Below, piece by piece: positions 1 to 64,000 of a stretch of 64,000 nucleotides of DNA. Made by a program: the position numbers and the translations under genes. Origin of the DNA: Oceanihabitans sp. 2_MG-2023 (GTDB lineage Bacteria; Bacteroidota; Bacteroidia; Flavobacteriales; Flavobacteriaceae); the NCBI RefSeq assembly GCF_030547245.1, contig NZ_JAUOQT010000010.1:1-64000 (forward strand), written 5' to 3'. Positions within the stretch are counted from its first letter, which is position 1. Every line of letters begins with the position of its first letter. The notes beneath the pieces are model-generated. The model saw nothing but the letters and a program-made list of their open reading frames with translations. It searched no databases and was not told the origin of the DNA.

Positions 1-1
1 T

Positions 2-976
2 CAAATTACAGATCCAAACAACTGCGCTTCTGCAACAGTAACTTTATTTGTTACCAATACAGATGATACTACAGCAATAATTAATGCAGAAGACGATTTC
101 ATGGATGGTATTGAAGTTTCTAACTCTCTGGGAGCAACAGCAGTTGTAAACGTTTTAAATAACGATACTATTGATGGAATAGCAGTAAATGCAAATGAAG
201 TAACCATAACTTCCTCTACCAATTTCCCAAATAACATTTTTCTAAATGCAGATGGAACTATTGATGTAAATGAAAACACACCAACAGGAACCTACGATAT
301 ATTCTATACTATTTGTCAAATTACAGATCCAAACAACTGCGCTTCTGCAACAGTGACTTTATATGTATTCAATACTTCAGGTAGTATTAATGCAGTATAT
401 GACTGGATAAATGCTGTTGGTACACCACAAGGACAAACGCTTTTAAATGTATTAAATAATGACACCTTAAATGGTTTAGATGCTACACCAAATAATGTGA
501 CTATAACGGTAGGCGATGGTAATCAAGGAGATTATATATCTTTAGATGCCAATGGTGATATTTCTATGCCATTAGAGTTTACACCTTCGGCAGATTATCA
601 ATTTCCATATACCATATGTGAAATTGCAAACCCAAATAATTGCAGTACTTCATCGGTTAGTATATATGTAAACAATACAATTACGGCTGTAAATGATGCA
701 TTAGACGCAATAGATGGTAGTGCTACAGCAACTTCTATTTTAAATGTATTAGATAATGATACTTTAAATGGAGGAACGATGATAAATTACGCAGTAACTG
801 TAAATACAATATCGAATAGTAGTGGCGATTATTTTGTGTTAAATACCAACGGAACTATTGATATATTAATTGCTAATGTACCTTCAGGGACGTATACTAT
901 CGATTATCAAATATGTGAAAATTTCACTAGTAATGATAACTGTTCTACTGCATCTGTAACATTAATTGTAAACTAA
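2..976 (+). CDS. C-terminal part of a repeat-built surface protein (5' end outside window)
   Basis: The reading frame is open from the first bases of the window, so this is the end of a longer gene; the internal ATG at 101 is not the start. The visible 324 residues hold about three repeats of roughly 105 residues. Each contains NVLNNDT-like Ca-binding-style motifs, a GTYDI/GTYTI strand and a closing CxxxxNCxxxSVTL strand, as in Ig-like or cadherin-like surface repeats. The DNA at 1-45 recurs at 316-360 with one or two changes, a 315-bp period, which shows recent repeat duplication. The protein stops at SVTLIVN without a recognisable type IX secretion C-terminal domain. Secreted adhesin-like role is inferred. 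Confidence 0.75.
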   Translation, partial: QITDPNNCASATVTLFVTNTDDTTAIINAEDDFMDGIEVSNSLGATAVVNVLNNDTIDGIAVNANEVTITSSTNFPNNIFLNADGTIDVNENTPTGTYDIFYTICQITDPNNCASATVTLYVFNTSGSINAVYDWINAVGTPQGQTLLNVLNNDTLNGLDATPNNVTITVGDGNQGDYISLDANGDISMPLEFTPSADYQFPYTICEIANPNNCSTSSVSIYVNNTITAVNDALDAIDGSATATSILNVLDNDTLNGGTMINYAVTVNTISNSSGDYFVLNTNGTIDILIANVPSGTYTIDYQICENFTSNDNCSTASVTLIVN

Positions 977-1004
977 AAAAAAATAATTATTTTAAAATCA
1001 CAAC

Positions 1005-1787
1005 ATGACTAAAACAGCATTAATAACAGGAGCAGCATCTGGATTAGGCTATGAGTTAACTCTTTTATTAGCCAAAGACGCTTACAAATTGATATTAGTT
1101 GATATTAATGCAGTAAATCTAGCTAAAGTAAAAGATGAATTAGTACGTGGTTTTAAAGTAGAAGTAATAACGCTAGCTAAAGATTTAAGCCTTCCAAATA
1201 TTTCACAAGAAATTATAGACGATATAAATAACGAACCAATTGATGTGTTAATTAATAATGCAGGATTTGGTTTGTTTGGCTCTTTTGCTGAAACCAATTG
1301 GGAGCGAGAATCTGCTATGTTGCATGTGCATATAATGACCACAACACATTTAACTAAACTGGTTTTAGAGGGTATGGTAAAACGTAAATCGGGTAAAATA
1401 TTAAACATGTCTTCTCTTGCGGCTTTTCAACCAGGACCTTTAATGTCTATTTATTATGCTTCTAAAGGTTATATGCTTTCTTTTTCTGAAGCTATTGCAT
1501 GTGAACTAAAGGGAACAGGAGTTTCTGTAACCGCTTTATGTCCTGGGCCAACAAAAACGCATTTTCAAGAAACAGTTTCAGAAGATAGTAAAGAAAATAA
1601 AATCACTTTTAATATGGCTTCCGCCAAAGCAGTTGCTGCTTATGGTTATAAAGCCATGTTAAAAGGGAAACCTGTGGCAATACCTGGAGGTTTTAATAAA
1701 TTTCTTGCTACACTACCAAGGTTAATGCCTAGAAATGTAGCTGCTAATATTGTTAGAAAGATTCAAGAAAAAAACAGAGAAGATTAA
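1005..1787 (+). CDS. SDR family NAD(P)-dependent oxidoreductase
   Basis: This 260-residue protein is a classical short-chain dehydrogenase/reductase. It has the cofactor motif TGAASGLG at residues 8-15, NNAG at 84-87, a catalytic serine in MSS near 135-137 and Y150-x3-K154. The C-terminal part resembles the DltE/YqjQ-like group of uncharacterised SDRs. The substrate cannot be told from the sequence. It starts 28 nt after the repeat protein and its stop overlaps the stop of the convergent DUF1361 gene by 4 bp. Fold and general oxidoreductase activity are certain; the pathway is unknown. Confidence 0.9.
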   Translation: MTKTALITGAASGLGYELTLLLAKDAYKLILVDINAVNLAKVKDELVRGFKVEVITLAKDLSLPNISQEIIDDINNEPIDVLINNAGFGLFGSFAETNWERESAMLHVHIMTTTHLTKLVLEGMVKRKSGKILNMSSLAAFQPGPLMSIYYASKGYMLSFSEAIACELKGTGVSVTALCPGPTKTHFQETVSEDSKENKITFNMASAKAVAAYGYKAMLKGKPVAIPGGFNKFLATLPRLMPRNVAANIVRKIQEKNRED

Positions 1788-2470
1788 CTGTTTCCTGTTT
1801 TTTGAAAAACCTGAAACATACGAAAGCTAATGGCTAAAAAACAGCCAAATGTAAACGTAAATAACCAAACTTCTAAGTGTTGATTTGGCTGTATAACCAT
1901 GTGTAATATATCCTTAAAAAGGATAGAAGGGTGTTGTAAAATATCCCAAGAATTATAGCGTAAAAATCTACCCAAGTAAATACCAAAAGCAGTTAATAAA
2001 AGAATTGCATGCATAAGATAACTTACCTTGTTTTTACTAAAATAATTTTGCAATAATTTTTTTATATCTACCATACTTAAAAAGAATAGCATTAACCCAT
2101 TATAAGCAAAGGAAGTTACTAGTAAAACATCTAACCAAAAAAATGGGTTTTCACTAATTTTTAAATGTATTAGGTCTGTAATAATATAAGGCGCATTAGG
2201 TAAAAAGAGCAACCAAATACTAAACGCTATTGCAAGTTGAAATTTGTTTGTTTTTTCTCTGCTTTTTAAGTAGATTGTAATTGCATAAGGTATCACTGCA
2301 AGAAACAAGTTCCATACTAAAAATATGAAAAAATAAGTGTGTGTAATTTTTATTCTAACCATTAGTAAAAAGATACTTAAAAGCATAGAAGCACTAAGGA
2401 GTGAAATGACTTTGTATTGATTAAAGATATGGGATTTTAAATTATGCATTGTTTTGTGTTTTGTGTTCAA
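1784..2470 (-). CDS. DUF1361 family integral membrane protein
   Basis: A hydrophobic 228-residue protein with about six membrane segments. The stretches WNLFLAVIPY, LWLLFLPNAPYIITDLIHL and FFWLDVLLVTSFAYNG are hallmarks of the DUF1361 family, whose function is unknown. A second ATG eight codons in (2449) is an equally good start and would remove the overlap with the upstream gene's stop at 2442. It is the last gene of a minus-strand run of three small membrane-protein genes (3130 to 1784). Confidence 0.8.
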   Translation of the reverse strand: MNTKHKTMHNLKSHIFNQYKVISLLSASMLLSIFLLMVRIKITHTYFFIFLVWNLFLAVIPYAITIYLKSREKTNKFQLAIAFSIWLLFLPNAPYIITDLIHLKISENPFFWLDVLLVTSFAYNGLMLFFLSMVDIKKLLQNYFSKNKVSYLMHAILLLTAFGIYLGRFLRYNSWDILQHPSILFKDILHMVIQPNQHLEVWLFTFTFGCFLAISFRMFQVFQKTGNS

Positions 2471-2819
2471 AAATTAGAATGGTAATAATACCTAATGTGT
2501 AAGCGATTAGATCTTGAATACTAAAAGTACTTCCTAAAATAATTTTAGCTACTGTGTTGTTTTGAAGCTTTAATACTTCTAAAAAATGGGTGAGTTGTAA
2601 AAACTCGATACCATAAGCAATGATAAAAACTGCTATTGCGATATAAAATGGTTTTGTTTTTATAACACTTTTAAACATACAATAGAGTAGTATAACGACA
2701 AGGTAATCGCCAAAAGTATGTCGGATAAAACCATCTTTTAAAAAGGTTGCAATAAAAGCTTCTACTATAAATAGTACAATGGCTGCTATGCTGTAGTTTT
2801 TGTTACATTGAAATTTCAT
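2442..2819 (-). CDS. DUF2809 family membrane protein
   Basis: A 125-residue protein with about four membrane segments. The motifs HTFGDYLVVILLY, YGIEFLQL and FSIQDLIAYTLGI match the DUF2809 family, of unknown function. The start at 2819 was chosen because it lies directly after the upstream stop codon (2822-2824), fitting coupled translation; an earlier ATG at 2852 would overlap the upstream gene by 31 bp. The 3' end overlaps the start of the DUF1361 gene. DUF2809 and DUF1361 genes adjacent on one transcript may share a job in the membrane, but this is inference. Confidence 0.75.
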   Translation of the reverse strand: MKFQCNKNYSIAAIVLFIVEAFIATFLKDGFIRHTFGDYLVVILLYCMFKSVIKTKPFYIAIAVFIIAYGIEFLQLTHFLEVLKLQNNTVAKIILGSTFSIQDLIAYTLGIITILIFEHKTQNNA

Positions 2820-2821
2820 AA

Positions 2822-3130
2822 TTAAAAATGCTTGCTTAAATCTAAAGACCATAAAACTAAAAAGAAGTAACCTATTGCTATTGGTATGTTTAATAATAAG
2901 ATAGCGCAGGTTTTTAGTATTTCGATTCTAAATTTAGGTTTTACAAAAGCGGAAATAATTAGAATAACTAATAAAATAAGGTTTATCCAAAATGCTATTA
3001 GTATAAAACCGAATCCGATTTGTTCTAGGTTTTTTAGATTATCAAAATATAGGTAAACGGCTAATAATACTGTTCCTATAATAAAGCTGGTTGCTGCTGT
3101 TATTTTACTGGTTAAAATTATATTTTTCAT
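2822..3130 (-). CDS. Small hypothetical membrane protein, three TM segments
   Basis: A 102-residue protein with three strongly hydrophobic segments (about residues 10-27, 39-62 and 73-95) separated by short charged loops. No family is recognised. It is first in the transcript with the DUF2809 and DUF1361 genes, spaced 2 nt from the former. The upstream spacer holds one copy of a dispersed repeat (3145-3279). Confidence 0.6.
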   Translation of the reverse strand: MKNIILTSKITAATSFIIGTVLLAVYLYFDNLKNLEQIGFGFILIAFWINLILLVILIISAFVKPKFRIEILKTCAILLLNIPIAIGYFFLVLWSLDLSKHF

Positions 3131-3144
3131 GATAGTTACTATTT

Positions 3145-3279
3145 GCGTTAGCGATTGCAGTGGTATCCTTTTTGCGAGATTATAAAGTGAATTAGTTCTA
3201 TTGGCTTACAAGTTTGTTATTAATAAAATATTGAAACAAGTTTAGCTCTGTTTTGCAAAAAGATTTAACGTAAAGCGCG
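3145..3279 (-). repeat. Dispersed intergenic inverted-repeat element, copy A
   Basis: Read on the minus strand, the left arm (3279-3257) ends in ATCTTTTT and the right arm (3173-3145) begins AAAAAGGAT and ends CAATCGCTAACGC. The right arm matches copy B at 44377-44405 in 27 of 29 bases, and the left arm CGCTTTnCGTTA also matches copy B. The arms can pair through ATCTTTTTGC and GCAAAAAGGAT. This copy has the longest insert between arms. It lies downstream of creD in the sense orientation. Confidence 0.7.
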
Positions 3280-3325
3280 ACCCTTTGAAGCTTTTTTGCG
3301 AAACGGGTAACGTCCTACTTATTCA

Positions 3326-4702
3326 TTATCCGTTTGTCCAATCTATTTTTCTAGACACAAACATAACAGTAGCTAGGATGAGGAATAAACCAATGCTACC
3401 AACTAATAATGCGTAGTTTTCTAATTGAATGATTACGTAAATAAAGGTGTAAAGTGCTGTGAGTGATACCCCGATAAAAATGGGGAATTTAAAGTTTTTT
3501 AGTATGGATTTGGAATAGAGTGTGATGAGTACAATTACCGAAATACCTGCAATAAGATAGGCTTTTAAAAAGTTACTGTGCTCGGAAATAGAAACGAGTA
3601 AGGTATAAAACATGGTGAGTGCAATACCAATCATTAAATATTGAAAAGGGTGAATGTTTATTTTGCTTAAGCTTTGTATAAGGAAGAAAATGAGGAAGGT
3701 TAAACCAATAACTAGAAAACCGTATTTTGCAGAGCGTTCGGATTTTTGATACTCGTCTACCATGACCATAAATTTGGTGCCAAAAGCAAAGCTGTTGAGG
3801 TTTGGTATTTTGTTAAGGTGTTGTTGCGAGAAAGCTCTATTAATGTGAAGTATTTTCCAGTCTGCTGTAAATCCGTTTTTGGTAATTTCTTTGGTTTCGT
3901 CGTCTGGTAAATAGTTGCCAATAAAGCTTGGATCTGCCCAATTAGAAGTCATGCTCATGGTTGTGGTTTTACCAATAGGGATTAATTCTATTTGCTTGCT
4001 ACCATTAAAAGCCATTGTAATATTAAAATTAGAATTCCTTGTTTCGGTAATATCTTCGGTTTTTATAAATCCAGATTCTAATACGTCTAGACGATTGTGG
4101 TTATTATTGTTGGTGTCATTAAAATTGGTTTGAAAAGAATAGGTATTGTTGTTTAGTTTTAAAAGCATTTCACTTTTAATACCTTTTAGGTTAGATGTTT
4201 TTATGATTACGCTTGCTTTGTCCCAAATAATGTCTTCTTTTTTTATTCCTTTTGAAGAAAGGTCTGTAGGGATAAAATACCCTGAAAAATCCATGTTGGT
4301 TGTAAAAACAGCAGATTCGAAGTTACCTCTGTTTAAGGTTTTAGAATTTACTGAAGCTTTAGTATCTAGATTTTCGGGAAAGATATATGCATAATTAATA
4401 TGTGTTTGGGTTTCTTTAAAGTAGGTTTTTGTCTTTTCGTTATAGGTTTTTGTTTCGCTATAAGTTTTATAAGGGATCTTTAAAATGGGACCATAGACTA
4501 AAACATGATTCCCCCATTTTTGGTTGATTTCGTTTACTACATCCTGTTGCCTAAATGCACGTTCTTTTATTAAGCTTTCTATAAACGATAATGGAACAAG
4601 TAATATTAAGGTTAAAAAACCTATCATAAGCATTCTTGCAGTTATAGATGTTTTTAGCCAATTGGTGAATCTGTTTGTATTATGTTTTTGTATTTCTTCC
4701 AT
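3326..4702 (-). CDS. creD: CreD family inner-membrane protein
   Basis: A 458-residue protein typical of CreD: an N-terminal membrane helix (about residues 23-45), a large extracytoplasmic domain, and a cluster of about five or six helices from residue 330 to the C-terminus. The opening segment with the LIxER...RQQDVVxEI pattern and WGNxxxxxGPIxxIPY is characteristic of the family. In enterobacteria creD is the main target of the CreBC two-component system and affects cell-envelope integrity; the biochemical role is unknown. No CreBC genes are near. Here it lies 12 nt after a Coq4-like gene, and the pair starts at a palindromic operator (5220-5238). Confidence 0.9.
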   Translation of the reverse strand: MEEIQKHNTNRFTNWLKTSITARMLMIGFLTLILLVPLSFIESLIKERAFRQQDVVNEINQKWGNHVLVYGPILKIPYKTYSETKTYNEKTKTYFKETQTHINYAYIFPENLDTKASVNSKTLNRGNFESAVFTTNMDFSGYFIPTDLSSKGIKKEDIIWDKASVIIKTSNLKGIKSEMLLKLNNNTYSFQTNFNDTNNNNHNRLDVLESGFIKTEDITETRNSNFNITMAFNGSKQIELIPIGKTTTMSMTSNWADPSFIGNYLPDDETKEITKNGFTADWKILHINRAFSQQHLNKIPNLNSFAFGTKFMVMVDEYQKSERSAKYGFLVIGLTFLIFFLIQSLSKINIHPFQYLMIGIALTMFYTLLVSISEHSNFLKAYLIAGISVIVLITLYSKSILKNFKFPIFIGVSLTALYTFIYVIIQLENYALLVGSIGLFLILATVMFVSRKIDWTNG

Positions 4703-4714
4703 AGTAAAAGTGTT

Positions 4715-5209
4715 TTAGATTTTTGTTGTTAATAGAATGTCTAATTGTTGTTTCGAAAAAATGCTCATTCTAAATGAATGTATGTTTACTTGTAATAGTT
4801 TTTTATAATCATATTGATGAAAAGAATTTGCGTTTTTACCTATTAAGTAAGACTTGTAATAGTACTTGTAATACTCTGGGAGAATAATTACGCCTAATAC
4901 AATTGCTCCAAATAAATAAGGACTTCTTTTTCCGTTTCCAAAGCATAAACATTGTAGTGCAATCTCGTCTTCTACTTTGGAGCCAAACCCAGTTAAAGTA
5001 TGGTAGGCATCATGTCTTTCTACTTTAGAAATTAATTCGAAGTTGTTTTTATCTAAAAATTCGCCAAGATGTTTACCTAGAGAAGCCTCTGGATAGGTTA
5101 AAAGCTCTGCTTTGTAAATTCCCCATGGTTGATGCTTTTTGAATATGTTGGTATATATTTTTTGAGATTTTTCAAAAAGCCATTCGATAAGTTGTTTTCT
5201 TTTTTTCAT
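4715..5209 (-). CDS. Coq4-like protein
   Basis: A 164-residue soluble-looking protein. Residues H66, D67, H70 and E82 form HDxxH-x11-E with the following LTGFG, the zinc-ligand signature of the Coq4 family, which in ubiquinone-making organisms is needed for assembly or oxidative decarboxylation in quinone synthesis. Bacteroidota normally make menaquinone, so a Coq4-like role here is not obvious. Length is somewhat shorter than eukaryotic Coq4. It is the first gene of the creD transcript and starts 10 nt from a 19-bp palindrome, so it is probably controlled by the winged-helix regulator encoded just upstream. Confidence 0.65.
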   Translation of the reverse strand: MKKRKQLIEWLFEKSQKIYTNIFKKHQPWGIYKAELLTYPEASLGKHLGEFLDKNNFELISKVERHDAYHTLTGFGSKVEDEIALQCLCFGNGKRSPYLFGAIVLGVIILPEYYKYYYKSYLIGKNANSFHQYDYKKLLQVNIHSFRMSIFSKQQLDILLTTKI

Positions 5210-5219
5210 AAATATAAAG

Positions 5220-5238
5220 TACTTTGAATTTCAAAGTA
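5220..5238 (-). promoter_or_regulatory. Palindromic operator before the Coq4-like/creD operon
   Basis: TACTTTGAATTTCAAAGTA is a perfect 19-bp inverted repeat (nine-base arms, one central base). It ends 10 nt before the start codon at 5209. Its TACTTTG half resembles a -7 promoter element, so binding would block transcription. A near-identical palindrome lies at 6994-7012. Confidence 0.7.
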
Positions 5239-5279
5239 AAAGATTAAAAAAATATTTCTATCCCTTGCAAGGAAGGAGT

Positions 5280-5573
5280 TTATTGTTTGTTAATTAATTT
5301 TTCAAGCGCTTCAATATGTTTTTTAAATGCAGCTCTACCAAGATTTGTTGTTGCATATCGTGTGTTTGGTTTTCGGCCAATAAATTGTTTTTCTACTGTA
5401 ATATATGCTACTTTTTCAAGTGCTTTGGTGTGACTTGCTAAATTACCATCGGTAACTTCTAGTAGCTCTTTAAGCATTTTAAAATCGGCATATTCGTTAA
5501 CCATTAAAATAGACATGATGCCTAATCTAATGCGATGATCGAAAGCTTTATTTATGTTGGTTATTATACTCAT
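5280..5573 (-). CDS. Winged-helix transcriptional regulator (HTH_34 type)
   Basis: A 97-residue single-domain DNA-binding protein of the MarR/ArsR-like winged-helix class. The order is FDHRIRLGIMSILM (first helix), FKMLKELLEVTDGNLASHTKALEK (recognition helix-turn-helix) and a beta-wing with FIGRKPNTRYATT, followed by a C-terminal helix for dimerisation. The ATG at 5573 is preferred over a TTG fifteen bases upstream. It is the last gene of the minus-strand operon that starts at 6986, and it lies just upstream of the Coq4-like/creD operon. Both operons carry the same palindrome, so it is the natural candidate for the protein that binds it and for autoregulation. Confidence 0.85.
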   Translation of the reverse strand: MSIITNINKAFDHRIRLGIMSILMVNEYADFKMLKELLEVTDGNLASHTKALEKVAYITVEKQFIGRKPNTRYATTNLGRAAFKKHIEALEKLINKQ

Positions 5574-5604
5574 ATATTTCCTGAACAAGCAGGAATTTTT
5601 TTAT

Positions 5605-6060
5605 TTAAGTTTGGTGTTGCTCTACTTTAGTAACCTTTCCATTTTCAAAATAGATATCTAATACATCTGGATCCATACTAAAAAGTCCGGGAACAAATCC
5701 AATGCCATAGGCAATGTGATTTTGGTTGTATGTGTAAAAATCTTTTCCTAATAATTCGATTATTTCTTCTTTTGTTTTTCCGATTAATATTTTACTTTCT
5801 ATGATGTCTTCAGACATTTTATACCTCTCCTCAATATTAGTTTCCCATTCTTGTTTATCGAAATCATTGGTAGGATAATACGAAATCGATAATATCCATA
5901 AATACATTAGTCCGATATAAATTATAGGACTTAATAATATAGCTGGTATTAGGGCTATTAATTTTCTGTTCTCGTCGTTTCCTAGATTAAATTTTTTTAA
6001 GCCCCACTTTGATAAAAAGTAGGAAGGAATAGCAAGAATTAGAATTATTAGAAAGCTCAT
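5605..6060 (-). CDS. Membrane-anchored protein with BamE/SmpA-like C-terminal domain
   Basis: A 151-residue protein with two N-terminal membrane helices (about residues 1-18 and 33-58) and a C-terminal soluble domain. The domain has the pattern IGKTKEEIIELLGKDF followed by DPDVLDIYFENGKVTKVE, which resembles the SmpA/OmlA (BamE) fold. It is the third gene of a tightly packed minus-strand operon, directly adjoining the EF-hand gene. The domain assignment is from motif shape only, and the role is unknown. Confidence 0.6.
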   Translation of the reverse strand: MSFLIILILAIPSYFLSKWGLKKFNLGNDENRKLIALIPAILLSPIIYIGLMYLWILSISYYPTNDFDKQEWETNIEERYKMSEDIIESKILIGKTKEEIIELLGKDFYTYNQNHIAYGIGFVPGLFSMDPDVLDIYFENGKVTKVEQHQT

Positions 6061-6381
6061 CTATTGGTAATTAATTTCATTCGTGTCTATTGTTTTCATT
6101 TTCTTAAAAAGCACTGCAATAGCAAAGCAAATAAAACCAATAATTATCGCAACAGGAATTAATATTATAATTGCTTGCTTTGTTGTTTTTCGTTTTTCTT
6201 TTTGGATTAAATAGAATTCTGCTTGTTCAGACATTTCGTTGGCATCTATAGAGCCATTCTTGTCTATATCAAATTTTTCAAATTGCAGATGAAACTTTTG
6301 GTTGGAATAATACGTAAAGGTTACTCCAAGTACATATATCATTAAGGTAGCAATTAACCCTGTCTTTATTGTATTACTCAT
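6061..6381 (-). CDS. Small membrane protein with one EF-hand
   Basis: A 106-residue protein with an N-terminal membrane helix (residues 7-24), a soluble central part and a second helix (about 70-92). The central part holds a canonical EF-hand loop, DIDKNGSIDANE, at about residues 38-49, with the expected acidic ligands at loop positions 1, 3, 5 and 12, so calcium binding is likely. Topology suggests the loop is extracytoplasmic. The start overlaps the upstream stop by 4 bp (ATGA), indicating translational coupling with the first gene of the operon. Confidence 0.7.
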   Translation of the reverse strand: MSNTIKTGLIATLMIYVLGVTFTYYSNQKFHLQFEKFDIDKNGSIDANEMSEQAEFYLIQKEKRKTTKQAIIILIPVAIIIGFICFAIAVLFKKMKTIDTNEINYQ

Positions 6382-6986
6382 TTCTTATCGTATTTAATAT
6401 ACATTATAGTTCCGTAAACAATATGTAAAAACCCGAAGCCTATAACCCAAAGTATAAAGCCATAACCAGGAAACAGCGCGCAAATTAAACCTAAAATAAT
6501 TTCTATGAAACCTAAATACCTAATATCTCCAATACTATATTTGGATGCATTAACAAGTGCAAGACCATAAAAAATGAGCATTAAAGCCCCAGCTTGTCCA
6601 TATTTTTGTTGTGCTAAAATGATTAAAATATAAATACCTCCAGTAATTAGCGGAATTAAAAAGTTAAAGATTAAACGTTTTGAAGAGGTGTCCCAAATTT
6701 TTTCATTATTCTTTTTTGCTTTTCTAGTGGTTAAAAATATTGCAGTTGCAATACTAAAAAAAGCTATTAAGGCTAAAATAAGTAAGCAAGTTTTAAAGAC
6801 CCAACCATCTAAAAGTAATGTGCCATAGCTATGATTTATTACCAACCAATATGCAATAGTTGCACCAATTAGTGCGTAAATCCCAGCTAATATTCCTGAT
6901 AAGCCACTTAAAGAAATAAATCTTGAAGATTTATTCATTAGGTTTTTAATCTCACTAATGTCTTTTAAATAATCTTTAGCTTCCAT
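6378..6986 (-). CDS. Hypothetical multi-pass membrane protein, first gene of the HTH-regulated operon
   Basis: A 202-residue protein: a short amphipathic N-terminus (MEAKDYLKDISEIKNLMNKS) followed by about six membrane helices. The start at 6986 fits the palindrome 7 nt upstream; an upstream ATG at 7028 would place the operator inside the gene. I recall similar proteins beside HTH_34 regulators in other Bacteroidota but know no function. It overlaps the EF-hand gene by 4 bp and leads a four-gene operon that ends with the regulator. Confidence 0.7.
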   Translation of the reverse strand: MEAKDYLKDISEIKNLMNKSSRFISLSGLSGILAGIYALIGATIAYWLVINHSYGTLLLDGWVFKTCLLILALIAFFSIATAIFLTTRKAKKNNEKIWDTSSKRLIFNFLIPLITGGIYILIILAQQKYGQAGALMLIFYGLALVNASKYSIGDIRYLGFIEIILGLICALFPGYGFILWVIGFGFLHIVYGTIMYIKYDKK

Positions 6987-6993
6987 ATAAAAG

Positions 6994-7012
6994 TACTTTG
7001 AAATACAAAGTA
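6994..7012 (-). promoter_or_regulatory. Palindromic operator before the HTH-regulator operon
   Basis: TACTTTGAAATACAAAGTA is a 19-bp inverted repeat with one mismatched pair. It ends 7 nt before the start codon at 6986. It matches the palindrome at 5220-5238 in 17 of 19 positions, and both are followed toward the gene by ACTTT. It is placed to overlap the promoter. Confidence 0.7.
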
Positions 7013-7074
7013 AATAAAAATAAAGCAATGTTACAAGTTAAAAGTTTCCTAAATAAATTTTATTATTTTTAAGC

Positions 7075-7443
7075 ATGAATCCAGCTGAAGATTATATAGT
7101 TAACCAACCTGAGCCATATCGTGCTATATTAATGCATTTACAGGCAGTAATTGAACATACTTTACCTGAAGCAGAATTGAAGTATAAGTGGCGAATACCT
7201 TGTTATTATATTAATAAAAAACCTATTTGCTACTTAAATGCTACTCATAAAAAAGCATTTGTAGATGTTGGCTTTTGGCATTCGGCACATATCTCTAAAA
7301 AGTATGTAGATTATTTAGTTAGTGAAAACAGGAAATTAGTAAAATCATTACGTTATACAGCTTTAGAAGAAGTAGATGATGCTATTTTTGTTGCAATTCT
7401 TGAAGAGGTATATAAACACAAAGACAAAAGTTTTTATAAGTAA
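7075..7443 (+). CDS. DUF1801 domain-containing protein
   Basis: A 122-residue protein with the DUF1801 (YdhG-like) fold: an N-terminal NQPEPYRAILMHLQAVI helix, the ELKYKWRIPCYY strand pair with its conserved W and P, and GFWHSAHI in the core. The family is widespread, small and soluble, and its function is not known. It is transcribed divergently from the HTH-regulated operon with 88 bp between start codons. Confidence 0.85.
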   Translation: MNPAEDYIVNQPEPYRAILMHLQAVIEHTLPEAELKYKWRIPCYYINKKPICYLNATHKKAFVDVGFWHSAHISKKYVDYLVSENRKLVKSLRYTALEEVDDAIFVAILEEVYKHKDKSFYK

Positions 7444-7467
7444 AGATAAATACTAGATAAAAGTAGA

Positions 7468-8340
7468 TTAAATTCTAAATCTTCCTCCAACAGAAATGAC
7501 ACGTTGTAAGTACCAGAAATGTTGCGAAGCACTCTCGTTGCTATTACTTGTTGTTCTAATGTCTGGCATATTAATAAAACCACCTCTTAAATCGGTTTCT
7601 ATAAAAAAGTATTTATAGAAAGTAAGGTTTAGTCCAACGTTTAAAGAAACACCATAGCCAGCTACATGAAACTCATCATACCTTTCTTTTTGTAAAAGTG
7701 TCGTGTTTGTTTTTGGATATAGAGCTCCAGCACCAAAACCTTCGGTTAAATTTATTTGAAAGATATCGGTATTATTAATTTTTAAAAGGGAAGAAATATC
7801 ATCAAACCTATTAAACTCTAAATACACATAATTTAAGCCATTGGTGTGTTCGAATTTTAAGAAGTCTTCGGAAACAAAATAGGAGTCTCCACTAAATTCT
7901 TGGTTGTAAATGCTGCCTTCTTCGTCTTCCGGAAGGTCTATATAGCCACTAACATTTTTATATTTATTTCTTTTCATTACATATTTCATATGGTCTACAC
8001 CAAAAGCGATATTGTATTTGTTAGAAATAAAATAACCAACCTTCACATTGGTTTGCGGTATGGTCATTCGTGTAGGGTTAATATAATCGATATGCCAACC
8101 TTTTGGTTTGTCTTTAGCAGAAGCATCGTGAATGGTAAAGTCGTAACCTTCCCCTTGAAATCTAATATCCGATTTAGAAAAGGTTTCTCTGTTTCCTCCC
8201 CAGCTTATAAAAAACTTTCCTTTGTTATTCGCTGTGTATTTTTCGGTATTAATTTCTACTTGCGTTTCTTGAGCAGTTGTAAATACAGAAAATAATATTA
8301 AGCTAAATAGTGCTAGTTTTGTTTGCGTAGCATTTTTCAT
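7468..8340 (-). CDS. Putative outer-membrane beta-barrel protein
   Basis: A 290-residue protein with a signal peptide ending near residue 23 (FSVFTTAQE). The body alternates aromatic and polar residues in strand-like stretches (KVGYFISNKYNIAFGVDHMKYV, FFIETDLRGGF) and ends in VGGRFRI, as expected of an outer-membrane barrel. No specific family is recognised. It shares direction with kdsA, 21 nt downstream of that gene's stop. Confidence 0.6.
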   Translation of the reverse strand: MKNATQTKLALFSLILFSVFTTAQETQVEINTEKYTANNKGKFFISWGGNRETFSKSDIRFQGEGYDFTIHDASAKDKPKGWHIDYINPTRMTIPQTNVKVGYFISNKYNIAFGVDHMKYVMKRNKYKNVSGYIDLPEDEEGSIYNQEFSGDSYFVSEDFLKFEHTNGLNYVYLEFNRFDDISSLLKINNTDIFQINLTEGFGAGALYPKTNTTLLQKERYDEFHVAGYGVSLNVGLNLTFYKYFFIETDLRGGFINMPDIRTTSNSNESASQHFWYLQRVISVGGRFRI

Positions 8341-8361
8341 TACAAATATGATTTGGGATAA

Positions 8362-9180
8362 TTATAATGCGTTTATAGTTTTTCTAATAGCTACCAAATT
8401 GGTGAGCAATTTTTCTAAATTATCTAAATGCAACATATTAGCGCCATCACTTTTAGCATTTGCAGGATCAAAATGTGTTTCAATAAATAAACCATCAACA
8501 TTATTTACAATTCCAGCTCTAGCTATAGTTTCTATCATATCTGGTCTTCCTCCAGTTACACCAACACTTTGATTTGGCTGTTGTAAAGAATGTGTTACGT
8601 CTAAAACCGTAGGTGCGTATTTGCGCATGGTTGGTATGCCACGAAAATCTACAATCATGTCTTGGTAGCCAAACATGGTACCTCTATCTGTAATCCATGC
8701 TTTATCGCTTCCTGAATCCTTTACTTTCTGTACTGCGTGTTTCATGGCTTCGGGACTCATAAATTGCCCTTTTTTTAAGTTTACCACTTTACCTGTTTTT
8801 GCGGCAGCAACGACCAAGTCGGTTTGACGCACTAAAAATGCTGGGATTTGTAAAACATCTACATATTTTGCAGCAAACGCAGCATCGCTAGCTTCATGAA
8901 TATCTGTAACCGTTGGTACATCAAATTTTTCGGAAACTTTCTTTAAAATCTCTAGAGCTTTTTCATCTCCAATTCCTGTAAAACTGTCAATTCTACTTCG
9001 GTTTGCTTTTTTAAAACTCCCTTTAAAGATATAAGGAATCTCTAATTTGTTAGTAATTTCTACTACTTTTTCGGCTATCCGAAATGCCATTTCTTCACTC
9101 TCAATAGCACAAGGTCCTGCTAAAAGGAAAAAATTATTAGAATTGGTATGTTTTATTTTTGGAATATCTTGAAGATTCAT
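8362..9180 (-). CDS. kdsA: 3-deoxy-8-phosphooctulonate synthase (KDO 8-phosphate synthase)
   Basis: A 272-residue TIM-barrel enzyme that condenses phosphoenolpyruvate with arabinose 5-phosphate to make KDO 8-phosphate for lipopolysaccharide core. Diagnostic segments are LLAGPCAIES near the N-terminus, FKGSFKKANRSR, TDIHE, QIPAFLVRQTDL, KKGQFMSPEAM, TDRGTMFGY and GRPDMIETIARAG. Length is normal for the family. The ATG at 9180 is used. A -7 element lies 20 bp upstream (9200-9207). Confidence 0.97.
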   Translation of the reverse strand: MNLQDIPKIKHTNSNNFFLLAGPCAIESEEMAFRIAEKVVEITNKLEIPYIFKGSFKKANRSRIDSFTGIGDEKALEILKKVSEKFDVPTVTDIHEASDAAFAAKYVDVLQIPAFLVRQTDLVVAAAKTGKVVNLKKGQFMSPEAMKHAVQKVKDSGSDKAWITDRGTMFGYQDMIVDFRGIPTMRKYAPTVLDVTHSLQQPNQSVGVTGGRPDMIETIARAGIVNNVDGLFIETHFDPANAKSDGANMLHLDNLEKLLTNLVAIRKTINAL

Positions 9181-9199
9181 CAACTTAAAATTTAAGCGA

Positions 9200-9207
9200 C
9201 AAAGGTA
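9200..9207 (-). promoter_or_regulatory. -7 promoter element of kdsA
   Basis: CAAAGGTA on the plus strand reads TACCTTTG on the minus strand, a perfect match to the Bacteroidota -7 consensus TAnnTTTG, 19 nt before the kdsA start codon. Confidence 0.65.
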
Positions 9208-9213
9208 ATCAAT

Positions 9214-9573
9214 TTAAAAAGTTTTTTTCATACTATTTCTCATAATCCATAATGCCATGAAAAAGTTAGCGGCAACTGTTAATCCACCATAAAGAGCAAA
9301 CTGTTTTGAAGCATTAGATATGGTAACAATATGAAATAAATCAGATAAGTATGCTAATATCATATACGAAGATAAACACACAAATGTAATACCTAATCCA
9401 AAGTTTAATTTCTTATTAGGTTTTATTAGTTGCCATAAAAACGGGATACCAAATAATAAAATAGGATAGGCAGAAACACCTTCACTTTTATTTATATCTG
9501 TAAACCAATAAGCAATTATTGTTAAGTAATATAGATATGGGATGAATTTGGAGTACTTACTAATTTGGTTCAT
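9214..9573 (-). CDS. Hypothetical four-helix membrane protein
   Basis: A 119-residue protein with four predicted membrane helices (about residues 10-26, 36-50, 58-78 and 92-112) and a short basic C-terminus. No family is recognised. It lies upstream of kdsA in the same direction, and the kdsA promoter sits in the 33-bp gap. Confidence 0.55.
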   Translation of the reverse strand: MNQISKYSKFIPYLYYLTIIAYWFTDINKSEGVSAYPILLFGIPFLWQLIKPNKKLNFGLGITFVCLSSYMILAYLSDLFHIVTISNASKQFALYGGLTVAANFFMALWIMRNSMKKTF

Positions 9574-9888
9574 AATGCTATTAATTTTTAATTAGGGATA
9601 ATTTGTAATTCTGTTTAGTTGTTTTAGGGAACAATTAAATATTAGAACGAAAAGTAGTAAGAAAAATTACAGTATTTTTCAATTATAACAAATTATTAAC
9701 TAAAAAAGAATTGATATGTTAAAATGTAATATCAATAATCGGTAATGTAATAAAGCAGTAGCGATTTTGAGCTGTTTTTATAATGTATTGAAATCCAGTA
9801 TATTTTATGGAAATTAGAAATAATTTATAAGATGCATATATTCACAAGAATTTAATGTACCTTTGCACGCTTAAAATAAGGCACTATT
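9574..9888. other. Intergenic region upstream of typA
   Basis: About 315 bp of AT-rich DNA between divergent genes. Apart from the typA -7 element near its right end, no gene, hairpin or repeat is evident. Confidence 0.5.
9858..9865 (+). promoter_or_regulatory. -7 promoter element of typA
   Basis: TACCTTTG matches the Bacteroidota -7 consensus perfectly and lies 23 nt before the typA ATG. A convincing -33 TTTG at the right spacing was not found. Confidence 0.65.
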
Positions 9889-11688
9889 ATGGCTAATATT
9901 AAAAACATTGCAATTATTGCACACGTAGATCATGGTAAAACTACATTAGTAGATAAAATCATGTACCATTGTCAACTCTTTAGAGAAAACCAGAATACTG
10001 GTGATTTAATTCTAGATAACAACGATTTAGAAAGAGAAAGAGGAATTACAATTACTTCTAAAAACGTATCGGTAGTATACAAAGACACAAAAATTAATAT
10101 CATTGATACTCCTGGTCACGCCGATTTTGGTGGAGAAGTAGAGCGTGTATTAAATATGGCTGATGGTGTTGTACTATTGGTAGATGCTTTTGAAGGGCCA
10201 ATGCCTCAAACACGTTTCGTATTACAAAAAGCAATTGATTTAGGCTTAAAACCTTGTGTTGTTGTAAATAAAGTAGATAAAGAAAACTGTACTCCAGATG
10301 AGGTACATGAAAAAGTTTTCGATCTTATGTTCGAATTAGGAGCAGAAGAGTGGCAACTAGATTTCCCTACGGTATACGGTTCTGCAAAGAACAACTGGAT
10401 GAGTGACGATTGGAAAGTAGAAACGGAAAATGTAGAACCATTATTAGATATGGTTATAGAGCATGTTCCTACACCAAAATTTGAAGAAGGAACAACACAA
10501 ATGTTAATTACATCTTTAGATTTCTCTTCCTTTACAGGTCGTATTGCAATTGGTAGATTACAAAGAGGAAGTCTTGTAGAAGGACAACAGGTTTCTTTAG
10601 TAAAAGCAGATGGAACAACTACAAAAACAAGAATTAAAGAATTATTTATTTTTGAAGGTCTAGGACGTAAAAAAGTACAAAGCGTTCAAACTGGAGATAT
10701 TTGTGCACTTGTTGGTGTTGAAGGATTTGAAATTGGAGACACTGTTGCCGATATAGAAAATCCAGAAGGTTTAAAATCTATTGCGATAGATGAACCAACA
10801 ATGAGTATGTTATTTACAATTAACGATTCGCCTTTCTTTGGTAAAGATGGTAAATATGTAACATCTCGTCATATAAAAGATCGTTTAGCAAAAGAATTAG
10901 AAAAAAACTTAGCACTTCGTTTAGGCGAAACTGATACTGCAGATAAGTTTATGGTTTTTGGTCGTGGTGTATTACACTTATCGGTTTTAATCGAAACAAT
11001 GCGTCGTGAAGGTTATGAACTTCAAATTGGACAACCACAAGTAATCATTAAAGAAATTGATGGTGTTAAATGTGAACCAATAGAAGAGTTAACTATTGAT
11101 CTTCCAGAAACAGTCTCTGGAAAAGCGGTAGAGTTTGTAACCAAACGTAAAGGGGAGTTATTAAGCATGGTTGCTAAAGGAGAACGTATGATTTGTGAGT
11201 TTATAATCCCTTCTCGTGGTATTATTGGTTTACGTAACCAATTACTAACAGCTACTGCTGGAGAGGCTATTATGGCACACCGTTTTAAAGAATACCAGCC
11301 TTTAAAAGGAGAGATTCCTGGACGTATTTCAGGTTCTTTAATATCTATGGAAAATGGTACTGCTATTCCTTATTCTATTGATAAATTACAAGATAGAGGG
11401 AAATTCTTTATTGAACCAGGAGAGAGTGTTTACGAAGGACAAGTAATTGGTGAGAATTCTCGTCAAGATGATATGGCTGTAAATATTACAAAAGCTAAAA
11501 AGCAAAGTAATGTACGTAGTTCTGGAGCAGATGATAAAGCTAAAATTGTACCGGCAATTAAATTTAGCTTAGAAGAGGCTTTAGAATATATTCAAAAAGA
11601 CGAATATGTAGAAGTTACTCCAAATCACTTACGTTTACGTAAAATTTGGTTATCGGAAACAGATCGTAAAAGAAACAAGATCGCTTAA
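9889..11688 (+). CDS. typA: Translational GTPase TypA/BipA
   Basis: A 599-residue ribosome-binding GTPase of the translation-factor class, involved in 50S subunit assembly and stress adaptation. Visible motifs are G1 AHVDHGKT (residues 11-18), the switch-I segment RGITI, G3 DTPGH (73-77) and G4 NKVD (127-130), then domain II and an EF-G-like domain V. The C-terminal BipA-specific domain includes GKAVEFVTKRKGE and TPNHLRLRKIWLSE. Length is normal. The next gene starts 11 nt downstream, so they may be cotranscribed. Confidence 0.97.
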   Translation: MANIKNIAIIAHVDHGKTTLVDKIMYHCQLFRENQNTGDLILDNNDLERERGITITSKNVSVVYKDTKINIIDTPGHADFGGEVERVLNMADGVVLLVDAFEGPMPQTRFVLQKAIDLGLKPCVVVNKVDKENCTPDEVHEKVFDLMFELGAEEWQLDFPTVYGSAKNNWMSDDWKVETENVEPLLDMVIEHVPTPKFEEGTTQMLITSLDFSSFTGRIAIGRLQRGSLVEGQQVSLVKADGTTTKTRIKELFIFEGLGRKKVQSVQTGDICALVGVEGFEIGDTVADIENPEGLKSIAIDEPTMSMLFTINDSPFFGKDGKYVTSRHIKDRLAKELEKNLALRLGETDTADKFMVFGRGVLHLSVLIETMRREGYELQIGQPQVIIKEIDGVKCEPIEELTIDLPETVSGKAVEFVTKRKGELLSMVAKGERMICEFIIPSRGIIGLRNQLLTATAGEAIMAHRFKEYQPLKGEIPGRISGSLISMENGTAIPYSIDKLQDRGKFFIEPGESVYEGQVIGENSRQDDMAVNITKAKKQSNVRSSGADDKAKIVPAIKFSLEEALEYIQKDEYVEVTPNHLRLRKIWLSETDRKRNKIA

Positions 11689-11699
11689 GTAAAACTTAA

Positions 11700-12458
11700 G
11701 TGCTCAACAAAAAAACATTACGTCAAATAGTCCACTCTAATTATGTGGATTTATTTGGCGTAATTTTGGTTTTGGCCATTTGTATTTATAGAGATTTTCA
11801 TGAAACCATTTATTTTAATGGAAAGATCGTATTTGGGATTCCTTTTGTAGAGCTGTATGCATATATTGTAAAAGGAGCTTTCCCAATTGGGCTTTTGTCT
11901 ACTTTGGGAGCTGTTGTGTCTTTGTTAGCAGCAAGAATGATAGTTAAACAGCAAAACTTAGGAAATCTTATTGGTATTTTTACAACCGTTAATTCTGGTG
12001 TTATCGATTACCTTTTTGGTAACCGCTCTGCAATTATTACCTATCCTTTAACTTTTGTAATCGCTATAATAGCAACAAAAAAATGGCATGATGGGGAACG
12101 CGTAAAAAAAGCAGATGCAAAGTATTATTTGTTAATTTTTAGTGCTTTTTTGGTTTCCTATACATTAGTTTTTTTAGGGTTTTATTGGTTTGGTACAAAT
12201 ATTACTAATCCGTTTTTTAAGCACACTGTGGCTATTATTTTTGGTATTTCTTTGGTAGGAAACATAAGTACAGCTTTTAAATACGAACAGACATTTTTAA
12301 CTTGGTCTTTTTATAACTTAGTGCAAATTATAAAAAATGTAATTCAAGGAAATATTGCTAATGTTGTAAAGTATGTTTTTTATATTATTAATGCTATACT
12401 TACTTTTTTTGACTGGAAAATAAATGGAGATATTAAATCTAAAGATATAAGTGAGTAG
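11700..12458 (+). CDS. PnuC-like membrane transporter (probable)
   Basis: A 252-residue protein with about seven membrane helices. Two internal sections resemble the PnuC family of nicotinamide riboside and related vitamin transporters: GNLIGIFTTVNSGVIDYLFG followed by a helix ending in KKW, and a C-terminal stretch with QxxLTWxxYN, QGNIANVVKYVFYIINA and DW. It starts at GTG 11 nt after typA. The ligand cannot be inferred, because no salvage or vitamin gene is adjacent. A generic membrane protein is the alternative. Confidence 0.55.
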   Translation: MLNKKTLRQIVHSNYVDLFGVILVLAICIYRDFHETIYFNGKIVFGIPFVELYAYIVKGAFPIGLLSTLGAVVSLLAARMIVKQQNLGNLIGIFTTVNSGVIDYLFGNRSAIITYPLTFVIAIIATKKWHDGERVKKADAKYYLLIFSAFLVSYTLVFLGFYWFGTNITNPFFKHTVAIIFGISLVGNISTAFKYEQTFLTWSFYNLVQIIKNVIQGNIANVVKYVFYIINAILTFFDWKINGDIKSKDISE

Positions 12459-12496
12459 TAAAGTTTAAGTTTACTATATTTACAAAAAATTTTAAT

Positions 12497-12694
12497 ATGC
12501 ATTTTTTATATTTCGATCCAGGTTTAGGAGCAATGATTGTTCAAGCAGTTGTAGCAGCAGTTGCAGGAGTTGTTTTGTTTTCAAAAGGGTTAATGTATAA
12601 AATAAAAACACTTTTAGGGTTTTCTAAAAACCAAGAAGAAGAAATGTTTGATGATATTGAAATTAAAGATCAAGATACAGAAAATAAACAATAG
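12497..12694 (+). CDS. Small membrane protein of the polysaccharide cluster
   Basis: A 65-residue protein with one membrane helix (about residues 10-30, rich in Ala and Val), a short basic segment and an acidic tail (EEEMFDDIEIKDQDTE). It begins MHFLYFDPGLGAMIVQA, a start I recall from tiny proteins beside methyltransferase and sulfatase-fold genes in surface-polysaccharide loci. It ends 3 nt before the methyltransferase gene. An adaptor or membrane-targeting role is conjecture. Confidence 0.65.
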   Translation: MHFLYFDPGLGAMIVQAVVAAVAGVVLFSKGLMYKIKTLLGFSKNQEEEMFDDIEIKDQDTENKQ

Positions 12695-12697
12695 TTC

Positions 12698-14086
12698 GTG
12701 GTAGATAATAGCAAGCATGCTTCTTCATTTAGAGATCCTTCTGGTTATATTTTTACGGAAGAAGGCGTTATTAAAAGAGCTATTTTTCCTATATATTTTA
12801 AGCAATACGAAGCGCTAACTACTTCTGGATTTTTTGATAGTTTATTTATAAACAAACTATTAATTCCGCATAGCGAAAAATCTAAAACCGGAGATAAAAT
12901 TGTTATTCAGCCAGATCATATTCCGTTTATAAGCTACCCTTACGAATGGAGTTTTAATATGTATAAAGAAGCTGCTTTATTAACACTTAAGCTTCAGAAG
13001 TACAGTTTAGAAAAAGGTTTTTCACTTAAAGATGCAACGGCTTTTAACATTGCTTTTCATGAAGGCAAAGCTATTTTTATAGATACACTTTCTTTCGATT
13101 TCTATCAAGAAAACTCACCTTGGCGCGCATACAAACAATTTATTACTCATTTTTTAGGTCCTTTAGTTTTAGCACATTATCATGGTGCACAATCTTTAAA
13201 GTTGATGAGCAATTTTATAGATGGAATTCCTATTAAAATGCTAGCTTCTATGCTTCCGTTTAAAACCAAAATGAATCCTTTTTTGTATTCTAATATTCAT
13301 TTGTTAGCCAAATTTGAAGATAAGCATAACGAAGACTATAAAGGGGAATCTAAAGCTTCCGCTTTGTCTAAAAAAGGACAATTAAATATCATACAAAGTT
13401 TGTATGATTATATCAAAAAACTGTCTTTAAAAGAGCATAGCGAATGGGGGAATTATTATGATAAAACCAATTATAGTACAGATGCTTTTGTGGAAAAATC
13501 TGCAATAATTAATTCGTGGATTACCAATTTAAACACGAAAACGCTAATTGATGTTGGTGGAAATGATGGTACTTTTGTTAGAAAAATAACTACAGACTTA
13601 CAGCAAGCTCTGGTTTGTGATATCGATAATAACGCAGTAGATTTTAATTATAAAGCCATTAGAGAAAATAAAGAATCCTTTATTACTCCTTTTGTTTTAG
13701 ATGTTTTAAATCCGTCTGCAGCCATAGGTTTTCAAAATAAAGAACGGGATTCTTTTATAAATAGAATGAAAGATTTTACGCCAGATGTTACATTAGCATT
13801 GGCGGTTATTCACCACATGTCTTTATCTGGTAACGTAACTTTTGAAATGTCTGCGCAGTTTTTCGCATCGTTTTCTAAGCACTTGGTTATCGAATTCCCA
13901 AAACGAAACGATTCTTGGGTACAACGCTTGTTAAGTAGTAAGGTAGATTTTAAAGATTATTTTGATTGGTATTCTTTAGAGAATTTTGAAACCGCTTATG
14001 CTATATATTTTGAGGTAATAGAAAAAAAATCTATAGCAAATAGCGAACGCGTGATGTATTTGCTAAAGCCGAAAGATGTTAAATAA
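12698..14086 (+). CDS. SAM-dependent methyltransferase of surface-polysaccharide type
   Basis: A 462-residue soluble protein. The N-terminal half (FRDPSGYIF...EGVIKRAI, then GFSLKDATAFNIAFHEGKAIFIDTLSF) is a domain known from NoeA-like nodulation and polysaccharide methyltransferases. The C-terminal half carries a Rossmann methyltransferase with LIDVGGNDGTFV near residues 286-297, CDIDNNAVDFNY, and LALAVIHHMSL. The start is GTG, 3 nt after the small membrane-protein gene. The 3' end overlaps the sulfatase-fold gene by 11 bp. It probably methylates a glycan component; the substrate is unknown. Confidence 0.8.
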   Translation: MVDNSKHASSFRDPSGYIFTEEGVIKRAIFPIYFKQYEALTTSGFFDSLFINKLLIPHSEKSKTGDKIVIQPDHIPFISYPYEWSFNMYKEAALLTLKLQKYSLEKGFSLKDATAFNIAFHEGKAIFIDTLSFDFYQENSPWRAYKQFITHFLGPLVLAHYHGAQSLKLMSNFIDGIPIKMLASMLPFKTKMNPFLYSNIHLLAKFEDKHNEDYKGESKASALSKKGQLNIIQSLYDYIKKLSLKEHSEWGNYYDKTNYSTDAFVEKSAIINSWITNLNTKTLIDVGGNDGTFVRKITTDLQQALVCDIDNNAVDFNYKAIRENKESFITPFVLDVLNPSAAIGFQNKERDSFINRMKDFTPDVTLALAVIHHMSLSGNVTFEMSAQFFASFSKHLVIEFPKRNDSWVQRLLSSKVDFKDYFDWYSLENFETAYAIYFEVIEKKSIANSERVMYLLKPKDVK

Positions 14087-15566
14087 TTTAAGAAATAAGG
14101 TTGTTGATTTTATTGATAGTAAAAAAGAAACTCCAATTATTGCTGCTCTTGCAGCAGGACTTTATCCTTTGTTATATTATTATGATAAGAATTTTACTTT
14201 AGTAAATTCTTGGAGTCAGTTTTTTTTCTTTGCATTTATATATATACTTATTCCTGCAGTTAGTTTTTATCTGCTTTATAAGTTTTTTTTTAAAACTAGC
14301 TTTTTAAAAAAGTATAGCGGCTATATATTACCAGTTTTAAACCTATCTATATTTACTTTTCTAATAATTTTAAGCACATTTGGATTTGATAATAAGGAAA
14401 ATTTTTTATTATTATTAATACCAATTGCTCTAGGTGTTTTATTAAAAAAGCATTTTAAAAAAGTAATTGTATTTCAGCTCCTACTTTCCTGTTTTGTTTT
14501 TTCAAAATTACTACCAAATTTTCACAGACACTTAACATACTCTAGCGCTTGGATGCAACAACCAGATACTATTGAAGAAGTGCTATTTAAAAAAAGACCT
14601 AATGTTTATATTATTCAACCAGATGGTTATGCAAATTTTGCTGAATTAAATAAGAGTAATTATAATTATGATAATAGTAAATTTGAATCTTTTTTAGTAG
14701 AAAATAATTTTAAACTGTATCCTAATTATAGAAGTAATTACAGTTCAACTTTAAGTTCAAACAGTTCTATGTTTTCTATGAAACACCATTATTTCCATGA
14801 GCCAAAGCCAGGAATGAATGAGCTTTATAATGCAAGAGATATTATTGTTGGAAAAAACCCTGTAATTTCTATTTTTAAAAAGAATAATTATAAGACCCTT
14901 TTATTACTTGAAAAGCCTTATTTATTATTAAATAGACCCGAAATAGAATATGATTATTCCAATCTAATAAATAAAGAGGTCTCTTATTTATCCAAAGGAA
15001 ATGTTATTGTAAGAGATCTAGTAAAAGATTTGGAAACTTCTATAATAAGTAATGCTAAAACTAATAATTTCTATTTTATTGAAAAAATAAAACCTGGGCA
15101 TATAGCTAATTATAAAAGCGGTTCAAAAGGTGCTGATATTGGAAGATTAAATTATTTAAAGGAGCTAGAAGAATCAAATGTCTGGTTAAAACAAACTATT
15201 GATATTATAACTAAAAATGATTCTAATAGTTTGATAGTAGTGGTAGCAGATCATGGCGGCTTTGTTGGTATGGATTATACTTCACAGTCTAAAGTAAAAC
15301 AAACAGAAAGAGATTTGGTATACACTATTTTTACTTCTGCTTTAGCTATTAAATGGCCAAATCAAGCTCCGAATTTTGATGATAAACTAAAAACGAATGT
15401 AAATTTGTTTCGAATTTTATTTGCTTACTTAAGTGAAAATGAACAGTATTTAGAACACCTTCAAGAAGATAAAAGTTATACTATTATAGAAAAAAAGGCT
15501 CCTTTTGGAGTTTATGAACTAATTAATGAAGAAGGGGAAGTTGTTTTTAATAAAATTCAATTTTGA
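14076..15566 (+). CDS. Membrane-anchored sulfatase/LTA-synthase-fold enzyme, paralogue 1
   Basis: A 496-residue protein with about four N-terminal membrane helices (residues 24-145) and a C-terminal alkaline-phosphatase-superfamily domain. Metal and nucleophile motifs are visible: QPDGY at 181-185, SNYSST at 220-225 with the candidate nucleophile Thr225, and VADHGG at 390-395. Such enzymes transfer or hydrolyse phospho- or sulfo-groups at the cell surface. A close paralogue lies at 18228-19700, with the same opening (KxTPIIAxLxxGLYPLLYxY). The setting suggests decoration of a surface glycan. Confidence 0.8.
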   Translation: MLNNLRNKVVDFIDSKKETPIIAALAAGLYPLLYYYDKNFTLVNSWSQFFFFAFIYILIPAVSFYLLYKFFFKTSFLKKYSGYILPVLNLSIFTFLIILSTFGFDNKENFLLLLIPIALGVLLKKHFKKVIVFQLLLSCFVFSKLLPNFHRHLTYSSAWMQQPDTIEEVLFKKRPNVYIIQPDGYANFAELNKSNYNYDNSKFESFLVENNFKLYPNYRSNYSSTLSSNSSMFSMKHHYFHEPKPGMNELYNARDIIVGKNPVISIFKKNNYKTLLLLEKPYLLLNRPEIEYDYSNLINKEVSYLSKGNVIVRDLVKDLETSIISNAKTNNFYFIEKIKPGHIANYKSGSKGADIGRLNYLKELEESNVWLKQTIDIITKNDSNSLIVVVADHGGFVGMDYTSQSKVKQTERDLVYTIFTSALAIKWPNQAPNFDDKLKTNVNLFRILFAYLSENEQYLEHLQEDKSYTIIEKKAPFGVYELINEEGEVVFNKIQF

Positions 15567-16705
15567 TTCTTTAATCCTAGAATACTAAAAAAGAAACTGA
15601 AAATAATTATTTGAATCCCTAATTGTAATGCTATAACAGCAGGTATAATACTTCGAATGGTAGTTTTTATATTTAGGTTTCCAAAGTTTAAAGCCTTCCA
15701 GTTCGAAAAGCCATTATAACTTAGACCTAATCCTATTAATAGTATAACGAAACCAAGAATAAGCCCTTTTTCTAAGTTTAAGAAGTGGAATAACTTATTG
15801 TATCTATTACTTTTGGGGAGTAAGCCATTTTCTACAGCATAAATTTTTGTTAATGCATAAAATACTATAAACTGAAAACCTATAAGTAAAAAGGTTGAAG
15901 TGTAAAGTAAGGTGTGCACATCTAATGTAAATGTTTCAAAAACTAACGGGCTTTTAATTAATAAAGTAGAAAAAATAAAACCAACTAAAAATAGAAGAAT
16001 ACCAGGATATAAAAACAACCAGTTAGGAGCATATAGCATTAAAAAACGTAAATGTCTCCAACCATCTCGCCACGTGTTTAAATGCGGAGGTCTTGATCTT
16101 CCATCTTCATGTAAAATGGTTGATACTTCTGCTATAGTTAGGTTGTTAAGTTTAGATTTCACGATCATTTCTGATGCAAACTCCATTCCTGTAGTTTGTA
16201 AATTCATTTTGTAATACGCTTCTTTAGAAAATCCTCTTAAACCACAGTGAAAGTCACCAATATGGATTTTAAAAAACAATCTCCCAATAAACGATAATAC
16301 AGGGTTTCCTAAATATTTATGAAGCAAAGGCATTGCGCCTTTTTTTATTCCACCTTTAAACCTGTTTCCCATAACAAGATCATTACCATTTCTTAGCTCT
16401 TTTAAGTAAGGTAAAAGTGCTTCAAAATCATAACTATCGTCAGCATCCCCCATAATTATATACTTGCCATTTGCAGCTTCAATACCACCTCTAAGGGCAG
16501 AGCCATAGCCTTTATTTTTAACAGTAATGACTCTGGCGTTTAGTTTTTTGGCTATTTCTTGTGAACCATCAGTACTACCATTGTCTGCAATAACTACTTC
16601 TCCAGAAACAGCATGAAGCTTCATAAAGGTGAATGCTTTTACAATACAGGTTTCTAGGGTTTCTGCTTCGTTTAAACACGGCATTACAACAGATAGTTCA
16701 ATCAT
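15557..16705 (-). CDS. Family 2 glycosyltransferase, polyprenyl-phosphate-sugar synthase type
   Basis: A 382-residue protein. The N-terminal 230 residues form a GT-A domain with VVMPCLNEAETL, ADNGSTDGS, the metal-binding DADDSYD and GDFHCGLRGF, as in dolichyl-phosphate glucose or mannose synthases. The C-terminal part has four membrane helices, like the family members that sit in the inner membrane. It overlaps the next upstream gene (GT-C-like) by 8 bp. Together they would make a lipid-linked sugar and use it on the outer face. Its 3' end overlaps the sulfatase-fold gene by 10 bp. Confidence 0.85.
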   Translation of the reverse strand: MIELSVVMPCLNEAETLETCIVKAFTFMKLHAVSGEVVIADNGSTDGSQEIAKKLNARVITVKNKGYGSALRGGIEAANGKYIIMGDADDSYDFEALLPYLKELRNGNDLVMGNRFKGGIKKGAMPLLHKYLGNPVLSFIGRLFFKIHIGDFHCGLRGFSKEAYYKMNLQTTGMEFASEMIVKSKLNNLTIAEVSTILHEDGRSRPPHLNTWRDGWRHLRFLMLYAPNWLFLYPGILLFLVGFIFSTLLIKSPLVFETFTLDVHTLLYTSTFLLIGFQFIVFYALTKIYAVENGLLPKSNRYNKLFHFLNLEKGLILGFVILLIGLGLSYNGFSNWKALNFGNLNIKTTIRSIIPAVIALQLGIQIIIFSFFFSILGLKNQN

Positions 16706-17981
16706 TTTTCTTAGTAAGAATTAGTTTGTAAAGTTCAACAAAGATTAAAAAAATTAAAAAGTAATTATAAAATAAATATCTTATAATAGAATGGCTAACG
16801 AAAGATACTATAAGTGCATTTATTAAAATAAAAGAAGAGAAAAGAAATAGAATGGCAAACTTATCAGAATAAAAACGGCATATTTTTAATCCGCTAAAAA
16901 ATAAAATAATAGCAATGAATATTAATAGAAAAACGGATTTAAAGCCATGAATGATATTGCTTAAATATAAAGGAAACCATTTACTAAAGTTGTTTTTAAT
17001 AAGTATTGGAAACATTTTTTTTCCTGCTAATTCTATGTTGGTTCTAGCTTCAACAATTGATTGATTTTTGTCTAGATAGTATTGTGTCCCTTTGTTATGA
17101 AAAGTAGTATTGCAAATATGGACTAATTTTCCATGAAAATCGTTGTAGTACGCAGCAAAGGAAGCTCTTTCTTTACTAGACATTAGCCAATTGTTTTTTG
17201 CTGTAAAATCATGACTCATTTTAAAAATGTGTTTAAGATCGGGATCTTTAAATAAGTTTACGTTACTAGCTTCACTAACATATAATGCAGAAGCCATTGC
17301 GTTTACATATTTAAAAGGAGTAGAGATAAAAACACCGTCCTTTACTTTATGATAACTTTTGTCTAGTAATATAGGAAGTAGAGGAATAAAAAGAAGAATA
17401 ATAAATGGAATTAACTTCTCTTGTTTAAAAATAGATTTCCTCCATTTTAATACATATATAAATGCTATAATAATTGGCAATAAAAGAAATTGACCTCTAG
17501 TTAACACTAACAATACATAGCTAATGGAAAGGAATATTAAAGACCTGTTATTCTTTTTAAATAAAAAATGTAGCGTAAAGGAGATAAATAATAAATACAA
17601 AGGATAACTAATAGCTTCCGAACAAATTCTATTAGCCATTAATAATGGTTCAAATAAAGGGAAAACTAAAATAGCAAATAATAGGATCTTAAAAACTAAA
17701 TTGAGAGTTAGCAAGTCTAATACTTTTTTATATAGAATATGTATAGCAAATAGATTAAATAGTATCTGTATTGTCAGAATGACATAGTCAAAATAGTTTT
17801 GACTAAAAACTTGAATAAGCCTAGTGAAAATAGGGTAGCCAGGAGATCTAAAAATGTTTGCTTCTAAATAACTTGGAGAGTCAGGATAGTAAATAGCTCC
17901 TTTATACAGTAAGTAAAAAAAAATCAAAGCATAACCAAATAATAGAATGTAGTTAGTATTAAAAAGTTTTTTAGCTTTCAA
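16698..17981 (-). CDS. Polytopic membrane protein, probable GT-C glycosyltransferase
   Basis: A 427-residue protein with about ten membrane helices. The first loop has YYPDSPSYL and FRSPGYPIF, placing an acidic residue where GT-C enzymes carry their catalytic Asp, followed by a long extracytoplasmic loop at about residues 215-330. It is translationally coupled (8-bp overlap) to a polyprenyl-phosphate-sugar synthase, which supports use of a lipid-linked donor. Sequence identity to a named GT-C family cannot be claimed by eye. Confidence 0.65.
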   Translation of the reverse strand: MKAKKLFNTNYILLFGYALIFFYLLYKGAIYYPDSPSYLEANIFRSPGYPIFTRLIQVFSQNYFDYVILTIQILFNLFAIHILYKKVLDLLTLNLVFKILLFAILVFPLFEPLLMANRICSEAISYPLYLLFISFTLHFLFKKNNRSLIFLSISYVLLVLTRGQFLLLPIIIAFIYVLKWRKSIFKQEKLIPFIILLFIPLLPILLDKSYHKVKDGVFISTPFKYVNAMASALYVSEASNVNLFKDPDLKHIFKMSHDFTAKNNWLMSSKERASFAAYYNDFHGKLVHICNTTFHNKGTQYYLDKNQSIVEARTNIELAGKKMFPILIKNNFSKWFPLYLSNIIHGFKSVFLLIFIAIILFFSGLKICRFYSDKFAILFLFSSFILINALIVSFVSHSIIRYLFYNYFLIFLIFVELYKLILTKKND

Positions 17982-18227
17982 AAGAAGTTTAATTTAGAGA
18001 GTTTAAATATAGAGTTATTGGATTAAAACAAGAGCTTATTCTTAAAATATATTCTAGTAATACGTATAAATAATATTGAAAATTAACTTTTCTTTATCCA
18101 TCTATATAAAATTACCTTAGAGAAGAATTATAAAAGTTAGAAAATGACTAAATTACCTGCCTATTATAAAACTAGATAAAAAAAACGAATAAGTAAGTGA
18201 TTTCACTTGCAAGTTGAATTTAGCACT

Positions 18228-19700
18228 ATGATTAAAAACAAAATATTAAACTTCATAAATTCAGATAAAGATACGCCACTACTAGCAGGATTAATATGTG
18301 GTTTGTATCCTTTATTATATTTTTATTCTAACTACTTTTTTTCTAAAAACTCACTAGAACAATTTGCAACCTTTTTTCTTTTATTTGTGGGGGTTTCCGT
18401 TTTTGTTTTTACCATTTCTTATTTTATCTTTAATAGATTACCCGCTTTAAAAAAGTATAAAAAACATTTGCTTTTTGTTCTTGTAATTATTGTTGTTGCT
18501 ACATTTTTATCTCAAATTATTTATTTCAAACTAATGAAGAAGGCTTTAGTTCTTATCTATATTCTTGCCTTTTTATTATCCTTTAAGTTTTACAAATCCT
18601 ACAAGAAGCTTTTAGTATTAGTAGTACTAATGTGTATTTTTCCTTTTTGTAAAATTGTAATTTCTTTATATGATTCTTTTAAACCATTAAGCTGGCAAGA
18701 ACAACCAGATGCTATTGAAAATGTGGAGCTAACAAAAACACCAAATATTTACTTAATACAGCCAGATGGTTATGTTAGTAAAGAGGTTTTAAGCCAGGCG
18801 CCATATAATTCGGAAAGTGAAATATATAATTGGCTAGAAACAGAAGGCTTTAAAGTATATCCCGATTTTAGAAGCAATTATCCAGCTACTTTGACCTCTA
18901 ATGCATCCATGTTTAGTATGAAACATCACTATTTTGGTGAATATATTTTTCCTTCACTAGAAATGCTAAATGCACGAGATGTTATAAGTGGTGAAAATCC
19001 GGTTATTTCTATTTTGGACAAGAATAATTATAGTACATTTTTGGTTGTTGAAAATGAATATTTTCAACACAATAATAGTGATCAAAAGTATGATTATAGA
19101 AATATTAGCCTAAAGGAAATACCGCTTTTTAGTCATGGTGGAAATGTCGAAAAAGATGTTTTAGTCGATTTAAAGGAAATGATGAAAATAGATGCTTCTA
19201 ATCCAAAATTCTTCTTTGTAGAAAAATTAATGCCGCATCACGTTATACTTTATGATGATATTACAGATGTAGAAATCGAAAGAGAATGGTATTTAAGTAG
19301 AATTAAGGAGGCCAATTTATGGTTAAAAAAAACGATCAATCATATAGCTATTCAAGACCCGGATGCTATTGTAATAGTAATTGCAGATCATGGAGGAATG
19401 CTTGGTTTAGATAACTTTACGGAAAAATATAATAGTATTCAAAATATGAATTCTATTTTTTCTTCATTATTAGCTATAAAATGGAATGGTAATTTAGTAG
19501 GAGATGAAGATGTGAAATTAAAATCCAATGTTAATTTGTTCCGAGTTTTGTTTTCAGTGTTAAGTGAAGATGAAACCTACCTAAATAATCTAGAAGAAGA
19601 TGAAAGCTATTACCTAGATAATAAAAACGGTATATTCCGTAAGCCACAGCAAGCAATAAAAAGTAATGGCGATTATAATTTAATAAAGGAGGGAAACTAA
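18228..19700 (+). CDS. Membrane-anchored sulfatase/LTA-synthase-fold enzyme, paralogue 2
   Basis: A 490-residue paralogue of the protein at 14076-15566. It opens MIKNKILNFINSDKDTPLLA with four membrane helices, then PDGY, RSNYPATLTSNASMFSMKHH and IADHGG in the catalytic domain. The ATG at 18228 aligns with the paralogue's start; a TTG at 18207 is less likely. A small inverted repeat (AAGTGA/TCACTT, 18195-18208) lies just upstream. Two such enzymes flanking a glycosyltransferase pair suggests an expansion by duplication and distinct acceptor sites. Confidence 0.8.
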   Translation: MIKNKILNFINSDKDTPLLAGLICGLYPLLYFYSNYFFSKNSLEQFATFFLLFVGVSVFVFTISYFIFNRLPALKKYKKHLLFVLVIIVVATFLSQIIYFKLMKKALVLIYILAFLLSFKFYKSYKKLLVLVVLMCIFPFCKIVISLYDSFKPLSWQEQPDAIENVELTKTPNIYLIQPDGYVSKEVLSQAPYNSESEIYNWLETEGFKVYPDFRSNYPATLTSNASMFSMKHHYFGEYIFPSLEMLNARDVISGENPVISILDKNNYSTFLVVENEYFQHNNSDQKYDYRNISLKEIPLFSHGGNVEKDVLVDLKEMMKIDASNPKFFFVEKLMPHHVILYDDITDVEIEREWYLSRIKEANLWLKKTINHIAIQDPDAIVIVIADHGGMLGLDNFTEKYNSIQNMNSIFSSLLAIKWNGNLVGDEDVKLKSNVNLFRVLFSVLSEDETYLNNLEEDESYYLDNKNGIFRKPQQAIKSNGDYNLIKEGN

Positions 19701-19773
19701 ACTTCAAAGCGGTTAAATTACATAAATAGCTTTTAAATTAGTAAATTCAGCTTTCTAAAAAAACGCAGTAATT

Positions 19774-20745
19774 ATTTTCACGATACATAAATATAAACCG
19801 GGGCATAAAGCACTTTGGGATCGTTTTATAACGAAAGCCAAAAATGCTACTTTTCTATTTCATAGAGACTTTATAGAATACCATGAAGATCGATTTAACG
19901 ATTACTCGATACTTGTTTTTAAAAAAGAAAAACTCATAGCTGTTTTACCTGCTAACTTTGTAGGGAATAAAATATACTCGCATCAAGGTTTAACGTATGG
20001 CGGAATGGTAGTTTTAGAAACCATAAAACTAAAAGAGTTTGCCGACTGTTTAAAAGCAGCCTTAAGTTTTTATAAAAAAAATGGGTTTGAAAGTATACAG
20101 CTAAAAGAGCTTCCTTCTTTTTATAGTTTGGTGCCAAATGATGAAATGCAGTATTTGTCTTTTATTTTGAAAGCAGATCTGATTCGTAGAGATACGCTTT
20201 CGGTTTTAAATGTGCAGCAAAAACCAAAGCCATCTAAAGATAGAATTGCAGGAAATAAAAGAGCTTTAAAAAATAATTTGGTAGTGGAAGAAGTAGAAAC
20301 GTTCGATGCTTTTTGGAATACGATTCTCGTACCAAATTTAAATGCGAAGCATGAAGCGCAACCAGTTCATAGTTTAGCAGAAATTACATATTTAAAGCGT
20401 AAGTTTCCAAAACAAATTAGACAATTTAACGTGTATAAGAACGATGAAATTGTTGCTGGAACTACTATTTTTGAAACAAAATATGTTGCGCATTCCCAAT
20501 ACATTTCTGGTAATGAAGATAAAAATATAATAGGAAGTTTAGATTTTTTACATCTATATTTGATGCAGGAAGTCTTTGCCGATAAAGCTTATTTTGATTT
20601 CGGAATCTCGAATGAAAACCAAAGCAAAAATATAAATCAAGGATTGCAATACTGGAAAGAAGGTTTTGGAGCAAGAACCATTACGCAAGACTTTTACCAA
20701 ATAGATTTAAAAAATATTAATAACCTTGATGCTATTTTTATATGA
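19774..20745 (+). CDS. GNAT/FemAB-like acyltransferase with an apparent AUU start
   Basis: The frame is open from after a stop at 19756 and reads [35 protein letters not shown] and [10 protein letters not shown] before the first ATG (20005). These segments are the conserved N-terminal half of a FemAB-type double-GNAT protein found in polysaccharide clusters. Without them the protein would lack its first domain. No ATG, GTG or TTG is available upstream, and ATT at 19774 (or 19771) is the only plausible start, so the gene either uses a rare AUU or is weakly expressed. About 323 residues. It overlaps the aminotransferase gene by 4 bp (ATGA), suggesting it acylates the amino-sugar made by that enzyme. 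Confidence 0.65.
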
Positions 20746-21842
20746 TTAAGTTTCTAGACTTACATAAAATTAATGCACGTTTTGAAATGCAGTTTCAAGA
20801 ACAGTTTCAACAGTTTTTAAATTCTGGTTACTATGTTTTAGGCAAGCAAGTAACAGCTTTTGAAACCAACTTTGCAAACTATTGCGGTGCCAAACATTGT
20901 GTTGGAACAAGTAATGGCTTAGATGCATTAATTTTAATATTTAAGGCCTATAAAGAACTTGACCTATTACAAGATAATGACGAGGTTATTGTGCCTGCAA
21001 ACACATATATAGCAAGTATCATATCGGTAATGCAAGCTGGATTAAAACCGATTTTTGTAGAACCAGACCTAAACACTTATAATATTTCTGTCACTAATAT
21101 TGAAAAGCAAATAACACCAAAAACAAAAGCGATTCTTGCGGTACATTTATACGGACAAATAGCAGATATGGAACGTATTAATATACTTGCAAAAAAGCAT
21201 GATATATTAGTTGTCGAAGATGCAGCACAAGCACATGGTGCAGTGTATGAAAACAACAAAAAAGCGGGAAATTTAAGTGATGCTGCAGCCTTTAGTTTTT
21301 ATCCGAGTAAAAATCTTGGTGCTTTAGGTGATGCAGGAGCAGTTACTACAAATAATACTGCTTTAGCAGAAGTGATTAAAAAAATAAGAAACTACGGTGC
21401 TTCCAAAAAATATGTAAATGAACTAATCGGATTTAATAATAGATTGGACGAAATTCAAGCCGCATTTTTAAATGTAAAACTTCCAACGTTAGATGCAGAT
21501 AATGAAATTAGAAGACAGGTAGCAAAGCGCTATATTGCTGAAGTTAATAACGAAAAAGTAATACTTCCGTTTTATAATAATTCTAACAATCATGTGTTTC
21601 ATGTGTTTGTAGTTTTAGTAGAAAATAGAGACCATTTTATAAATTATTTAGATCAACATCAAATAGAAACTTTAATGCATTATCCTATTGCGCCCCATAA
21701 ACAAGAGGCATTTAAAGCATTTGAGTCATTAGAATTGCCAATAACAGAAGAAATTCATAAAAACATTGTAAGTTTACCTATGAGTCCTGTTCTTACAGCT
21801 GACGAGGTAACGCAAGTTATTAAAATTTTAAACGGCTATTAA
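20742..21842 (+). CDS. DegT/DnrJ/EryC1/StrS aminotransferase (FdtB/QdtB-like)
   Basis: A 366-residue PLP-dependent sugar aminotransferase. It shows GTSNGLDAL (55-63), [20 protein letters not shown] (Asp160) and [15 protein letters not shown] with the PLP lysine K190. The start [11 protein letters not shown] and overall pattern match the enzymes that convert dTDP-3-keto-6-deoxyhexose to the 3-amino sugar (Fuc3N or Qui3N). The isomerase that supplies its substrate is encoded at 25692, only a few genes away. The rmlA/rmlB genes that make the precursor are not in the window. Which epimer is made cannot be decided by eye. Confidence 0.9.
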
Positions 21843-21928
21843 TTGAAAATATTTCGACCTACATTTTATCTAAAAAAAATATATGCAAATGCTTCCTCTA
21901 TACGCAATAAATCAAAACGTGTAAACCG

Positions 21929-23239
21929 ATGAAGCGCGTATTAAATTATATAAACTCTAATGTTTTATTTAAAGTTGCTTCGCTAAACTCTGCGGCAGTT
22001 TTAACTAAAATACTTACGGGTTTTTTAACCTCTAAAGCTATTGCTTATTTTATAGGAGCAGAAGGAATGGCTTTAATTGGGAATTTGCGTAATTTTTTAC
22101 ATTCCGCACAATCCATTTCTATTCTTGGGCTTTATAACGGCGTGGTTAAATATGTGGCAGAGTTTAAAGACAATGCTTTAGAATTAAGTAAAACCTTATC
22201 GACCGTCTTTTACTTAGGTTTTATATCTACTTTTCTGGTTTCTTTTTTAAGTTATTTTAATGCAGAACATATCAATAACTATCTTTTTCCAGCATATAAT
22301 AATTATGCGTATGTAATTAAAATATTTGCAATTGCATTACCTTTCTATGCGTTGAATATGTTCGCTTTCTCCATTTTAAATGGGTTTTCCAAATATAGAA
22401 TCATTCTTATTATTAGTATTATTGGTCAAGTTTTAGGAGCGCTTATAACGATTGTTTTAATTTGGTTAAATAAAATAGACGGCGCCTTAATTGCTATTGT
22501 AATTGCGGAGTCTTTAATTTTATTAATTACTCTGGTTGGTATTTTAAATCATCGAAACTTAATGCCGCTAGTAAAGGTTAAGAGTATAAGTTTTTCTTCT
22601 ATTAAAAAATTAAGCTCATATTCGGTAATGGCATTGTTTTCTGCAATAATTTTACCTCTTGTAGCAATTGCAGTTCGTACTTATATTATAGATAATGTTA
22701 GTCCTCAAGCTGCTGGTTTTTGGGAAGCAATGACACGAATATCAAAGTATTATTTAATGTTTGTAAGTTCTTTGTTAACCTTATATATTTTACCTCGTTT
22801 GTCTGAAATAGATAACGTTAAAGAATTTAGAAAAGAAGTTTTTGGGTTTTATAAAACGATAATCCCCATTTTTGCGGTAGGTTTAGTTATTATTTATTTC
22901 CTTAGATCGTATATTGTTGCAATTGTTTTTACTGCCGAATTTAAACCCGTAGAAGATTTGTTTTTTTGGCAACTACTAGGTGATTTTGTTAAGATTTTAT
23001 CCATTGTAATAGCCTATCAGTTTTTAGCAAAAAATATGTTTTGGCACTATATAATAACCGAAGCGTTTTCTGTACTATTAATGTATTTAGCGAACATATA
23101 TTTTATTGACTTGTATGGTGTAAAAGGGGCAGCAATAGCTCACTTTGTTAATTACCTTATTTACTATGTGGTAATCTTATTAATCTTTAGTTCTTCGTTG
23201 TTTGGTGTTATTCCTGATGTAGATGAAGCTAATGACTAG
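21929..23239 (+). CDS. O-antigen translocase / Wzx-type flippase
   Basis: A 436-residue protein of the MATE/MOP polysaccharide exporter superfamily with about twelve to fourteen membrane helices. The N-terminus (ASLNSAAVLTKILTGFLTSK, then GAEGMALIGNLRNF) is typical of WzxE-like O-antigen translocases, which flip undecaprenyl-linked repeat units across the inner membrane. It lies 86 bp after the aminotransferase gene. No Wzy polymerase gene was recognised in the window. Confidence 0.9.
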   Translation: MKRVLNYINSNVLFKVASLNSAAVLTKILTGFLTSKAIAYFIGAEGMALIGNLRNFLHSAQSISILGLYNGVVKYVAEFKDNALELSKTLSTVFYLGFISTFLVSFLSYFNAEHINNYLFPAYNNYAYVIKIFAIALPFYALNMFAFSILNGFSKYRIILIISIIGQVLGALITIVLIWLNKIDGALIAIVIAESLILLITLVGILNHRNLMPLVKVKSISFSSIKKLSSYSVMALFSAIILPLVAIAVRTYIIDNVSPQAAGFWEAMTRISKYYLMFVSSLLTLYILPRLSEIDNVKEFRKEVFGFYKTIIPIFAVGLVIIYFLRSYIVAIVFTAEFKPVEDLFFWQLLGDFVKILSIVIAYQFLAKNMFWHYIITEAFSVLLMYLANIYFIDLYGVKGAAIAHFVNYLIYYVVILLIFSSSLFGVIPDVDEAND

Positions 23240-23281
23240 TACGTTTTTTTTTTTTTCTGAATTGTATTTTTTACTATTAGA

Positions 23282-23419
23282 ATGAAAGAAGTTCGTTTTA
23301 GATCCTATCCATCTTCAGTTGAAATAGAGAATACCTTTATTTGCTTCGAAGGAAAGGTTTTGCCTGAAAATGTTATACTAAGAGGCGCTTTAGTGAAAAG
23401 GATAAGGACATTAATTTAG
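23282..23419 (+). CDS. Short unassigned reading frame, possible gene remnant
   Basis: A 45-codon ATG-initiated frame in the gap after the flippase gene, ending in overlap with the stop of the convergent glycosyltransferase gene. Composition is protein-like (ENTFICFEGKVLPENVILRG), but no family is recognised. It may be the stub of a lost gene or noncoding. A 13-T homopolymer lies just upstream (23244-23256). Confidence 0.25.
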   Translation: MKEVRFRSYPSSVEIENTFICFEGKVLPENVILRGALVKRIRTLI

Positions 23420-24558
23420 CGCGTTATAGACCAAGCTTCTAAATACTTTTTAGCTATTAAAACGTAATGATGTTCTTTTTCAATAAAAGCTCTAGCGTTT
23501 TTAGAAATTTCAGCAATTTTCTCCGGATGTAGAATTAGCCATTCTAATTTTTCTGCAATTTTTTTAGCATCTGGTAAGGCATTTATAGCAATAGTATCTT
23601 CTTCAATATGATAATAATCTAACCATTCTTGTTCTGCTCCAGTAAAAACCACTTTTCCTTTTGCCATTGCTTCTAAGGCGTTATAACCTTGGTCATAAGC
23701 AAATACTTGATCCAGAAGGATATGAGCAGAATTATAAGATTTTATATATTCGGAATACGGAAGGCTTCTAGCTTCAATAATCTCAATTTTTGAGGGATAT
23801 TTATCTTTAATTATTTGTAATGCTTCATCAAATAAATCATTACCTTTTTTGTAGTAATTCTTGTCATTTATGCCATGAAAAATTACAATCTTATTTGTAA
23901 TGTTTATGGGCTCTACTTTTACTTTATCTGTGTTTATGGGGTTCGGTATTAAGCCAATATATTTATTGTCATTACGCATTGGTAAATGATAATCTAAGTC
24001 GCTTGAAATTACGCCTTGAATGTTTTTAAAAACATAATCATGTAATTTTTTAAAAGGTTTTGTACGCCATTTTAATACATTCCAGTAATTAGCTTTAGAG
24101 ACTTTATTGTTTTCATACGGAGTAAAAATGGAGTATCTAAACTTTTTGTCAAAAGCATAATTTACACTGATATAATCGGTACCACAAGACAGTAAAAACA
24201 CTTTTTTATTATGTTTGAAAAGGTGTTGTAATAATGTGATCTCTAATTTCGGAATTGTACAAAAAGGGTTTTCATTTATTAATTGGACAACATCAAAATT
24301 AACAAGCTTACTTTTGTGTTTGTTAATTTGCCTTTTCGTACTTAAAGAAGTAATATCTATTGCTGTTAATTTATAGATGATTTTTTTTGCTAAAAGTAGA
24401 ATCCCTTTGTTATACGCGTTTTTTAAATAAATATCGACAGGATAATTTTTAAAGTCATCACCAAAACCGGCAATAGTAACTTGTGCTCCAAGCGATTCTA
24501 ACCCTTCTTTTAAAGAATTATGTAATCTACTATATTCTCCTATTAATAAAATTTTCAT
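23416..24558 (-). CDS. Glycosyltransferase, GT-B fold
   Basis: A 380-residue protein opening MKILLIGEYSRLHNSLKEGL, typical of GT-B enzymes, with the donor-site region FHGINDKNYYKKGNDLF, a YNSAHILLDQ segment and GYNALEAMAKGKVVF with the conserved EAMAKG before E284-like residues. It ends with the ALPDAKKIAEKLEWLILHPE element typical of GT4-like families. It is transcribed divergently from the next glycosyltransferase gene, with about 30 bp between starts. Confidence 0.8.
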   Translation of the reverse strand: MKILLIGEYSRLHNSLKEGLESLGAQVTIAGFGDDFKNYPVDIYLKNAYNKGILLLAKKIIYKLTAIDITSLSTKRQINKHKSKLVNFDVVQLINENPFCTIPKLEITLLQHLFKHNKKVFLLSCGTDYISVNYAFDKKFRYSIFTPYENNKVSKANYWNVLKWRTKPFKKLHDYVFKNIQGVISSDLDYHLPMRNDNKYIGLIPNPINTDKVKVEPINITNKIVIFHGINDKNYYKKGNDLFDEALQIIKDKYPSKIEIIEARSLPYSEYIKSYNSAHILLDQVFAYDQGYNALEAMAKGKVVFTGAEQEWLDYYHIEEDTIAINALPDAKKIAEKLEWLILHPEKIAEISKNARAFIEKEHHYVLIAKKYLEAWSITR

Positions 24559-24562
24559 TTAC

Positions 24563-24570
24563 TATCTTTG
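24563..24570 (+). promoter_or_regulatory. -7 promoter element of the GT4-fdtA-type unit
   Basis: TATCTTTG is a perfect -7 match. It covers the TTG at 24568, so that codon cannot be the translation start of a transcript made here; TTG at 24589 is the next in-frame candidate. Confidence 0.6.
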
Positions 24571-24588
24571 GTTTCTAAAAATTTACCC

Positions 24589-25695
24589 TTGCAAAATAAC
24601 AATAAAAAAAAGATTTGTGTCGTTACTCCTTCATTAGCTAAAGGAGGAGCAGAAAAATCTTCGGCAACACTTACCACTATTTTGCATAATCTAGGATATA
24701 ATGTACATGTGGTAACGCTGTTATCACAAGTAGAATATGAGTATTCTGGTACGCTTTTTAATTTAGGGGAATTTAAAGATAAAAATGATACTTTTTTAGG
24801 GAAAATAAAAAGATTCCGAAAATTAAAGCAATACTTTAAAGAGCATCATTTTGATTGTATTATCGATAATAGATATCGTATCTTAGCCTACAGAGAATAT
24901 ATATTCACAAAATATTTATACAGACATATTCCTGTAATTTATGTACTTCATAATTATGTGCAAGAAAAAACATTTACTCCTTATAAATGGTTGAATGCGT
25001 GGTTGTATAAAAACGAAACATTTACGGCGGTTTCCGAAGAAATAAATCAGAAATTTAAAAAAGAATTTCAAATTAAAAAGATGCATACTATTTATAATGC
25101 ATTTGATTTTGAGGATATAGAAAGAAAGGCTTTAGATTTCAATGTGGTTGAAGCAGAAAAGAGTACGTATATTATTTATTACGGACGGATAGACGATGAA
25201 CACAAGAATTTAAAACTTTTATTAAATGGATATAAAGCATCCAAATTGCCAACCCAAAACATTAAATTATGGATTCTCGGTAATGGTGAAGATCTAAATG
25301 AAATAATAACATACACAAAAAAAATACAATTAGAAACACATGTGGTATTTAAGGGGTTTACCGCAAATCCGTATCCGTATGTTAAAAATGCTTTGTTTAC
25401 TATGCTTACAAGTAGACACGAAGGTTTCCCTATGGTAATTCCAGAATCGTTAGCATTAGCAACTCCAGTAATTTCTGTGAACTGTAATTCTGGGCCAAGA
25501 GAAGTAATACAAAATAAGGTAAATGGATTGTTAGTAGAAAATTATGACATAAATGCACTAGCGGAAGCTATGGATAGTTTTATATTTGACAAAACATTGT
25601 ATCAACACTGTAAAGCAAATGCAAAACAAAGTGTTGCTAGGTTTTCTATAGAGAAGATTTCTAAGAATTGGAAAAAAATAATTGAAAGTACATGA
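24589..25695 (+). CDS. Family 4 glycosyltransferase
   Basis: A 368-residue GT-B enzyme. It has TPSLAKGGAEKSS at the N-terminus, YYGRIDDEHKNLKLLLNGY at the start of the donor domain, GNGEDLNEI, and MLTSRHEGFPMVIPESLALATPVISVNCNSGPREVI, which holds the E-x7-E retaining GT4 signature. The start is TTG: no ATG exists near the N-terminus, and the upstream TTG at 24568 lies inside the -7 box. The 3' end overlaps the ketoisomerase gene by 4 bp. GT4 enzymes add sugars to lipid-linked intermediates; specificity is unknown. Confidence 0.85.
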   Translation: MQNNNKKKICVVTPSLAKGGAEKSSATLTTILHNLGYNVHVVTLLSQVEYEYSGTLFNLGEFKDKNDTFLGKIKRFRKLKQYFKEHHFDCIIDNRYRILAYREYIFTKYLYRHIPVIYVLHNYVQEKTFTPYKWLNAWLYKNETFTAVSEEINQKFKKEFQIKKMHTIYNAFDFEDIERKALDFNVVEAEKSTYIIYYGRIDDEHKNLKLLLNGYKASKLPTQNIKLWILGNGEDLNEIITYTKKIQLETHVVFKGFTANPYPYVKNALFTMLTSRHEGFPMVIPESLALATPVISVNCNSGPREVIQNKVNGLLVENYDINALAEAMDSFIFDKTLYQHCKANAKQSVARFSIEKISKNWKKIIEST

Positions 25696-26105
25696 GTCAT
25701 ACTATTATAAAAGATATTAAAATTATTGATATACCTCGAATTGCCGATAGTAGAGGTAATCTAGCTGTTATAGAGAAAGATTGTACTCCTTTTGAGATTA
25801 AAAGAGTGTATTATTTATATGATGTGCCCAGTGATGCATATCGAGGTGGTCATGCACATAAAGAGCAATTAGAATTCTTGGTTGCCTTAAGTGGTAGTTT
25901 TACTGTGATTCTAGATGATGGAAAACAAAAACAATCTATTACACTTAATAAGCCAAATAAAGGGTTGTTAATTCCAACAGGGATTTGGCGTGAGCTGGAA
26001 GATTTTTCTTCCGGATCTGTTTGTTTGGTGTTAGCTTCAGATGTTTTTGAAGAGAGCGATTACATTCGAGAATACAAAGACTTCGAGTTATTTAAACGGA
26101 CTTAA
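25692..26105 (+). CDS. WxcM-like cupin: dTDP-4-keto-6-deoxyglucose 3,4-ketoisomerase (FdtA/QdtA type)
   Basis: A 137-residue cupin. The segments DSRGNLAVIE, FEIKRVYYLYDVP, RGGHAHKEQ (with His54 and His56 as the catalytic histidines of the family), LDDG and LIPTGIWRELEDF are diagnostic. These enzymes move the keto group of dTDP-4-keto-6-deoxyglucose from C4 to C3, providing substrate for the aminotransferase at 20742. It is coupled to the upstream GT4 gene (ATGA overlap), and its 3' end overlaps the convergent GT2 gene by 18 bp. Confidence 0.9.
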   Translation: MSHTIIKDIKIIDIPRIADSRGNLAVIEKDCTPFEIKRVYYLYDVPSDAYRGGHAHKEQLEFLVALSGSFTVILDDGKQKQSITLNKPNKGLLIPTGIWRELEDFSSGSVCLVLASDVFEESDYIREYKDFELFKRT

Positions 26106-27026
26106 ATTAACGTGAAACTGTCGTAGTACTTTTTGTGTTTTCATTAAAAACAATAAAGTGCTTTTATTGCAACTAAGTATAAAACGTTGTTTTGCATTTA
26201 AATTACGCTTGTTTAAATGCTTTAAATAAAAATCCATCTTCTCTTTATTACCTACAAGTTTGTATTGCAAAGCAATAGAAAATCTATTGAAATCTAGATA
26301 TTTTTTTAAAGAAGGATTGTTTTTAGCAGCTTCTTCATATACATCTAAATCTAAAAACTGTCTTAAATTGGTATTGGCATTAGAAATTCTGTTATCTGCA
26401 TGTAAGTTATAAACGGCAGTAACATTATTGTTAAAAGCTATTGGATGTTGTATCGCTATTTTCATCCATAAATCGGTGTCTTCTCCAGCGCCAAGTGTAA
26501 TTTTTTCATCAAAGCCATTAAAGGCCTCCAATGTTTTTTTAGGAACCATTACTGCAGATGTCCATGCAACACAGCTAAATTGACTGGATTTAAAATAGTC
26601 CTTAACAATACCATTCCATGCATTAGGAATGTCTATATAATCGGATTCTAAAGCGATTTCACCCATTTTTTTTACATATGCATTTGCATATAAACCACAG
26701 TTAGGGAAATCTTCTTGTAATTTTTTAAGTTGTGCTAAATGGTTGTTTAACCATAAGTCATCAGCATCTATAAAAGCAATATAAGCTGCAGTTGCTTTTT
26801 CTATTCCATAGTTTCTAGCATGTGCAACACCTTGGTTTTTTATCGTAAATATTTGTATTCTAGAATCGTTAAAAGTATCTAATAGTTTTAAACTCGCATC
26901 CGTAGAACCATCATTAACCACAATAATTTCAAAATCTTGAAATGTTTGCTCAAGTACACTTTTTATTGTGTTGACAATAAAGTGTTCTTTGTTGTATAAT
27001 GGAATTACTATGGAGAAAAATGGCAT
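26088..27026 (-). CDS. Family 2 glycosyltransferase
   Basis: A 312-residue GT-A enzyme with FSIVIPLYNKEHFI, VVNDGSTDASL, the metal-binding FIDADDLW and a GAGEDTDLWMKIA acceptor-site region containing the likely catalytic base. No membrane helix follows the catalytic domain, so it probably acts at the cytoplasmic face on lipid-linked intermediates. It is the second of a pair of minus-strand GT2 genes separated by only 3 nt. Confidence 0.9.
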   Translation of the reverse strand: MPFFSIVIPLYNKEHFIVNTIKSVLEQTFQDFEIIVVNDGSTDASLKLLDTFNDSRIQIFTIKNQGVAHARNYGIEKATAAYIAFIDADDLWLNNHLAQLKKLQEDFPNCGLYANAYVKKMGEIALESDYIDIPNAWNGIVKDYFKSSQFSCVAWTSAVMVPKKTLEAFNGFDEKITLGAGEDTDLWMKIAIQHPIAFNNNVTAVYNLHADNRISNANTNLRQFLDLDVYEEAAKNNPSLKKYLDFNRFSIALQYKLVGNKEKMDFYLKHLNKRNLNAKQRFILSCNKSTLLFLMKTQKVLRQFHVNLSPFK

Positions 27027-27029
27027 TTA

Positions 27030-27920
27030 TTAGATATGTAAATAACAAAGGTAGCTTAATCTATATAAATCAAATAGGTATAAAGACGGTTTTTTTGAAA
27101 GTAAATTTTTTTCAAAAGAACCTTTAAACGTTCTATAAATAAAGGCAAATAAAAATGGAAGCTTTAATCTTTTTATACTAAAAAAGACTCTTGTAATTAA
27201 AGTATAATTTTTGGGTATTAAGTTTTGTTTTAAAAATAAATGTAAGGCGTCTACAGATTCAATAGATTTTTTTAAAAACAGACTGCTTTTTTCTAAACCT
27301 AAATGATAGGTTGGGTTTTCAATATGTTCGACTTTTATTTTATTTAATTTTAAATGGTAAGAAAATAAAGTGTCTTCATGTCTTAAGTTAGGAATGTCTT
27401 CATCAAAGGAAACTACATTAAAAACATCTTTTCTTATTAAAAAATTTAAGGTCAAAAAGCTTAAATAAATATTTTCGTTCCTTTTTTTAGTAGCTAATGC
27501 CTCTCGCTTTTTTCCGTAGGTCCAACGCAGTAAATGGTCATCGTCAGGCTTTTTTTTAGTATATAAAATGCCACCATAAATTACTTGCGAAGCTTTTGTT
27601 ATAGCTTGTAAATAGGTAGCAATAAAATTGCTTTCTTTTGGTAATACATCTGCATCTAAAAAAAGTAACCATTCGTTTTTTGCCTCTTTTGCTAAAAGAT
27701 TCCGAATAGCGCTTCTACCAATATTTTTTTCAAGTATTAAATATTGAGCGTTTTCTAAATTATTTATTTCTTTATTAGCAGTAATAATATTTTTATCTGT
27801 CGAACCATCATCATAACATAATATTTCAAAATCTACAGATAGCTGTTTTGTTTGCGCATACACTTCTTCAACAAGTGCGCTAATGTTATAGTTGTATGTA
27901 GGAATTAAAATAGAGAGCAT
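27030..27920 (-). CDS. Family 2 glycosyltransferase
   Basis: A 296-residue GT-A enzyme with LSILIPTYNYN, YDDGSTD, LFLDADVLP and a downstream LRHEDTLFSYHL acceptor-site region. It leads the minus-strand GT2 pair. A -7 element (CAAAACTA on the plus strand, 27941-27948) lies about 20 bp upstream, in the short divergent region shared with the beta-helix gene. Confidence 0.88.
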   Translation of the reverse strand: MLSILIPTYNYNISALVEEVYAQTKQLSVDFEILCYDDGSTDKNIITANKEINNLENAQYLILEKNIGRSAIRNLLAKEAKNEWLLFLDADVLPKESNFIATYLQAITKASQVIYGGILYTKKKPDDDHLLRWTYGKKREALATKKRNENIYLSFLTLNFLIRKDVFNVVSFDEDIPNLRHEDTLFSYHLKLNKIKVEHIENPTYHLGLEKSSLFLKKSIESVDALHLFLKQNLIPKNYTLITRVFFSIKRLKLPFLFAFIYRTFKGSFEKNLLSKKPSLYLFDLYRLSYLCYLHI

Positions 27921-27940
27921 GAATGCTTGTTAGATTTGTT

Positions 27941-27948
27941 CAAAACTA
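27941..27948 (-). promoter_or_regulatory. -7 promoter element of the GT2 pair
   Basis: On the minus strand the site reads TAGTTTTG, a perfect TAnnTTTG, 20 nt before the start codon at 27920. Confidence 0.55.
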
Positions 27949-27966
27949 ACAAAAATAATGTAATCT

Positions 27967-27997
27967 GTTTGCTATTGGTATAGTAATTGTAATTTTG
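27967..27997 (+). promoter_or_regulatory. Promoter of the beta-helix gene, nearly leaderless
   Basis: TTTG at 27967-27970 and TAATTTTG at 27990-27997 are separated by 19 bp, the expected spacing for the Bacteroidota -33/-7 pair. Only 5 nt separate the -7 box from the ATG at 28003, so the transcript would have almost no leader. Confidence 0.65.
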
Positions 27998-28002
27998 TTA
28001 CT

Positions 28003-29613
28003 ATGAATAAAATTTATCTAACCTTATTATCAGTATTAATTGTTGCTGTTGGCTATGCGCAACAAGAGTTTCATGTGTTTCCAGAAGACCATAAAACGTC
28101 GCCAGGAACAGCTACTGGCAATGGTACTTTGCAAAACCCTTGGGATCTGCAGACCGCATTAAAACAATCTATTAAGGTGGTTAAAGGAGGCGATACTATT
28201 TGGTTGCACGAAGGTGTGTATAATGGCAGGTATAATAGTACGCTTAACTGTACAATACCTAATACATATATAACGGTAAGTGCATACCAAGGGGAAAGCG
28301 TAATTTTAAATGGAAATGTTGCTTCAACAAAAGAACAAACATTAGGAATTCGAGGCGGACAAGTAATTTATAAAGATTTTGAAGTTACATGGTTAGGTGA
28401 ATTTTCTAGAAATAAAAAAGATGCCAACTTCAAAAATCAAATCGCAGGTGTATATCATTTGTCGGGAAGAAACTGCAAGTTTATTAACCTTAAAATATAT
28501 AATAATCCAGGTTTGGGTTTTGGCTCTTGGAAAAGTACAGGAGGAACTTTAATTACAGAGTGTTTTGTTTTTAATAATGGTGTAATTAATGAAAAAGGAA
28601 GAGGAGCAGGAGAAGGTTTTTATGTGCAGAATAAAAGTGAAGAAGAAAGAATTATAAAAAACAATGTTATTTTTAATAACTACTACAAAGGTATTGAGGT
28701 TTGGTCTGCAGGAAGAAAAGCAGATTTTGAATATGTGAAGAACATAACTTTAGATAATAATGTGATTTTTAATAGTGGTTTGCCTGCAAATAAATATACG
28801 GTAGATAATATTATTGTAGCTTCAGATGATAGAAATGCCATAAACATTGCTAAAAATATTAAAGTAACCAATAACATATTGTACCACAATACAAACTATC
28901 TAAAAAATGAGGTTAATGGAGATGCACCTTCTTTAACTTTAGGTTTTTACCACAAGTCACCAGTAGAGAATGTTGTGGTAGATAATAATATTATTTTAGG
29001 AAGAAATAATGCACTCAGAATATTATACGCAAAAACATTAACCTTTAAAAATAATATTGTCTATACTGGTTATATGAATTTTACAAATTCCGTTTTTGAT
29101 TTGGCAAAAAATAAAAACTGGAAGTTTAGTAACAATTTATACTACTCTAAAAATAACGATGCTTTTCGAATTAATAAAACAAACTATCCACTTAACAAAT
29201 GGAAATCCATGTTTAACATCGATATTAGTAGCCAGAAAAAACATATTGGTGCTTTTAATCTAAACAATGTTTTAGATATCACAAAAAGTGAATATAAAAA
29301 TAACAGCTTTCGAGTAGTACTTTTTAATAAGGAAGAACAAGACGTAGTTATCGATTTCTCGGAATATAATATCGAAAAAGGTAGCGCTTTTACTATTACA
29401 GATGTTGAGGATTTAAACCATATTTTAAAATCTGGAACTGTAACGGAAGACTCTAAAATTACAGTGCCAATGCAGGCAGTAGATCCTTCAAGAAATAAAA
29501 CATTAAATAATTTTGGCGTTTTTATTATTGAATTTAAGAAAGATAAACAATTAAAAGCAACTCCTTCTAAAAAAGAAAGTGGCTTAAAACGTTTTTTTAA
29601 GAGGTTGTTTTAA
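28003..29613 (+). CDS. Secreted right-handed beta-helix (pectate-lyase-fold) protein
   Basis: A 536-residue protein with a signal peptide cleaved after GYAQ (about residue 19). The body is rich in short repeated strands with N-x-I and NNVI patterns (for example NNVIFNNYYKGIEVWSAG, DNNVIFNSGLPANKY, DNNIILGRNNALRI), typical of the parallel beta-helix fold. The N-terminal part (PWDLQTALKQ..KGGDTIWLHEGVY) matches the PbH1/chondroitinase-B-like opening. The C-terminus ends in a basic stretch. Polysaccharide binding or cleavage is likely given the locus, but the active-site type is not identifiable by eye. Its stop overlaps ftsE by 4 bp. Confidence 0.8.
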   Translation: MNKIYLTLLSVLIVAVGYAQQEFHVFPEDHKTSPGTATGNGTLQNPWDLQTALKQSIKVVKGGDTIWLHEGVYNGRYNSTLNCTIPNTYITVSAYQGESVILNGNVASTKEQTLGIRGGQVIYKDFEVTWLGEFSRNKKDANFKNQIAGVYHLSGRNCKFINLKIYNNPGLGFGSWKSTGGTLITECFVFNNGVINEKGRGAGEGFYVQNKSEEERIIKNNVIFNNYYKGIEVWSAGRKADFEYVKNITLDNNVIFNSGLPANKYTVDNIIVASDDRNAINIAKNIKVTNNILYHNTNYLKNEVNGDAPSLTLGFYHKSPVENVVVDNNIILGRNNALRILYAKTLTFKNNIVYTGYMNFTNSVFDLAKNKNWKFSNNLYYSKNNDAFRINKTNYPLNKWKSMFNIDISSQKKHIGAFNLNNVLDITKSEYKNNSFRVVLFNKEEQDVVIDFSEYNIEKGSAFTITDVEDLNHILKSGTVTEDSKITVPMQAVDPSRNKTLNNFGVFIIEFKKDKQLKATPSKKESGLKRFFKRLF

Positions 29614-30293
29614 CCTTTACGTTGTACAACTTCAAAAATCTGATTCTCATCACATTTTAAAGTCTTACTTGGGTATTTTAATAACAATGCATAATCATGT
29701 GTTGCCATTAAAATAGTATTACCGTTTTTATTTATTTCTTGTAAAACTTCCATAACTTCAATACTAGTTTGCGGATCTAGATTTCCTGTTGGCTCATCGG
29801 CAAGTATTAGTTCAGGGTCATTAAGCAAAGCTCTAGCAATAGCAACTCTTTGTTGTTCTCCTCCAGAAAGTTCATGCGGAAATTTAAAACCTTTGGTTTT
29901 CATTGCAACTTTATCTAAAACCTCGTCTATTCTAGTTTTCATTTTAGCTTTGTCTTTCCAACCAGTAGCCTTTAAAACAAATAATAAATTGTCGTTAATG
30001 GTTCTATCTGTAAGTAATTTAAAGTCTTGAAAAACAACACCCAATTTTCGTCTTAAAAATGGAATTTCCTTTTCTTTTAGTTTTCGTAAGTCATAATCTA
30101 CTATATGCCCTTGGCCTTCTGTTAAAGCTAAATCGCCATAAAGGGTTTTCATAAAACTACTTTTTCCAGAACCCGTTTTTCCAATCAAATACACAAAATC
30201 ACCTTTGTTTACTTCTACATTAACATCAGAAAGGACTAAGTTATTTCCTTGAAAAATAGAAACATCTTTTAATTGTAAAACAGGATTCGACAT
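29610..30293 (-). CDS. ftsE: Cell-division ABC ATPase FtsE
   Basis: A 227-residue ABC ATPase with Walker A GKTGSGKS (38-45), Q-loop VVFQDFKLL, signature LSGGEQQ (142-148), Walker B LILADE (162-167), D-loop NLDP and H-loop His199. The short length, and the order VGVVFQDF-like plus TGNLDP, are those of FtsE, which with FtsX controls peptidoglycan hydrolases at division. ftsX is not adjacent. The permease at 43066 is a different, LolE/FtsX-superfamily protein. Confidence 0.85.
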   Translation of the reverse strand: MSNPVLQLKDVSIFQGNNLVLSDVNVEVNKGDFVYLIGKTGSGKSSFMKTLYGDLALTEGQGHIVDYDLRKLKEKEIPFLRRKLGVVFQDFKLLTDRTINDNLLFVLKATGWKDKAKMKTRIDEVLDKVAMKTKGFKFPHELSGGEQQRVAIARALLNDPELILADEPTGNLDPQTSIEVMEVLQEINKNGNTILMATHDYALLLKYPSKTLKCDENQIFEVVQRKG

Positions 30294-30485
30294 ATAGTAT
30301 TTTGGTTTTAAGAGTTGTAAATGTATTATTAATAAATTAAAAGTGAAAAGTTATAATTTAAAAGTTTTCTTAAAACGAAGACTTCTCAATATTTCTGTGT
30401 CTAATAATTAGTAAACAGCACTAATTATTAATAACTCGGTGTATAATTATAACAAAATTCTAACGTTATCATTTATATATTGATT

Positions 30486-30493
30486 TATATTTG
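30486..30493 (+). promoter_or_regulatory. -7 promoter element of the TPR gene
   Basis: TATATTTG is a perfect -7 match, 24 nt before the ATG at 30518. It sits in the divergent region between ftsE and the TPR gene. Confidence 0.55.
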
Positions 30494-30517
30494 ATTCTTG
30501 AATAAAAAACATAGTCC

Positions 30518-33500
30518 ATGACTAGAAAAAACCTTTATATATTTCTCCTTGCTATTGCTTGTAGTTTTCAAATAATAGCGCAACAATCTGCAGCATATAC
30601 TAATGATTTAGTAGCGTATCAAAAAGCACTTAGTTTATATAATAATCAACAATATCTGGCAGCTCAGTCTTTATTTAATCAAATAAAAAAAACAGCAAAA
30701 ACAGATGTGTTACAAAGTAATTGTGCATTTTATATTGCTAATTGTGCAGTGCGTTTAAACCAACAAAATGCAGATCAGTTAATCGAAGATTTTGTAGCAA
30801 AGTATCCAACAAGTACCAAACGAAATACAGCATATGCAGATGTAGCAGATTATTATTTTGTTAACGAAAAATATGCACATGCTAAAAAATGGTATGATAA
30901 AGTGGAAGAAAGCGGATTGGCTAGATCAGAAAAAGAACGCTATAACTTTAATAATGGCTATGTTGCTTTTGTAACTCAAGATTATAAAACTGCAAGAGAG
31001 TATTTAAGTCGTGTAGAAAATTCAGGAAGATATGGAGCGCAAGCAAAATATTATATCGGTTTTATGGCTTATGAAAATGATGATTATGACAAGGCAAATG
31101 AATACTTTAATCAGGTAGGAGAAGAAGAAAAATACAAAGAAAAACTTTCCTATTATCAAGCAGATTTACATTTTAAACTTGGCAAGTTTGAAGAAGCAAT
31201 TACATTAGCAAAAGAACAACTACCAAATAGTGATGAAACTGAAGTGTCTCAACTCAATAAAATTATAGGCGAAAGTTATTTTAATCTAGAAAAATATGCT
31301 GAAGCTATTCCATTTTTAACCAAATACGAAGGAACTCGTGGTAAATGGAATAACACAGATTATTACCAATTAGGTTACGCTTACTACAAACAAAAAGACT
31401 ATGACAAAGCAATAAGTGAGTTCAATAAAATAATAGGAGGTAATAATAGTGTAGCGCAAAATGCATACTATCATTTAGGAGAAAGCTATGTAAATGTTAA
31501 TAAAAAACAACAGGCTTTAAATGCGTTTCGTAATGCTTCCGAAATGGATTACGATTTAAAAATTCAAGAAGATGCGTGGTTAAACTATGCGAAAATTAGT
31601 TACGAAATAGGAAATCCCTATCAATCGGCTCCGCAGGTATTAGCTGCTTATTTAGAAAAATATCCAGAGACATCTTATAAGAGTGAAATGGAAACTCTAC
31701 TAATAGATTCTTATATCACATCTAAAAACTACAAGGAGGCTTTAAAATTATTAGAAGGAAAAAAAAGTTTTGAAAATAAAGTCGCTTATCAAAAAGTAAC
31801 CTTTTATAGAGGGATCGAATTGTATAACGATAGTAAATATCAAGAAGCAGAAAGCCTTTTTGATGCTTCATTAAAAGAACCACAAGATGCTAAATATACT
31901 GCAAGAGCTACTTTTTGGAAAGCAGAAACAGATTATAATCTTTCTAATTTTGAGGATGCTTTAGTCGGTTTTAAACAGTTTGAACAGCAAACTTCTGCAT
32001 CTCAAACACCAGAAATTACCAATTTAGATTACAATATTGCATACACGTATTTTAAACAGAAAAACTACACACAAGCAACACCGTATTTCAATCAGTTTAT
32101 TACTAAAAGAAAAGAAGATCCGGTTAGGAGGAATGATGCATACCTTCGTTTAGGGGATGGTTATTTCGTTTCTAGTCAATATAACGAAGCAATTCAAGCA
32201 TATAATAAAGCCATTCAAATTGGAGAAATAGAATCCGATTATGCATTTTTTCAAAAAGCATTAAGTGCTGGTTATGCAGGAGATGCTGCGAAAAAGATTT
32301 CCGAATTAGAAACTTTTATTTCGAAGTATCCAAAATCTACTTTACGAGATGATGCTATGTACGAATTAGGTAATTCTTATGTAAAGGCTGGCAATACTGA
32401 AAAAGCAATGCAGTCTTATAACCGTTTAAATAGCGAATATAATAGTAGTGTATTCGTGCCAAAAGCACTTTTACGCCAAGGATTAGTGCATTATAATGCC
32501 AGCGAAAATGATCCTGCTTTAGTGAAGTTTAAACAAATTGCTGCAGATTTTCCAAGTACACCAGAAGCTAATCAAGCTGTGGCAACTGCACGTTTAATTT
32601 ATATAGATACTGGTAGAGTCGACGAATACGCGTCTTGGGTGCAAACATTAGATTATGTAGAAGTTACAGATGCCGATTTAGATAATACAACCTACGAAGC
32701 AGCAGAGAAGAAATATTTAGACAATAATACAAATCAAGCAATCCAACAATTTAATGTGTATTTAAATCAGTTCCCAAACGGATTACATGCTTTACAATCG
32801 CATTTTTATATCGCAGAATTATATTTTAAAAAAGATTTAAAAGAAACTGCTATTCCTCATTTTCAATATGTAATCGATGCTTCGCAAAGTGAATTTACCG
32901 AAGAATCTTTATTGCGTTTAGCACAAGTGCATACCGAAAATAAAAATTGGACTGCAGCTATACCTGTGCTAAGTAGGTTAGAAACAGAAGCTAGTTTTCC
33001 GCAGAATGTTATTTTTGCACAATCTAATTTAATGAAAGCAAATTACGAGTTAGAACAGTATAATGAAGCGGTCGCTTACGCGGAAAAAGTACTATTAAAA
33101 AATGGCTTAGATAATAAAATTAAAAGCGATGCACATGTTATTATTGCTCGTTCTGCAATAAAAACAGGAGACGAAGCAAAGGCAAAAACGGCTTATGCAC
33201 AAGTAGCGCTTACCGCAACAGGAGAAACTGCAGCAGAAGCATTATTTTACAACGGGTATTTTGAAAATAAAGCTGGAAGTTATAAAGCATCTAACGTAAC
33301 CATGCAACGATTAGCAAAAGATTATTCGGGTTATAAATACTATAGTGCAAAAGGATTAGTTGTTATGGCGAAAAACTATTATGCTCTGGACGATGCCTTT
33401 CAAGCAACTTATATTCTAGAAAGTGTAGTTAAAAATTTTGCAAGCTATTCCGATGTTGTTACAGAAGCACAAACCGAATTAAACAAAATAAAAACGGAAC

Positions 33501-33538
33501 AAGCAAAAACAAATGCTTCTGTTGTACCAGAAGATTAG
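30518..33538 (+). CDS. Large tetratricopeptide-repeat protein, exported
   Basis: A 1006-residue protein with an N-terminal signal peptide (to about residue 22, IIAQQ) and more than twenty TPR or SEL1-like helical pairs spread over the whole length, for example YQLGYAYYKQKDYDKAISEFNK, YYIGFMAYENDDYDKANEYFN and YRLGDGYF-like stretches. The layout resembles YbgF-like and gliding/secretion scaffolds of Bacteroidota. It lies 2 nt in front of a TonB-receptor-like barrel gene, which suggests that the two act together at the outer membrane. Its exact partners are unknown. Confidence 0.8.
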   Translation: MTRKNLYIFLLAIACSFQIIAQQSAAYTNDLVAYQKALSLYNNQQYLAAQSLFNQIKKTAKTDVLQSNCAFYIANCAVRLNQQNADQLIEDFVAKYPTSTKRNTAYADVADYYFVNEKYAHAKKWYDKVEESGLARSEKERYNFNNGYVAFVTQDYKTAREYLSRVENSGRYGAQAKYYIGFMAYENDDYDKANEYFNQVGEEEKYKEKLSYYQADLHFKLGKFEEAITLAKEQLPNSDETEVSQLNKIIGESYFNLEKYAEAIPFLTKYEGTRGKWNNTDYYQLGYAYYKQKDYDKAISEFNKIIGGNNSVAQNAYYHLGESYVNVNKKQQALNAFRNASEMDYDLKIQEDAWLNYAKISYEIGNPYQSAPQVLAAYLEKYPETSYKSEMETLLIDSYITSKNYKEALKLLEGKKSFENKVAYQKVTFYRGIELYNDSKYQEAESLFDASLKEPQDAKYTARATFWKAETDYNLSNFEDALVGFKQFEQQTSASQTPEITNLDYNIAYTYFKQKNYTQATPYFNQFITKRKEDPVRRNDAYLRLGDGYFVSSQYNEAIQAYNKAIQIGEIESDYAFFQKALSAGYAGDAAKKISELETFISKYPKSTLRDDAMYELGNSYVKAGNTEKAMQSYNRLNSEYNSSVFVPKALLRQGLVHYNASENDPALVKFKQIAADFPSTPEANQAVATARLIYIDTGRVDEYASWVQTLDYVEVTDADLDNTTYEAAEKKYLDNNTNQAIQQFNVYLNQFPNGLHALQSHFYIAELYFKKDLKETAIPHFQYVIDASQSEFTEESLLRLAQVHTENKNWTAAIPVLSRLETEASFPQNVIFAQSNLMKANYELEQYNEAVAYAEKVLLKNGLDNKIKSDAHVIIARSAIKTGDEAKAKTAYAQVALTATGETAAEALFYNGYFENKAGSYKASNVTMQRLAKDYSGYKYYSAKGLVVMAKNYYALDDAFQATYILESVVKNFASYSDVVTEAQTELNKIKTEQAKTNASVVPED

Positions 33539-33627
33539 TTTTGTTACAAGCTATAAGCGTTAAAAAAAAAAAGGTCATGCTAAGCCAAGTTATAGCATTT
33601 CATCGTTCAAATAAATATCAAAAAGAT

Positions 33628-35385
33628 ATGCGAAAGCAAAAAAATAAAATTCTAATTTTTATCCTAACCATTGTTTCTACATTAGGTTTTTCACAAGAAA
33701 GAGAACAGGATACTCTAAATCCAGATGTTATTCAAGTTGTAAAACCATATACTCCTTCTGTTTCCGATGCATTTAAAGTAAAAGAAATTCCGTCTTTAGA
33801 TGATGCAACGACTACTACAAAAAAGGAAATTAAATACAACATTTTTTCTTTTCCTGTGGCTTCTACATTTACTCCTGCAAAAGGAAAAGCTGCTGTTGTA
33901 GATAAAGAAGAACCTGCAAAATTGTATGATAATTATGCCACTTTAGCAGGAGGTATGTATACTTCTATTTTAGGTGAAGTATATTTAAATCATGCCTTTA
34001 GTAGAACCGAAAGTGTTGGTGGTTATGTGAGTCATCATTCATCACAAGGCGGAATTAATGATATTCTTTTAGACGATAATTTTTCGAATACTAAAGTAAG
34101 TGCTAATTACTCTAGAAATGAACGCGATTTAGCATGGAATATTGAAGGCGGATTTCTACACCAAAAATACAACTGGTACGGCTTGCCGCAACCTTTATAT
34201 AATAAAGATGCTGCCGATGCTATTGGAGATGTAGATCATGCTTTTTTAGGCTTTAATCTTGGAGCAGATGTTGCCTTTACAGATTCGTATATAAACGAAG
34301 CCAGTATTTTATATAGACGTTTTGGAGACAATAATAGTTCTGGTGAAAATAGATTGTTAATCCAAACTAACGGAGATATCTCTATTCAGGATTTAGATTT
34401 TAATATTGGCTTACAAGTAGATTACTTAGGAGGGAAATTCGATAGAAATTATGCTATAGATGAAGAATTAAAATATGGAAACTTTAATATTGGTATTTCG
34501 CCAACGTATCAATTAATTAAAGAGGATCTAACCCTAGACTTAGGAGTTTCTTTCTTCTATTTAAACGATACAGAATATGGAGATAATAAATTTTTCATCT
34601 ATCCTAATATAAAAGCTTCGTACAGAATGGTAGATGAAATTTTAATCGCTTATGGAGGAATTAAAGGAGACTTAATTCAAAACACTTATTACGATTTTGC
34701 GCAAGAAAACCCATTTGTATCTCCAACATTATTTATAACACCAACCGATCAAAAGTATAATGTTTTTGTAGGTTTAAAAGGGAAAGTGGCTAATGGTGTA
34801 AATTATAATATTGATGGAAAATATAGTAGAGAAAACGATAAAGCAATGTATAGAAATAATTTGGTTCCTTACGGGTTTGATGCCGATGAAGCATACCAAA
34901 ATGGAAATTCTTTTGGAATCGTTTACGATGATGTTTCTACCTTTTCAGTTTCAGGAGAAATAAATGCAGACCTAAATCGTAATTTTACATTAGGTGTTAA
35001 AGCGGCATATTTTTCTTATAATGTAGATCAAGAAGCGGAAGCATGGAATCTTCCAAACTTTAAAGCAAATCTGTTTTTAGATTATCAAATTACCAAACAG
35101 TGGTTTGCAGGTGCAAATTTATTTTTTGTAGGAGAACGTAAAGGGTTAGCCGGTTTTAATGATATTGACAATCCGTTGTTTGTAGATTTATTAAATCCTA
35201 CAGAAACTATCTCTTTAAAAAGTTATTTTGATGCTAATGCACACGTTGGTTATCATATTAACGATAGATGGTCTGCATTTGCTAAAATAAATAATATTGC
35301 AAACCAAGAATACAATCGTTGGCAAAACTATCCCGTACAAGGGCTTCAGTTTTTAGCAGGAGCAACTTATAAATTTGATTTTTAA
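33628..35385 (+). CDS. TonB-receptor-like outer-membrane beta-barrel (plug-less)
   Basis: A 585-residue protein with a signal peptide (MRKQKNKILIFILTIVSTLGFSQ region, start at 33628 rather than the TTG at 33541), then QVVKPYTPSVSDAFKV, a short N-terminal segment and a series of amphipathic beta-strands ending in a terminal Phe (TYKFDF), as outer-membrane barrels do. No TonB-box/plug domain is obvious, although this family is often annotated as TonB-dependent receptor. It is cotranscribed with the TPR gene. Function unknown. Confidence 0.7.
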   Translation: MRKQKNKILIFILTIVSTLGFSQEREQDTLNPDVIQVVKPYTPSVSDAFKVKEIPSLDDATTTTKKEIKYNIFSFPVASTFTPAKGKAAVVDKEEPAKLYDNYATLAGGMYTSILGEVYLNHAFSRTESVGGYVSHHSSQGGINDILLDDNFSNTKVSANYSRNERDLAWNIEGGFLHQKYNWYGLPQPLYNKDAADAIGDVDHAFLGFNLGADVAFTDSYINEASILYRRFGDNNSSGENRLLIQTNGDISIQDLDFNIGLQVDYLGGKFDRNYAIDEELKYGNFNIGISPTYQLIKEDLTLDLGVSFFYLNDTEYGDNKFFIYPNIKASYRMVDEILIAYGGIKGDLIQNTYYDFAQENPFVSPTLFITPTDQKYNVFVGLKGKVANGVNYNIDGKYSRENDKAMYRNNLVPYGFDADEAYQNGNSFGIVYDDVSTFSVSGEINADLNRNFTLGVKAAYFSYNVDQEAEAWNLPNFKANLFLDYQITKQWFAGANLFFVGERKGLAGFNDIDNPLFVDLLNPTETISLKSYFDANAHVGYHINDRWSAFAKINNIANQEYNRWQNYPVQGLQFLAGATYKFDF

Positions 35386-35538
35386 GACAAGCTGTCCTAC
35401 TAAAAACGGATTCAAAATCTAAAAATCGAAACTCAAAAGGGTTTTAAAATATAAGCGTTCTATTTTTGAATACTTTTCTTGTTTAACTTAATAACACCAT
35501 TTTGATTCATTCTTTTTTTAAGTTAAATTGTATTGCGT

Positions 35539-35938
35539 ATGGACATTATAGTCAGGAAAAGTATACTCGCCTTTTTATTAATATTCTTTGGTAATTATGA
35601 AAAAGAATAAGTAGACATTGTAATCACGAAAGCAAAGCGTACACTGTTAATCCTAACTTTGAAAACGCATACGCTTTTGCCATAAAAGAGGAGAAGTTTG
35701 TAGGACTAGGAAGCACAAACGATATGTATTGGGCAGAAGAACGCTTAGGAAAAGAAACTTTAAAGAAATGACTATTTGGGAAGCTTAAGCTAATTTTGTA
35801 GATCGAGAAAAAGGAAGCATTGAAACTGGAAAGTATGCAGATTTTATTATATTAGATAAAGATATCATGCAAGTTGCTGTTCAAGAAATCCCTAAAATTA
35901 AAGTACAACAAACTTTTATAGGTGGCGTGGCACAATAA
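35539..35938 (+). pseudogene. Decayed YtcJ-like amidohydrolase
   Basis: The remains show an ATG (35539) and hydrophobic signal (RKSILAFLLIFFGN), a stop at 35608, then DIVITKAK and, after a frameshift, YTVNPNFENAYAFAIKEEKF. After a large internal deletion come MTIWEA, another in-frame stop (35786), and ANFVDREKGSIETGKYADFI through to TFIGGVAQ and the natural stop at 35938. The two ends match the start and finish of YtcJ-type predicted metal-dependent hydrolases; the whole catalytic barrel is missing. The position of the usual lipoprotein cysteine reads as Tyr. The rest of the 35386-35996 gap holds no gene. Confidence 0.8.
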
Positions 35939-35996
35939 TTGCTTTCTTTGTAAAAATATTTATTAACTAAGATTACCGCTTTCGCGGAAAGTAAAC

Positions 35997-36527
35997 ATGA
36001 AAAAAATATACACATTTATACTAGCATTAATTATAACTACAACAACTTTTGCACAAGTAGATGCCTATAGTGAAGATGTAAAACAATGTATTAAAAGCAA
36101 TGGTACCTATGATTATTACGAAAATGTAGTAGACCAAATGTTTTCTATGCTACAAGAACAATATGCTTCTCAAGAAGTTCCTGCATCGCTTTGGACCGAA
36201 CTTAAAGGTCTTAAAACAGAATCTTTAGAAGAACTAAGCCAAATGGTAGTTTCTGCTTATCGTGGCCATTTTACACACCAAGATGTAAAAAACATGAACG
36301 CTTTATACGCTACCAAAGCTGGACAGAATATGTTTAAAAAAGCAGAAAACCTTACCGAAGGTGATAAAGTAGCTTTAACCGAATTTTATAGAAGTGATAC
36401 CGGACAAAAAATCACAGGTTCTCAAGACTCTATGAATGCATCTATGAGCCAGATTTCGGAAATGTGGAGTAGTGGTTTTTATAGAACAATTGTAGATAAA
36501 CTAAGTGAAAAAGGATTTAATTTGTAA
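35997..36527 (+). CDS. DUF2059 domain-containing secreted protein
   Basis: A 176-residue protein with a signal peptide (to about residue 20, TTTFAQ). The body has the DUF2059 pattern: LEELSQMVVSAYRGHFTHQDVKNMNALYATKAGQNM followed by LTEFYRSDTGQKI. The family is periplasmic and of unknown function. A short inverted repeat, CCGCTTTCGCGG, occurs 25 bp upstream (35975-35986). The next gene starts 1 nt after the stop. Confidence 0.85.
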   Translation: MKKIYTFILALIITTTTFAQVDAYSEDVKQCIKSNGTYDYYENVVDQMFSMLQEQYASQEVPASLWTELKGLKTESLEELSQMVVSAYRGHFTHQDVKNMNALYATKAGQNMFKKAENLTEGDKVALTEFYRSDTGQKITGSQDSMNASMSQISEMWSSGFYRTIVDKLSEKGFNL

Positions 36528-36528
36528 G

Positions 36529-36855
36529 ATGAAATATTTCTTATGTATCATTTTTATTGCGCTTTTTTCTTTAAACAGTTTTGCACAAGAGTTACCTCCT
36601 AATCCTGAACCTGGAAAATGCTATGTTAAATGTATTCTGGAAGATGGAAACTTATCAAATTGGCAAACTATAGATTGTGAGTTTTCAAAGTTAGCAAAGG
36701 ATAAAGCCAAATTGAATACACTACAGATTAAAATGTCTAATTTAGGTTACGATGTTGCTATTACTGGTAAAGCAGATTTAAAAACTATTGCAGCATACAA
36801 GCAATACACCAAAGACGAAAAAAAGCGATTACGTAAAGCAAAAAGAAATCTCTAA
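36529..36855 (+). CDS. Small secreted protein with peptidoglycan-binding-like segment
   Basis: A 108-residue protein with a signal peptide cleaved after FAQ (about residue 17). It carries PGKCYVKCI, which occurs in Bacteroidota envelope proteins, and a C-terminal stretch LQIKMSNLGYDVAITGKADLKTIAAYKQY resembling a peptidoglycan-binding-1 domain. The start at 36529 is one nt after the DUF2059 stop; an earlier GTG at 36505 overlaps it. The two genes are probably cotranscribed. Confidence 0.6.
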   Translation: MKYFLCIIFIALFSLNSFAQELPPNPEPGKCYVKCILEDGNLSNWQTIDCEFSKLAKDKAKLNTLQIKMSNLGYDVAITGKADLKTIAAYKQYTKDEKKRLRKAKRNL

Positions 36856-36869
36856 TTTTAATCGGAATC

Positions 36870-37499
36870 ATGCAAAGTAAATTAATAACGATACTCTTTT
36901 TTGTTTTTGTTAGTCATTCTCTAGTTGCTCAATATGGATGGACAGATGCTGAGGTGTTTTTAAAATCAGGCGAAGTAAAAACAGGACAAGCCTTTTTGCC
37001 TTTGCAGCCCTATAATGCTATTACTATTTCTTCTAATGAAATGCTAAAGTTTAGAACCGATAGAAAAGCTAAAAAAGAAAAGTATAAACCGAATCAAGTA
37101 GATAGTGTTCTTTTTAAAGTAGAAGATAGAGTAGATAAATATACAACCATGTTTATCTCAAAAAAGAAAAAACGTTTAGCTTTTGTTCAACTAATTGTAG
37201 AAGGAAATGTAGCTATTGTAGGTAGAACAGAAAAAACGAACATGCAAACATCAATACAAAATGACGAAAACCCTTGGGAACAAGAAGGCCCTTCTGCTAG
37301 TAATTATTTTAATCATAATCGATTATTTTTAGTCAAAGAAGGTGAAGTCTTAGAGAAAGTAAAAGTGAAAGGCTTTCGTGTTCGTGCCATGGAATTTTTT
37401 GCAGATTGTGATGCTTTAGTAAAAAAACTAGACTCAAAAAAAATGCATAAAGATAATTTTTATGAAATAGCAGCTTTTTACAATACGAATTGTAATTAG
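36870..37499 (+). CDS. Hypothetical secreted protein
   Basis: A 209-residue protein with a signal peptide (to about residue 20, SLVAQ) and a beta-rich body (DAEVFLKSGEVKTGQAFLPL, DSVLFKVEDRVDKY) with many lysines, ending with one conserved-looking cysteine pair (CDALVKKL, NTNCN). No family is recognised. It follows the small PG-binding-like protein by 14 bp. Its stop overlaps the stop of the convergent methyltransferase gene by 4 bp. Confidence 0.6.
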   Translation: MQSKLITILFFVFVSHSLVAQYGWTDAEVFLKSGEVKTGQAFLPLQPYNAITISSNEMLKFRTDRKAKKEKYKPNQVDSVLFKVEDRVDKYTTMFISKKKKRLAFVQLIVEGNVAIVGRTEKTNMQTSIQNDENPWEQEGPSASNYFNHNRLFLVKEGEVLEKVKVKGFRVRAMEFFADCDALVKKLDSKKMHKDNFYEIAAFYNTNCN

Positions 37500-38194
37500 T
37501 AAATTTTCGCTAAATAATCAAAGTGTGCTCCTTCGGTAATTAATTCGCATTGTAACCCAACAGAAGTACAAGCAGTAAATAAAGTATTAAAGTCTAAATA
37601 GAGCCATTTCATAGGTTTTTCTTTTTCGTCTTTATAGCTTAAAAAGTAATCTAATTCACCATAATAATTGGCAGTGGTATCCATCCAGAATCCGCCATCT
37701 TCATCTTCGTACATGTATTTAATGTCGCTAGAATCTATTAGTATTTGTCCTTCGGGATTTAGTAGTTTTTTTAAATGCTTCAAATACATTGCAACTTGTT
37801 GTAATTCTTGAAAAATTCCAGTACCATTCATAAGTAATAAAATAGTGTCAAAGGTTTGCGTTTCATTTAAAATCGCTTTTACTTCTGCTTTAATAATGCC
37901 TCTTTTTTTGCAAACTGTAATAGCACCTTCCGAAATATCAATAGCTTTTATTGTAAAGCCTTTTTCTTGTAAATATAAACTATGACTTCCTGCTCCAGCT
38001 CCAACATCTAAAACACTTCCTTTACAGAGTTGTAGTGCTTTTTGTTCTAGTTTCGGCATGTCCTTAAAACTTCTAAAAAGATATGGAATTGGTAACTCGT
38101 CTGCGTCACTAATATTAGTAGAAGTGATAATGTCTTCGGTATAGTTTCCGTTTTGGTAATCTAATAAAGCTTTTCCAAATAAATCTTTTTCCAT
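37496..38194 (-). CDS. Class I SAM-dependent methyltransferase
   Basis: A 232-residue Rossmann methyltransferase. It has SVLDVGAGAGSHSLYL (motif I), IKAIDISEGAI (motif II), DTILLLMNGTGIFQ (motif IV region) and PEGQILIDSSDIKY. The ATG at 38194 is preferred over one at 38221. Substrate unknown. It is transcribed divergently from the YkgJ-type gene, with about 100 bp between starts. Confidence 0.85.
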   Translation of the reverse strand: MEKDLFGKALLDYQNGNYTEDIITSTNISDADELPIPYLFRSFKDMPKLEQKALQLCKGSVLDVGAGAGSHSLYLQEKGFTIKAIDISEGAITVCKKRGIIKAEVKAILNETQTFDTILLLMNGTGIFQELQQVAMYLKHLKKLLNPEGQILIDSSDIKYMYEDEDGGFWMDTTANYYGELDYFLSYKDEKEKPMKWLYLDFNTLFTACTSVGLQCELITEGAHFDYLAKIY

Positions 38195-38281
38195 ATAATT
38201 ATTGTTGCGAGACTTTAGCAATCTGTTATTTATTTATTTATTTTGTCACACTAAGCACGATCAAAGTGTCTCAAAAAATTC

Positions 38282-38289
38282 TATTTTTG
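38282..38289 (+). promoter_or_regulatory. -7 promoter element of the YkgJ-type gene, nearly leaderless
   Basis: TATTTTTG is a perfect -7 match ending 5 nt before the ATG at 38295, so the transcript would start at or just before the start codon. Confidence 0.6.
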
Positions 38290-38294
38290 CTTCT

Positions 38295-38789
38295 ATGGAA
38301 GAATTTCTAAATCAGCTCCCAAAGCTTGCCAAAGATAAACATAAGGAAAACAAAACCTTTTTTACAAAGCTAAAAAAGAAAGCACCAAAAAATTTAGATT
38401 ATATCATGCAAGAATTGCACGAAGAAGAATTTGAGCGAACAGACTGCTTAACTTGTGCGAATTGCTGTAAAACAACAGGTCCTTTGTTTACAGATAAAGA
38501 TGTAGAACGAATAGCTAAATTTTTCAAACAAAAGCCACAGCAGTTTATTGCGAATTATTTACGAGTAGACGAAGAAAACGATTATGTGTTGCAATCGGTA
38601 CCATGTACTTTTTTAGGTGCAGATAATTACTGTTCTATTTATGATGTAAGACCAAAAGCTTGTCGTGAATTTCCACATACCGATCGAAAAAAATTTCAGC
38701 AAATTTCTAATCTTACCATGAAAAATGTTGCTATATGTCCTGCTGCTTTTAATATAGTAGAAGCTATGAAAAAAAGAATAAAAATATAA
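38295..38789 (+). CDS. YkgJ family cysteine-cluster protein
   Basis: A 164-residue protein with the YkgJ (CxxCxxCC) signature: DCLTCANCCKTTGP near residue 46, a second pair in VPCTFLGADNYCSIYDVRPKACREFPH, and a final Cys in NVAICPAAF. These cysteines probably bind zinc or an iron-sulfur cluster; the family is of unknown function. The ATG at 38295 lies just after a -7 element, so the longer frame starting at 38202 is not used. Confidence 0.85.
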   Translation: MEEFLNQLPKLAKDKHKENKTFFTKLKKKAPKNLDYIMQELHEEEFERTDCLTCANCCKTTGPLFTDKDVERIAKFFKQKPQQFIANYLRVDEENDYVLQSVPCTFLGADNYCSIYDVRPKACREFPHTDRKKFQQISNLTMKNVAICPAAFNIVEAMKKRIKI

Positions 38790-38869
38790 AGCGTGTTTTT
38801 TATTGCATATTGTTGCTTCCTGCAAGCATTCCTTTTTTTTAGTATCTTTAAAAACTAAAACTTTCTAAT

Positions 38870-39712
38870 TTGGAAAACCTTATTAACTACTTTGAAACTA
38901 TTCCATCCTTACATAGAAGTCTTATTCTTGTTGGTGGAATCACTTTTTTTTGGCTATTAGAAGGAGTGCTTCCATTGTATAAATTCAATTATAAAAAGTG
39001 GAAACATGCAGTGCCTAATTTATTCTTTACGCTTACTACTATAATTGTAAATTTCACATTAGCCTTTTTATTGTTAAAAACTGCCGATTGGGTTAAAATA
39101 AATGACTTTGGTATTATTAACTGGCTTCCTAATATGCCATTGGTTTTATATGTCTTTTTAGGTGTGTTTTTTCTAGATTTTTTTGGTGCATATTTGGCAC
39201 ACTATGTAGAACACAAAGTAAAACCATTATGGAAAATTCATATTGTTCACCACTCAGATCATAAAGTAGATACAACAACTGCAAATAGGCATCATCCGTT
39301 AGAAAGTATTATCCGTTTTGCATTTACTCTTTTTGGGGTTTTTATAGTTGGTACACCAATAGCAATTGTAATGTTATATCAATCTTTATCCTTAGTCGCA
39401 ACACAATTTACTCATGCAAATATTAAGTTACCAAGAAAATTAGATAATGCATTAAGTTACTTTTTAGTTTCGCCAGATATGCACAAAGTACATCACCATT
39501 ACGTGTTGCCTTATACCGATTCTAATTACGGAAATATTTTTTCGGTTTGGGATAGGCTTTTCGGAACTTTCATGATATTAGATAGAGACAAATTAGTTTA
39601 TGGAGTGGATGTGTTTCCTAACGAAGCAGAAAATAGTAGTATTACTAATTTGCTAAAGCAACCTTTCCAAGAATATAGAAACCAAACTATAGTTGCTGTA
39701 AAGGAAGAATAA
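38870..39712 (+). CDS. Sterol desaturase / fatty acid hydroxylase superfamily protein
   Basis: A 280-residue membrane protein with about four helices and the superfamily's histidine clusters: HYVEHK, HIVHHSDHKVD, NRHHPLE, and a C-terminal MHKVHHHYVLP, which together would bind a di-iron centre for lipid hydroxylation or desaturation. The start is TTG at 38870; no ATG is near, and a TATCTTTA element lies about 20 bp upstream. The 3' end overlaps the glycerophosphodiesterase gene by 1 nt (TAATG). A role in membrane-lipid modification is likely. Confidence 0.85.
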   Translation: MENLINYFETIPSLHRSLILVGGITFFWLLEGVLPLYKFNYKKWKHAVPNLFFTLTTIIVNFTLAFLLLKTADWVKINDFGIINWLPNMPLVLYVFLGVFFLDFFGAYLAHYVEHKVKPLWKIHIVHHSDHKVDTTTANRHHPLESIIRFAFTLFGVFIVGTPIAIVMLYQSLSLVATQFTHANIKLPRKLDNALSYFLVSPDMHKVHHHYVLPYTDSNYGNIFSVWDRLFGTFMILDRDKLVYGVDVFPNEAENSSITNLLKQPFQEYRNQTIVAVKEE

Positions 39713-40584
39713 TGCAAAAGCTAACAGTCTTTTTTTTAATGTTTTTATTTATGAACTGTAATTCTTCGAAAACGATAGACATTCAAGGGCACAGAGGTTG
39801 TAGAGGTTTAATGCCAGAAAACACACTTCAAGGGTTTAAAAAAGCAATAGTACTTGGTGTACATACTTTAGAATTGGATGTAGCTGTTTCTAAAGATAAT
39901 ATTGTAATTGTATCTCACGAACCTTATATGAACCCTGTGATTTGTTTAGATGCTAACGGTAAAGAAATACCAGAGGCAGATGCTAAAAAGTACAATCTAT
40001 ACCAATTAACACACGAAGAAATTAAAGCTTACGATTGCGGAATTAAATTTCATGAAAGATTTCCAAGTCAAGAAAAACAAAAAGCCTATAAGCCTTCTTT
40101 AAGTGAAGTATTCATTGTTTCTAATGCATTAAATAAAGAAATTAAATTCAATATTGAAATCAAGGCACTTCCCGAATACGATACTGTTTTTACTCCAAAA
40201 CCGGAGGAATTTGTTCAGTTAGTTTTACAAACGATCCATGAGCATCAAGTATTTAATCAATGCAATTTGCAATCTTTTGATATTCGTATTTTAGAAGAAA
40301 TAAAAAAACAAGCACCAAAAATGCAAGTAGCTCTTTTGGTAGATGAAAATGAAGACATTTCAGAAAAATTAAAACAGTTAAGTTTTTCACCAGAAATTAT
40401 AAGTCCGTATTATAAACTAGTAAATAAAGAAAACACAAGTGCATATCATGTTCAAGGATTTAAAGTAATTCCGTGGACTGTTAATACTGCTTCAGAAATG
40501 TTAGAAATGATGCATAATAATGTAGACGGAATTATTACGGATTATCCAGATGTATTATTGCAGATTTATCAAGAAAATTATTAA
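39712..40584 (+). CDS. Glycerophosphodiester phosphodiesterase family protein
   Basis: A 290-residue exported enzyme. It has IDIQGHRGCRGLMPENT with His27, Arg28 and Glu36, LELDV with Glu55 and Asp57, and SHEPYM with His69, which is the complete GDPD active-site set. The C-terminus (VIPWTVNTASEM, VDGIITDYPD) is typical. Cys16 after a hydrophobic segment may be lipidated, but the lipobox (FMNC) is not canonical. It would release glycerol 3-phosphate from lipid-derived diesters in the envelope. It is translationally coupled to the desaturase gene. Confidence 0.92.
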   Translation: MQKLTVFFLMFLFMNCNSSKTIDIQGHRGCRGLMPENTLQGFKKAIVLGVHTLELDVAVSKDNIVIVSHEPYMNPVICLDANGKEIPEADAKKYNLYQLTHEEIKAYDCGIKFHERFPSQEKQKAYKPSLSEVFIVSNALNKEIKFNIEIKALPEYDTVFTPKPEEFVQLVLQTIHEHQVFNQCNLQSFDIRILEEIKKQAPKMQVALLVDENEDISEKLKQLSFSPEIISPYYKLVNKENTSAYHVQGFKVIPWTVNTASEMLEMMHNNVDGIITDYPDVLLQIYQENY

Positions 40585-40864
40585 ATCCTTACAACTTATT
40601 TGGTGGTAAGGGATTAGCTTTGATGAATTGTTGTTTTTTGTAAAAAAACGTAAGCATTTCGTGTTTTTTGTGAATTGTATTCGAAACTAAAGTCTTTTGT
40701 TTCAGCTCAATAGTATTTCGTCTGTAAAATTTGGTATTCAACGAAAATACCTACATCTAACATATGTAAATTCCTTTTTTTTGTAAATTATACTAATCTT
40801 TGGATCGGAATTTGATTAATAGCAAATAATTAAATCAATTAATCGGTACAAATTTATTCACGTA

Positions 40865-41698
40865 ATGAAAGAGGGGAAAATTACGATATTATGTTTATTT
40901 ATGGCCTTGATGACCTTTAGTGCATCATTTGGTCAAACTACAGTATATTCTACAATTGCAAAAAATATTAACTCAGAGGCTAATAGTTTACAGCACAATT
41001 TAAATAGAGCAGGAGATACGCTACATTTAAGCAGTGACTACAAATTATATAAAGTAGAGTTTATTGGTGCTTATGAAGCTAAAGTTTTTCCAGTAGAAGG
41101 AGAGAAAAAGCAAATAAGTATTCCTTTAAAATCTGTTCCAGTTGGAGAGTATACTATTGCTGCTTTTCAAATAGAAAAAACAGAAGGTATTTACCAAGAT
41201 CAAAAAACAATCGTTTTTAGAATTTCTAGACTTTTACCAATTGAAGATCCTATTGAAGAAGAATTAATTGCAGAAGCAGTTACAGAGCCTGAAATTATTG
41301 AGGAAGAGCCAATAGTTATTGAAGAAGAAAAAGTTGCTACTACAGAAGAAGAAAAAGAAGTACCTGTAAAAAAGGAACGTATTAAGAAAGAACGAGTAGT
41401 AAAGAAAAAGGTTAAAAAAGAAATTACAAAAGAAAAGAAAACAAGAGTTACCAAAGCACGCACACCTAGACCTGAAAAAGTAAGAGTAGAAAAAGAAAAA
41501 ACAATTGCAGATGCAAAACCAGTTAGAACAAAAACACAAAGGCCTACTAGAGTTGTCGAAGCAAGAAAACCTAGTTTAGATTCTACAGAGTATAAAAGTT
41601 ACAATCTTACAAATGGAAGAGGAGGTCGTTACGTGGTTCAATCTCGTGAAGAGTATAGAGCAGAAAATTTAAGACCAAATGGAGAACCATACAACTAG
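40865..41698 (+). CDS. Hypothetical secreted protein with Lys/Glu-rich low-complexity region
   Basis: A 277-residue protein with a signal peptide (to about residue 23, SASFGQ). Residues 30-120 are a small beta-rich domain (LYKVEFIGAYEAKVFPVEG, PLKSVPVGEYTIAAFQIE). Residues 125-225 are an extended stretch of alternating Glu and Lys/Arg blocks, likely a linker or envelope-spanning segment. The C-terminus is GRGGRYVVQSREEYR. No family is recognised. The long opposite-strand frames here are shadows of the biased codons. A terminator follows at 41739. Confidence 0.6.
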   Translation: MKEGKITILCLFMALMTFSASFGQTTVYSTIAKNINSEANSLQHNLNRAGDTLHLSSDYKLYKVEFIGAYEAKVFPVEGEKKQISIPLKSVPVGEYTIAAFQIEKTEGIYQDQKTIVFRISRLLPIEDPIEEELIAEAVTEPEIIEEEPIVIEEEKVATTEEEKEVPVKKERIKKERVVKKKVKKEITKEKKTRVTKARTPRPEKVRVEKEKTIADAKPVRTKTQRPTRVVEARKPSLDSTEYKSYNLTNGRGGRYVVQSREEYRAENLRPNGEPYN

Positions 41699-41738
41699 TT
41701 TAAATTAGTTATATAACCAAAATCACATATAGGTAAAG

Positions 41739-41766
41739 CCTCTAGATTTTATTCTAGAGGTTTTTT
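41739..41766 (+). terminator. Intrinsic terminator after the Lys/Glu-rich gene
   Basis: CCTCTAGA and TCTAGAGG form a perfect 8-bp stem around TTTTAT, followed by six T. It lies between convergent genes. Confidence 0.75.
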
Positions 41767-43057
41767 ATTTATATAATAAATAAGGTTGTCGCATCTTATC
41801 ATAATCTGCTAAACCTCTAGCCCAAGTTTTCTTAATCTCGTAAGCAGTATGCTTTGTTTCTATTTGTTTTTGAAGCTTTTTTGTTCCTGCTAGCGTGGTG
41901 AAATATGCATTAAAAAAGGTTTCCTTGTTTGCTGTAGCTTGGTATGCTTCTATCAAATAGTTTAAGTCTAATCTATTTAAATATTTAGTGTCGCTTAAAT
42001 CCATGCCATAGCACACCTTATTTTCGTTTTTTGGGTGTTTAGATCCAACATTTGGTCGTGGTGTGAAAGTATATTCGTAATTAAACATTTTAGTATCTAA
42101 AAAAGGGCTTCCAAATATTTGAAACTGTTTATTTGTTCCTCTACCAGCGCTTACGTTTGTTCCTTCAAAGAAACACAAACTAGGATATAAGTTTATAGAT
42201 TTCGCATTAGGTAAGTTTGGGGAAGGCTTAATAGGTAAATCATATACCGTTTCATGGGTGTAGTTTTTCATAGAAATTACAGTAATGTCACTTTGTAAAC
42301 CGTTTTCTAACCATTTTTCACCATTAATCATTTTAGCATATTCGCCAATAGTCATCCCATGCACCACAGGAATAGGATGCAAACCAACAAAACTTTTGTG
42401 TTCTAACTCTAAAATTGGGCCATCAATATAATGTCCATTTGGGTTTGGCCTATCTAAAATAATAACTGGAATATTCGCTTCTGCGCAAGCTTCCATCACA
42501 TAATGTAAAGAAGAAATATAAGTATAAAAACGTGCGCCAACATCTTGAATATCAAAAATCATAATATCTAAATCAGCAAGTTGTTTAATAGATGGTTTTT
42601 TGTTTTGTCCATAAATAGAAACAATAGGTAATCCCGTTTTGGTGTCAACTCCATCTTTTAAAAGTTCTCCAGCATCCGCAATACCTCTAAAACCATGTTC
42701 TGGAGAAAATACTTTTTTTACATCTACTTTTAAAGAAACCAATGAGTCCACAAGATGTGTGTAAGTGTTTTTTATAGGAGTTGTTTCTAACGAAGTAATC
42801 TCATTCTCATTTAGCTTAAAAATAACAGAAGTCTGATTTGCAACAATACCAACTCGCTTTCCAATTAATAAAGGTAAATAAGCTTCTGTTTGGTTTGCGC
42901 CAATACGTAAATCGTTGTTGTTTGGTAGTTCTATGTCACGTGCAACCTGTTGATGTACCTCCTTATTCTCGGCTAATTTTTCTTTTGATTTAGAAGCACA
43001 AGAAATTAATACCAAAACAAATAATAAAACTGTATTTTTGAAAACATTTAATCGCAT
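41765..43057 (-). CDS. DUF1343 lipoprotein, NamZ-type exo-N-acetylmuramidase
   Basis: A 430-residue lipoprotein with lipobox LISC (Cys20). The body shows GKRVGIVANQTSV, SPEHGFRGIADAGE, DIQDVGARFYTY, DRPNPNGHYIDGP and FEGTNVSAGRGT, the signature of DUF1343. Members such as NamZ of Bacillus remove terminal N-acetylmuramic acid from peptidoglycan fragments, so a role in murein recycling at the envelope is expected. It is divergent from an ABC permease gene with only 8 bp between start codons. Confidence 0.85.
   Translation of the reverse strand: MRLNVFKNTVLLFVLVLISCASKSKEKLAENKEVHQQVARDIELPNNNDLRIGANQTEAYLPLLIGKRVGIVANQTSVIFKLNENEITSLETTPIKNTYTHLVDSLVSLKVDVKKVFSPEHGFRGIADAGELLKDGVDTKTGLPIVSIYGQNKKPSIKQLADLDIMIFDIQDVGARFYTYISSLHYVMEACAEANIPVIILDRPNPNGHYIDGPILELEHKSFVGLHPIPVVHGMTIGEYAKMINGEKWLENGLQSDITVISMKNYTHETVYDLPIKPSPNLPNAKSINLYPSLCFFEGTNVSAGRGTNKQFQIFGSPFLDTKMFNYEYTFTPRPNVGSKHPKNENKVCYGMDLSDTKYLNRLDLNYLIEAYQATANKETFFNAYFTTLAGTKKLQKQIETKHTAYEIKKTWARGLADYDKMRQPYLLYK
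43033..43040 (+). promoter_or_regulatory. -7 element of the permease gene inside the divergent NamZ gene
   Basis: TATTTTTG is a perfect -7 match 25 nt before the permease start (43066). It lies within the first codons of the DUF1343 gene on the opposite strand. Confidence 0.55.
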
Positions 43058-43065
43058 AATCTAGT

Positions 43066-44301
43066 TTGAATTTCGAGTTTTTTATAGCTAAACGCATTAT
43101 TAGTAGTAAAGCGTATAAAAGTAGTGTTTCAGCACCAATAATAAAAATTGGAATTGCTGCAATTGCTGTTGGTATTATTGTGATGATGATAGCAGTTGCT
43201 ACAGGAATTGGCTTGCAGCAAAAGATTAGAGATAAAGTTTCGGCGTTTAATGGACACATAATTATTTCGAACTTCGATAGCAATAATTCCCAAGAAAGCG
43301 GAAAACCAATAACTACAAAACAAGATTTTTACCCAAAGTTCAAGCATGTAGAAGGCATCAAAAACGTACAAGCAGTTGCATCTAAATTTGGTGTGATTAG
43401 AACCGAAACTGACTTCGAAGCTATTATTGTAAAAGGTGTGGGAGCCGATTATAACTGGGAATATTTCACGGATTTTCTTGTTGAAGGTAGATTGCCAGAC
43501 TACACGAAAGAAAGAAATCAAGACGTGCTTATTTCACAAGATTTAGCAAAAAGAATGCAGTTTAAATTAGGCGATAAATTCAGTACCTATTTTAAAAAAG
43601 AAGATCCAAACAAACTACCTACACAAATTCGTTATACCATAGTTGGGATTTACAATTCTGGACTTAAAGAATTTGATGAGACCTATGTGCTTGGAGATAT
43701 TAGACATATACAAAGACTTAACCAGTGGGAGCCAGATCAAGTAGGGAGTTTTGAGGTTTTATTAAACGATTATAACCAACTACAAGATAAATACAGAGAA
43801 GTATTTCAAAATACACCTTCTTTATTAAACGCAGTAACTGTCGAACAAAAACACGCTTCTATTTTCGAGTGGATAAGTATTTTCGATAAAAACACCTATG
43901 GTATTATCGGGATTATGATCCTTGTAGCGGGAATAAATATGATAACCGCATTACTTGTTTTAATACTCGAACGCACAAAAATGATAGGTGTTTTTAAAGC
44001 GCTAGGAAGTAACAATTGGAGCATAAGAAAAATATTTTTATACAACGCAAGCTATATTATTCTAATTGGATTGTTTTGGGGAAATCTTATCGGTTTTGTC
44101 ATATTACTAGCACAAAAATATGGTAAATTTTTCCCTTTAGATCCGGATGTTTACCATGTAAGTGAAGTGCCAGTCTATATAAATTTAGGCTATATCCTCG
44201 CACTAAATATTGGTACTTTTATACTATGCTTAATTATGCTTTTAATACCATCTTATTTAATTACCAAAATTTCACCAGTAAAAGCCATTCGTTTCGAATA
44301 G
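43066..44301 (+). CDS. ABC transporter permease of the FtsX/LolC-LolE superfamily
   Basis: A 411-residue protein with one N-terminal membrane helix, a periplasmic MacB-PCD-like domain (HIIISNFDSN, VASKFGVIRTE, IIVKGVG, EGRLP) and three C-terminal helices (starting about residues 280, 325 and 380) ending in KISPVKAIRFE. This is the LolE-type layout used in lipoprotein release from the inner membrane. The start is TTG; the family's usual opening (NFEFFIAKRI) begins there and no ATG is near. No LolD-type ATPase gene is adjacent. Confidence 0.85.
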   Translation: MNFEFFIAKRIISSKAYKSSVSAPIIKIGIAAIAVGIIVMMIAVATGIGLQQKIRDKVSAFNGHIIISNFDSNNSQESGKPITTKQDFYPKFKHVEGIKNVQAVASKFGVIRTETDFEAIIVKGVGADYNWEYFTDFLVEGRLPDYTKERNQDVLISQDLAKRMQFKLGDKFSTYFKKEDPNKLPTQIRYTIVGIYNSGLKEFDETYVLGDIRHIQRLNQWEPDQVGSFEVLLNDYNQLQDKYREVFQNTPSLLNAVTVEQKHASIFEWISIFDKNTYGIIGIMILVAGINMITALLVLILERTKMIGVFKALGSNNWSIRKIFLYNASYIILIGLFWGNLIGFVILLAQKYGKFFPLDPDVYHVSEVPVYINLGYILALNIGTFILCLIMLLIPSYLITKISPVKAIRFE

Positions 44302-44342
44302 ATAATTATGGCGTTTACTACTTCGCTTAAGCTGCGTAGTAC

Positions 44343-44405
44343 TGCGCTTTTCGTTATATCTTTTTCTCGTACCTCAAAAAAGGATGCCACTACAATCGCT
44401 AACGC
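44343..44405 (+). repeat. Dispersed intergenic inverted-repeat element, copy B
   Basis: The left arm (44343-44365) ends TATATCTTTTT and the right arm (44377-44405) begins AAAAAGGATG and ends CAATCGCTAACGC. It lies in the 336-bp gap after the permease gene, in the sense orientation. The rest of this gap (44302-44637) holds a short TCATTCCGAG...GAGGAATCT motif (44498-44522), of a kind I recall as common in Bacteroidota intergenic DNA, then the promoter of the next gene. Confidence 0.7.
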
Positions 44406-44611
44406 GGCCTAAAAAGAAATTTTTAATAAAAATACAATACTTCTATCCTATTTTAGATGCTTTCTTTTGGCGCTTTTATCATTCCAGTCCAATTTTGTCA
44501 TTCCGAGTAAAGTCGAGGAATCTAACTCTAAAAACGAAAAGATTAAATAACAACCAAACCGCTATGGAAAAATAAAATAGAACTTTTAACTTTTAACTAT
44601 TCCCTTTTAAC

Positions 44612-44619
44612 TATTTTTG
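44612..44619 (+). promoter_or_regulatory. -7 promoter element of the CBS-like gene
   Basis: TATTTTTG is a perfect -7 match 18 nt before the ATG at 44638. Confidence 0.55.
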
Positions 44620-44637
44620 CAACAGTAAAAAAATAAC

Positions 44638-45618
44638 ATGGAATACGCAAAAAATATACTAGAAACTATTGGGAACACGCCATTAGTAAAACTAAATAAA
44701 CTTACAGCAGACTTACCTTGTTTGGTGCTTGCTAAATACGAAACTTTTAATCCAGGGAATTCTGCAAAAGATAGAATGGCTTTAACCATGATCGAAGATG
44801 CTGAGGCAGACGGACGTTTAAAACCTGGAGGAACTATTATTGAAGGTACTTCTGGAAATACAGGATTAGGTCTAGCGCTTGCTGCAATTGTTAAAGGCTA
44901 CAAATGTATTTTTGTGATTAGTGATAAACAATCTAAAGAAAAATGTGACGTATTAAGAGCACATGGAGCTGAGGTGATAGTTTGCCCTACAGATGTTGAA
45001 CCAACAGATCCTAGATCGTACTACTCGGTATCTAAACGTTTAGGGGAAGAAACACCAAACTCATGGTATGTAAATCAATATGATAATCCAAGTAATGCAA
45101 AAGCACATTACCAGAGTACTGGACCAGAAATTTGGAAACAAACAGAAGGTAAAGTAACGCATTTTGTGGTTGGTGTTGGAACAGGAGGAACCATTTCTGG
45201 AATTAGTAAATATCTAAAAGAACAAAATCCAGATGTAAAAGTATGGGGAATTGATACCTATGGTTCTGTTTTTAAAAAATACCACGAAACAGGAATCTTT
45301 GATGAAAATGAAATATATCCATATGTAACCGAGGGTATTGGAGAAGATATTTTACCAGAAAATGTAGACTTTTCTCTAATTGATGGATTTACTAAAGTAA
45401 CCGATAAAGATGCAGCAATATATACCCAAAAATTAGCTTTAGAAGAAGGTATGTTTTTAGGAAATAGCGCTGGAGCAGCAATTAAAGGATTACTGCAACT
45501 AAAAGATGAATTTAAAAAAGACGATGTCGTAGTTGTTTTATTCCATGATCATGGAAGTCGTTATGTTGGTAAAATGTACAATAACGATTGGATGAAAAAA
45601 ATGGGTTACATCGATTAA
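44638..45618 (+). CDS. PLP-dependent cystathionine beta-synthase / cysteine synthase family enzyme
   Basis: A 326-residue fold-type II PLP enzyme. It has NPGNSAKDRMA with the PLP lysine K44, EGTSGNTGLGLA (phosphate and substrate loop at 70-81), GTGGTISGISKYL and FLGNSAGAA. The spacing and the phrases EDAEADGRLKPG and KCDVLRAHGAEV resemble the catalytic core of cystathionine beta-synthase more than CysK, but no C-terminal CBS domains follow. It forms cysteine or cystathionine from serine derivatives; which one cannot be settled by eye. Confidence 0.85.
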   Translation: MEYAKNILETIGNTPLVKLNKLTADLPCLVLAKYETFNPGNSAKDRMALTMIEDAEADGRLKPGGTIIEGTSGNTGLGLALAAIVKGYKCIFVISDKQSKEKCDVLRAHGAEVIVCPTDVEPTDPRSYYSVSKRLGEETPNSWYVNQYDNPSNAKAHYQSTGPEIWKQTEGKVTHFVVGVGTGGTISGISKYLKEQNPDVKVWGIDTYGSVFKKYHETGIFDENEIYPYVTEGIGEDILPENVDFSLIDGFTKVTDKDAAIYTQKLALEEGMFLGNSAGAAIKGLLQLKDEFKKDDVVVVLFHDHGSRYVGKMYNNDWMKKMGYID

Positions 45619-45651
45619 CTCTTATCTTATAGTTTCCGTTCTAAATAAATA

Positions 45652-45683
45652 AAAAAACCTCCTGAAATTTCAGGAGGTTTTTT
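45652..45683. terminator. Bidirectional intrinsic terminator
   Basis: A perfect 16-bp inverted repeat (AAAAAACCTCCTGAAA and its complement) with an A-tract on one side and a T-tract on the other, placed between convergent genes ending at 45618 and 45755. Confidence 0.85.
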
Positions 45684-45754
45684 ATTATCGAATATTTTAT
45701 TTCGAGTGTTTTTTTCTTTTTAATCTTTGAAGGATAGTCAATCCTTGTAAATTA

Positions 45755-46474
45755 TTACGGATTTGTAGACCATAAAGAAGCTCCTTTTAACATCGCTCTT
45801 CTAGGTAATTTTAAACCAGCAACAATAAGTTCTGCAAAATCTTCGGGTTGTAAAACACTGTCTTCAGAGTCTTTAGTTGCAATGCCTAAATCTATAGACA
45901 TGTCTGAAGCAATGGTGCTTGGTGTTAATGTGCACACTCTAATATTGTTTTTGCGTACTTCCTTCATTAAAGATTCCGACATACCAATAACTGCAAATTT
46001 TGAAGCAGAATAAGCAGAAGTACTTGCATTACCTGTTAATCCAGCTGTTGAAGCTACATTAAAAATATCGCCTTGGTTTTTTTCCATCAAGTGCGGCAAA
46101 ACTTCTTTGGTAACATAATACATTCCCATTAAGTTAGTTTGTATTATTTGACTCCATTGGTTTACATCCATTTCATTTAAAGTTCCAAAAGCCGCAATTC
46201 CTGCATTGTTTACCAAAATATCTACTGAGCCAAGTGTTTCAATTAAAGTTTTAATACCAGATTTAACTTCTTCATAATTTCCCACATCAAAAACGGCGTA
46301 CGTTGCATTTACACCTAATGCTTTTATTTGAGCAGTTGTTTCAATTAACGTAGCTTCATTTCTACCAGTAATGGCTACATCTATTCCTTCTTGGGCAAAA
46401 GCTATTGCAGTTGCTTTTCCTAATCCTCTACCTCCTCCGGTAATTATTGCTTTTTTGTTTTTAAGGTTTTTCAT
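45755..46474 (-). CDS. SDR family 3-ketoacyl reductase-like protein
   Basis: A 239-residue classical SDR with ITGGGRGLGKA (about residues 10-20), NNAGIAAFG, a catalytic Ser in NVASTAG and YSASK (Tyr and Lys of the active site). The order resembles FabG, which reduces 3-oxoacyl-ACP, but it is not in a fatty-acid operon, so another carbonyl substrate is likely. It ends at the shared terminator (45652-45683), and a -7 element lies 38 nt upstream. Confidence 0.9.
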   Translation of the reverse strand: MKNLKNKKAIITGGGRGLGKATAIAFAQEGIDVAITGRNEATLIETTAQIKALGVNATYAVFDVGNYEEVKSGIKTLIETLGSVDILVNNAGIAAFGTLNEMDVNQWSQIIQTNLMGMYYVTKEVLPHLMEKNQGDIFNVASTAGLTGNASTSAYSASKFAVIGMSESLMKEVRKNNIRVCTLTPSTIASDMSIDLGIATKDSEDSVLQPEDFAELIVAGLKLPRRAMLKGASLWSTNP

Positions 46475-46512
46475 GGTGTATTTTTGTATTAATAGTACGT
46501 TTTAAGTGTATA

Positions 46513-46520
46513 CAAAAATA
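46513..46520 (-). promoter_or_regulatory. -7 promoter element of the SDR gene
   Basis: CAAAAATA on the plus strand reads TATTTTTG on the minus strand, a perfect -7 match 38 nt before the start codon at 46474. Confidence 0.45.
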
Positions 46521-46636
46521 GCTATGTCTTAGCTTATAAACTAGGTAAACCAGAATTCTTAACAGCAAATTAATATAATGTGTCTATTGTTTTGAATGCT
46601 AAATAATAAAGTAAACTCAGGATTCCAGCAAAAACA

Positions 46637-46667
46637 AAAAAACCTCCTAAATTCTAAGAAGTTTTTT
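46637..46667 (-). terminator. Intrinsic terminator of the lipoprotein gene
   Basis: On the minus-strand RNA, AAAAAACUUCUUA pairs with UAGGAGGUUUUUU through two G-U wobbles, giving a 13-bp stem and U-tract. On the plus strand these become mismatches, so it works in one direction only, after the gene ending at 46690. Confidence 0.65.
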
Positions 46668-46689
46668 GTTGTAAATTAATATAAATTAT

Positions 46690-47592
46690 TTACTCATAAT
46701 TATAAGTAGTAACTGTTTTATAGGTGTCTCCGTCAGATTCAATCATGTTTTCAATCTGCTCAACAATATTATCATTAGAGTCAAATTCATAATCAAATGT
46801 TACTGTTCTTGAAATATTTATATCGTAATCATAACGATAATAACTACTTATATAATTTTTACTTATTTGGTAAGTTTCTATGCCTAATCCAAATTGGGTG
46901 TCAAGTGCATAGTTGTTTTTCCATTCTGGTCCGTAGGTAAATATATTATAATTGTAAAAATCTGAAGCTTCCATGTCTAAATATTCAAATGTTGCTTCTA
47001 GCAAAGTATTTTCGTTAGGATCTTTTATCTCAAATCTTGTTAAATTATTATTTATATATTCATAATGCTTTTCAGACATAATTTGTTCCTCATCATTTAA
47101 TAGTTTGTTTTCAATAATAAGATTTTCAGGATTTAGTGTAATGTTTTCATTAGTAGTTTGAGTACTACTTAAAGTGAATAATACTTGTATATTAGAATTA
47201 TCAGTATAAGTAATTTCTTTCTCTTGATTTGCGCTTGGATTGCTTGAGCTGGATATCGAGTTTTTCTGTATTAATCTTTTAGCGTTATCATAAGTGTATG
47301 TGTTTGTCCATTCTAAATTATTAGAAGCATCATACTTTAAGATGTTAGATACTAAATCATTCTCATAAAATAATTCTTCAGATCTTCCATAAGAGTGTTC
47401 GACTTTTATCAATTTGTTTTCTTCAAAACTATAATTGGATGAATGTGAGAATGCATCATTAATATAGTAGTCTTTTTTTATAGAAGTTAAATTAATAGAG
47501 GTGTTAGAAGTGGTTGAGTTGTCATCGTCAGAATTACAAGAAACTAGTAAAAATGCAATAATTAAAATAAATAGAACGTTAAGTTTTTTCAT
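46690..47592 (-). CDS. Hypothetical lipoprotein with YD-like repeats
   Basis: A 300-residue lipoprotein with lipobox LVSC (near residue 18), followed by an acidic spacer (NSDDDN). The body contains strand pairs such as YTYDNAKRLIQKNSI and YEYINNNLTRFEIKD, as in RHS/YD-repeat proteins, with many Asn and Tyr. The ATG at 47592 begins the signal peptide; an upstream ATG at 47634 is less likely. Function unknown. Surface exposure is plausible. Confidence 0.65.
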   Translation of the reverse strand: MKKLNVLFILIIAFLLVSCNSDDDNSTTSNTSINLTSIKKDYYINDAFSHSSNYSFEENKLIKVEHSYGRSEELFYENDLVSNILKYDASNNLEWTNTYTYDNAKRLIQKNSISSSSNPSANQEKEITYTDNSNIQVLFTLSSTQTTNENITLNPENLIIENKLLNDEEQIMSEKHYEYINNNLTRFEIKDPNENTLLEATFEYLDMEASDFYNYNIFTYGPEWKNNYALDTQFGLGIETYQISKNYISSYYRYDYDINISRTVTFDYEFDSNDNIVEQIENMIESDGDTYKTVTTYNYE

Positions 47593-47677
47593 GATGGATT
47601 GCTTTATAGTTGTTAAAATTTTAACAAAAAACATGCCAAAAACGTAATATTATTTATAAAATACAAGTAATCTACTT

Positions 47678-48166
47678 TTACTCTCTAACAATAACACCAC
47701 CTTTCATTTCTTGAGCAGTAGGTTTTTCAAACCAGGATTCCATAAAATCAAAGTTTTCTTGTGATACTTCAAATTCAAAAGTATCTCCTTTTTCTGTGTT
47801 TCTTTTTAATACACGCTGTAATCGGGTTGCTTTATTAATATCTAAGAAATGGGTTTTAATTTCAAAACCATGTTTTGAAGCAAATTGTCTAAATTTTTCA
47901 CGATGAGAAAATTTCGAAAGACCTAAATCTAGAATCGCATCGGTATTGGCATTTTCTAGTTGTATCACTAGATCTAGAATTAGTGTTTCTGCTCTTTCAA
48001 TACGTTCTAAAAACCAATCTAATCCATCTTCGGGTTTCTTATCGGTAAGAAACAGGGTTTTGTTCCAGGTATCTATAGAAAAAAGGATTCCTTTGGTTTC
48101 TTTTTTTAATTGGTTGGAATAAGTGGTTTTCCCAGAACCTGTGTTTCCTAGTATTAAGTGAACCAT
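47678..48166 (-). CDS. AAA family P-loop kinase-like ATPase
   Basis: A 162-residue protein with Walker A GNTGSGKT (7-14), IDTWNK, a DLGLSK lid-side segment and RLQRVLKRN with arginines typical of shikimate- or cytidylate-kinase-like folds. It is close to predicted kinases that phosphorylate small metabolites or toxins. A frameshifted near-copy lies 2.6 kb away (50257-50747) in the same orientation, so a duplication has occurred around the intervening gene. Confidence 0.8.
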   Translation of the reverse strand: MVHLILGNTGSGKTTYSNQLKKETKGILFSIDTWNKTLFLTDKKPEDGLDWFLERIERAETLILDLVIQLENANTDAILDLGLSKFSHREKFRQFASKHGFEIKTHFLDINKATRLQRVLKRNTEKGDTFEFEVSQENFDFMESWFEKPTAQEMKGGVIVRE

Positions 48167-48425
48167 TTTTTTAGATTTTAATTGTTTCTTTAAACATATA
48201 AAAATATAAAATTTCTTACTATTTGTTTTTTAATTGTAAAGGATTAGGCTTTCCAGAATACCTATGTTCCTTTTTTAATATCCAGAAATAAAAAATATCC
48301 AGCAGGTTAATTGATTGTAATTCAGTGTATTTATAGGTTATGACTTATAAATTGGTGATTTATCGAATAAATTACCAATAAAGTAAATTAGAAAATATAT
48401 TTATTACTATTAAAAATAAGCTATT

Positions 48426-50105
48426 ATGATAAAAAAATATTTCACTACGGTTAAAACAATGGCAATGGGTATTGTTTTTGTGTCTATGACATATACTATT
48501 CAAGCACAAGTTGGTATAGGTACTATAACGCCAAACTCCCAATTAGATGTTGAATCAGTTGCAGTAACAGGAAACACTATTGAGGCTTCTCATGGTAATT
48601 TAGCAAATGCAAGTTCAGCATTGTGGGTTAAAAATTCAGGTACAGGATATGGTATTCATGCACAAAATTTAAATACGTCATCCAACACTGCCGCTATGCG
48701 CGCTATACAATTAGGTACTGGTATAAATGCTCACGGACTTTTAATTAGTATGACTAATACAACGGTAGCGGGAACCACAGGCCAATTTATTGACCAGTTA
48801 GGTTTAGGACTAGGATCTTATATAAATATGGGAAATGCGGGATCCAATAGTTCCGGCGTCTATATTTTTCATGCAGGAAGTGGAGATGGGATGTCAATTT
48901 ACCAAAATGGTACGGGTATGGGTCTATATAATGAAGTAGCTGGAAATTATGGTATATACAATGTGCTTAATAGTAATACCTTAGGGACAATTAACTTAAT
49001 GAATGCAGGAGGAGTAGGGGAATATATAGATCTAGGCACAAATGATGGTACTGGTGTAGAGGTTATAGCAGTGGATAATGTGGCCACTCCTACTGCAGGA
49101 GGTGATGTTTATGCATTTAATGCCACTGTAAGAACAGCCACGGCAACGGGAGCCTTTGTTAACGGAGCCGTTTTAGCTGGCGTACAAAGCGGTATTGGTC
49201 ATGGTGTGCTAGTAAATCACTCTGGAGCCGATGGAAGAAATGCAGAGTTTAATATTAATAATACGGCCAATACCGATGCTGCCATTTTCTCCGTACATCA
49301 AGGTCAAGGGTCTGCAATTCTTGCTCAAAATCAAAATAATAGTATTGTAGGAACTGTAAATGTAGGCGATTTTGCTTACACAGGAACAGATGTTACTGAT
49401 CATGTTGGAGTATTTGGTTATTCCCAACCAGTAGCAGGTTGGGGTATTGGAGTGTTGGGTCAAGGAGGGTGGTATGGTACATTTTCTTTAGGAGATTCTA
49501 GTGCTACAGGAGCAAAAGCATTTATGATAGATCATCCAGAAGATCCAGCAAATAAAATATTAAAACATTTTTCTATTGAGTCTAATGAAGTATTAAATAA
49601 ATACAGAGGAGTTGCTGTTTTTGATGCTACTGGTAAAGCAATTGTAAGCTTACCAGATTACTATGATAGTGTAAATAAAAATCCATCCTATCAATTAACC
49701 GCAATTGGAGCTGCTATGCCTAATTTGTTTATAGAAACAGAAATTACTAACAGACAATTTGTTGTTGCTGGAGGGGTGCCTAATAAAAAAGTATCCTGGG
49801 AAGTTACCGCAGAGCGAAATGATCCGTATTTACAGCAAAACCCGAATAAAAGAGAAACAGTAATATTAAAAGAAGGTGAAAGAAGTGGTAAATATTTAAC
49901 TCCAGAATTGTATAACCAACCAAAAGAAAAAGGAATGTTTTACAATAAAAATAGGGAAAAACAAACAGCTAGTAAAATGTTAGACAAAAGCAGTGAGAAA
50001 GTAGCATCGATTAGAGACTATATCCATGAGGAACCTATAATTGAAAAACCAAAAGCTACCGAAGAAGACCCTAATGAAACCCTAGAAAATAACCCAAAGA
50101 ATTAA
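48426..50105 (+). CDS. Secreted VGIGT-motif protein with a conserved C-terminal domain
   Basis: A 559-residue protein with a signal peptide (to about residue 28, TIQAQ), then VGIGTITPNSQLDV, the opening of many Bacteroidota surface and tail-fibre-like proteins. Next come Gly/Asn-rich repeats of about 30-40 residues (GTGYGIHAQNL, GTGMGLYNEVAGNYGIYNVL). The last 200 residues include DPANKILKHFSIESNEVLNKYRG, GKAIVSLPDYYDSVNKNPSYQLTAIG and KKVSWEVTAERNDP, a domain I recall as a C-terminal unit in large secreted proteins of other phyla. No T9SS domain is obvious. Function unknown. Confidence 0.65.
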   Translation: MIKKYFTTVKTMAMGIVFVSMTYTIQAQVGIGTITPNSQLDVESVAVTGNTIEASHGNLANASSALWVKNSGTGYGIHAQNLNTSSNTAAMRAIQLGTGINAHGLLISMTNTTVAGTTGQFIDQLGLGLGSYINMGNAGSNSSGVYIFHAGSGDGMSIYQNGTGMGLYNEVAGNYGIYNVLNSNTLGTINLMNAGGVGEYIDLGTNDGTGVEVIAVDNVATPTAGGDVYAFNATVRTATATGAFVNGAVLAGVQSGIGHGVLVNHSGADGRNAEFNINNTANTDAAIFSVHQGQGSAILAQNQNNSIVGTVNVGDFAYTGTDVTDHVGVFGYSQPVAGWGIGVLGQGGWYGTFSLGDSSATGAKAFMIDHPEDPANKILKHFSIESNEVLNKYRGVAVFDATGKAIVSLPDYYDSVNKNPSYQLTAIGAAMPNLFIETEITNRQFVVAGGVPNKKVSWEVTAERNDPYLQQNPNKRETVILKEGERSGKYLTPELYNQPKEKGMFYNKNREKQTASKMLDKSSEKVASIRDYIHEEPIIEKPKATEEDPNETLENNPKN

Positions 50106-50133
50106 GGGGTATTTCATAGCTGTTATATTTTAT

Positions 50134-50187
50134 AAGAAGTCACTTTATTAAAGGTATTATTTACTTTAATAAAGTGACTTCTTATTT
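50134..50187. terminator. Strong 20-bp-stem terminator
   Basis: AAGAAGTCACTTTATTAAAG (50134-50153) and its exact complement (50164-50183) form a 20-bp stem with a 10-nt loop, followed by TATTTT. It lies between the VGIGT-motif gene and the kinase pseudogene on the other strand. Confidence 0.8.
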
Positions 50188-50256
50188 TCAAAACCCGTGA
50201 TGCAAGAAAGGTTTTGAGGAAACAACCTTTTTAATTCGAAAAATTGTTCTACTTTT

Positions 50257-50747
50257 TTAGGTATTAACAACAATACCATGTTGCATTTCTTCAGCAGTAG
50301 GTTTTTCAAACCTACTTTCCATAAAATCAAAATCTGCTTGGCTTACTTCAAATTGGAAGGTGTCTCCTTTTTCAGAATTTCTTTGCAATATACGCTGTAA
50401 TCTAGTTTCTTTCGGAATATCTAAAAAATGTAATTGTATCTCAAAACCATGAAGTTTGGCAAATTTTCTAAACTTTTCGCGATGTTTAAATTTAGAAAGC
50501 CCTAAACCTAAAATAACATCTGTATTAGCGTTTTCTAGTTGTATAATTAAATCTAGAATGAGGGTTTCTACTCTTTCTATTCGTTCTAAAAACCAATCTA
50601 ATCCATCTTCAATTTTTTTATCTTTAAGAAATAGGGTTTTGTTCCAGGTATCTATAAAAAAAAGGATTCCTTTGGTTTCTTTTTTTTTAATTGGTTGGCA
50701 TAGGTTGTTTTGCCGGAGCCTTTGTTTCCTAGTATTAAGTGAACCAT
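50257..50747 (-). pseudogene. Frameshifted duplicate of the P-loop kinase-like gene
   Basis: On the minus strand this region matches the gene at 47678-48166 along its length, including the ATG (50747), the kinase motif region and the C-terminal EEMQHGIVV. A run of nine T near 50690 replaces the seven T of the intact copy, giving a +2 frameshift near codon 18, so the full product cannot be made without slippage. The copies share direction and flank the secreted-protein gene. The opposite-strand long frame that begins here is extended by this region but its true start is 50786. Confidence 0.8.
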
Positions 50748-50785
50748 TTTTTTGTCATTTAAATTCTAAATATTACTTTAGTAAA

Positions 50786-52060
50786 ATGATAGAAAATTTT
50801 CTACATTATATTTGGCGATATAAAAAGTTTGCACTTACTAACTTAAAAACTACAAACCAAGAACCAGTTTCTGTTTTACAAGTTGGTTCGTATAACCTTG
50901 ATGCTGGACCTGATTTTTTTAATGCGCAAATTACAATTGCAAATCAACTTTGGGCAGGTAATGTAGAAATACATGTAAATGCTAGTGATTGGTTTTTACA
51001 TAACCACGAACAAGATAAAAACTACGATAATGTAATCTTACATGTGGTTTGGAAACACGATACAGAAATACACCGAAAAGACAATACCACTATACCAACT
51101 TTAGTGCTTAAAAATTTAGTAAATAAAAGCGCATTATATGGTTACCAAAAGCTATTTAATAAAAAGCAGAAGTGGATTAATTGCGAAAATGATTTTATAA
51201 CTGTAGATAAGTTTATCGTGCACAATTGGCTAGAGCGTTTATATTTGGAACGTTTAGAGCGAAAGTCTAAAGAAATTACACAATTATTAAAGAGTAGTAA
51301 AAACAATTGGGAAGCGGTACTTTTTAAAATGCTTGCTAAAAGTTTTGGTTTAAAAGTAAATGGAGATGCTTTTTTAAGTCTAGCAAATTCTATAGATTTT
51401 AATATTATTCAAAAACTACAAAGTAAGCATAGTAGTTTAGAAGCTTTGCTTTTTGGTCAAAGTGATTTGTTAAATGAAGAAGTTCAAGATATATATTATT
51501 TAGAACTTCAAAAAGAATATCAATTTTTAAAACAAAAGTTTGGCTTGTCTAATCCATCTGTTACTCCATTACAGTTTTTTAGATTGCGACCACTAAATTT
51601 TCCAACCATTCGTTTGTCACAATTAGTTGGTGTCTATGCTTCAGAAAACCATTTATTCTCTAAAATTATAAGTGCTTCCGCTAAAGAAGAAATTTACAAA
51701 TTGTTTCAGGTTAGTACTTCTGCGTATTGGGAAACACATTTTACCTTTGGGAAAAAGAGCAAATCTTCTAAAAAAAGAATCACAACTGCTTTTATCGACC
51801 TATTAATTATTAATACCATTGTACCGCTCAAATTTAGTTATGCAAAAAAACAAGGTAAAGCTGTAGATGAAGCTGTTATTACACTTATAAATGAAATAGT
51901 TTCCGAAAAAAATAGTATTGTAACTAAGTTTCAAGAGTTACAAGTAATTTCTAAATCGGCTATGCATAGCCAAGCATTACTGCAACTTAAAAACGAATAT
52001 TGCGTTAAAAACAAATGTTTGCAATGTGCAATTGGTAATAGTTTATTGTCTGGCAATTAA
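50786..52060 (+). CDS. DUF2851 family protein
   Basis: A 424-residue soluble protein of the DUF2851 family, common in Bacteroidota and of unknown function. Diagnostic segments are MIENFLHYIWRYKKF, NLDAGPDFFNAQI, WAGNVEIHVNASDW, HNHEQDKNYDNVILHVVWKHD and LPTLxLKN. A nuclease-like fold has been suggested from the E-x-H and D-x10-E pattern, but that is inference. The C-terminus has a CxxxxxCLQC cysteine group. The ATG at 50786 is the right start; the frame continues upstream only because of overlap with the decayed kinase region. Confidence 0.88.
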   Translation: MIENFLHYIWRYKKFALTNLKTTNQEPVSVLQVGSYNLDAGPDFFNAQITIANQLWAGNVEIHVNASDWFLHNHEQDKNYDNVILHVVWKHDTEIHRKDNTTIPTLVLKNLVNKSALYGYQKLFNKKQKWINCENDFITVDKFIVHNWLERLYLERLERKSKEITQLLKSSKNNWEAVLFKMLAKSFGLKVNGDAFLSLANSIDFNIIQKLQSKHSSLEALLFGQSDLLNEEVQDIYYLELQKEYQFLKQKFGLSNPSVTPLQFFRLRPLNFPTIRLSQLVGVYASENHLFSKIISASAKEEIYKLFQVSTSAYWETHFTFGKKSKSSKKRITTAFIDLLIINTIVPLKFSYAKKQGKAVDEAVITLINEIVSEKNSIVTKFQELQVISKSAMHSQALLQLKNEYCVKNKCLQCAIGNSLLSGN

Positions 52061-52132
52061 TATGTTCTTATTATGTCTTTGTAATTTGCATTTTTTATTT
52101 AAAAATTGATGTCAATTAACTAAATTGCAGTC

Positions 52133-52360
52133 ATGAACATTTTTTATCGCATTCTCTTATATTTTCAAAAGCATGGGTATTACGTTTGCCAACGTATCGC
52201 CGATAGATTAGGTATGCGAGCAAAAGTGGTAAGAACTTCTTTTATTTATCTCACTTTTGTAACCGTTGGGTTTGGATTTGCCTTATACCTATTCTTAGCT
52301 TTTTGGATGAAAATAAAGGATGTAATTTATACAAAACGAACATCCGTTTTCGATCTATAA
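52133..52360 (+). CDS. PspC domain-containing protein
   Basis: A 75-residue protein with one PspC domain: KHGYYVCQRIADRLGMRAKVVRTSFI followed by a membrane segment (about residues 45-62). PspC proteins sense envelope stress in enterobacteria; in Bacteroidota short forms are usual and their role is unknown. It ends 2 nt before the potassium-channel gene. Confidence 0.8.
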   Translation: MNIFYRILLYFQKHGYYVCQRIADRLGMRAKVVRTSFIYLTFVTVGFGFALYLFLAFWMKIKDVIYTKRTSVFDL

Positions 52361-52362
52361 GT

Positions 52363-53388
52363 ATGATGAGCCCTTTTTTAAAATTTTTTAGAACTAGAAT
52401 ATATACAGCTATTACTTTGTTGGTAATATTACTGCTAATAGGAGTGTTAGGTTTTAAATTATTATCCCATTATTCTTGGATAGATTCCTTATACATGACG
52501 GTAATAACCATTACAACGGTTGGTTTTGGAGAAGTGCAACCACTAGATCCAATATCTAAAATGTTTACTATATTTTTAATATTAATAAGTATAATAATTG
52601 TTGGTTACGCTTTAACAGTAATTACAGAATATATTTTAAGCAAAAATAATTTGGAAGAATTAAAACAAAAAAAGATGCAAAAAACCATAGATGAACTTGC
52701 AAACCATATTATTATTTGTGGTTATGGAAGAAACGGAAAACAAGCAGCCAAAAAATTACTAGCTTACAATAAGCCATTTGTTGTTATTGAAAAAGATAAA
52801 GAAACTATAGATAAGTTTGAATGTGAAGAAATCCCTTTTATTTTAGGTAATGCAAATGAAGATGAAGTTTTATTGGATGCAGGAATTGATAGAGCAAATA
52901 CATTAATCTCTGCATTGCCAAGTGATGCGGATAATTTATTTGTGGTTCTTTCGGCAAGACAAATGAATACAGGTTTACGAATAATTAGTAGAGCGTCGGA
53001 AGAAACATCATATAAAAAATTAAAGTTTGCGGGAGCAAATAATGTAATACTTCCAGATAGAATTGGTGGAGATCATATGGCATCTTTAGTGGTTGTTCCC
53101 GATTTAATAGAGTTTATAGATAACTTAGGTATTGTAGGGAATTCAAATATTAATGTGGAAGAGATTGTAGTAGAAAAATTATACGATACCAATGTAAGTA
53201 TTAAAACGATACGAGATTTAGACTTGCGTAGAAAAACCGGTTGTAATGTAATAGGGTATAAAAATGGCGATGGCGAATATATTGTAAACCCAGAAGCAGA
53301 TCAAAAACTAGAGGCTAATGCCAAGATAATTGTGCTTGGTAGGCCAGAGCAAATACAAGTGTTAAATACCGTATACAACTTGCACTAG
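52363..53388 (+). CDS. Potassium channel with RCK domain
   Basis: A 341-residue protein with two membrane helices (about residues 14-34 and 65-90), the K+ selectivity filter TTVGFG at 51-56, and a cytoplasmic TrkA-N/RCK domain beginning IIICGYGRNGK (117-126) with a Rossmann nucleotide site. The C-terminal 80 residues resemble TrkA-C. It is a Kch/MthK-like ligand-gated channel. The start at 52363 is right after the PspC stop. Confidence 0.92.
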   Translation: MMSPFLKFFRTRIYTAITLLVILLLIGVLGFKLLSHYSWIDSLYMTVITITTVGFGEVQPLDPISKMFTIFLILISIIIVGYALTVITEYILSKNNLEELKQKKMQKTIDELANHIIICGYGRNGKQAAKKLLAYNKPFVVIEKDKETIDKFECEEIPFILGNANEDEVLLDAGIDRANTLISALPSDADNLFVVLSARQMNTGLRIISRASEETSYKKLKFAGANNVILPDRIGGDHMASLVVVPDLIEFIDNLGIVGNSNINVEEIVVEKLYDTNVSIKTIRDLDLRRKTGCNVIGYKNGDGEYIVNPEADQKLEANAKIIVLGRPEQIQVLNTVYNLH

Positions 53389-53478
53389 AGTTCTATTTTA
53401 ACAGGATATGCTTTAAAAAACCGTTTTTTTTTAGCATATTGCTATCTTAATTTAAATTTAACTAACTAATATTATATC

Positions 53479-55089
53479 ATGAAGAAATATCTTCTTACCA
53501 TTTTTACATTCATTTTACCATTTATAAATTTTGCTCAAGATGCGCAAGAGGTTGGCATTGACCAGAAAATAGATCAAGTTTTTGGAGATGCTACAGGATG
53601 GTTTGTTAATTTTATTTTCTACCAGATTGATTTTGGAGGAAACGTTAAAGTCTTTTGGGTGTTATTTCCATTAATATTAGGAGCTTTATATTTTACGTTT
53701 TACTTTAAGTTTATCAATTTTAGAGGGTTTATTACATCTGTAAATATTGTTAGAGGAAAATATGATGATTTAGATCATAGAGAAAACCATAAAGTAGAAA
53801 TAGAGAAATCTAAATTTACAGACGAAGAAGATAATCCAGATACAATAAGAGTCGAAGGTCATGACGGAGAGGTAAGCCACTTTCAAGCTTTAACAGCAGC
53901 ACTATCTGCTACTGTTGGTTTAGGTAATATTGCTGGAGTTGCAATTGCAGTTTCGGTTGGTGGAGCTGGAGCTACATTCTGGATGATTGTTGCAGGTTTT
54001 TTAGGAATGGCTTCTAAATTTGTAGAATGTACACTAGGTGTAAAATATAGAGATATTGGCGCAGATGGAACCGTTTACGGTGGACCAATGTACTACTTAA
54101 CCAAAGGTTTAAAGGCAAAAGGACTTGGCTCTTTAGGAAAAGTATTAGCAGGGTTATTTGCTATTTTTGTAATTGGTGGTTCTTTTGGTGGAGGAAACAT
54201 GTTTCAGGTAAATCAAGCTTTTCAATTAGTACAAAATATTACAGGAGGAAACGAATCTTTCTTATATGGTAAAGGATGGTTGTTTGGTATTGTAATGGCT
54301 GTACTAGTAGGTATCGTTATTATTGGTGGAATTAAGAAAATTGCCAAAGTAACCGATAAAATTGTACCATTTATGGTTGCTATATATGTTGCAGCTTCTT
54401 TGTTTGTAATTATTGCAAACTATTCTATGATTGGAGATGCATTTGGACAGATTTTTAGTGGTGCTTTTAGCCCAGAAGGTGTTGCTGGTGGAGCAATTGG
54501 TGTATTAGTACAAGGATTTAGACGTGCAGCTTTCTCTAATGAAGCTGGTGTAGGTTCGGCTTCTATTGCACACTCTGCAGTAAAAACAAACTATGCTGCA
54601 AGTGAAGGTATGGTCGCTTTATTAGAGCCATTTATCGATACGGTTGTGGTTTGTACCATGACCGCTTTAGTATTAATTATTACAGGAAATGTAACTGCTG
54701 CAAATGCAGGATTAAACGATGCCCAGGCAATTTTATTAACTTCAGGAGCATTCGAATCTGCAATTTCATGGTTCCCATATGTATTAACCGTTGCAGTTGT
54801 TTTATTTGCATTTAGTACCATGATATCTTGGTCTTACTACGGTTTTCAAGGTTGGGCTTACCTTTTTGGAAGGTCTAAAAAAATGGAATATGCATATAAA
54901 TTAATATTCTGTGTATTTGTAGTTATTGGTTCTGCTGCTAGTTTAGGATCTGTAATAGGTTTCTCTGATGCTATGATCTTTGCAATGATGGTTCCAAATA
55001 TGATAGGACTTGTATTATTAGCACCAAGAGTACGTGAGGAATTAAAGAAATATACAGACGCTATTAAAAATAGAATTTCAGATAAATAA
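53479..55089 (+). CDS. Alanine:cation symporter (AGCS family)
   Basis: A 536-residue sodium/alanine symporter with about eleven membrane helices. The conserved features are LSATVGLGNIAGVAIAV, GGPMYYLTKGL and FSTMISWSYYGFQGWAYLFG. Compared with the bacterial family it carries an N-terminal signal-like segment (MKKYLLTIFTFILPFINFAQ) and a polar insert (about residues 90-130, rich in Glu and Lys) before the first transporter helices. It would import alanine or glycine with Na+. Confidence 0.93.
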   Translation: MKKYLLTIFTFILPFINFAQDAQEVGIDQKIDQVFGDATGWFVNFIFYQIDFGGNVKVFWVLFPLILGALYFTFYFKFINFRGFITSVNIVRGKYDDLDHRENHKVEIEKSKFTDEEDNPDTIRVEGHDGEVSHFQALTAALSATVGLGNIAGVAIAVSVGGAGATFWMIVAGFLGMASKFVECTLGVKYRDIGADGTVYGGPMYYLTKGLKAKGLGSLGKVLAGLFAIFVIGGSFGGGNMFQVNQAFQLVQNITGGNESFLYGKGWLFGIVMAVLVGIVIIGGIKKIAKVTDKIVPFMVAIYVAASLFVIIANYSMIGDAFGQIFSGAFSPEGVAGGAIGVLVQGFRRAAFSNEAGVGSASIAHSAVKTNYAASEGMVALLEPFIDTVVVCTMTALVLIITGNVTAANAGLNDAQAILLTSGAFESAISWFPYVLTVAVVLFAFSTMISWSYYGFQGWAYLFGRSKKMEYAYKLIFCVFVVIGSAASLGSVIGFSDAMIFAMMVPNMIGLVLLAPRVREELKKYTDAIKNRISDK

Positions 55090-55103
55090 ATATTTTTTGT
55101 AAC

Positions 55104-55182
55104 TTCATCTTGCTAAAACTAACAAGATGAATATTTTAAAATCCCATTTCGTGTTTACTAAAAACCAACGAAATGGGATTTT
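55104..55182 (+). promoter_or_regulatory. Two consecutive hairpins framing the start codon of the HhH gene
   Basis: TTCATCTTG (55104-55112) pairs with CAAGATGAA (55123-55131), placing the ATG (55127-55129) inside the 3' arm. A second perfect 15-bp stem, 55138-55152 with 55168-55182, follows within the first codons and is trailed by TCTTTT, like a terminator. The pair could sequester the start and terminate transcription early, or terminate the upstream symporter transcript. Confidence 0.5.
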
Positions 55183-56011
55183 TCTTTTGTTGGCAATTAT
55201 TATTGCTTTACAATGTTTTATGTTTTTTAACGATTTTTCTTCCGAAGAAATTCCGGTAAACCAAAAACAATTAGCACTTTTTAAAAAAGAAATGGATTCT
55301 CTTCGTATTGTAGAAATAGAAAAACGTAAACCGAAGATTTATCCTTTCAACCCTAATTTTATAACCGATTATAAAGGGTACACTCTAGGAATGTCTAATG
55401 AAGAAATAAATAGATTACTACTATTTAGAAAACAAGATAAATGGGTAAACTCCGTGCTGCAGTTTCAGCAAGTGACTAAAGTTTCCGATTCCCTTTTAAA
55501 TATTATTTCACCTTTTTTTAAATTCCCAGAATGGGTTACGAACCCCAAACCAAAAAAATATTCAAATTATAAAACAACAAACTATTCCAATACACCAAAA
55601 ACATTTCAGCAAAAAATTGATTTAAACACTGCAACAGCCAGTCAGTTGCAAAAAGTGAGAGGAATTGGAGAAGCTTTTTCTAATAGAATTATAAAATATA
55701 GAAATAAGCAAAACGGATTTATTGCAGATGTACAGTTACAAGAAGTTTATGGCTTGCAACCAGAAGTGATTACACGTATTACAAATGAGTTTACTGTGAA
55801 AACTCCGAAAACAGTAAATAAAATTAATCTTAATACCGCTACAAGAGATCAGTTCGTTAATATACCTTATGTGGATTATGAAGTTGCACATCAAATTATA
55901 GAGCAAAGAACGTTGCGTGAAGGTTTTCAATCTATTGATGAATTAATAAAAGTAAAAGGCTTTCCAGTTAAAAAAATTGAGATAATTAAATTATATTTGA
56001 CTCTTAATTAG
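55127..56011 (+). CDS. Helix-hairpin-helix (ComEA-like) membrane protein
   Basis: A 294-residue protein with one N-terminal membrane helix (about residues 17-38) and two ComEA-type helix-hairpin-helix units: IDLNTATASQLQKVRGIGEAFSNRII and INLNTATRDQFVNIPYVDYEVAHQII. Such domains bind DNA without sequence specificity, as in DNA uptake proteins. The N-terminus (NILKSHFVFTKNQRNGIFLLL) is a conserved opening in Flavobacteriaceae. A DNA-binding role at the membrane is likely; other competence genes are not near. A hairpin pair surrounds its start. Confidence 0.8.
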   Translation: MNILKSHFVFTKNQRNGIFLLLAIIIALQCFMFFNDFSSEEIPVNQKQLALFKKEMDSLRIVEIEKRKPKIYPFNPNFITDYKGYTLGMSNEEINRLLLFRKQDKWVNSVLQFQQVTKVSDSLLNIISPFFKFPEWVTNPKPKKYSNYKTTNYSNTPKTFQQKIDLNTATASQLQKVRGIGEAFSNRIIKYRNKQNGFIADVQLQEVYGLQPEVITRITNEFTVKTPKTVNKINLNTATRDQFVNIPYVDYEVAHQIIEQRTLREGFQSIDELIKVKGFPVKKIEIIKLYLTLN

Positions 56012-56034
56012 AATATAATAAATCCATTAGGACT

Positions 56035-57204
56035 ATGAGCAATATGTACTTCACAGAAGAGCATCAATTATTTAGACAGAGTTTACAAGATTTCTTGAAA
56101 AAAGAAGTGGTTCCACATATAAATAAATGGGAAGAAACTGGAACGGTTGAACGTTTTATTTGGAAGAAATTTGGTGAAATGGGCTTTTTTGGATTAGCTT
56201 ATCCCGAAGCATATGGCGGTCTAAATCTAGATTTATTCTATACGGTTATATTGTTAGAAGAATTACAAAAAATAAACTCTGGCGGTTTTGCAGCTAATAT
56301 ATGGGCGCATACTTATTTAGCAATGACACATGTTAATAAAGAAGGAAGCCACGAAATAAAAGAGAAATACTTAACAGCAAGTATTACTGGAGAAAAAATA
56401 GGATGTTTATGTATTACAGAGCCTTTTGGAGGGTCTGACGTTGCAGGAATGCGAACTACAGCAGTTAAAAAAGGAGATACTTATGTGTTAAATGGCTCTA
56501 AAACATTTATTACAAACGGAGTATATAGTGACTATCTCGTAGTTGCTGCTAAAACCACTCCCGATCTAGGAAATAAAGGAATTAGTATTTTTATAATGGA
56601 TAGAGATACACCAGGAATATCTGCAACCAAATTAGATAAGTTAGGTTGGAGGGCAAGTGATACAGCAGAAATTGCTTTCGATAATGTTACCATTCCCGCT
56701 AGTAATTTAATGGGAGAAGAAGGAAAAGGGTTCCCGTACATTATGCAGCATTTTGCACTAGAAAGATTAATTATGGGAATTAATGCACATGCTAGAGCAG
56801 AGTACGCTTTAGAGTATGCTAGGCAATACATGAGCGAACGTACTGCCTTTGGTAAAACCATAGATAAATTTCAAGCACTTCGTCATAGTTTTGTTGACTT
56901 GTATGCAGATATGGATATGTGTAAAACCTATAACTACTCTGTAGCTTACAGACTTAATAAAGGAGAATACGTAGTAAAAGAAGCTACCATTTCGAAATTA
57001 AAATCTACCAAAATGGCAGATGAGGTTGCTTATCAATGTGTGCAGTTTTTAGGTGGTTATGGTTATATGGAAGAATATCCAATGGCACGACTTTTGCGTG
57101 ATAGCAGATTAGGACCAATTGGTGGAGGAACAAGTGAAATACTTCGCGAAATAATTGCAAAAATGGTAATCGATAAAAAGGAATACAAACCTGCGGCAAA
57201 ATAA
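56035..57204 (+). CDS. Acyl-CoA dehydrogenase (long-chain/isovaleryl-like)
   Basis: A 389-residue flavoprotein with CITEPFGGSDVAGMRT, SKTFITNGVYSDY, the LERL motif with Glu243, RTAFGKTI and a C-terminal GGYGYMEEYPMARLLRDSRL, GGGTSEI. The usual medium-chain catalytic Glu before GTSEI is Gly here; Glu243 of LERL matches the alternative base used by long-chain and isovaleryl dehydrogenases. Electron-transfer-flavoprotein genes are not adjacent. It acts in beta-oxidation or branched-chain amino-acid breakdown. Confidence 0.9.
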   Translation: MSNMYFTEEHQLFRQSLQDFLKKEVVPHINKWEETGTVERFIWKKFGEMGFFGLAYPEAYGGLNLDLFYTVILLEELQKINSGGFAANIWAHTYLAMTHVNKEGSHEIKEKYLTASITGEKIGCLCITEPFGGSDVAGMRTTAVKKGDTYVLNGSKTFITNGVYSDYLVVAAKTTPDLGNKGISIFIMDRDTPGISATKLDKLGWRASDTAEIAFDNVTIPASNLMGEEGKGFPYIMQHFALERLIMGINAHARAEYALEYARQYMSERTAFGKTIDKFQALRHSFVDLYADMDMCKTYNYSVAYRLNKGEYVVKEATISKLKSTKMADEVAYQCVQFLGGYGYMEEYPMARLLRDSRLGPIGGGTSEILREIIAKMVIDKKEYKPAAK

Positions 57205-57433
57205 TACGATTAACATTTTCATGAAATTAGTATCTCTATTTTGTTAAAATGGTAATTCATTTGTTAGCATATAAAGCAACGCTAAAATAATTTTAGTAGT
57301 ATTTTCAAAATTGCTACATTGTTTCTCGTTTAGAATCGAACTAACAATAGTATTTTATTTGTAATTAATACTATATGGAATTCTAAATCGTTAACTACAC
57401 TAAACTGTCCTAGACTATTATTAAATATATACT

Positions 57434-58858
57434 ATGCAATTTAAAAACACAAAACAATTAGCAGTTGTACTATTACTTTTTTTAGGATGTACAAGTTACG
57501 CGCAAACCGAACTTAAAAATACCGTTGTAGATACATTAGATTCTTTTCCTATTGCAAGCGCAAGTGTCTACATTAAAAACACCACTATTGGTACAGTAAC
57601 AAATATCGATGGTAATTTTGTATTACAAGTGCCAAAAAAACATGAAAACGATACATTAATTATTTCGTCTATTGGATATTCTACCTACAAAACTCCTATT
57701 CAAGAATTTAATAAAGATGTTTTAATTTACTTATCAGAACAACAAGCTTCTTTAGACGAAGTGATACTAATTGCAGAGCCAAGACCTACCACAGGAAATG
57801 AGATTGTACTAAAAGCAATAAAAAAACTAGAACGTAATCTTCCAGACTCTTCCTATATTCAAAAAGGATTTTTAAGACATAAAGAACGAAACAAAAATGA
57901 ATTTAAATGGCTAATAGAAAGTGCTATTTCTGTTTACGATTCGGGATATGCAGCAAGTAGTGCAGAGCACCTAAAAATTAATGTAGATCAAGTACGTAAA
58001 AGTTATGATCTTCGTGATGTAGATAGTTTATTTACATATGCTTCTTATAAAAACCAAAACACTAAAACAAAACTCAAAGCAAAAGATATTAGCCGAAGAT
58101 CCGTTTCTACCCAACAATTACTAAAAGCTATTAAATGGAATGATACTAGAGTGAATGGTTTGCAAAACCTTTTTCAAGGAAAACTAAATGTACTGCGAAA
58201 CGCAAATAATGCAAAAGCCTTATTTGGAGATAATATTTTAGATACACACCAATTTACTTTAGACACGATTCTGGTAGATAATGAACGTAAATTATATAAA
58301 ATTAAAATTGCCGATTCGAAAGATTTTGTTGGTTTAGAGACAAAAGGTATTTTTAACGAAGGATATCATGCACAAGGTTGGTTATATATTTATTATGATA
58401 ACTACGCATTCAAAAAAATAGAATATGAGTTAGTAGCTGCGTCACCTGCACAAAAAGATAGAAGTAAAAGACTTTTTGATACCCAAACCAATCACAAATT
58501 AGTAATAACATATATGGAGTATAAAGATAAAATGTACCCAAACTATATTTATTACGAAACACCAAAGCTGGTAAATGTTGGTATGAAACCTTCTTTAAAA
58601 ATATCTAAAGTAGAAGAAGCACGTTATAATAAAGAAGAACGCTACTATTACACAGTTCAAGAAATCTTGTTTTCCGAAATTATCTTAGATAAAGAAGAAA
58701 TAGCCAAAGAACAACAAGAAACTTGGGATCCAGATATTTTTGCTTCCAAACCATATAATAAAGAGTTCTGGAAAAGCTATAATGTTTTATTAGAAAGTGA
58801 AGAAGATGAACAGCTTATTCTAGATCTTAGCAAAAGAGCATCTCTATATAAAGATTAA
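57434..58858 (+). CDS. Exported protein with carboxypeptidase-like regulatory domain
   Basis: A 474-residue protein with a signal peptide (to about residue 24, LGCTSYAQ; the Cys could be lipidated but the lipobox is weak). Residues 30-110 form a carboxypeptidase D regulatory-like domain (VDTLDSFPIASASVYIKNTTIGTVTNIDGNFVL, then ISSIGYSTYKT), as in TonB-dependent receptor N-termini. The remaining 350 residues (GNEIVLKAIKKLERNLPDSSY...) are a conserved but uncharacterised beta-rich domain. No barrel follows, so it is probably periplasmic or outer-membrane attached. Confidence 0.75.
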   Translation: MQFKNTKQLAVVLLLFLGCTSYAQTELKNTVVDTLDSFPIASASVYIKNTTIGTVTNIDGNFVLQVPKKHENDTLIISSIGYSTYKTPIQEFNKDVLIYLSEQQASLDEVILIAEPRPTTGNEIVLKAIKKLERNLPDSSYIQKGFLRHKERNKNEFKWLIESAISVYDSGYAASSAEHLKINVDQVRKSYDLRDVDSLFTYASYKNQNTKTKLKAKDISRRSVSTQQLLKAIKWNDTRVNGLQNLFQGKLNVLRNANNAKALFGDNILDTHQFTLDTILVDNERKLYKIKIADSKDFVGLETKGIFNEGYHAQGWLYIYYDNYAFKKIEYELVAASPAQKDRSKRLFDTQTNHKLVITYMEYKDKMYPNYIYYETPKLVNVGMKPSLKISKVEEARYNKEERYYYTVQEILFSEIILDKEEIAKEQQETWDPDIFASKPYNKEFWKSYNVLLESEEDEQLILDLSKRASLYKD

Positions 58859-58974
58859 TTATTTGGGCAAATACTCCTTCGCTAAAGCAAACATCTTTAT
58901 CCTTTGAAAGCAAGTAATATTCTAATTATTGATACTAGGCATCTACATGCTCCAAAGCTTCAGCGAAGAAGTAC

Positions 58975-59060
58975 CACGCTTTCCACTATATCTTTTTATT
59001 TGTCATTCCTGTTTAGACAGGATTAACAAATAAAAAGGATGTCGTTACAATCGTTTTCGC
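58975..59060 (+). repeat. Dispersed intergenic inverted-repeat element, copy C
   Basis: The left arm (58975-58997) ends TATATCTTTTT and the right arm (59032-59060) begins AAAAAGGATG, matching copy B in 23 of 29 bases. The stem is extended by TTTTTATTTGT and ACAAATAAAAA (11 bp) and a nested ATTCCTGT/ACAGGAT hairpin. It lies in the 356-bp gap 58859-59214, in the sense orientation relative to the upstream gene; the gap also contains the LacI-type operator. Confidence 0.7.
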
Positions 59061-59125
59061 ATTTAAAGCAAGTTAATTTTATGATTTTATTAATTTTTAA
59101 CGTATAAAATCAGTTATTTGTTAAC

Positions 59126-59141
59126 ACGAAAACGTTTTCGT
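59126..59141 (+). promoter_or_regulatory. LacI-family-type operator upstream of the alpha-amylase gene
   Basis: ACGAAAACGTTTTCGT is a perfect 16-bp palindrome with the central CG and AAACGTTT core typical of LacI-family binding sites. It lies 73 nt before the amylase start codon, suggesting sugar-responsive control. No LacI-family regulator gene is in the window. Confidence 0.7.
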
Positions 59142-59214
59142 TGTTAATTTCATTTTGGTAATAACTTGTAATCCTGTAGATTCAAAGTATTATTAACCAC
59201 AAATCGTAGACAAA

Positions 59215-60594
59215 ATGAAAAATTTTACAATTACATGCCTAGCATTTCTTTTCCTAATAGTTTGGAGCTGTAGCAATGAGGAAGCAGATTTTAACGATCA
59301 AACTGTTCAAATAGAAGAAAAAACAACACAGTCTACACAAAGAGCAGGTTTAAAATCTATTGGTTCTGGTGTTATGATGCAAGCTTTTTATTGGGATGTT
59401 CCAGCCGGAGGTACTTGGTGGAATACCATAAACACCAAAGTGGAAGATTGGAGTAATGCAGGAATAGACGCTATTTGGCTTCCGCCAGTATCTAAAGCAC
59501 AAAACGGACCCTTTTCCATGGGATATGACCCTTTTGATTATTTTGATTTCGGAGAATACAACCAAATGGGAAGTGTTGAAACTCGTTTTGGGTCCAGAAC
59601 AGAACTAACCAACATGATAGATAATGCACACCTTTATGGATTAAATGTAATTGCAGATATTGTAATCAATCATAATAGTGGTGGAGCTAGTGAGTATAAT
59701 CCGTATACAGGTGGTAATACTTGGACCGATTTTAATCCGCTTTCAGGAAACTTCTATCGTTCTACTACAGATTTTCATGCAAATAATGTGCATTCTAATG
59801 ATAGTGGTGCGTTTGGTGGGTTTCCAGATTTATGTCACCACCAAACTTATGTGCAAGATTGGTTATGGAAAAACAGCAATAGTGTCGCAAAATATTATAG
59901 AGATGTTATTGGTTTTGATGGTTGGCGCTTTGATTATGTTAAAGGTTTTGAACCATGGGTAGTTAAAGAATGGAAAAATGAAGTAGGTGGTTTTTCTGTT
60001 GGTGAATTATGGGATAGCAATGTTACACTATTAGACTCTTGGACAAATGATGCGGAGGCAAGTGCTTTCGATTTTGCTTGTTATTATAAAATGAAAGATG
60101 CATTTATGGGAAATAACTTAAATGCCCTAAATGATAACATGCTATGGAAACAAAATGCATCTAAAGCAGTGACTTTTGTAACCAATCACGATACAGATGA
60201 AATAATAAATAATAAAATTTTGGCCTATGCGTATATATTAACTCATGAAGGATATCCTACAATTTTTTATAAAGATTATGAAGAATGGTTAGATAAAGAA
60301 AGACTAAATAATTTAATATGGATTCACAATAATTTAGCTGGTGGATCTACTAATATCTTGCATGTAGATACAGATGAATATATAGCTAAAAGAAATGGTT
60401 ATAATAATAATGGCATAGTTGTTTATATAAACAATTCTAATTCCTGGCAAGAAAGATGGGTAGAAACCAATTGGTCTAATACAGTAATTAAAGACTACAC
60501 TGGACATTCAACTTGGGAGCCAACAACACAATCTGGAAAATGGGTTAAAATACAAGCACCACCTAAAAGCTATTCGGTTTGGTCTGTAAAATAA
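59215..60594 (+). CDS. Lipoprotein alpha-amylase, GH13 (archaeal-type subfamily)
   Basis: A 459-residue lipoprotein with Cys19 after a hydrophobic leader. The GH13 TIM barrel carries DIVINHN, GWRFDYVKG with nucleophile Asp240, VGELWD with acid/base Glu264, and TNHDTD with Asp326. From memory the segments MMQAFYWDVPAGG, SMGYDPFDYFDFGEY, VETRFGS, IFYKDYEEWL and NLIWIHNNLAGGST match the extracellular Thermococcales amylases (GH13_7) very closely. It would start outer-membrane digestion of starch or glycogen. It is a single gene without sus-type partners, behind a LacI-type operator. Confidence 0.92.
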   Translation: MKNFTITCLAFLFLIVWSCSNEEADFNDQTVQIEEKTTQSTQRAGLKSIGSGVMMQAFYWDVPAGGTWWNTINTKVEDWSNAGIDAIWLPPVSKAQNGPFSMGYDPFDYFDFGEYNQMGSVETRFGSRTELTNMIDNAHLYGLNVIADIVINHNSGGASEYNPYTGGNTWTDFNPLSGNFYRSTTDFHANNVHSNDSGAFGGFPDLCHHQTYVQDWLWKNSNSVAKYYRDVIGFDGWRFDYVKGFEPWVVKEWKNEVGGFSVGELWDSNVTLLDSWTNDAEASAFDFACYYKMKDAFMGNNLNALNDNMLWKQNASKAVTFVTNHDTDEIINNKILAYAYILTHEGYPTIFYKDYEEWLDKERLNNLIWIHNNLAGGSTNILHVDTDEYIAKRNGYNNNGIVVYINNSNSWQERWVETNWSNTVIKDYTGHSTWEPTTQSGKWVKIQAPPKSYSVWSVK

Positions 60595-60643
60595 AAAGTA
60601 AGTAAAAGTTTTAAAATAGTAGTTTTTATTTTAATTTCCTTCC

Positions 60644-60651
60644 TATATTTG
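60644..60651 (+). promoter_or_regulatory. -7 promoter element of rpsU
   Basis: TATATTTG is a perfect -7 match 38 nt before the rpsU ATG. Confidence 0.6.
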
Positions 60652-60672
60652 CAGCCTTAAAAAATCTAAAAG

Positions 60673-60680
60673 AGAGGAGG
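60673..60680 (+). promoter_or_regulatory. Strong Shine-Dalgarno sequence of rpsU
   Basis: AGAGGAGG ends 9 nt before the ATG at 60690. Such a strong site is exceptional in Flavobacteriia, whose 30S subunit normally hides the anti-SD with proteins including bS21. Confidence 0.85.
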
Positions 60681-60689
60681 TTAATAACG

Positions 60690-60884
60690 ATGTTAAGAAT
60701 TCCAGTAAAAGAAGGAGAAAATATAGAAAGAGCATTAAAACGTTACAAACGTAAGTTTGTTAAAACTACAGTTAAAAATCAACTGCAAGAGCGTAAGCAA
60801 TATAATAAACCTTCTATAGAACGTAGAGCGCAAGTGCAAAAAGCACAATATGTGCAAGGTTTAAGAGATGCAGAAAACGTTTAA
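60690..60884 (+). CDS. rpsU: 30S ribosomal protein bS21
   Basis: A 64-residue basic protein with MLRIPVKEGENIERALKRYKRKF and a basic C-terminal half ending in ENV, the bS21 pattern with its RALKR motif. In flavobacteria bS21 helps occlude the anti-Shine-Dalgarno of 16S rRNA, and rpsU mRNA itself has a strong SD, allowing bS21-free ribosomes to make it (autoregulation). The AGAGGAGG site here fits that model. A terminator follows (60907-60942). Confidence 0.95.
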   Translation: MLRIPVKEGENIERALKRYKRKFVKTTVKNQLQERKQYNKPSIERRAQVQKAQYVQGLRDAENV

Positions 60885-60906
60885 GCACTTTTAAAGAAAG
60901 CAATAC

Positions 60907-60942
60907 AAAATCCTATTAGTAATACCTAATAGGATTTTTTTT
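60907..60942 (+). terminator. Intrinsic terminator after rpsU
   Basis: AAAATCCTATTAG and CTAATAGGATTTT form a 13-bp stem with a 6-nt loop, followed by a T-tract. Confidence 0.85.
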
Positions 60943-60980
60943 GGTTTAAAAATTATTTCCAATAAAACTTTAGTACATTT

Positions 60981-61071
60981 AACTAATAACTAATAACTAA
61001 TAACTAATAACTAATAACTAATAACTAATAACCAATAACCAATAACTAATAACCAATAACTAGTAACTAAA
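60981..61071 (+). repeat. AACTAAT heptamer tandem repeat in the recombinase leader
   Basis: Twelve full 7-bp units (60981-61064): AACTAAT with AACCAAT and one AACTAGT variants, then a partial unit that runs to 3 nt before the ATG at 61075. A TACATTTA element at 60974-60981 could be the promoter, so the tract would form an almost G-free mRNA leader. Confidence 0.9.
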
Positions 61072-61074
61072 GTA

Positions 61075-61968
61075 ATGCCATTCAAATCTTTCATAGACTA
61101 TCTTTTGTTAGAAAAAAACTATTCTAAGCTTACTGTAAAAGCATATGAAAAAGATTTATCTGATTTTTTAGAATTCAACACAGCTCAATTCGATCAAGAT
61201 GGTATTGAAGACGCAAATTATTCACAAGTACGAAGTTGGATCGTTTCTATGGTCGAAAAAGAAATTTCCAATAGAAGTATCAATAGAAAAGTTTCAGCAT
61301 TAAATACCTACTATAAGTTTCTTCTTAAAATTGGAGAAATAGAAATAAATCCGCTAGCAAAACATAAAGCTTTAAAAACGAGTAAGAAAATTCAAATACC
61401 ATTTTCAGAAACAGAAATAGCTATAGTGTTAGACGAGTTAAACTTTCAAGAAGACTTTAAAGGCCTTAGAGATAAACTTATAATAGAGTTGTTTTACTCT
61501 ACAGGAATTCGAAGAATTGAATTAGTAACGCTTAAAGTTCATGATGTAGATCTTTCAAATAATACCTTGAAAGTATTAGGAAAACGTAATAAAGAAAGAT
61601 TTGTACCATTATTATCATCTGTAATTCGAACTATTAAAAAATATAAAGAAGTAAGAAATCAATTAGAAGTAATAAAAGATAAAGACTATTTGTTTTTAAC
61701 ACAAAAAGGAGTTAAAATTTATGAAACACTTGTTTACCGAATAATAAATGAGTATTTTAGTTTAGCATCTACTAAAGTAAAAAAGAGCCCGCATATATTA
61801 AGGCACTCATTTGCGACTCATTTACTAAATCAAGGTGCAGATTTAAATGCTGTTAAAGAATTGCTTGGTCATTCTAGTTTAGCTGCAACACAAATATATA
61901 CACATAATAGTATTGCAGAGTTAAAAAAAGTATATCTAAACACACATCCAAGAAGTAAAAAAAAATAG
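61075..61968 (+). CDS. Tyrosine recombinase, XerC/XerD-like
   Basis: A 297-residue recombinase with an N-terminal SAM-like domain (residues 1-90) and a catalytic domain that carries the complete set: Arg146 in STGIRRIEL, Lys170 on the beta-hairpin, His240 and Arg243 in HILRHSFATHLL, His266 in LLGHSS and nucleophile Tyr275 in IYTHNS. Length and motifs are of the XerC/XerD type, not a phage integrase. It probably resolves chromosome dimers. The linked rpsU, hpf, tRNA and tuf genes are housekeeping. A heptamer repeat forms the leader. Confidence 0.93.
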   Translation: MPFKSFIDYLLLEKNYSKLTVKAYEKDLSDFLEFNTAQFDQDGIEDANYSQVRSWIVSMVEKEISNRSINRKVSALNTYYKFLLKIGEIEINPLAKHKALKTSKKIQIPFSETEIAIVLDELNFQEDFKGLRDKLIIELFYSTGIRRIELVTLKVHDVDLSNNTLKVLGKRNKERFVPLLSSVIRTIKKYKEVRNQLEVIKDKDYLFLTQKGVKIYETLVYRIINEYFSLASTKVKKSPHILRHSFATHLLNQGADLNAVKELLGHSSLAATQIYTHNSIAELKKVYLNTHPRSKKK

Positions 61969-62000
61969 CATAATTGTTTAACCTATAATAAATTAGAAGT

Positions 62001-62303
62001 ATGAAAGTAAACACCCAATCCGTCAACTTCAATGCAGACCAAAAACTATTAGACTTTATTCAAAAACGAATGGATAAGCTAGATACTTTTTATGATAAAA
62101 TAATTAAATCCGATGTTTTTTTAAAAGTAGAAAACACAAGCGATAAAGAAAATAAAATATTTGAAGCACGAGTAAGTGTTCCAGGAGATAGCTTTGTTGT
62201 AAAAAAGCAATGTAAGTCTTTTGAGGAAGGTGCAGATGTAGCAATTGCATCTCTAGAAAGACAGTTAAAAAAGCGAAAAGAAAAATTAAGATCATATTTA
62301 TGA
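62001..62303 (+). CDS. hpf: Ribosome hibernation-promoting factor, short form
   Basis: A 100-residue protein of the HPF/RaiA family (MKVNTQSVNFNADQKLLDFI, KLDTFYDKIIKSDVFLKVEN, then a basic C-terminus with ERQLKKRKEKL). The short form lacks the long C-terminal extension of dimerising long HPF. It binds the 30S decoding region in stationary phase. It follows the recombinase gene by 32 bp and precedes the tRNA-tuf transcript. Confidence 0.9.
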   Translation: MKVNTQSVNFNADQKLLDFIQKRMDKLDTFYDKIIKSDVFLKVENTSDKENKIFEARVSVPGDSFVVKKQCKSFEEGADVAIASLERQLKKRKEKLRSYL

Positions 62304-62323
62304 AAAAAATATTGAAAAAATGT

Positions 62324-62353
62324 TTTGAATAATTAAATAAATATATACATTTG
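62324..62353 (+). promoter_or_regulatory. Promoter of the tRNA-tuf operon
   Basis: TTTG (62324-62327) and TACATTTG (62346-62353) are separated by 18 bp, matching the Bacteroidota -33/-7 pair. It stands 54 nt upstream of the first tRNA. Confidence 0.7.
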
Positions 62354-62355
62354 CA

Positions 62356-62382
62356 GTCCGTTAGAAATAGCGGGCTTTTTTT
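62356..62382 (+). terminator. Terminator-like hairpin at the 5' end of the tRNA-tuf transcript
   Basis: GTCCG (62356-62360) pairs with CGGGC (62371-62375) through one wobble, closing a 10-nt loop (TTAGAAATAG), followed by seven T. It begins just after the expected transcription start, so it may act as an attenuator or give a tiny RNA, and the operon would need to read through it. Confidence 0.5.
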
Positions 62383-62407
62383 ATAGCTAAAAAGCCAATA
62401 AAAAAAA

Positions 62408-62481
62408 GCCGATGTAGCTCAGCTGGCTAGAGCAGCTGATTTGTAATCAGCAGGTCGTGGGTTCGAGTCCCTCCATCGGCT
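62408..62481 (+). tRNA. tRNA-Thr (anticodon TGT)
   Basis: A 74-nt cloverleaf. Acceptor arms GCCGATG and CATCGGC pair fully, the anticodon stem-loop is CTGAT-TTGTAAT-class with TGT, and the T-arm has GGTTCGAGTCC. Confidence 0.95.
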
Positions 62482-62514
62482 CAAGTTCTTTAATAGAGTG
62501 AAATATTTATAATT

Positions 62515-62596
62515 GGGGAGATACTCAAGCGGCCAACGAGGACAGACTGTAACTCTGTTGTTTTTAACTTCGCAGGTTCGAATCCTGCTCTCCCCA
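62515..62596 (+). tRNA. tRNA-Tyr (anticodon GTA)
   Basis: An 82-nt class II tRNA with a long variable arm. Acceptor arms GGGGAGA and TCTCCCC pair fully and the anticodon loop CTGTAAC carries GTA between ACAGA-type stem bases. Confidence 0.95.
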
Positions 62597-62666
62597 CTTT
62601 TTTTAATTAATACCAAAAAAAATTAAAAACAAGTAAGATTGTAAATGTTTAGAATTTTAAATAATT

Positions 62667-62739
62667 GCGAGAGTAGCTCAGTTGGTAGAGCGTCAGCCTT
62701 CCAAGCTGAATGTCGCCGGTTCGAACCCGGTCTCTCGCT
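62667..62739 (+). tRNA. tRNA-Gly (anticodon TCC)
   Basis: A 73-nt cloverleaf. Acceptor arms GCGAGAG and CTCTCGC pair fully; the anticodon loop CTTCCAA carries TCC; the T-loop is GGTTCGAACCC. Confidence 0.95.
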
Positions 62740-62749
62740 CTAATATTTA

Positions 62750-62821
62750 GCCGGTGTAGCTCAGGGGTAGAGCGTTTCCTTGGTAAGGAAGAGGTCACGG
62801 GTTCAATTCCCGTCATTGGCT
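62750..62821 (+). tRNA. tRNA-Thr (anticodon GGT)
   Basis: A 72-nt cloverleaf. Acceptor arms GCCGGTG and CATTGGC pair with two G-U wobbles; the anticodon loop TTGGTAA carries GGT; the T-arm is GGGTTCAATTCCC. Confidence 0.95.
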
Positions 62822-62887
62822 CTTTTTTTAGAAATTAGTATAGAATAAATTGAACAATAATATAAATAAGATTAAAATAAATTAAAC

Positions 62888-64000
62888 ATGGCAAAGGCAA
62901 CTTTCGATCGTTCAAAACCACACTTAAACATTGGTACTATTGGACACGTAGATCACGGTAAAACAACTTTAACTGCTGCTATTACTAAAGTATTAGCTGA
63001 TGCAGGTTTTTCAGAAGCAAGATCATTTGATCAAATTGATAACGCACCTGAAGAAAAAGAAAGAGGTATAACAATTAATACTTCGCACGTAGAGTATCAA
63101 ACTGAAAATCGTCACTATGCGCACGTTGACTGTCCAGGTCACGCCGATTATGTAAAAAACATGGTTACAGGTGCTGCACAGATGGATGGTGCTATTTTAG
63201 TTGTAGCTGCTACAGATGGTCCTATGCCACAAACTCGTGAGCATATCTTATTAGGTCGTCAAGTAGGTATTCCTCGTATCGTTGTTTTCTTAAACAAGGT
63301 AGATATGGTTGATGATGAAGAGCTTTTAGAGTTAGTTGATATGGAAGTTAGAGATTTATTAAGCTTCTATGAGTACGATGGTGATAATGGACCTGTTGTT
63401 TCTGGTTCTGCTTTAGGAGCACTTAACGGTGAACAAAAATGGGTAGATACAGTTTTAGAATTAATGCAACAAGTGGATGCTTGGATTGAAGAGCCAACTC
63501 GTGAAGTTGATAAAGATTTCTTAATGCCAATTGAAGATGTATTCTCAATTACAGGTCGTGGTACTGTTGCTACTGGTCGTATTGAAACTGGTATCGCTAA
63601 TACAGGAGATCCTGTTGAGATTATTGGAATGGGAGCTGAAAAGTTAACATCTACAATTACAGGAATTGAAATGTTCCGTCAAATATTAGATAGAGGAGAA
63701 GCTGGAGATAACGCTGGTATCTTATTAAGAGGAATTGAGAAATCTCAAATCTCTAGAGGTATGGTTATTACTAAGCCTGGTTCTGTAACACCACACGCTA
63801 AATTTAAAGCTGAGGTTTATATTCTTAAAAAAGAAGAAGGTGGACGTCACACTCCATTCCATAACAATTACCGTCCACAGTTCTACGTTCGTACAACGGA
63901 TGTAACAGGAAACATTGCGCTTCCTGATGGAGTTGAAATGGTAATGCCTGGAGATAACTTAACGATTACTGTTGAGTTAATTCAACCAATTGCAATGAAT
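62888..64000 (+). CDS. tuf: Elongation factor Tu (3' end outside window)
   Basis: The visible 371 codons read as bacterial EF-Tu: [21 protein letters not shown]-loop GHVDHGKT (19-26), [25 protein letters not shown], then domain II ([18 protein letters not shown]) and domain III to [15 protein letters not shown]. About 24 residues are missing at the window edge. It delivers aminoacyl-tRNA to the ribosome and is cotranscribed with the four tRNAs upstream, the usual arrangement. Confidence 0.97.

Follow-up and report, generated by a model that had tools for sequence, protein, structure and literature searches.

Which protein controls the creD gene of Oceanihabitans sp. 2_MG-2023, and through which DNA element, is the question raised by a locus within a window of 64,000 nt, the window being the whole stretch of DNA that was analysed. 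An earlier note on this DNA had proposed that twin 19 bp palindromes link an HTH_34-type regulator, here called REG, to two adjacent minus-strand operons. Our analysis suggests that REG probably represses both its own operon and an envelope operon through a conserved element, with a membrane protein, M202, as candidate sensor.

A conserved 23 bp element precedes two operons

Both palindromes were found where the earlier note had placed them, 10 and 7 nt before the start codons of the minus-strand operons. The first, TACTTTGAATTTCAAAGTA, occupies 5220–5238, with the ATG of the Coq4-like gene (4715–5209) 10 nt further on, and the second, TACTTTGAAATACAAAGTA, occupies 6994–7012, with the ATG of the M202 gene (6378–6986) 7 nt further on. 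Both sites are real, but their description as a 19 bp palindrome did not hold in full, as CTTT on the 3' side is conserved too (5216–5219 in site 2, 6990–6993 in site 1) and some groups have A in place of the palindromic C at base 13. In full, the conserved element spans 23 bp, T(T/A)ACTTTG-N5-(C/A)AAAGTACTTT, with three half-sites.

6990–7012, minus strand: site 1, putative operator/promoter of the M202-REG operon, 23 bp, TACTTTG-N5-CAAAGTA-CTTT
5216–5238, minus strand: site 2, putative operator of the Coq4-like/CreD operon, 23 bp
6378–6986, minus strand: M202, membrane protein of 202 aa and candidate sensor, with an N-terminal helix and six long helices
5280–5573, minus strand: REG, HTH_34 winged-helix regulator of 97 aa (PF13601)

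Exact copies of TACTTTG-N5-CAAAGTA in the 3.69-Mb genome were confined to sites 1 and 2, with the same result for an A/T-only centre, so exact copies are not scattered. The best additional genomic copy (C26:57318) carries one mismatch to the longer motif and lies within a coding frame. The exact palindrome occurred 112 times in the loci of 100 relatives, compared to no occurrence of 20 shuffled heptamer palindromes (18 distinct). In looser scans the motif was unremarkable, with 5 matches against 2.4 expected in the window at up to 3 mismatches, and genome-wide counts at up to 2 or 3 mismatches that were not above the reversed control (11 vs 9 and 194 vs 167, respectively).

Conservation across the family and phylum

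Loci were read for 141 of the 144 REG-positive family genomes (G079, G202 and G278 were left out). Site 1, as the 19 bp core with up to one mismatch, was kept in 137/141 loci, site 2 in 130/141 and both in 126/141, as expected of a motif conserved before orthologous operons. The motif also co-occurs with the HTH_34 gene: an exact 19 bp site was present in 121/144 REG-positive genomes, being absent from 23, compared to 4/154 other family genomes (2.6 %), a group that includes 8 genomes with a weak REG-like match. The latter frequency was not above that of the reversed control pattern, which matched in 15/298 family genomes (5 %), and a scattered motif was rejected for exact copies.

Among 395 genomes of the phylum, 125 had an M202 match. 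The longer motif was found in 99/117 genomes with a strong M202 match vs 13/273 others (Fisher p 2e-58, relatedness ignored), and its reversed control in 4/390. The exact longer motif was absent from 18 of the 117, and the 13 motif-bearing genomes lacked a strong M202 match. In the 80 named genomes that ranked highest among at least 584 M202 matches, a selection partly overlapping the family genome set (e.g. one contig matches G226), site 1 was exact in 74 and near-exact in 5, and site 2 was exact or near-exact in 73 of the 78 that were testable. The putative operator is nearly letter-identical within the family and recognisable well beyond it. Two adjacent operons do carry the site, but the proposed regulon is not local; it spans the phylum Bacteroidota and has members away from the locus.

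Variable cargo and off-locus copies

As proposed, the first operon ends in the HTH_34 regulator and the second holds Coq4-like and CreD genes, with Pfam scores above the cut-offs.

6061–6381, minus strand: membrane protein of 106 aa with an EF-hand-like loop, a lineage-specific passenger (4/141 family loci)
5605–6060, minus strand: membrane protein of 151 aa, a passenger (2/141 family loci)
4715–5209, minus strand: Coq4-like protein with an HDxxHx11E motif (PF05019, 32.8 bits, cut-off 22.9, E 5.4e-8)
3326–4702, minus strand: CreD inner membrane protein (PF06123, 481 bits, E 3.5e-144; NF008712, 470 bits)
2822–3130, minus strand: membrane protein of 102 aa, possible further cargo after a gap of ~195 nt from CreD
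2442–2852, minus strand: DUF2809 membrane protein, possible further cargo (PF10990, 93.5 bits)
1784–2470, minus strand: DUF1361 membrane protein, possible further cargo (PF07099, 151.7 bits)

Both named members of the second operon are frequent, CreD in 83/141 and the Coq4-like protein in 53/141 family loci, yet they are variable cargo; cargo counts from the heuristic gene calling, which misses genes (e.g. REG in many loci), are lower bounds. A CreD gene was present in 84/144 REG-positive vs 7/154 other family genomes, and CreD and a DUF4153 protein never occurred together in operon 2. The HDxxHx11E motif, which we take to be the metal motif of Coq4, was found in 48/49 operon-2 Coq4-like homologues, with D accepted as well as E for its final residue. 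The host's group uses menaquinone. The 102-aa protein matched no Pfam family; small membrane proteins (cluster M98) occupy its position in at least 43/130 operon-2 loci. Clusters of the DUF2809 and DUF1361 types were present in at least 66/130 and 65/130 operon-2 loci, respectively. The EF-hand protein had been put forward as a regulon member alongside CreD but is a rare passenger; its loop, DKNGSIDANE, looks canonical, and its EF-hand Pfam score was 19.8 bits vs a cut-off of 25.

Off-locus sites were found before orphan Coq4-like genes (L391 and L394, with PF05019 scores of 21.6 and 22.2 bits, just under the cut-off of 22.9), an orphan CreD gene (L400), an exosortase K gene (L408), a VIT gene of an XrtN system (L396) and YiiX-type genes (L390, L392, L393 and L395); one further site (L399) had no clear gene downstream. 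Sites at such unlinked genes indicate a regulon acting in trans.

REG and M202 form a constant pair

M202 was present in 140/141 family loci, REG lay ≤600 bp downstream of M202 in all 54 non-family loci read (48 distinct), and the two genes adjoined in 80/80 named genomes (those ranked highest among at least 584 M202 matches). The constant partner of REG is the uncharacterised M202, neither the EF-hand nor the Coq4-like protein. The predicted M202 model had a mean pLDDT of 84 (~50 for the N-terminal 20 residues) and resembled no PDB fold with E≤0.001. M202 had no Pfam match above the cut-off and none to DUF1700, DUF1129 or DUF1048 at E≤1, although HMMER filtering discards most matches with E above 0.1.

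REG, most likely starting at the ATG at 5573 rather than the TTG at 5588, matched PF13601 over positions 1–80 of 80 (101.7 bits, cut-off 27, E 2.5e-29), whereas its score against PadR PF03551 was 14.3 bits, under the cut-off of 27. The REG profile matched 1ub9 (PH1061 of Pyrococcus horikoshii) with E 7.7e-13, and the fold matches were stand-alone 1ub9/PadR/MarR proteins. PH1061 is the closest solved structure by sequence profile and fold; its entry is named transcriptional regulator homologue/hypothetical protein, and we know of no operator or membrane partner for it. The predicted REG model (pLDDT 88) consists of a winged helix–turn–helix (wHTH) and one C-terminal helix, with little more.

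Many MarR/ArsR-fold regulators sense small ligands, and REG could likewise repress while sensing a ligand itself, M202 being merely the most conserved cargo. We regard this as a serious but doubtful possibility. It is favoured by the stand-alone 1ub9/PadR/MarR fold of REG and by the want of a Pfam or fold match for M202. However, the REG-M202 linkage stays constant while other cargo varies, and a wHTH with a single C-terminal helix would, judging from the model, leave little room for a ligand pocket.

Promoter context of the sites

7006–7013, minus strand: -7-type box in site 1, TTACTTTG
7034–7036, minus strand: TTG at -33 of the operon 1 promoter
5246–5252, minus strand: T-tract (7 T) upstream of site 2

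The sites had been suggested to overlap the -7 region, and a -7-type box is indeed present in site 1. Flavobacterial sigma-A promoters have the -7 box consensus TAnnTTTG (PMC9723704), and site 1 shows T(T/A)ACTTTG at the corresponding place, with T at -1 in 100 % of 137 site-1 copies and T or A at position 1. Bases 2 and 3, free in this consensus, are 98–100 % A and 100 % C at sites 1 and 2 alike, and the near-invariance of AC therefore points to a constraint beyond the sigma factor. Neither this AC nor the right half of the element, CAAAGTACTTT, belongs to the sigma-A consensus.

The two sites differ further upstream. TTG, the promoter consensus at -33, was found near this place in 75/128 site-1 copies (background 11 %) and in 14/20 off-locus copies, but in only 5/111 in-locus site-2 copies, which instead have a nearby T-run of at least 6 in 95/111 cases (background 1.5 %). 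The site-2 promoter may therefore work differently. The T-tract was rejected as a terminator, as the preceding 40 nt gave no hairpin signal (mean z -0.12 against shuffles preserving single-base content only; MFE ≤-6 in 9/95).

A promoter that usually lacks -33 TTG and keeps a T-tract could be one that needs help, and REG might then be an activator, if only at site 2 and the off-locus promoters. This is unlikely, as the element covers both the -7 box and the start region, the classical position of a repressor, and as a -7 box is present in site 1, frequently together with the -33 TTG that most off-locus copies also have. Repression by REG better suits this placement: the element would span the -7 box and the first transcribed bases, and a bound REG dimer would therefore exclude RNA polymerase. 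Against this reading, the three half-sites of the element are a poor fit to one simple dimer.

A hint that REG reads the element

Where base 13 of the putative operator is A, a wing residue of REG is D/N in 15/15 loci, compared to 19/145 where it is C. This covariation hints at recognition of the site by REG, although placed on a tree the link comprises only 4 changes and 2 well-supported pairs, and within the family D/N also accompanies C13 in 18/119 loci. The table had first been cleared of six duplicates and of the remote homologue L359; a further 21 family and 6 non-family loci showed no site in the searched stretch and were omitted, some of the family loci owing to queries with extra N-terminal residues. 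For the tree, the remaining 160 rows were thinned to 80 by keeping every non-family row, every family row with D/N and each fifth row of the rest.

That another DNA-binding protein uses the element, REG being merely its neighbour, is very unlikely, since the presence of the element tracks REG/M202 across the family and phylum and, of the constant pair, only REG is recognisable as a DNA-binding protein. An RNA hairpin in the leader, although drawable directly before the start codon as a 7 bp stem with a 5 nt loop, is so improbable that we rejected it: the -7 box at bases -1 to 7 would leave the left arm untranscribed, the outer pair 1/19 is unpaired in 38/143 and 56/134 cases with no compensation, and base 13 is A in 15/41 non-family loci with G7 unchanged.

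Proposed circuit and relation to known systems

From these data we infer that REG, as a stand-alone HTH_34 protein, would bind T(T/A)ACTTTG-N5-(C/A)AAAGTACTTT and repress transcription. Via site 1 it would control its own M202-REG operon as an autorepressor, and via site 2 the Coq4-like–CreD operon, possibly with the 102-aa, DUF2809 and DUF1361 genes; in other genomes it may also control unlinked genes bearing the element. M202 is the best candidate for a sensor and would free REG upon envelope or membrane disturbance. More tentatively, and at a little under an even chance, M202 and REG may form a signalling pair from membrane to DNA across much of Bacteroidota, in which M202 would respond to the state of the envelope, lipids or quinones and itself free REG from the near-invariant 23 bp operator.

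A dyad of a HAAS membrane domain and a PadR-like wHTH has been proposed as an alternative to two-component systems for membrane stress (PMC11237479). M202-REG resembles it in that a membrane protein is encoded beside a stand-alone wHTH (140/141 family loci, 48/48 distinct non-family loci and 80/80 of the top-ranked named genomes). It differs in that REG is HTH_34 and not PadR by Pfam, and in that the M202 model predicts one low-confidence N-terminal helix followed by six long helices, compared to the three-helix HAAS. The Listeria PadR-type regulators LadR, LstR and LltR are, like REG, small wHTH repressors (putatively so for REG); LstR and LltR chiefly control the operons in which they lie, and these code for transmembrane proteins; envelope-acting compounds are the presumed signals (PMC6624303). 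They belong to another family and phylum, and the abstract describes no operator shared across a phylum. The CreBC two-component system controls creD, the loss of which damages the envelope of Stenotrophomonas maltophilia (PMC4689548). The likeness is the putative control of creD, whereas here a one-component wHTH with a membrane partner would take this role and CreD is one cargo among several; no CreB/CreC-type gene was seen among the window genes profiled.

In a literature search that covered few subscription journals or supplements and used creD as a blunt keyword, no description of the present regulon was found, nor any mention of 'HTH_34' or 'PF13601', and the operator letters matched only human-gene papers, as judged by title. 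To our knowledge, few Bacteroidota regulons have been worked out. Here a single putative operator points to a regulator, to a candidate sensor and to a group of envelope genes that have been little studied: CreD, DUF4153, DUF1361, DUF2809, Coq4-like, SanA-type DUF218, exosortase K and YiiX. As the operator links these genes, their function, and that of CreD outside CreBC, becomes directly testable. The proposed pair, if true, would amount to an envelope-stress circuit at the level of the phylum, taking for CreD-type genes the part played elsewhere by two-component systems, and the operator would travel along as cargo genes move.

The two sites and the conserved element

The two palindromes lie where the earlier note had placed them. 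Each precedes the opening ATG of a gene set on the minus strand, at distances of 10 and 7 nt, and the two sets are arranged as follows.

Operon 1, minus strand, behind site 1: M202 (a 202-aa membrane protein), a 106-aa EF-hand-like membrane protein, a 151-aa membrane protein, REG (the HTH_34 winged-helix regulator)
After REG, minus strand: site 2, a Coq4-like protein, CreD (operon 2)
Past CreD, after a gap of ~195 nt: a 102-aa membrane protein, DUF2809, DUF1361

A genome-wide pattern scan located exact TACTTTG-N5-CAAAGTA in just two places in the 3.69-Mb genome, both being the window sites; no exact copy was found away from the locus, and the scattering that, according to the earlier note, would refute its reading was not seen for exact copies. 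When 2-3 mismatches were allowed, genome-wide counts of the motif were not above the reversed control.

Base counts over 137 site-1 and 132 site-2 copies recovered the proposed 19-bp palindrome, but within a longer conserved unit, as the CTTT bases 3' of the 19 bp were kept in 95-100% of copies at both sites and a T just before site 1 in 100%. The element is T(T/A)ACTTTG-N5-CAAAGTACTTT, with half-sites ACTTT, AAAGT and ACTTT, the last two of which form the palindrome AAAGTACTTT. For the longer motif (ACTTTG-N6-AAAGTACTTT), the next best copy in the genome had 1 mismatch and lay within a reading frame. An RNA stem reading of the palindrome was rejected, since the outer pairs break without compensation.

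The left part of the element fits the -7 box TAnnTTTG, which PMC9723704 locates at -12 to -5. If this part is the -7 box, transcription would start near base 12 of the element and the leader at site 1 of the window would be ~15 nt. At the place of the -33 consensus, TTG occurred in 75/128 site-1 copies vs 11% background. Bases 2-3 of the element are nearly invariant A and C although the sigma consensus leaves them free, so that a second reader of the DNA besides sigma seems to be needed. Most in-locus copies of site 2 (95/111) have a T-tract (≥6 T) around -18 to -6 (5246-5252 in the window), which was rare elsewhere (7/128 site-1 copies and 6/20 copies away from the M202-REG locus, here termed off-locus); no hairpin signal was found before the site-2 tract.

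Conservation within the Flavobacteriaceae

REG homologues were detected in 153/299 family genomes at E≤1e-10, and orthologues were defined at E≤1e-30 (144 family genomes counted). Across 141 family loci, comprising 140 from orthologue-bearing genomes and the same region of the window, site 1 (≤1 mismatch) preceded REG in 137, site 2 followed it in 130 and both were present in 126, and the motif is thus kept before orthologous operons, as the earlier note had proposed to check. Its suggested co-occurrence with an HTH_34 gene was also borne out, as the exact site was found genome-wide in 121/144 genomes with a REG orthologue vs 4/154 other family genomes, 8 of which have a weak REG-like match; the reversed pattern occurred in 15/298 family genomes.

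REG adjoined M202 in all 80 nearest genomes (the best 80 of at least 584 M202 matches), which include Winogradskyella, Lacinutrix, Flavobacterium, Cellulophaga, Aquimarina and others, some strains being shared with the family set. Here site 1 was exact in 74, near-exact in 5 and absent in 1 (L282), and site 2 was exact in 70, near-exact in 3, absent in 5 and unscorable in the other 2.

Distribution across the Bacteroidota

Of 395 genomes sampled from the phylum, 125 (62/171 genera) had an M202 match, which was strong in 118 and weak in 7. The longer motif was found in 112/390 phylum genomes (194 sites) and its reversed control in 4/390; it occurred in 99/117 genomes with strong M202 matches vs 13/273 others (Fisher p 2e-58, relatedness not corrected). 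In the 54 non-family loci that were read (48 distinct genomes), REG always followed M202 within 600 bp. Setting aside a remote homologue (L359) left 47 distinct loci, 41 of which carried ACTTTG-N5-(C/A)AAAG upstream of M202; two of the six lacking it (L332 and L335) have near copies starting GCTTTG. Operator pairs ~950 bp apart were also seen in two genomes with no strong M202 match (G430:C48:14808 and 15760; G630:C15:79451 and 80395), and as this is a usual locus spacing, M202 may have been overlooked in both.

Base 13 was A rather than C in 15 of the 41 motif-bearing non-family loci (range L306-L359). A wing residue of REG, usually G, was D or N in 15/15 of these, and in 1/26 non-family and 18/119 family C13 loci. 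This hints at a candidate specificity residue for base 13, and is a hint rather than a test because base 13 changed only 4 times on the tree used.

The REG and M202 proteins and a proposed mechanism

REG was modelled as a compact winged helix (pLDDT 88), nearest to 1ub9 by profile and fold, followed by MarR-, PadR- and ArsR-type regulators. A second, weaker HTH_34 match lies elsewhere in the window's own genome (G000:C1:406895-407068; L039). In the M202 model, a conserved N-terminal stretch forms a low-confidence helix and six long helices come after it; the protein gave no Pfam family above cut-off and no match in a fold search.

Most likely, REG, as one dimer or a dimer pair, would sit across the -7 box and around the start, repressing M202-REG and the envelope operon, and in other genomes also off-locus genes, while M202 would report membrane state to REG. 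Strong comparative evidence argues for occupancy of the element by REG, the position of the sites makes repression the most likely outcome, and constant pairing with REG is the sole ground for naming M202 a candidate sensor. The plan is like that of the HAAS-PadR dyad, proposed in PMC11237479 as an alternative to two-component systems, and also resembles that of the PadR proteins which repress membrane operons in Listeria (PMC6624303), although the sequences differ in both cases. No description of an M202-REG regulon was found in the literature searched; what would be new here is a wHTH protein acting as a one-component repressor, together with a membrane protein as its constant companion and an operator common to much of the phylum.

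Cargo of the locus and a predicted trans regulon

Counts of the variable genes downstream of site 2 come from a heuristic gene caller applied to 130 loci, with family names taken from one member per cluster. These genes comprised CreD (77), DUF2809 (66), DUF1361 (65), Coq4-like (49), DUF4153 (37) and SanA-type DUF218 (25). CreD and DUF4153 never occurred together (0/130; L040-L179) and so look like alternatives, each seeming to stand in for the other. CreD is present in 91 family genomes, 84 of which have a REG orthologue; in the other 7, CreD shares 40-41% identity with that of the window. HDxxHx11E is kept in 48/49 Coq4-like proteins, which suggests a working metal site; the host group uses menaquinone. 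The EF-hand protein, which the earlier note had placed in the regulon, is a passenger (4/141 family loci), as is the 151-aa protein (2/141).

We selected 20 off-locus sites among the matches listed in the family and phylum scans, leaving aside those whose centre is GC-rich as well as several more; six further loci from the phylum scan were also viewed, one of which (L380) is the same site as L390. The next gene encoded an M96-type membrane protein in 6 (judged by eye), a YiiX-type protein in 4, a 110-aa membrane family in 3 (by eye; one at 201 nt distance), a Coq4-like protein in 2, and CreD, exosortase K, an XrtN-system VIT protein and a DoxX-like protein (scoring at its cut-off) in 1 each; one site (L399) had no clear next gene. 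Because Coq4-like, CreD, M96 and exosortase-K-like genes also occur in-locus, cargo located elsewhere carries the operator, and the element is predicted to mark a trans regulon, not one locus.

Exosortase K with an MSEP-CTERM protein (L408) and the XrtN-system VIT protein (L396) lie directly behind off-locus operators, and exosortase-K-like genes lie inside operon 2 of three loci (L143, L147 and L157). The YiiX-type papain-like enzyme follows the operator in L390 (assigned by profile) and in L392, L393 and L395 (alike by eye), all four genomes belonging to group g128.
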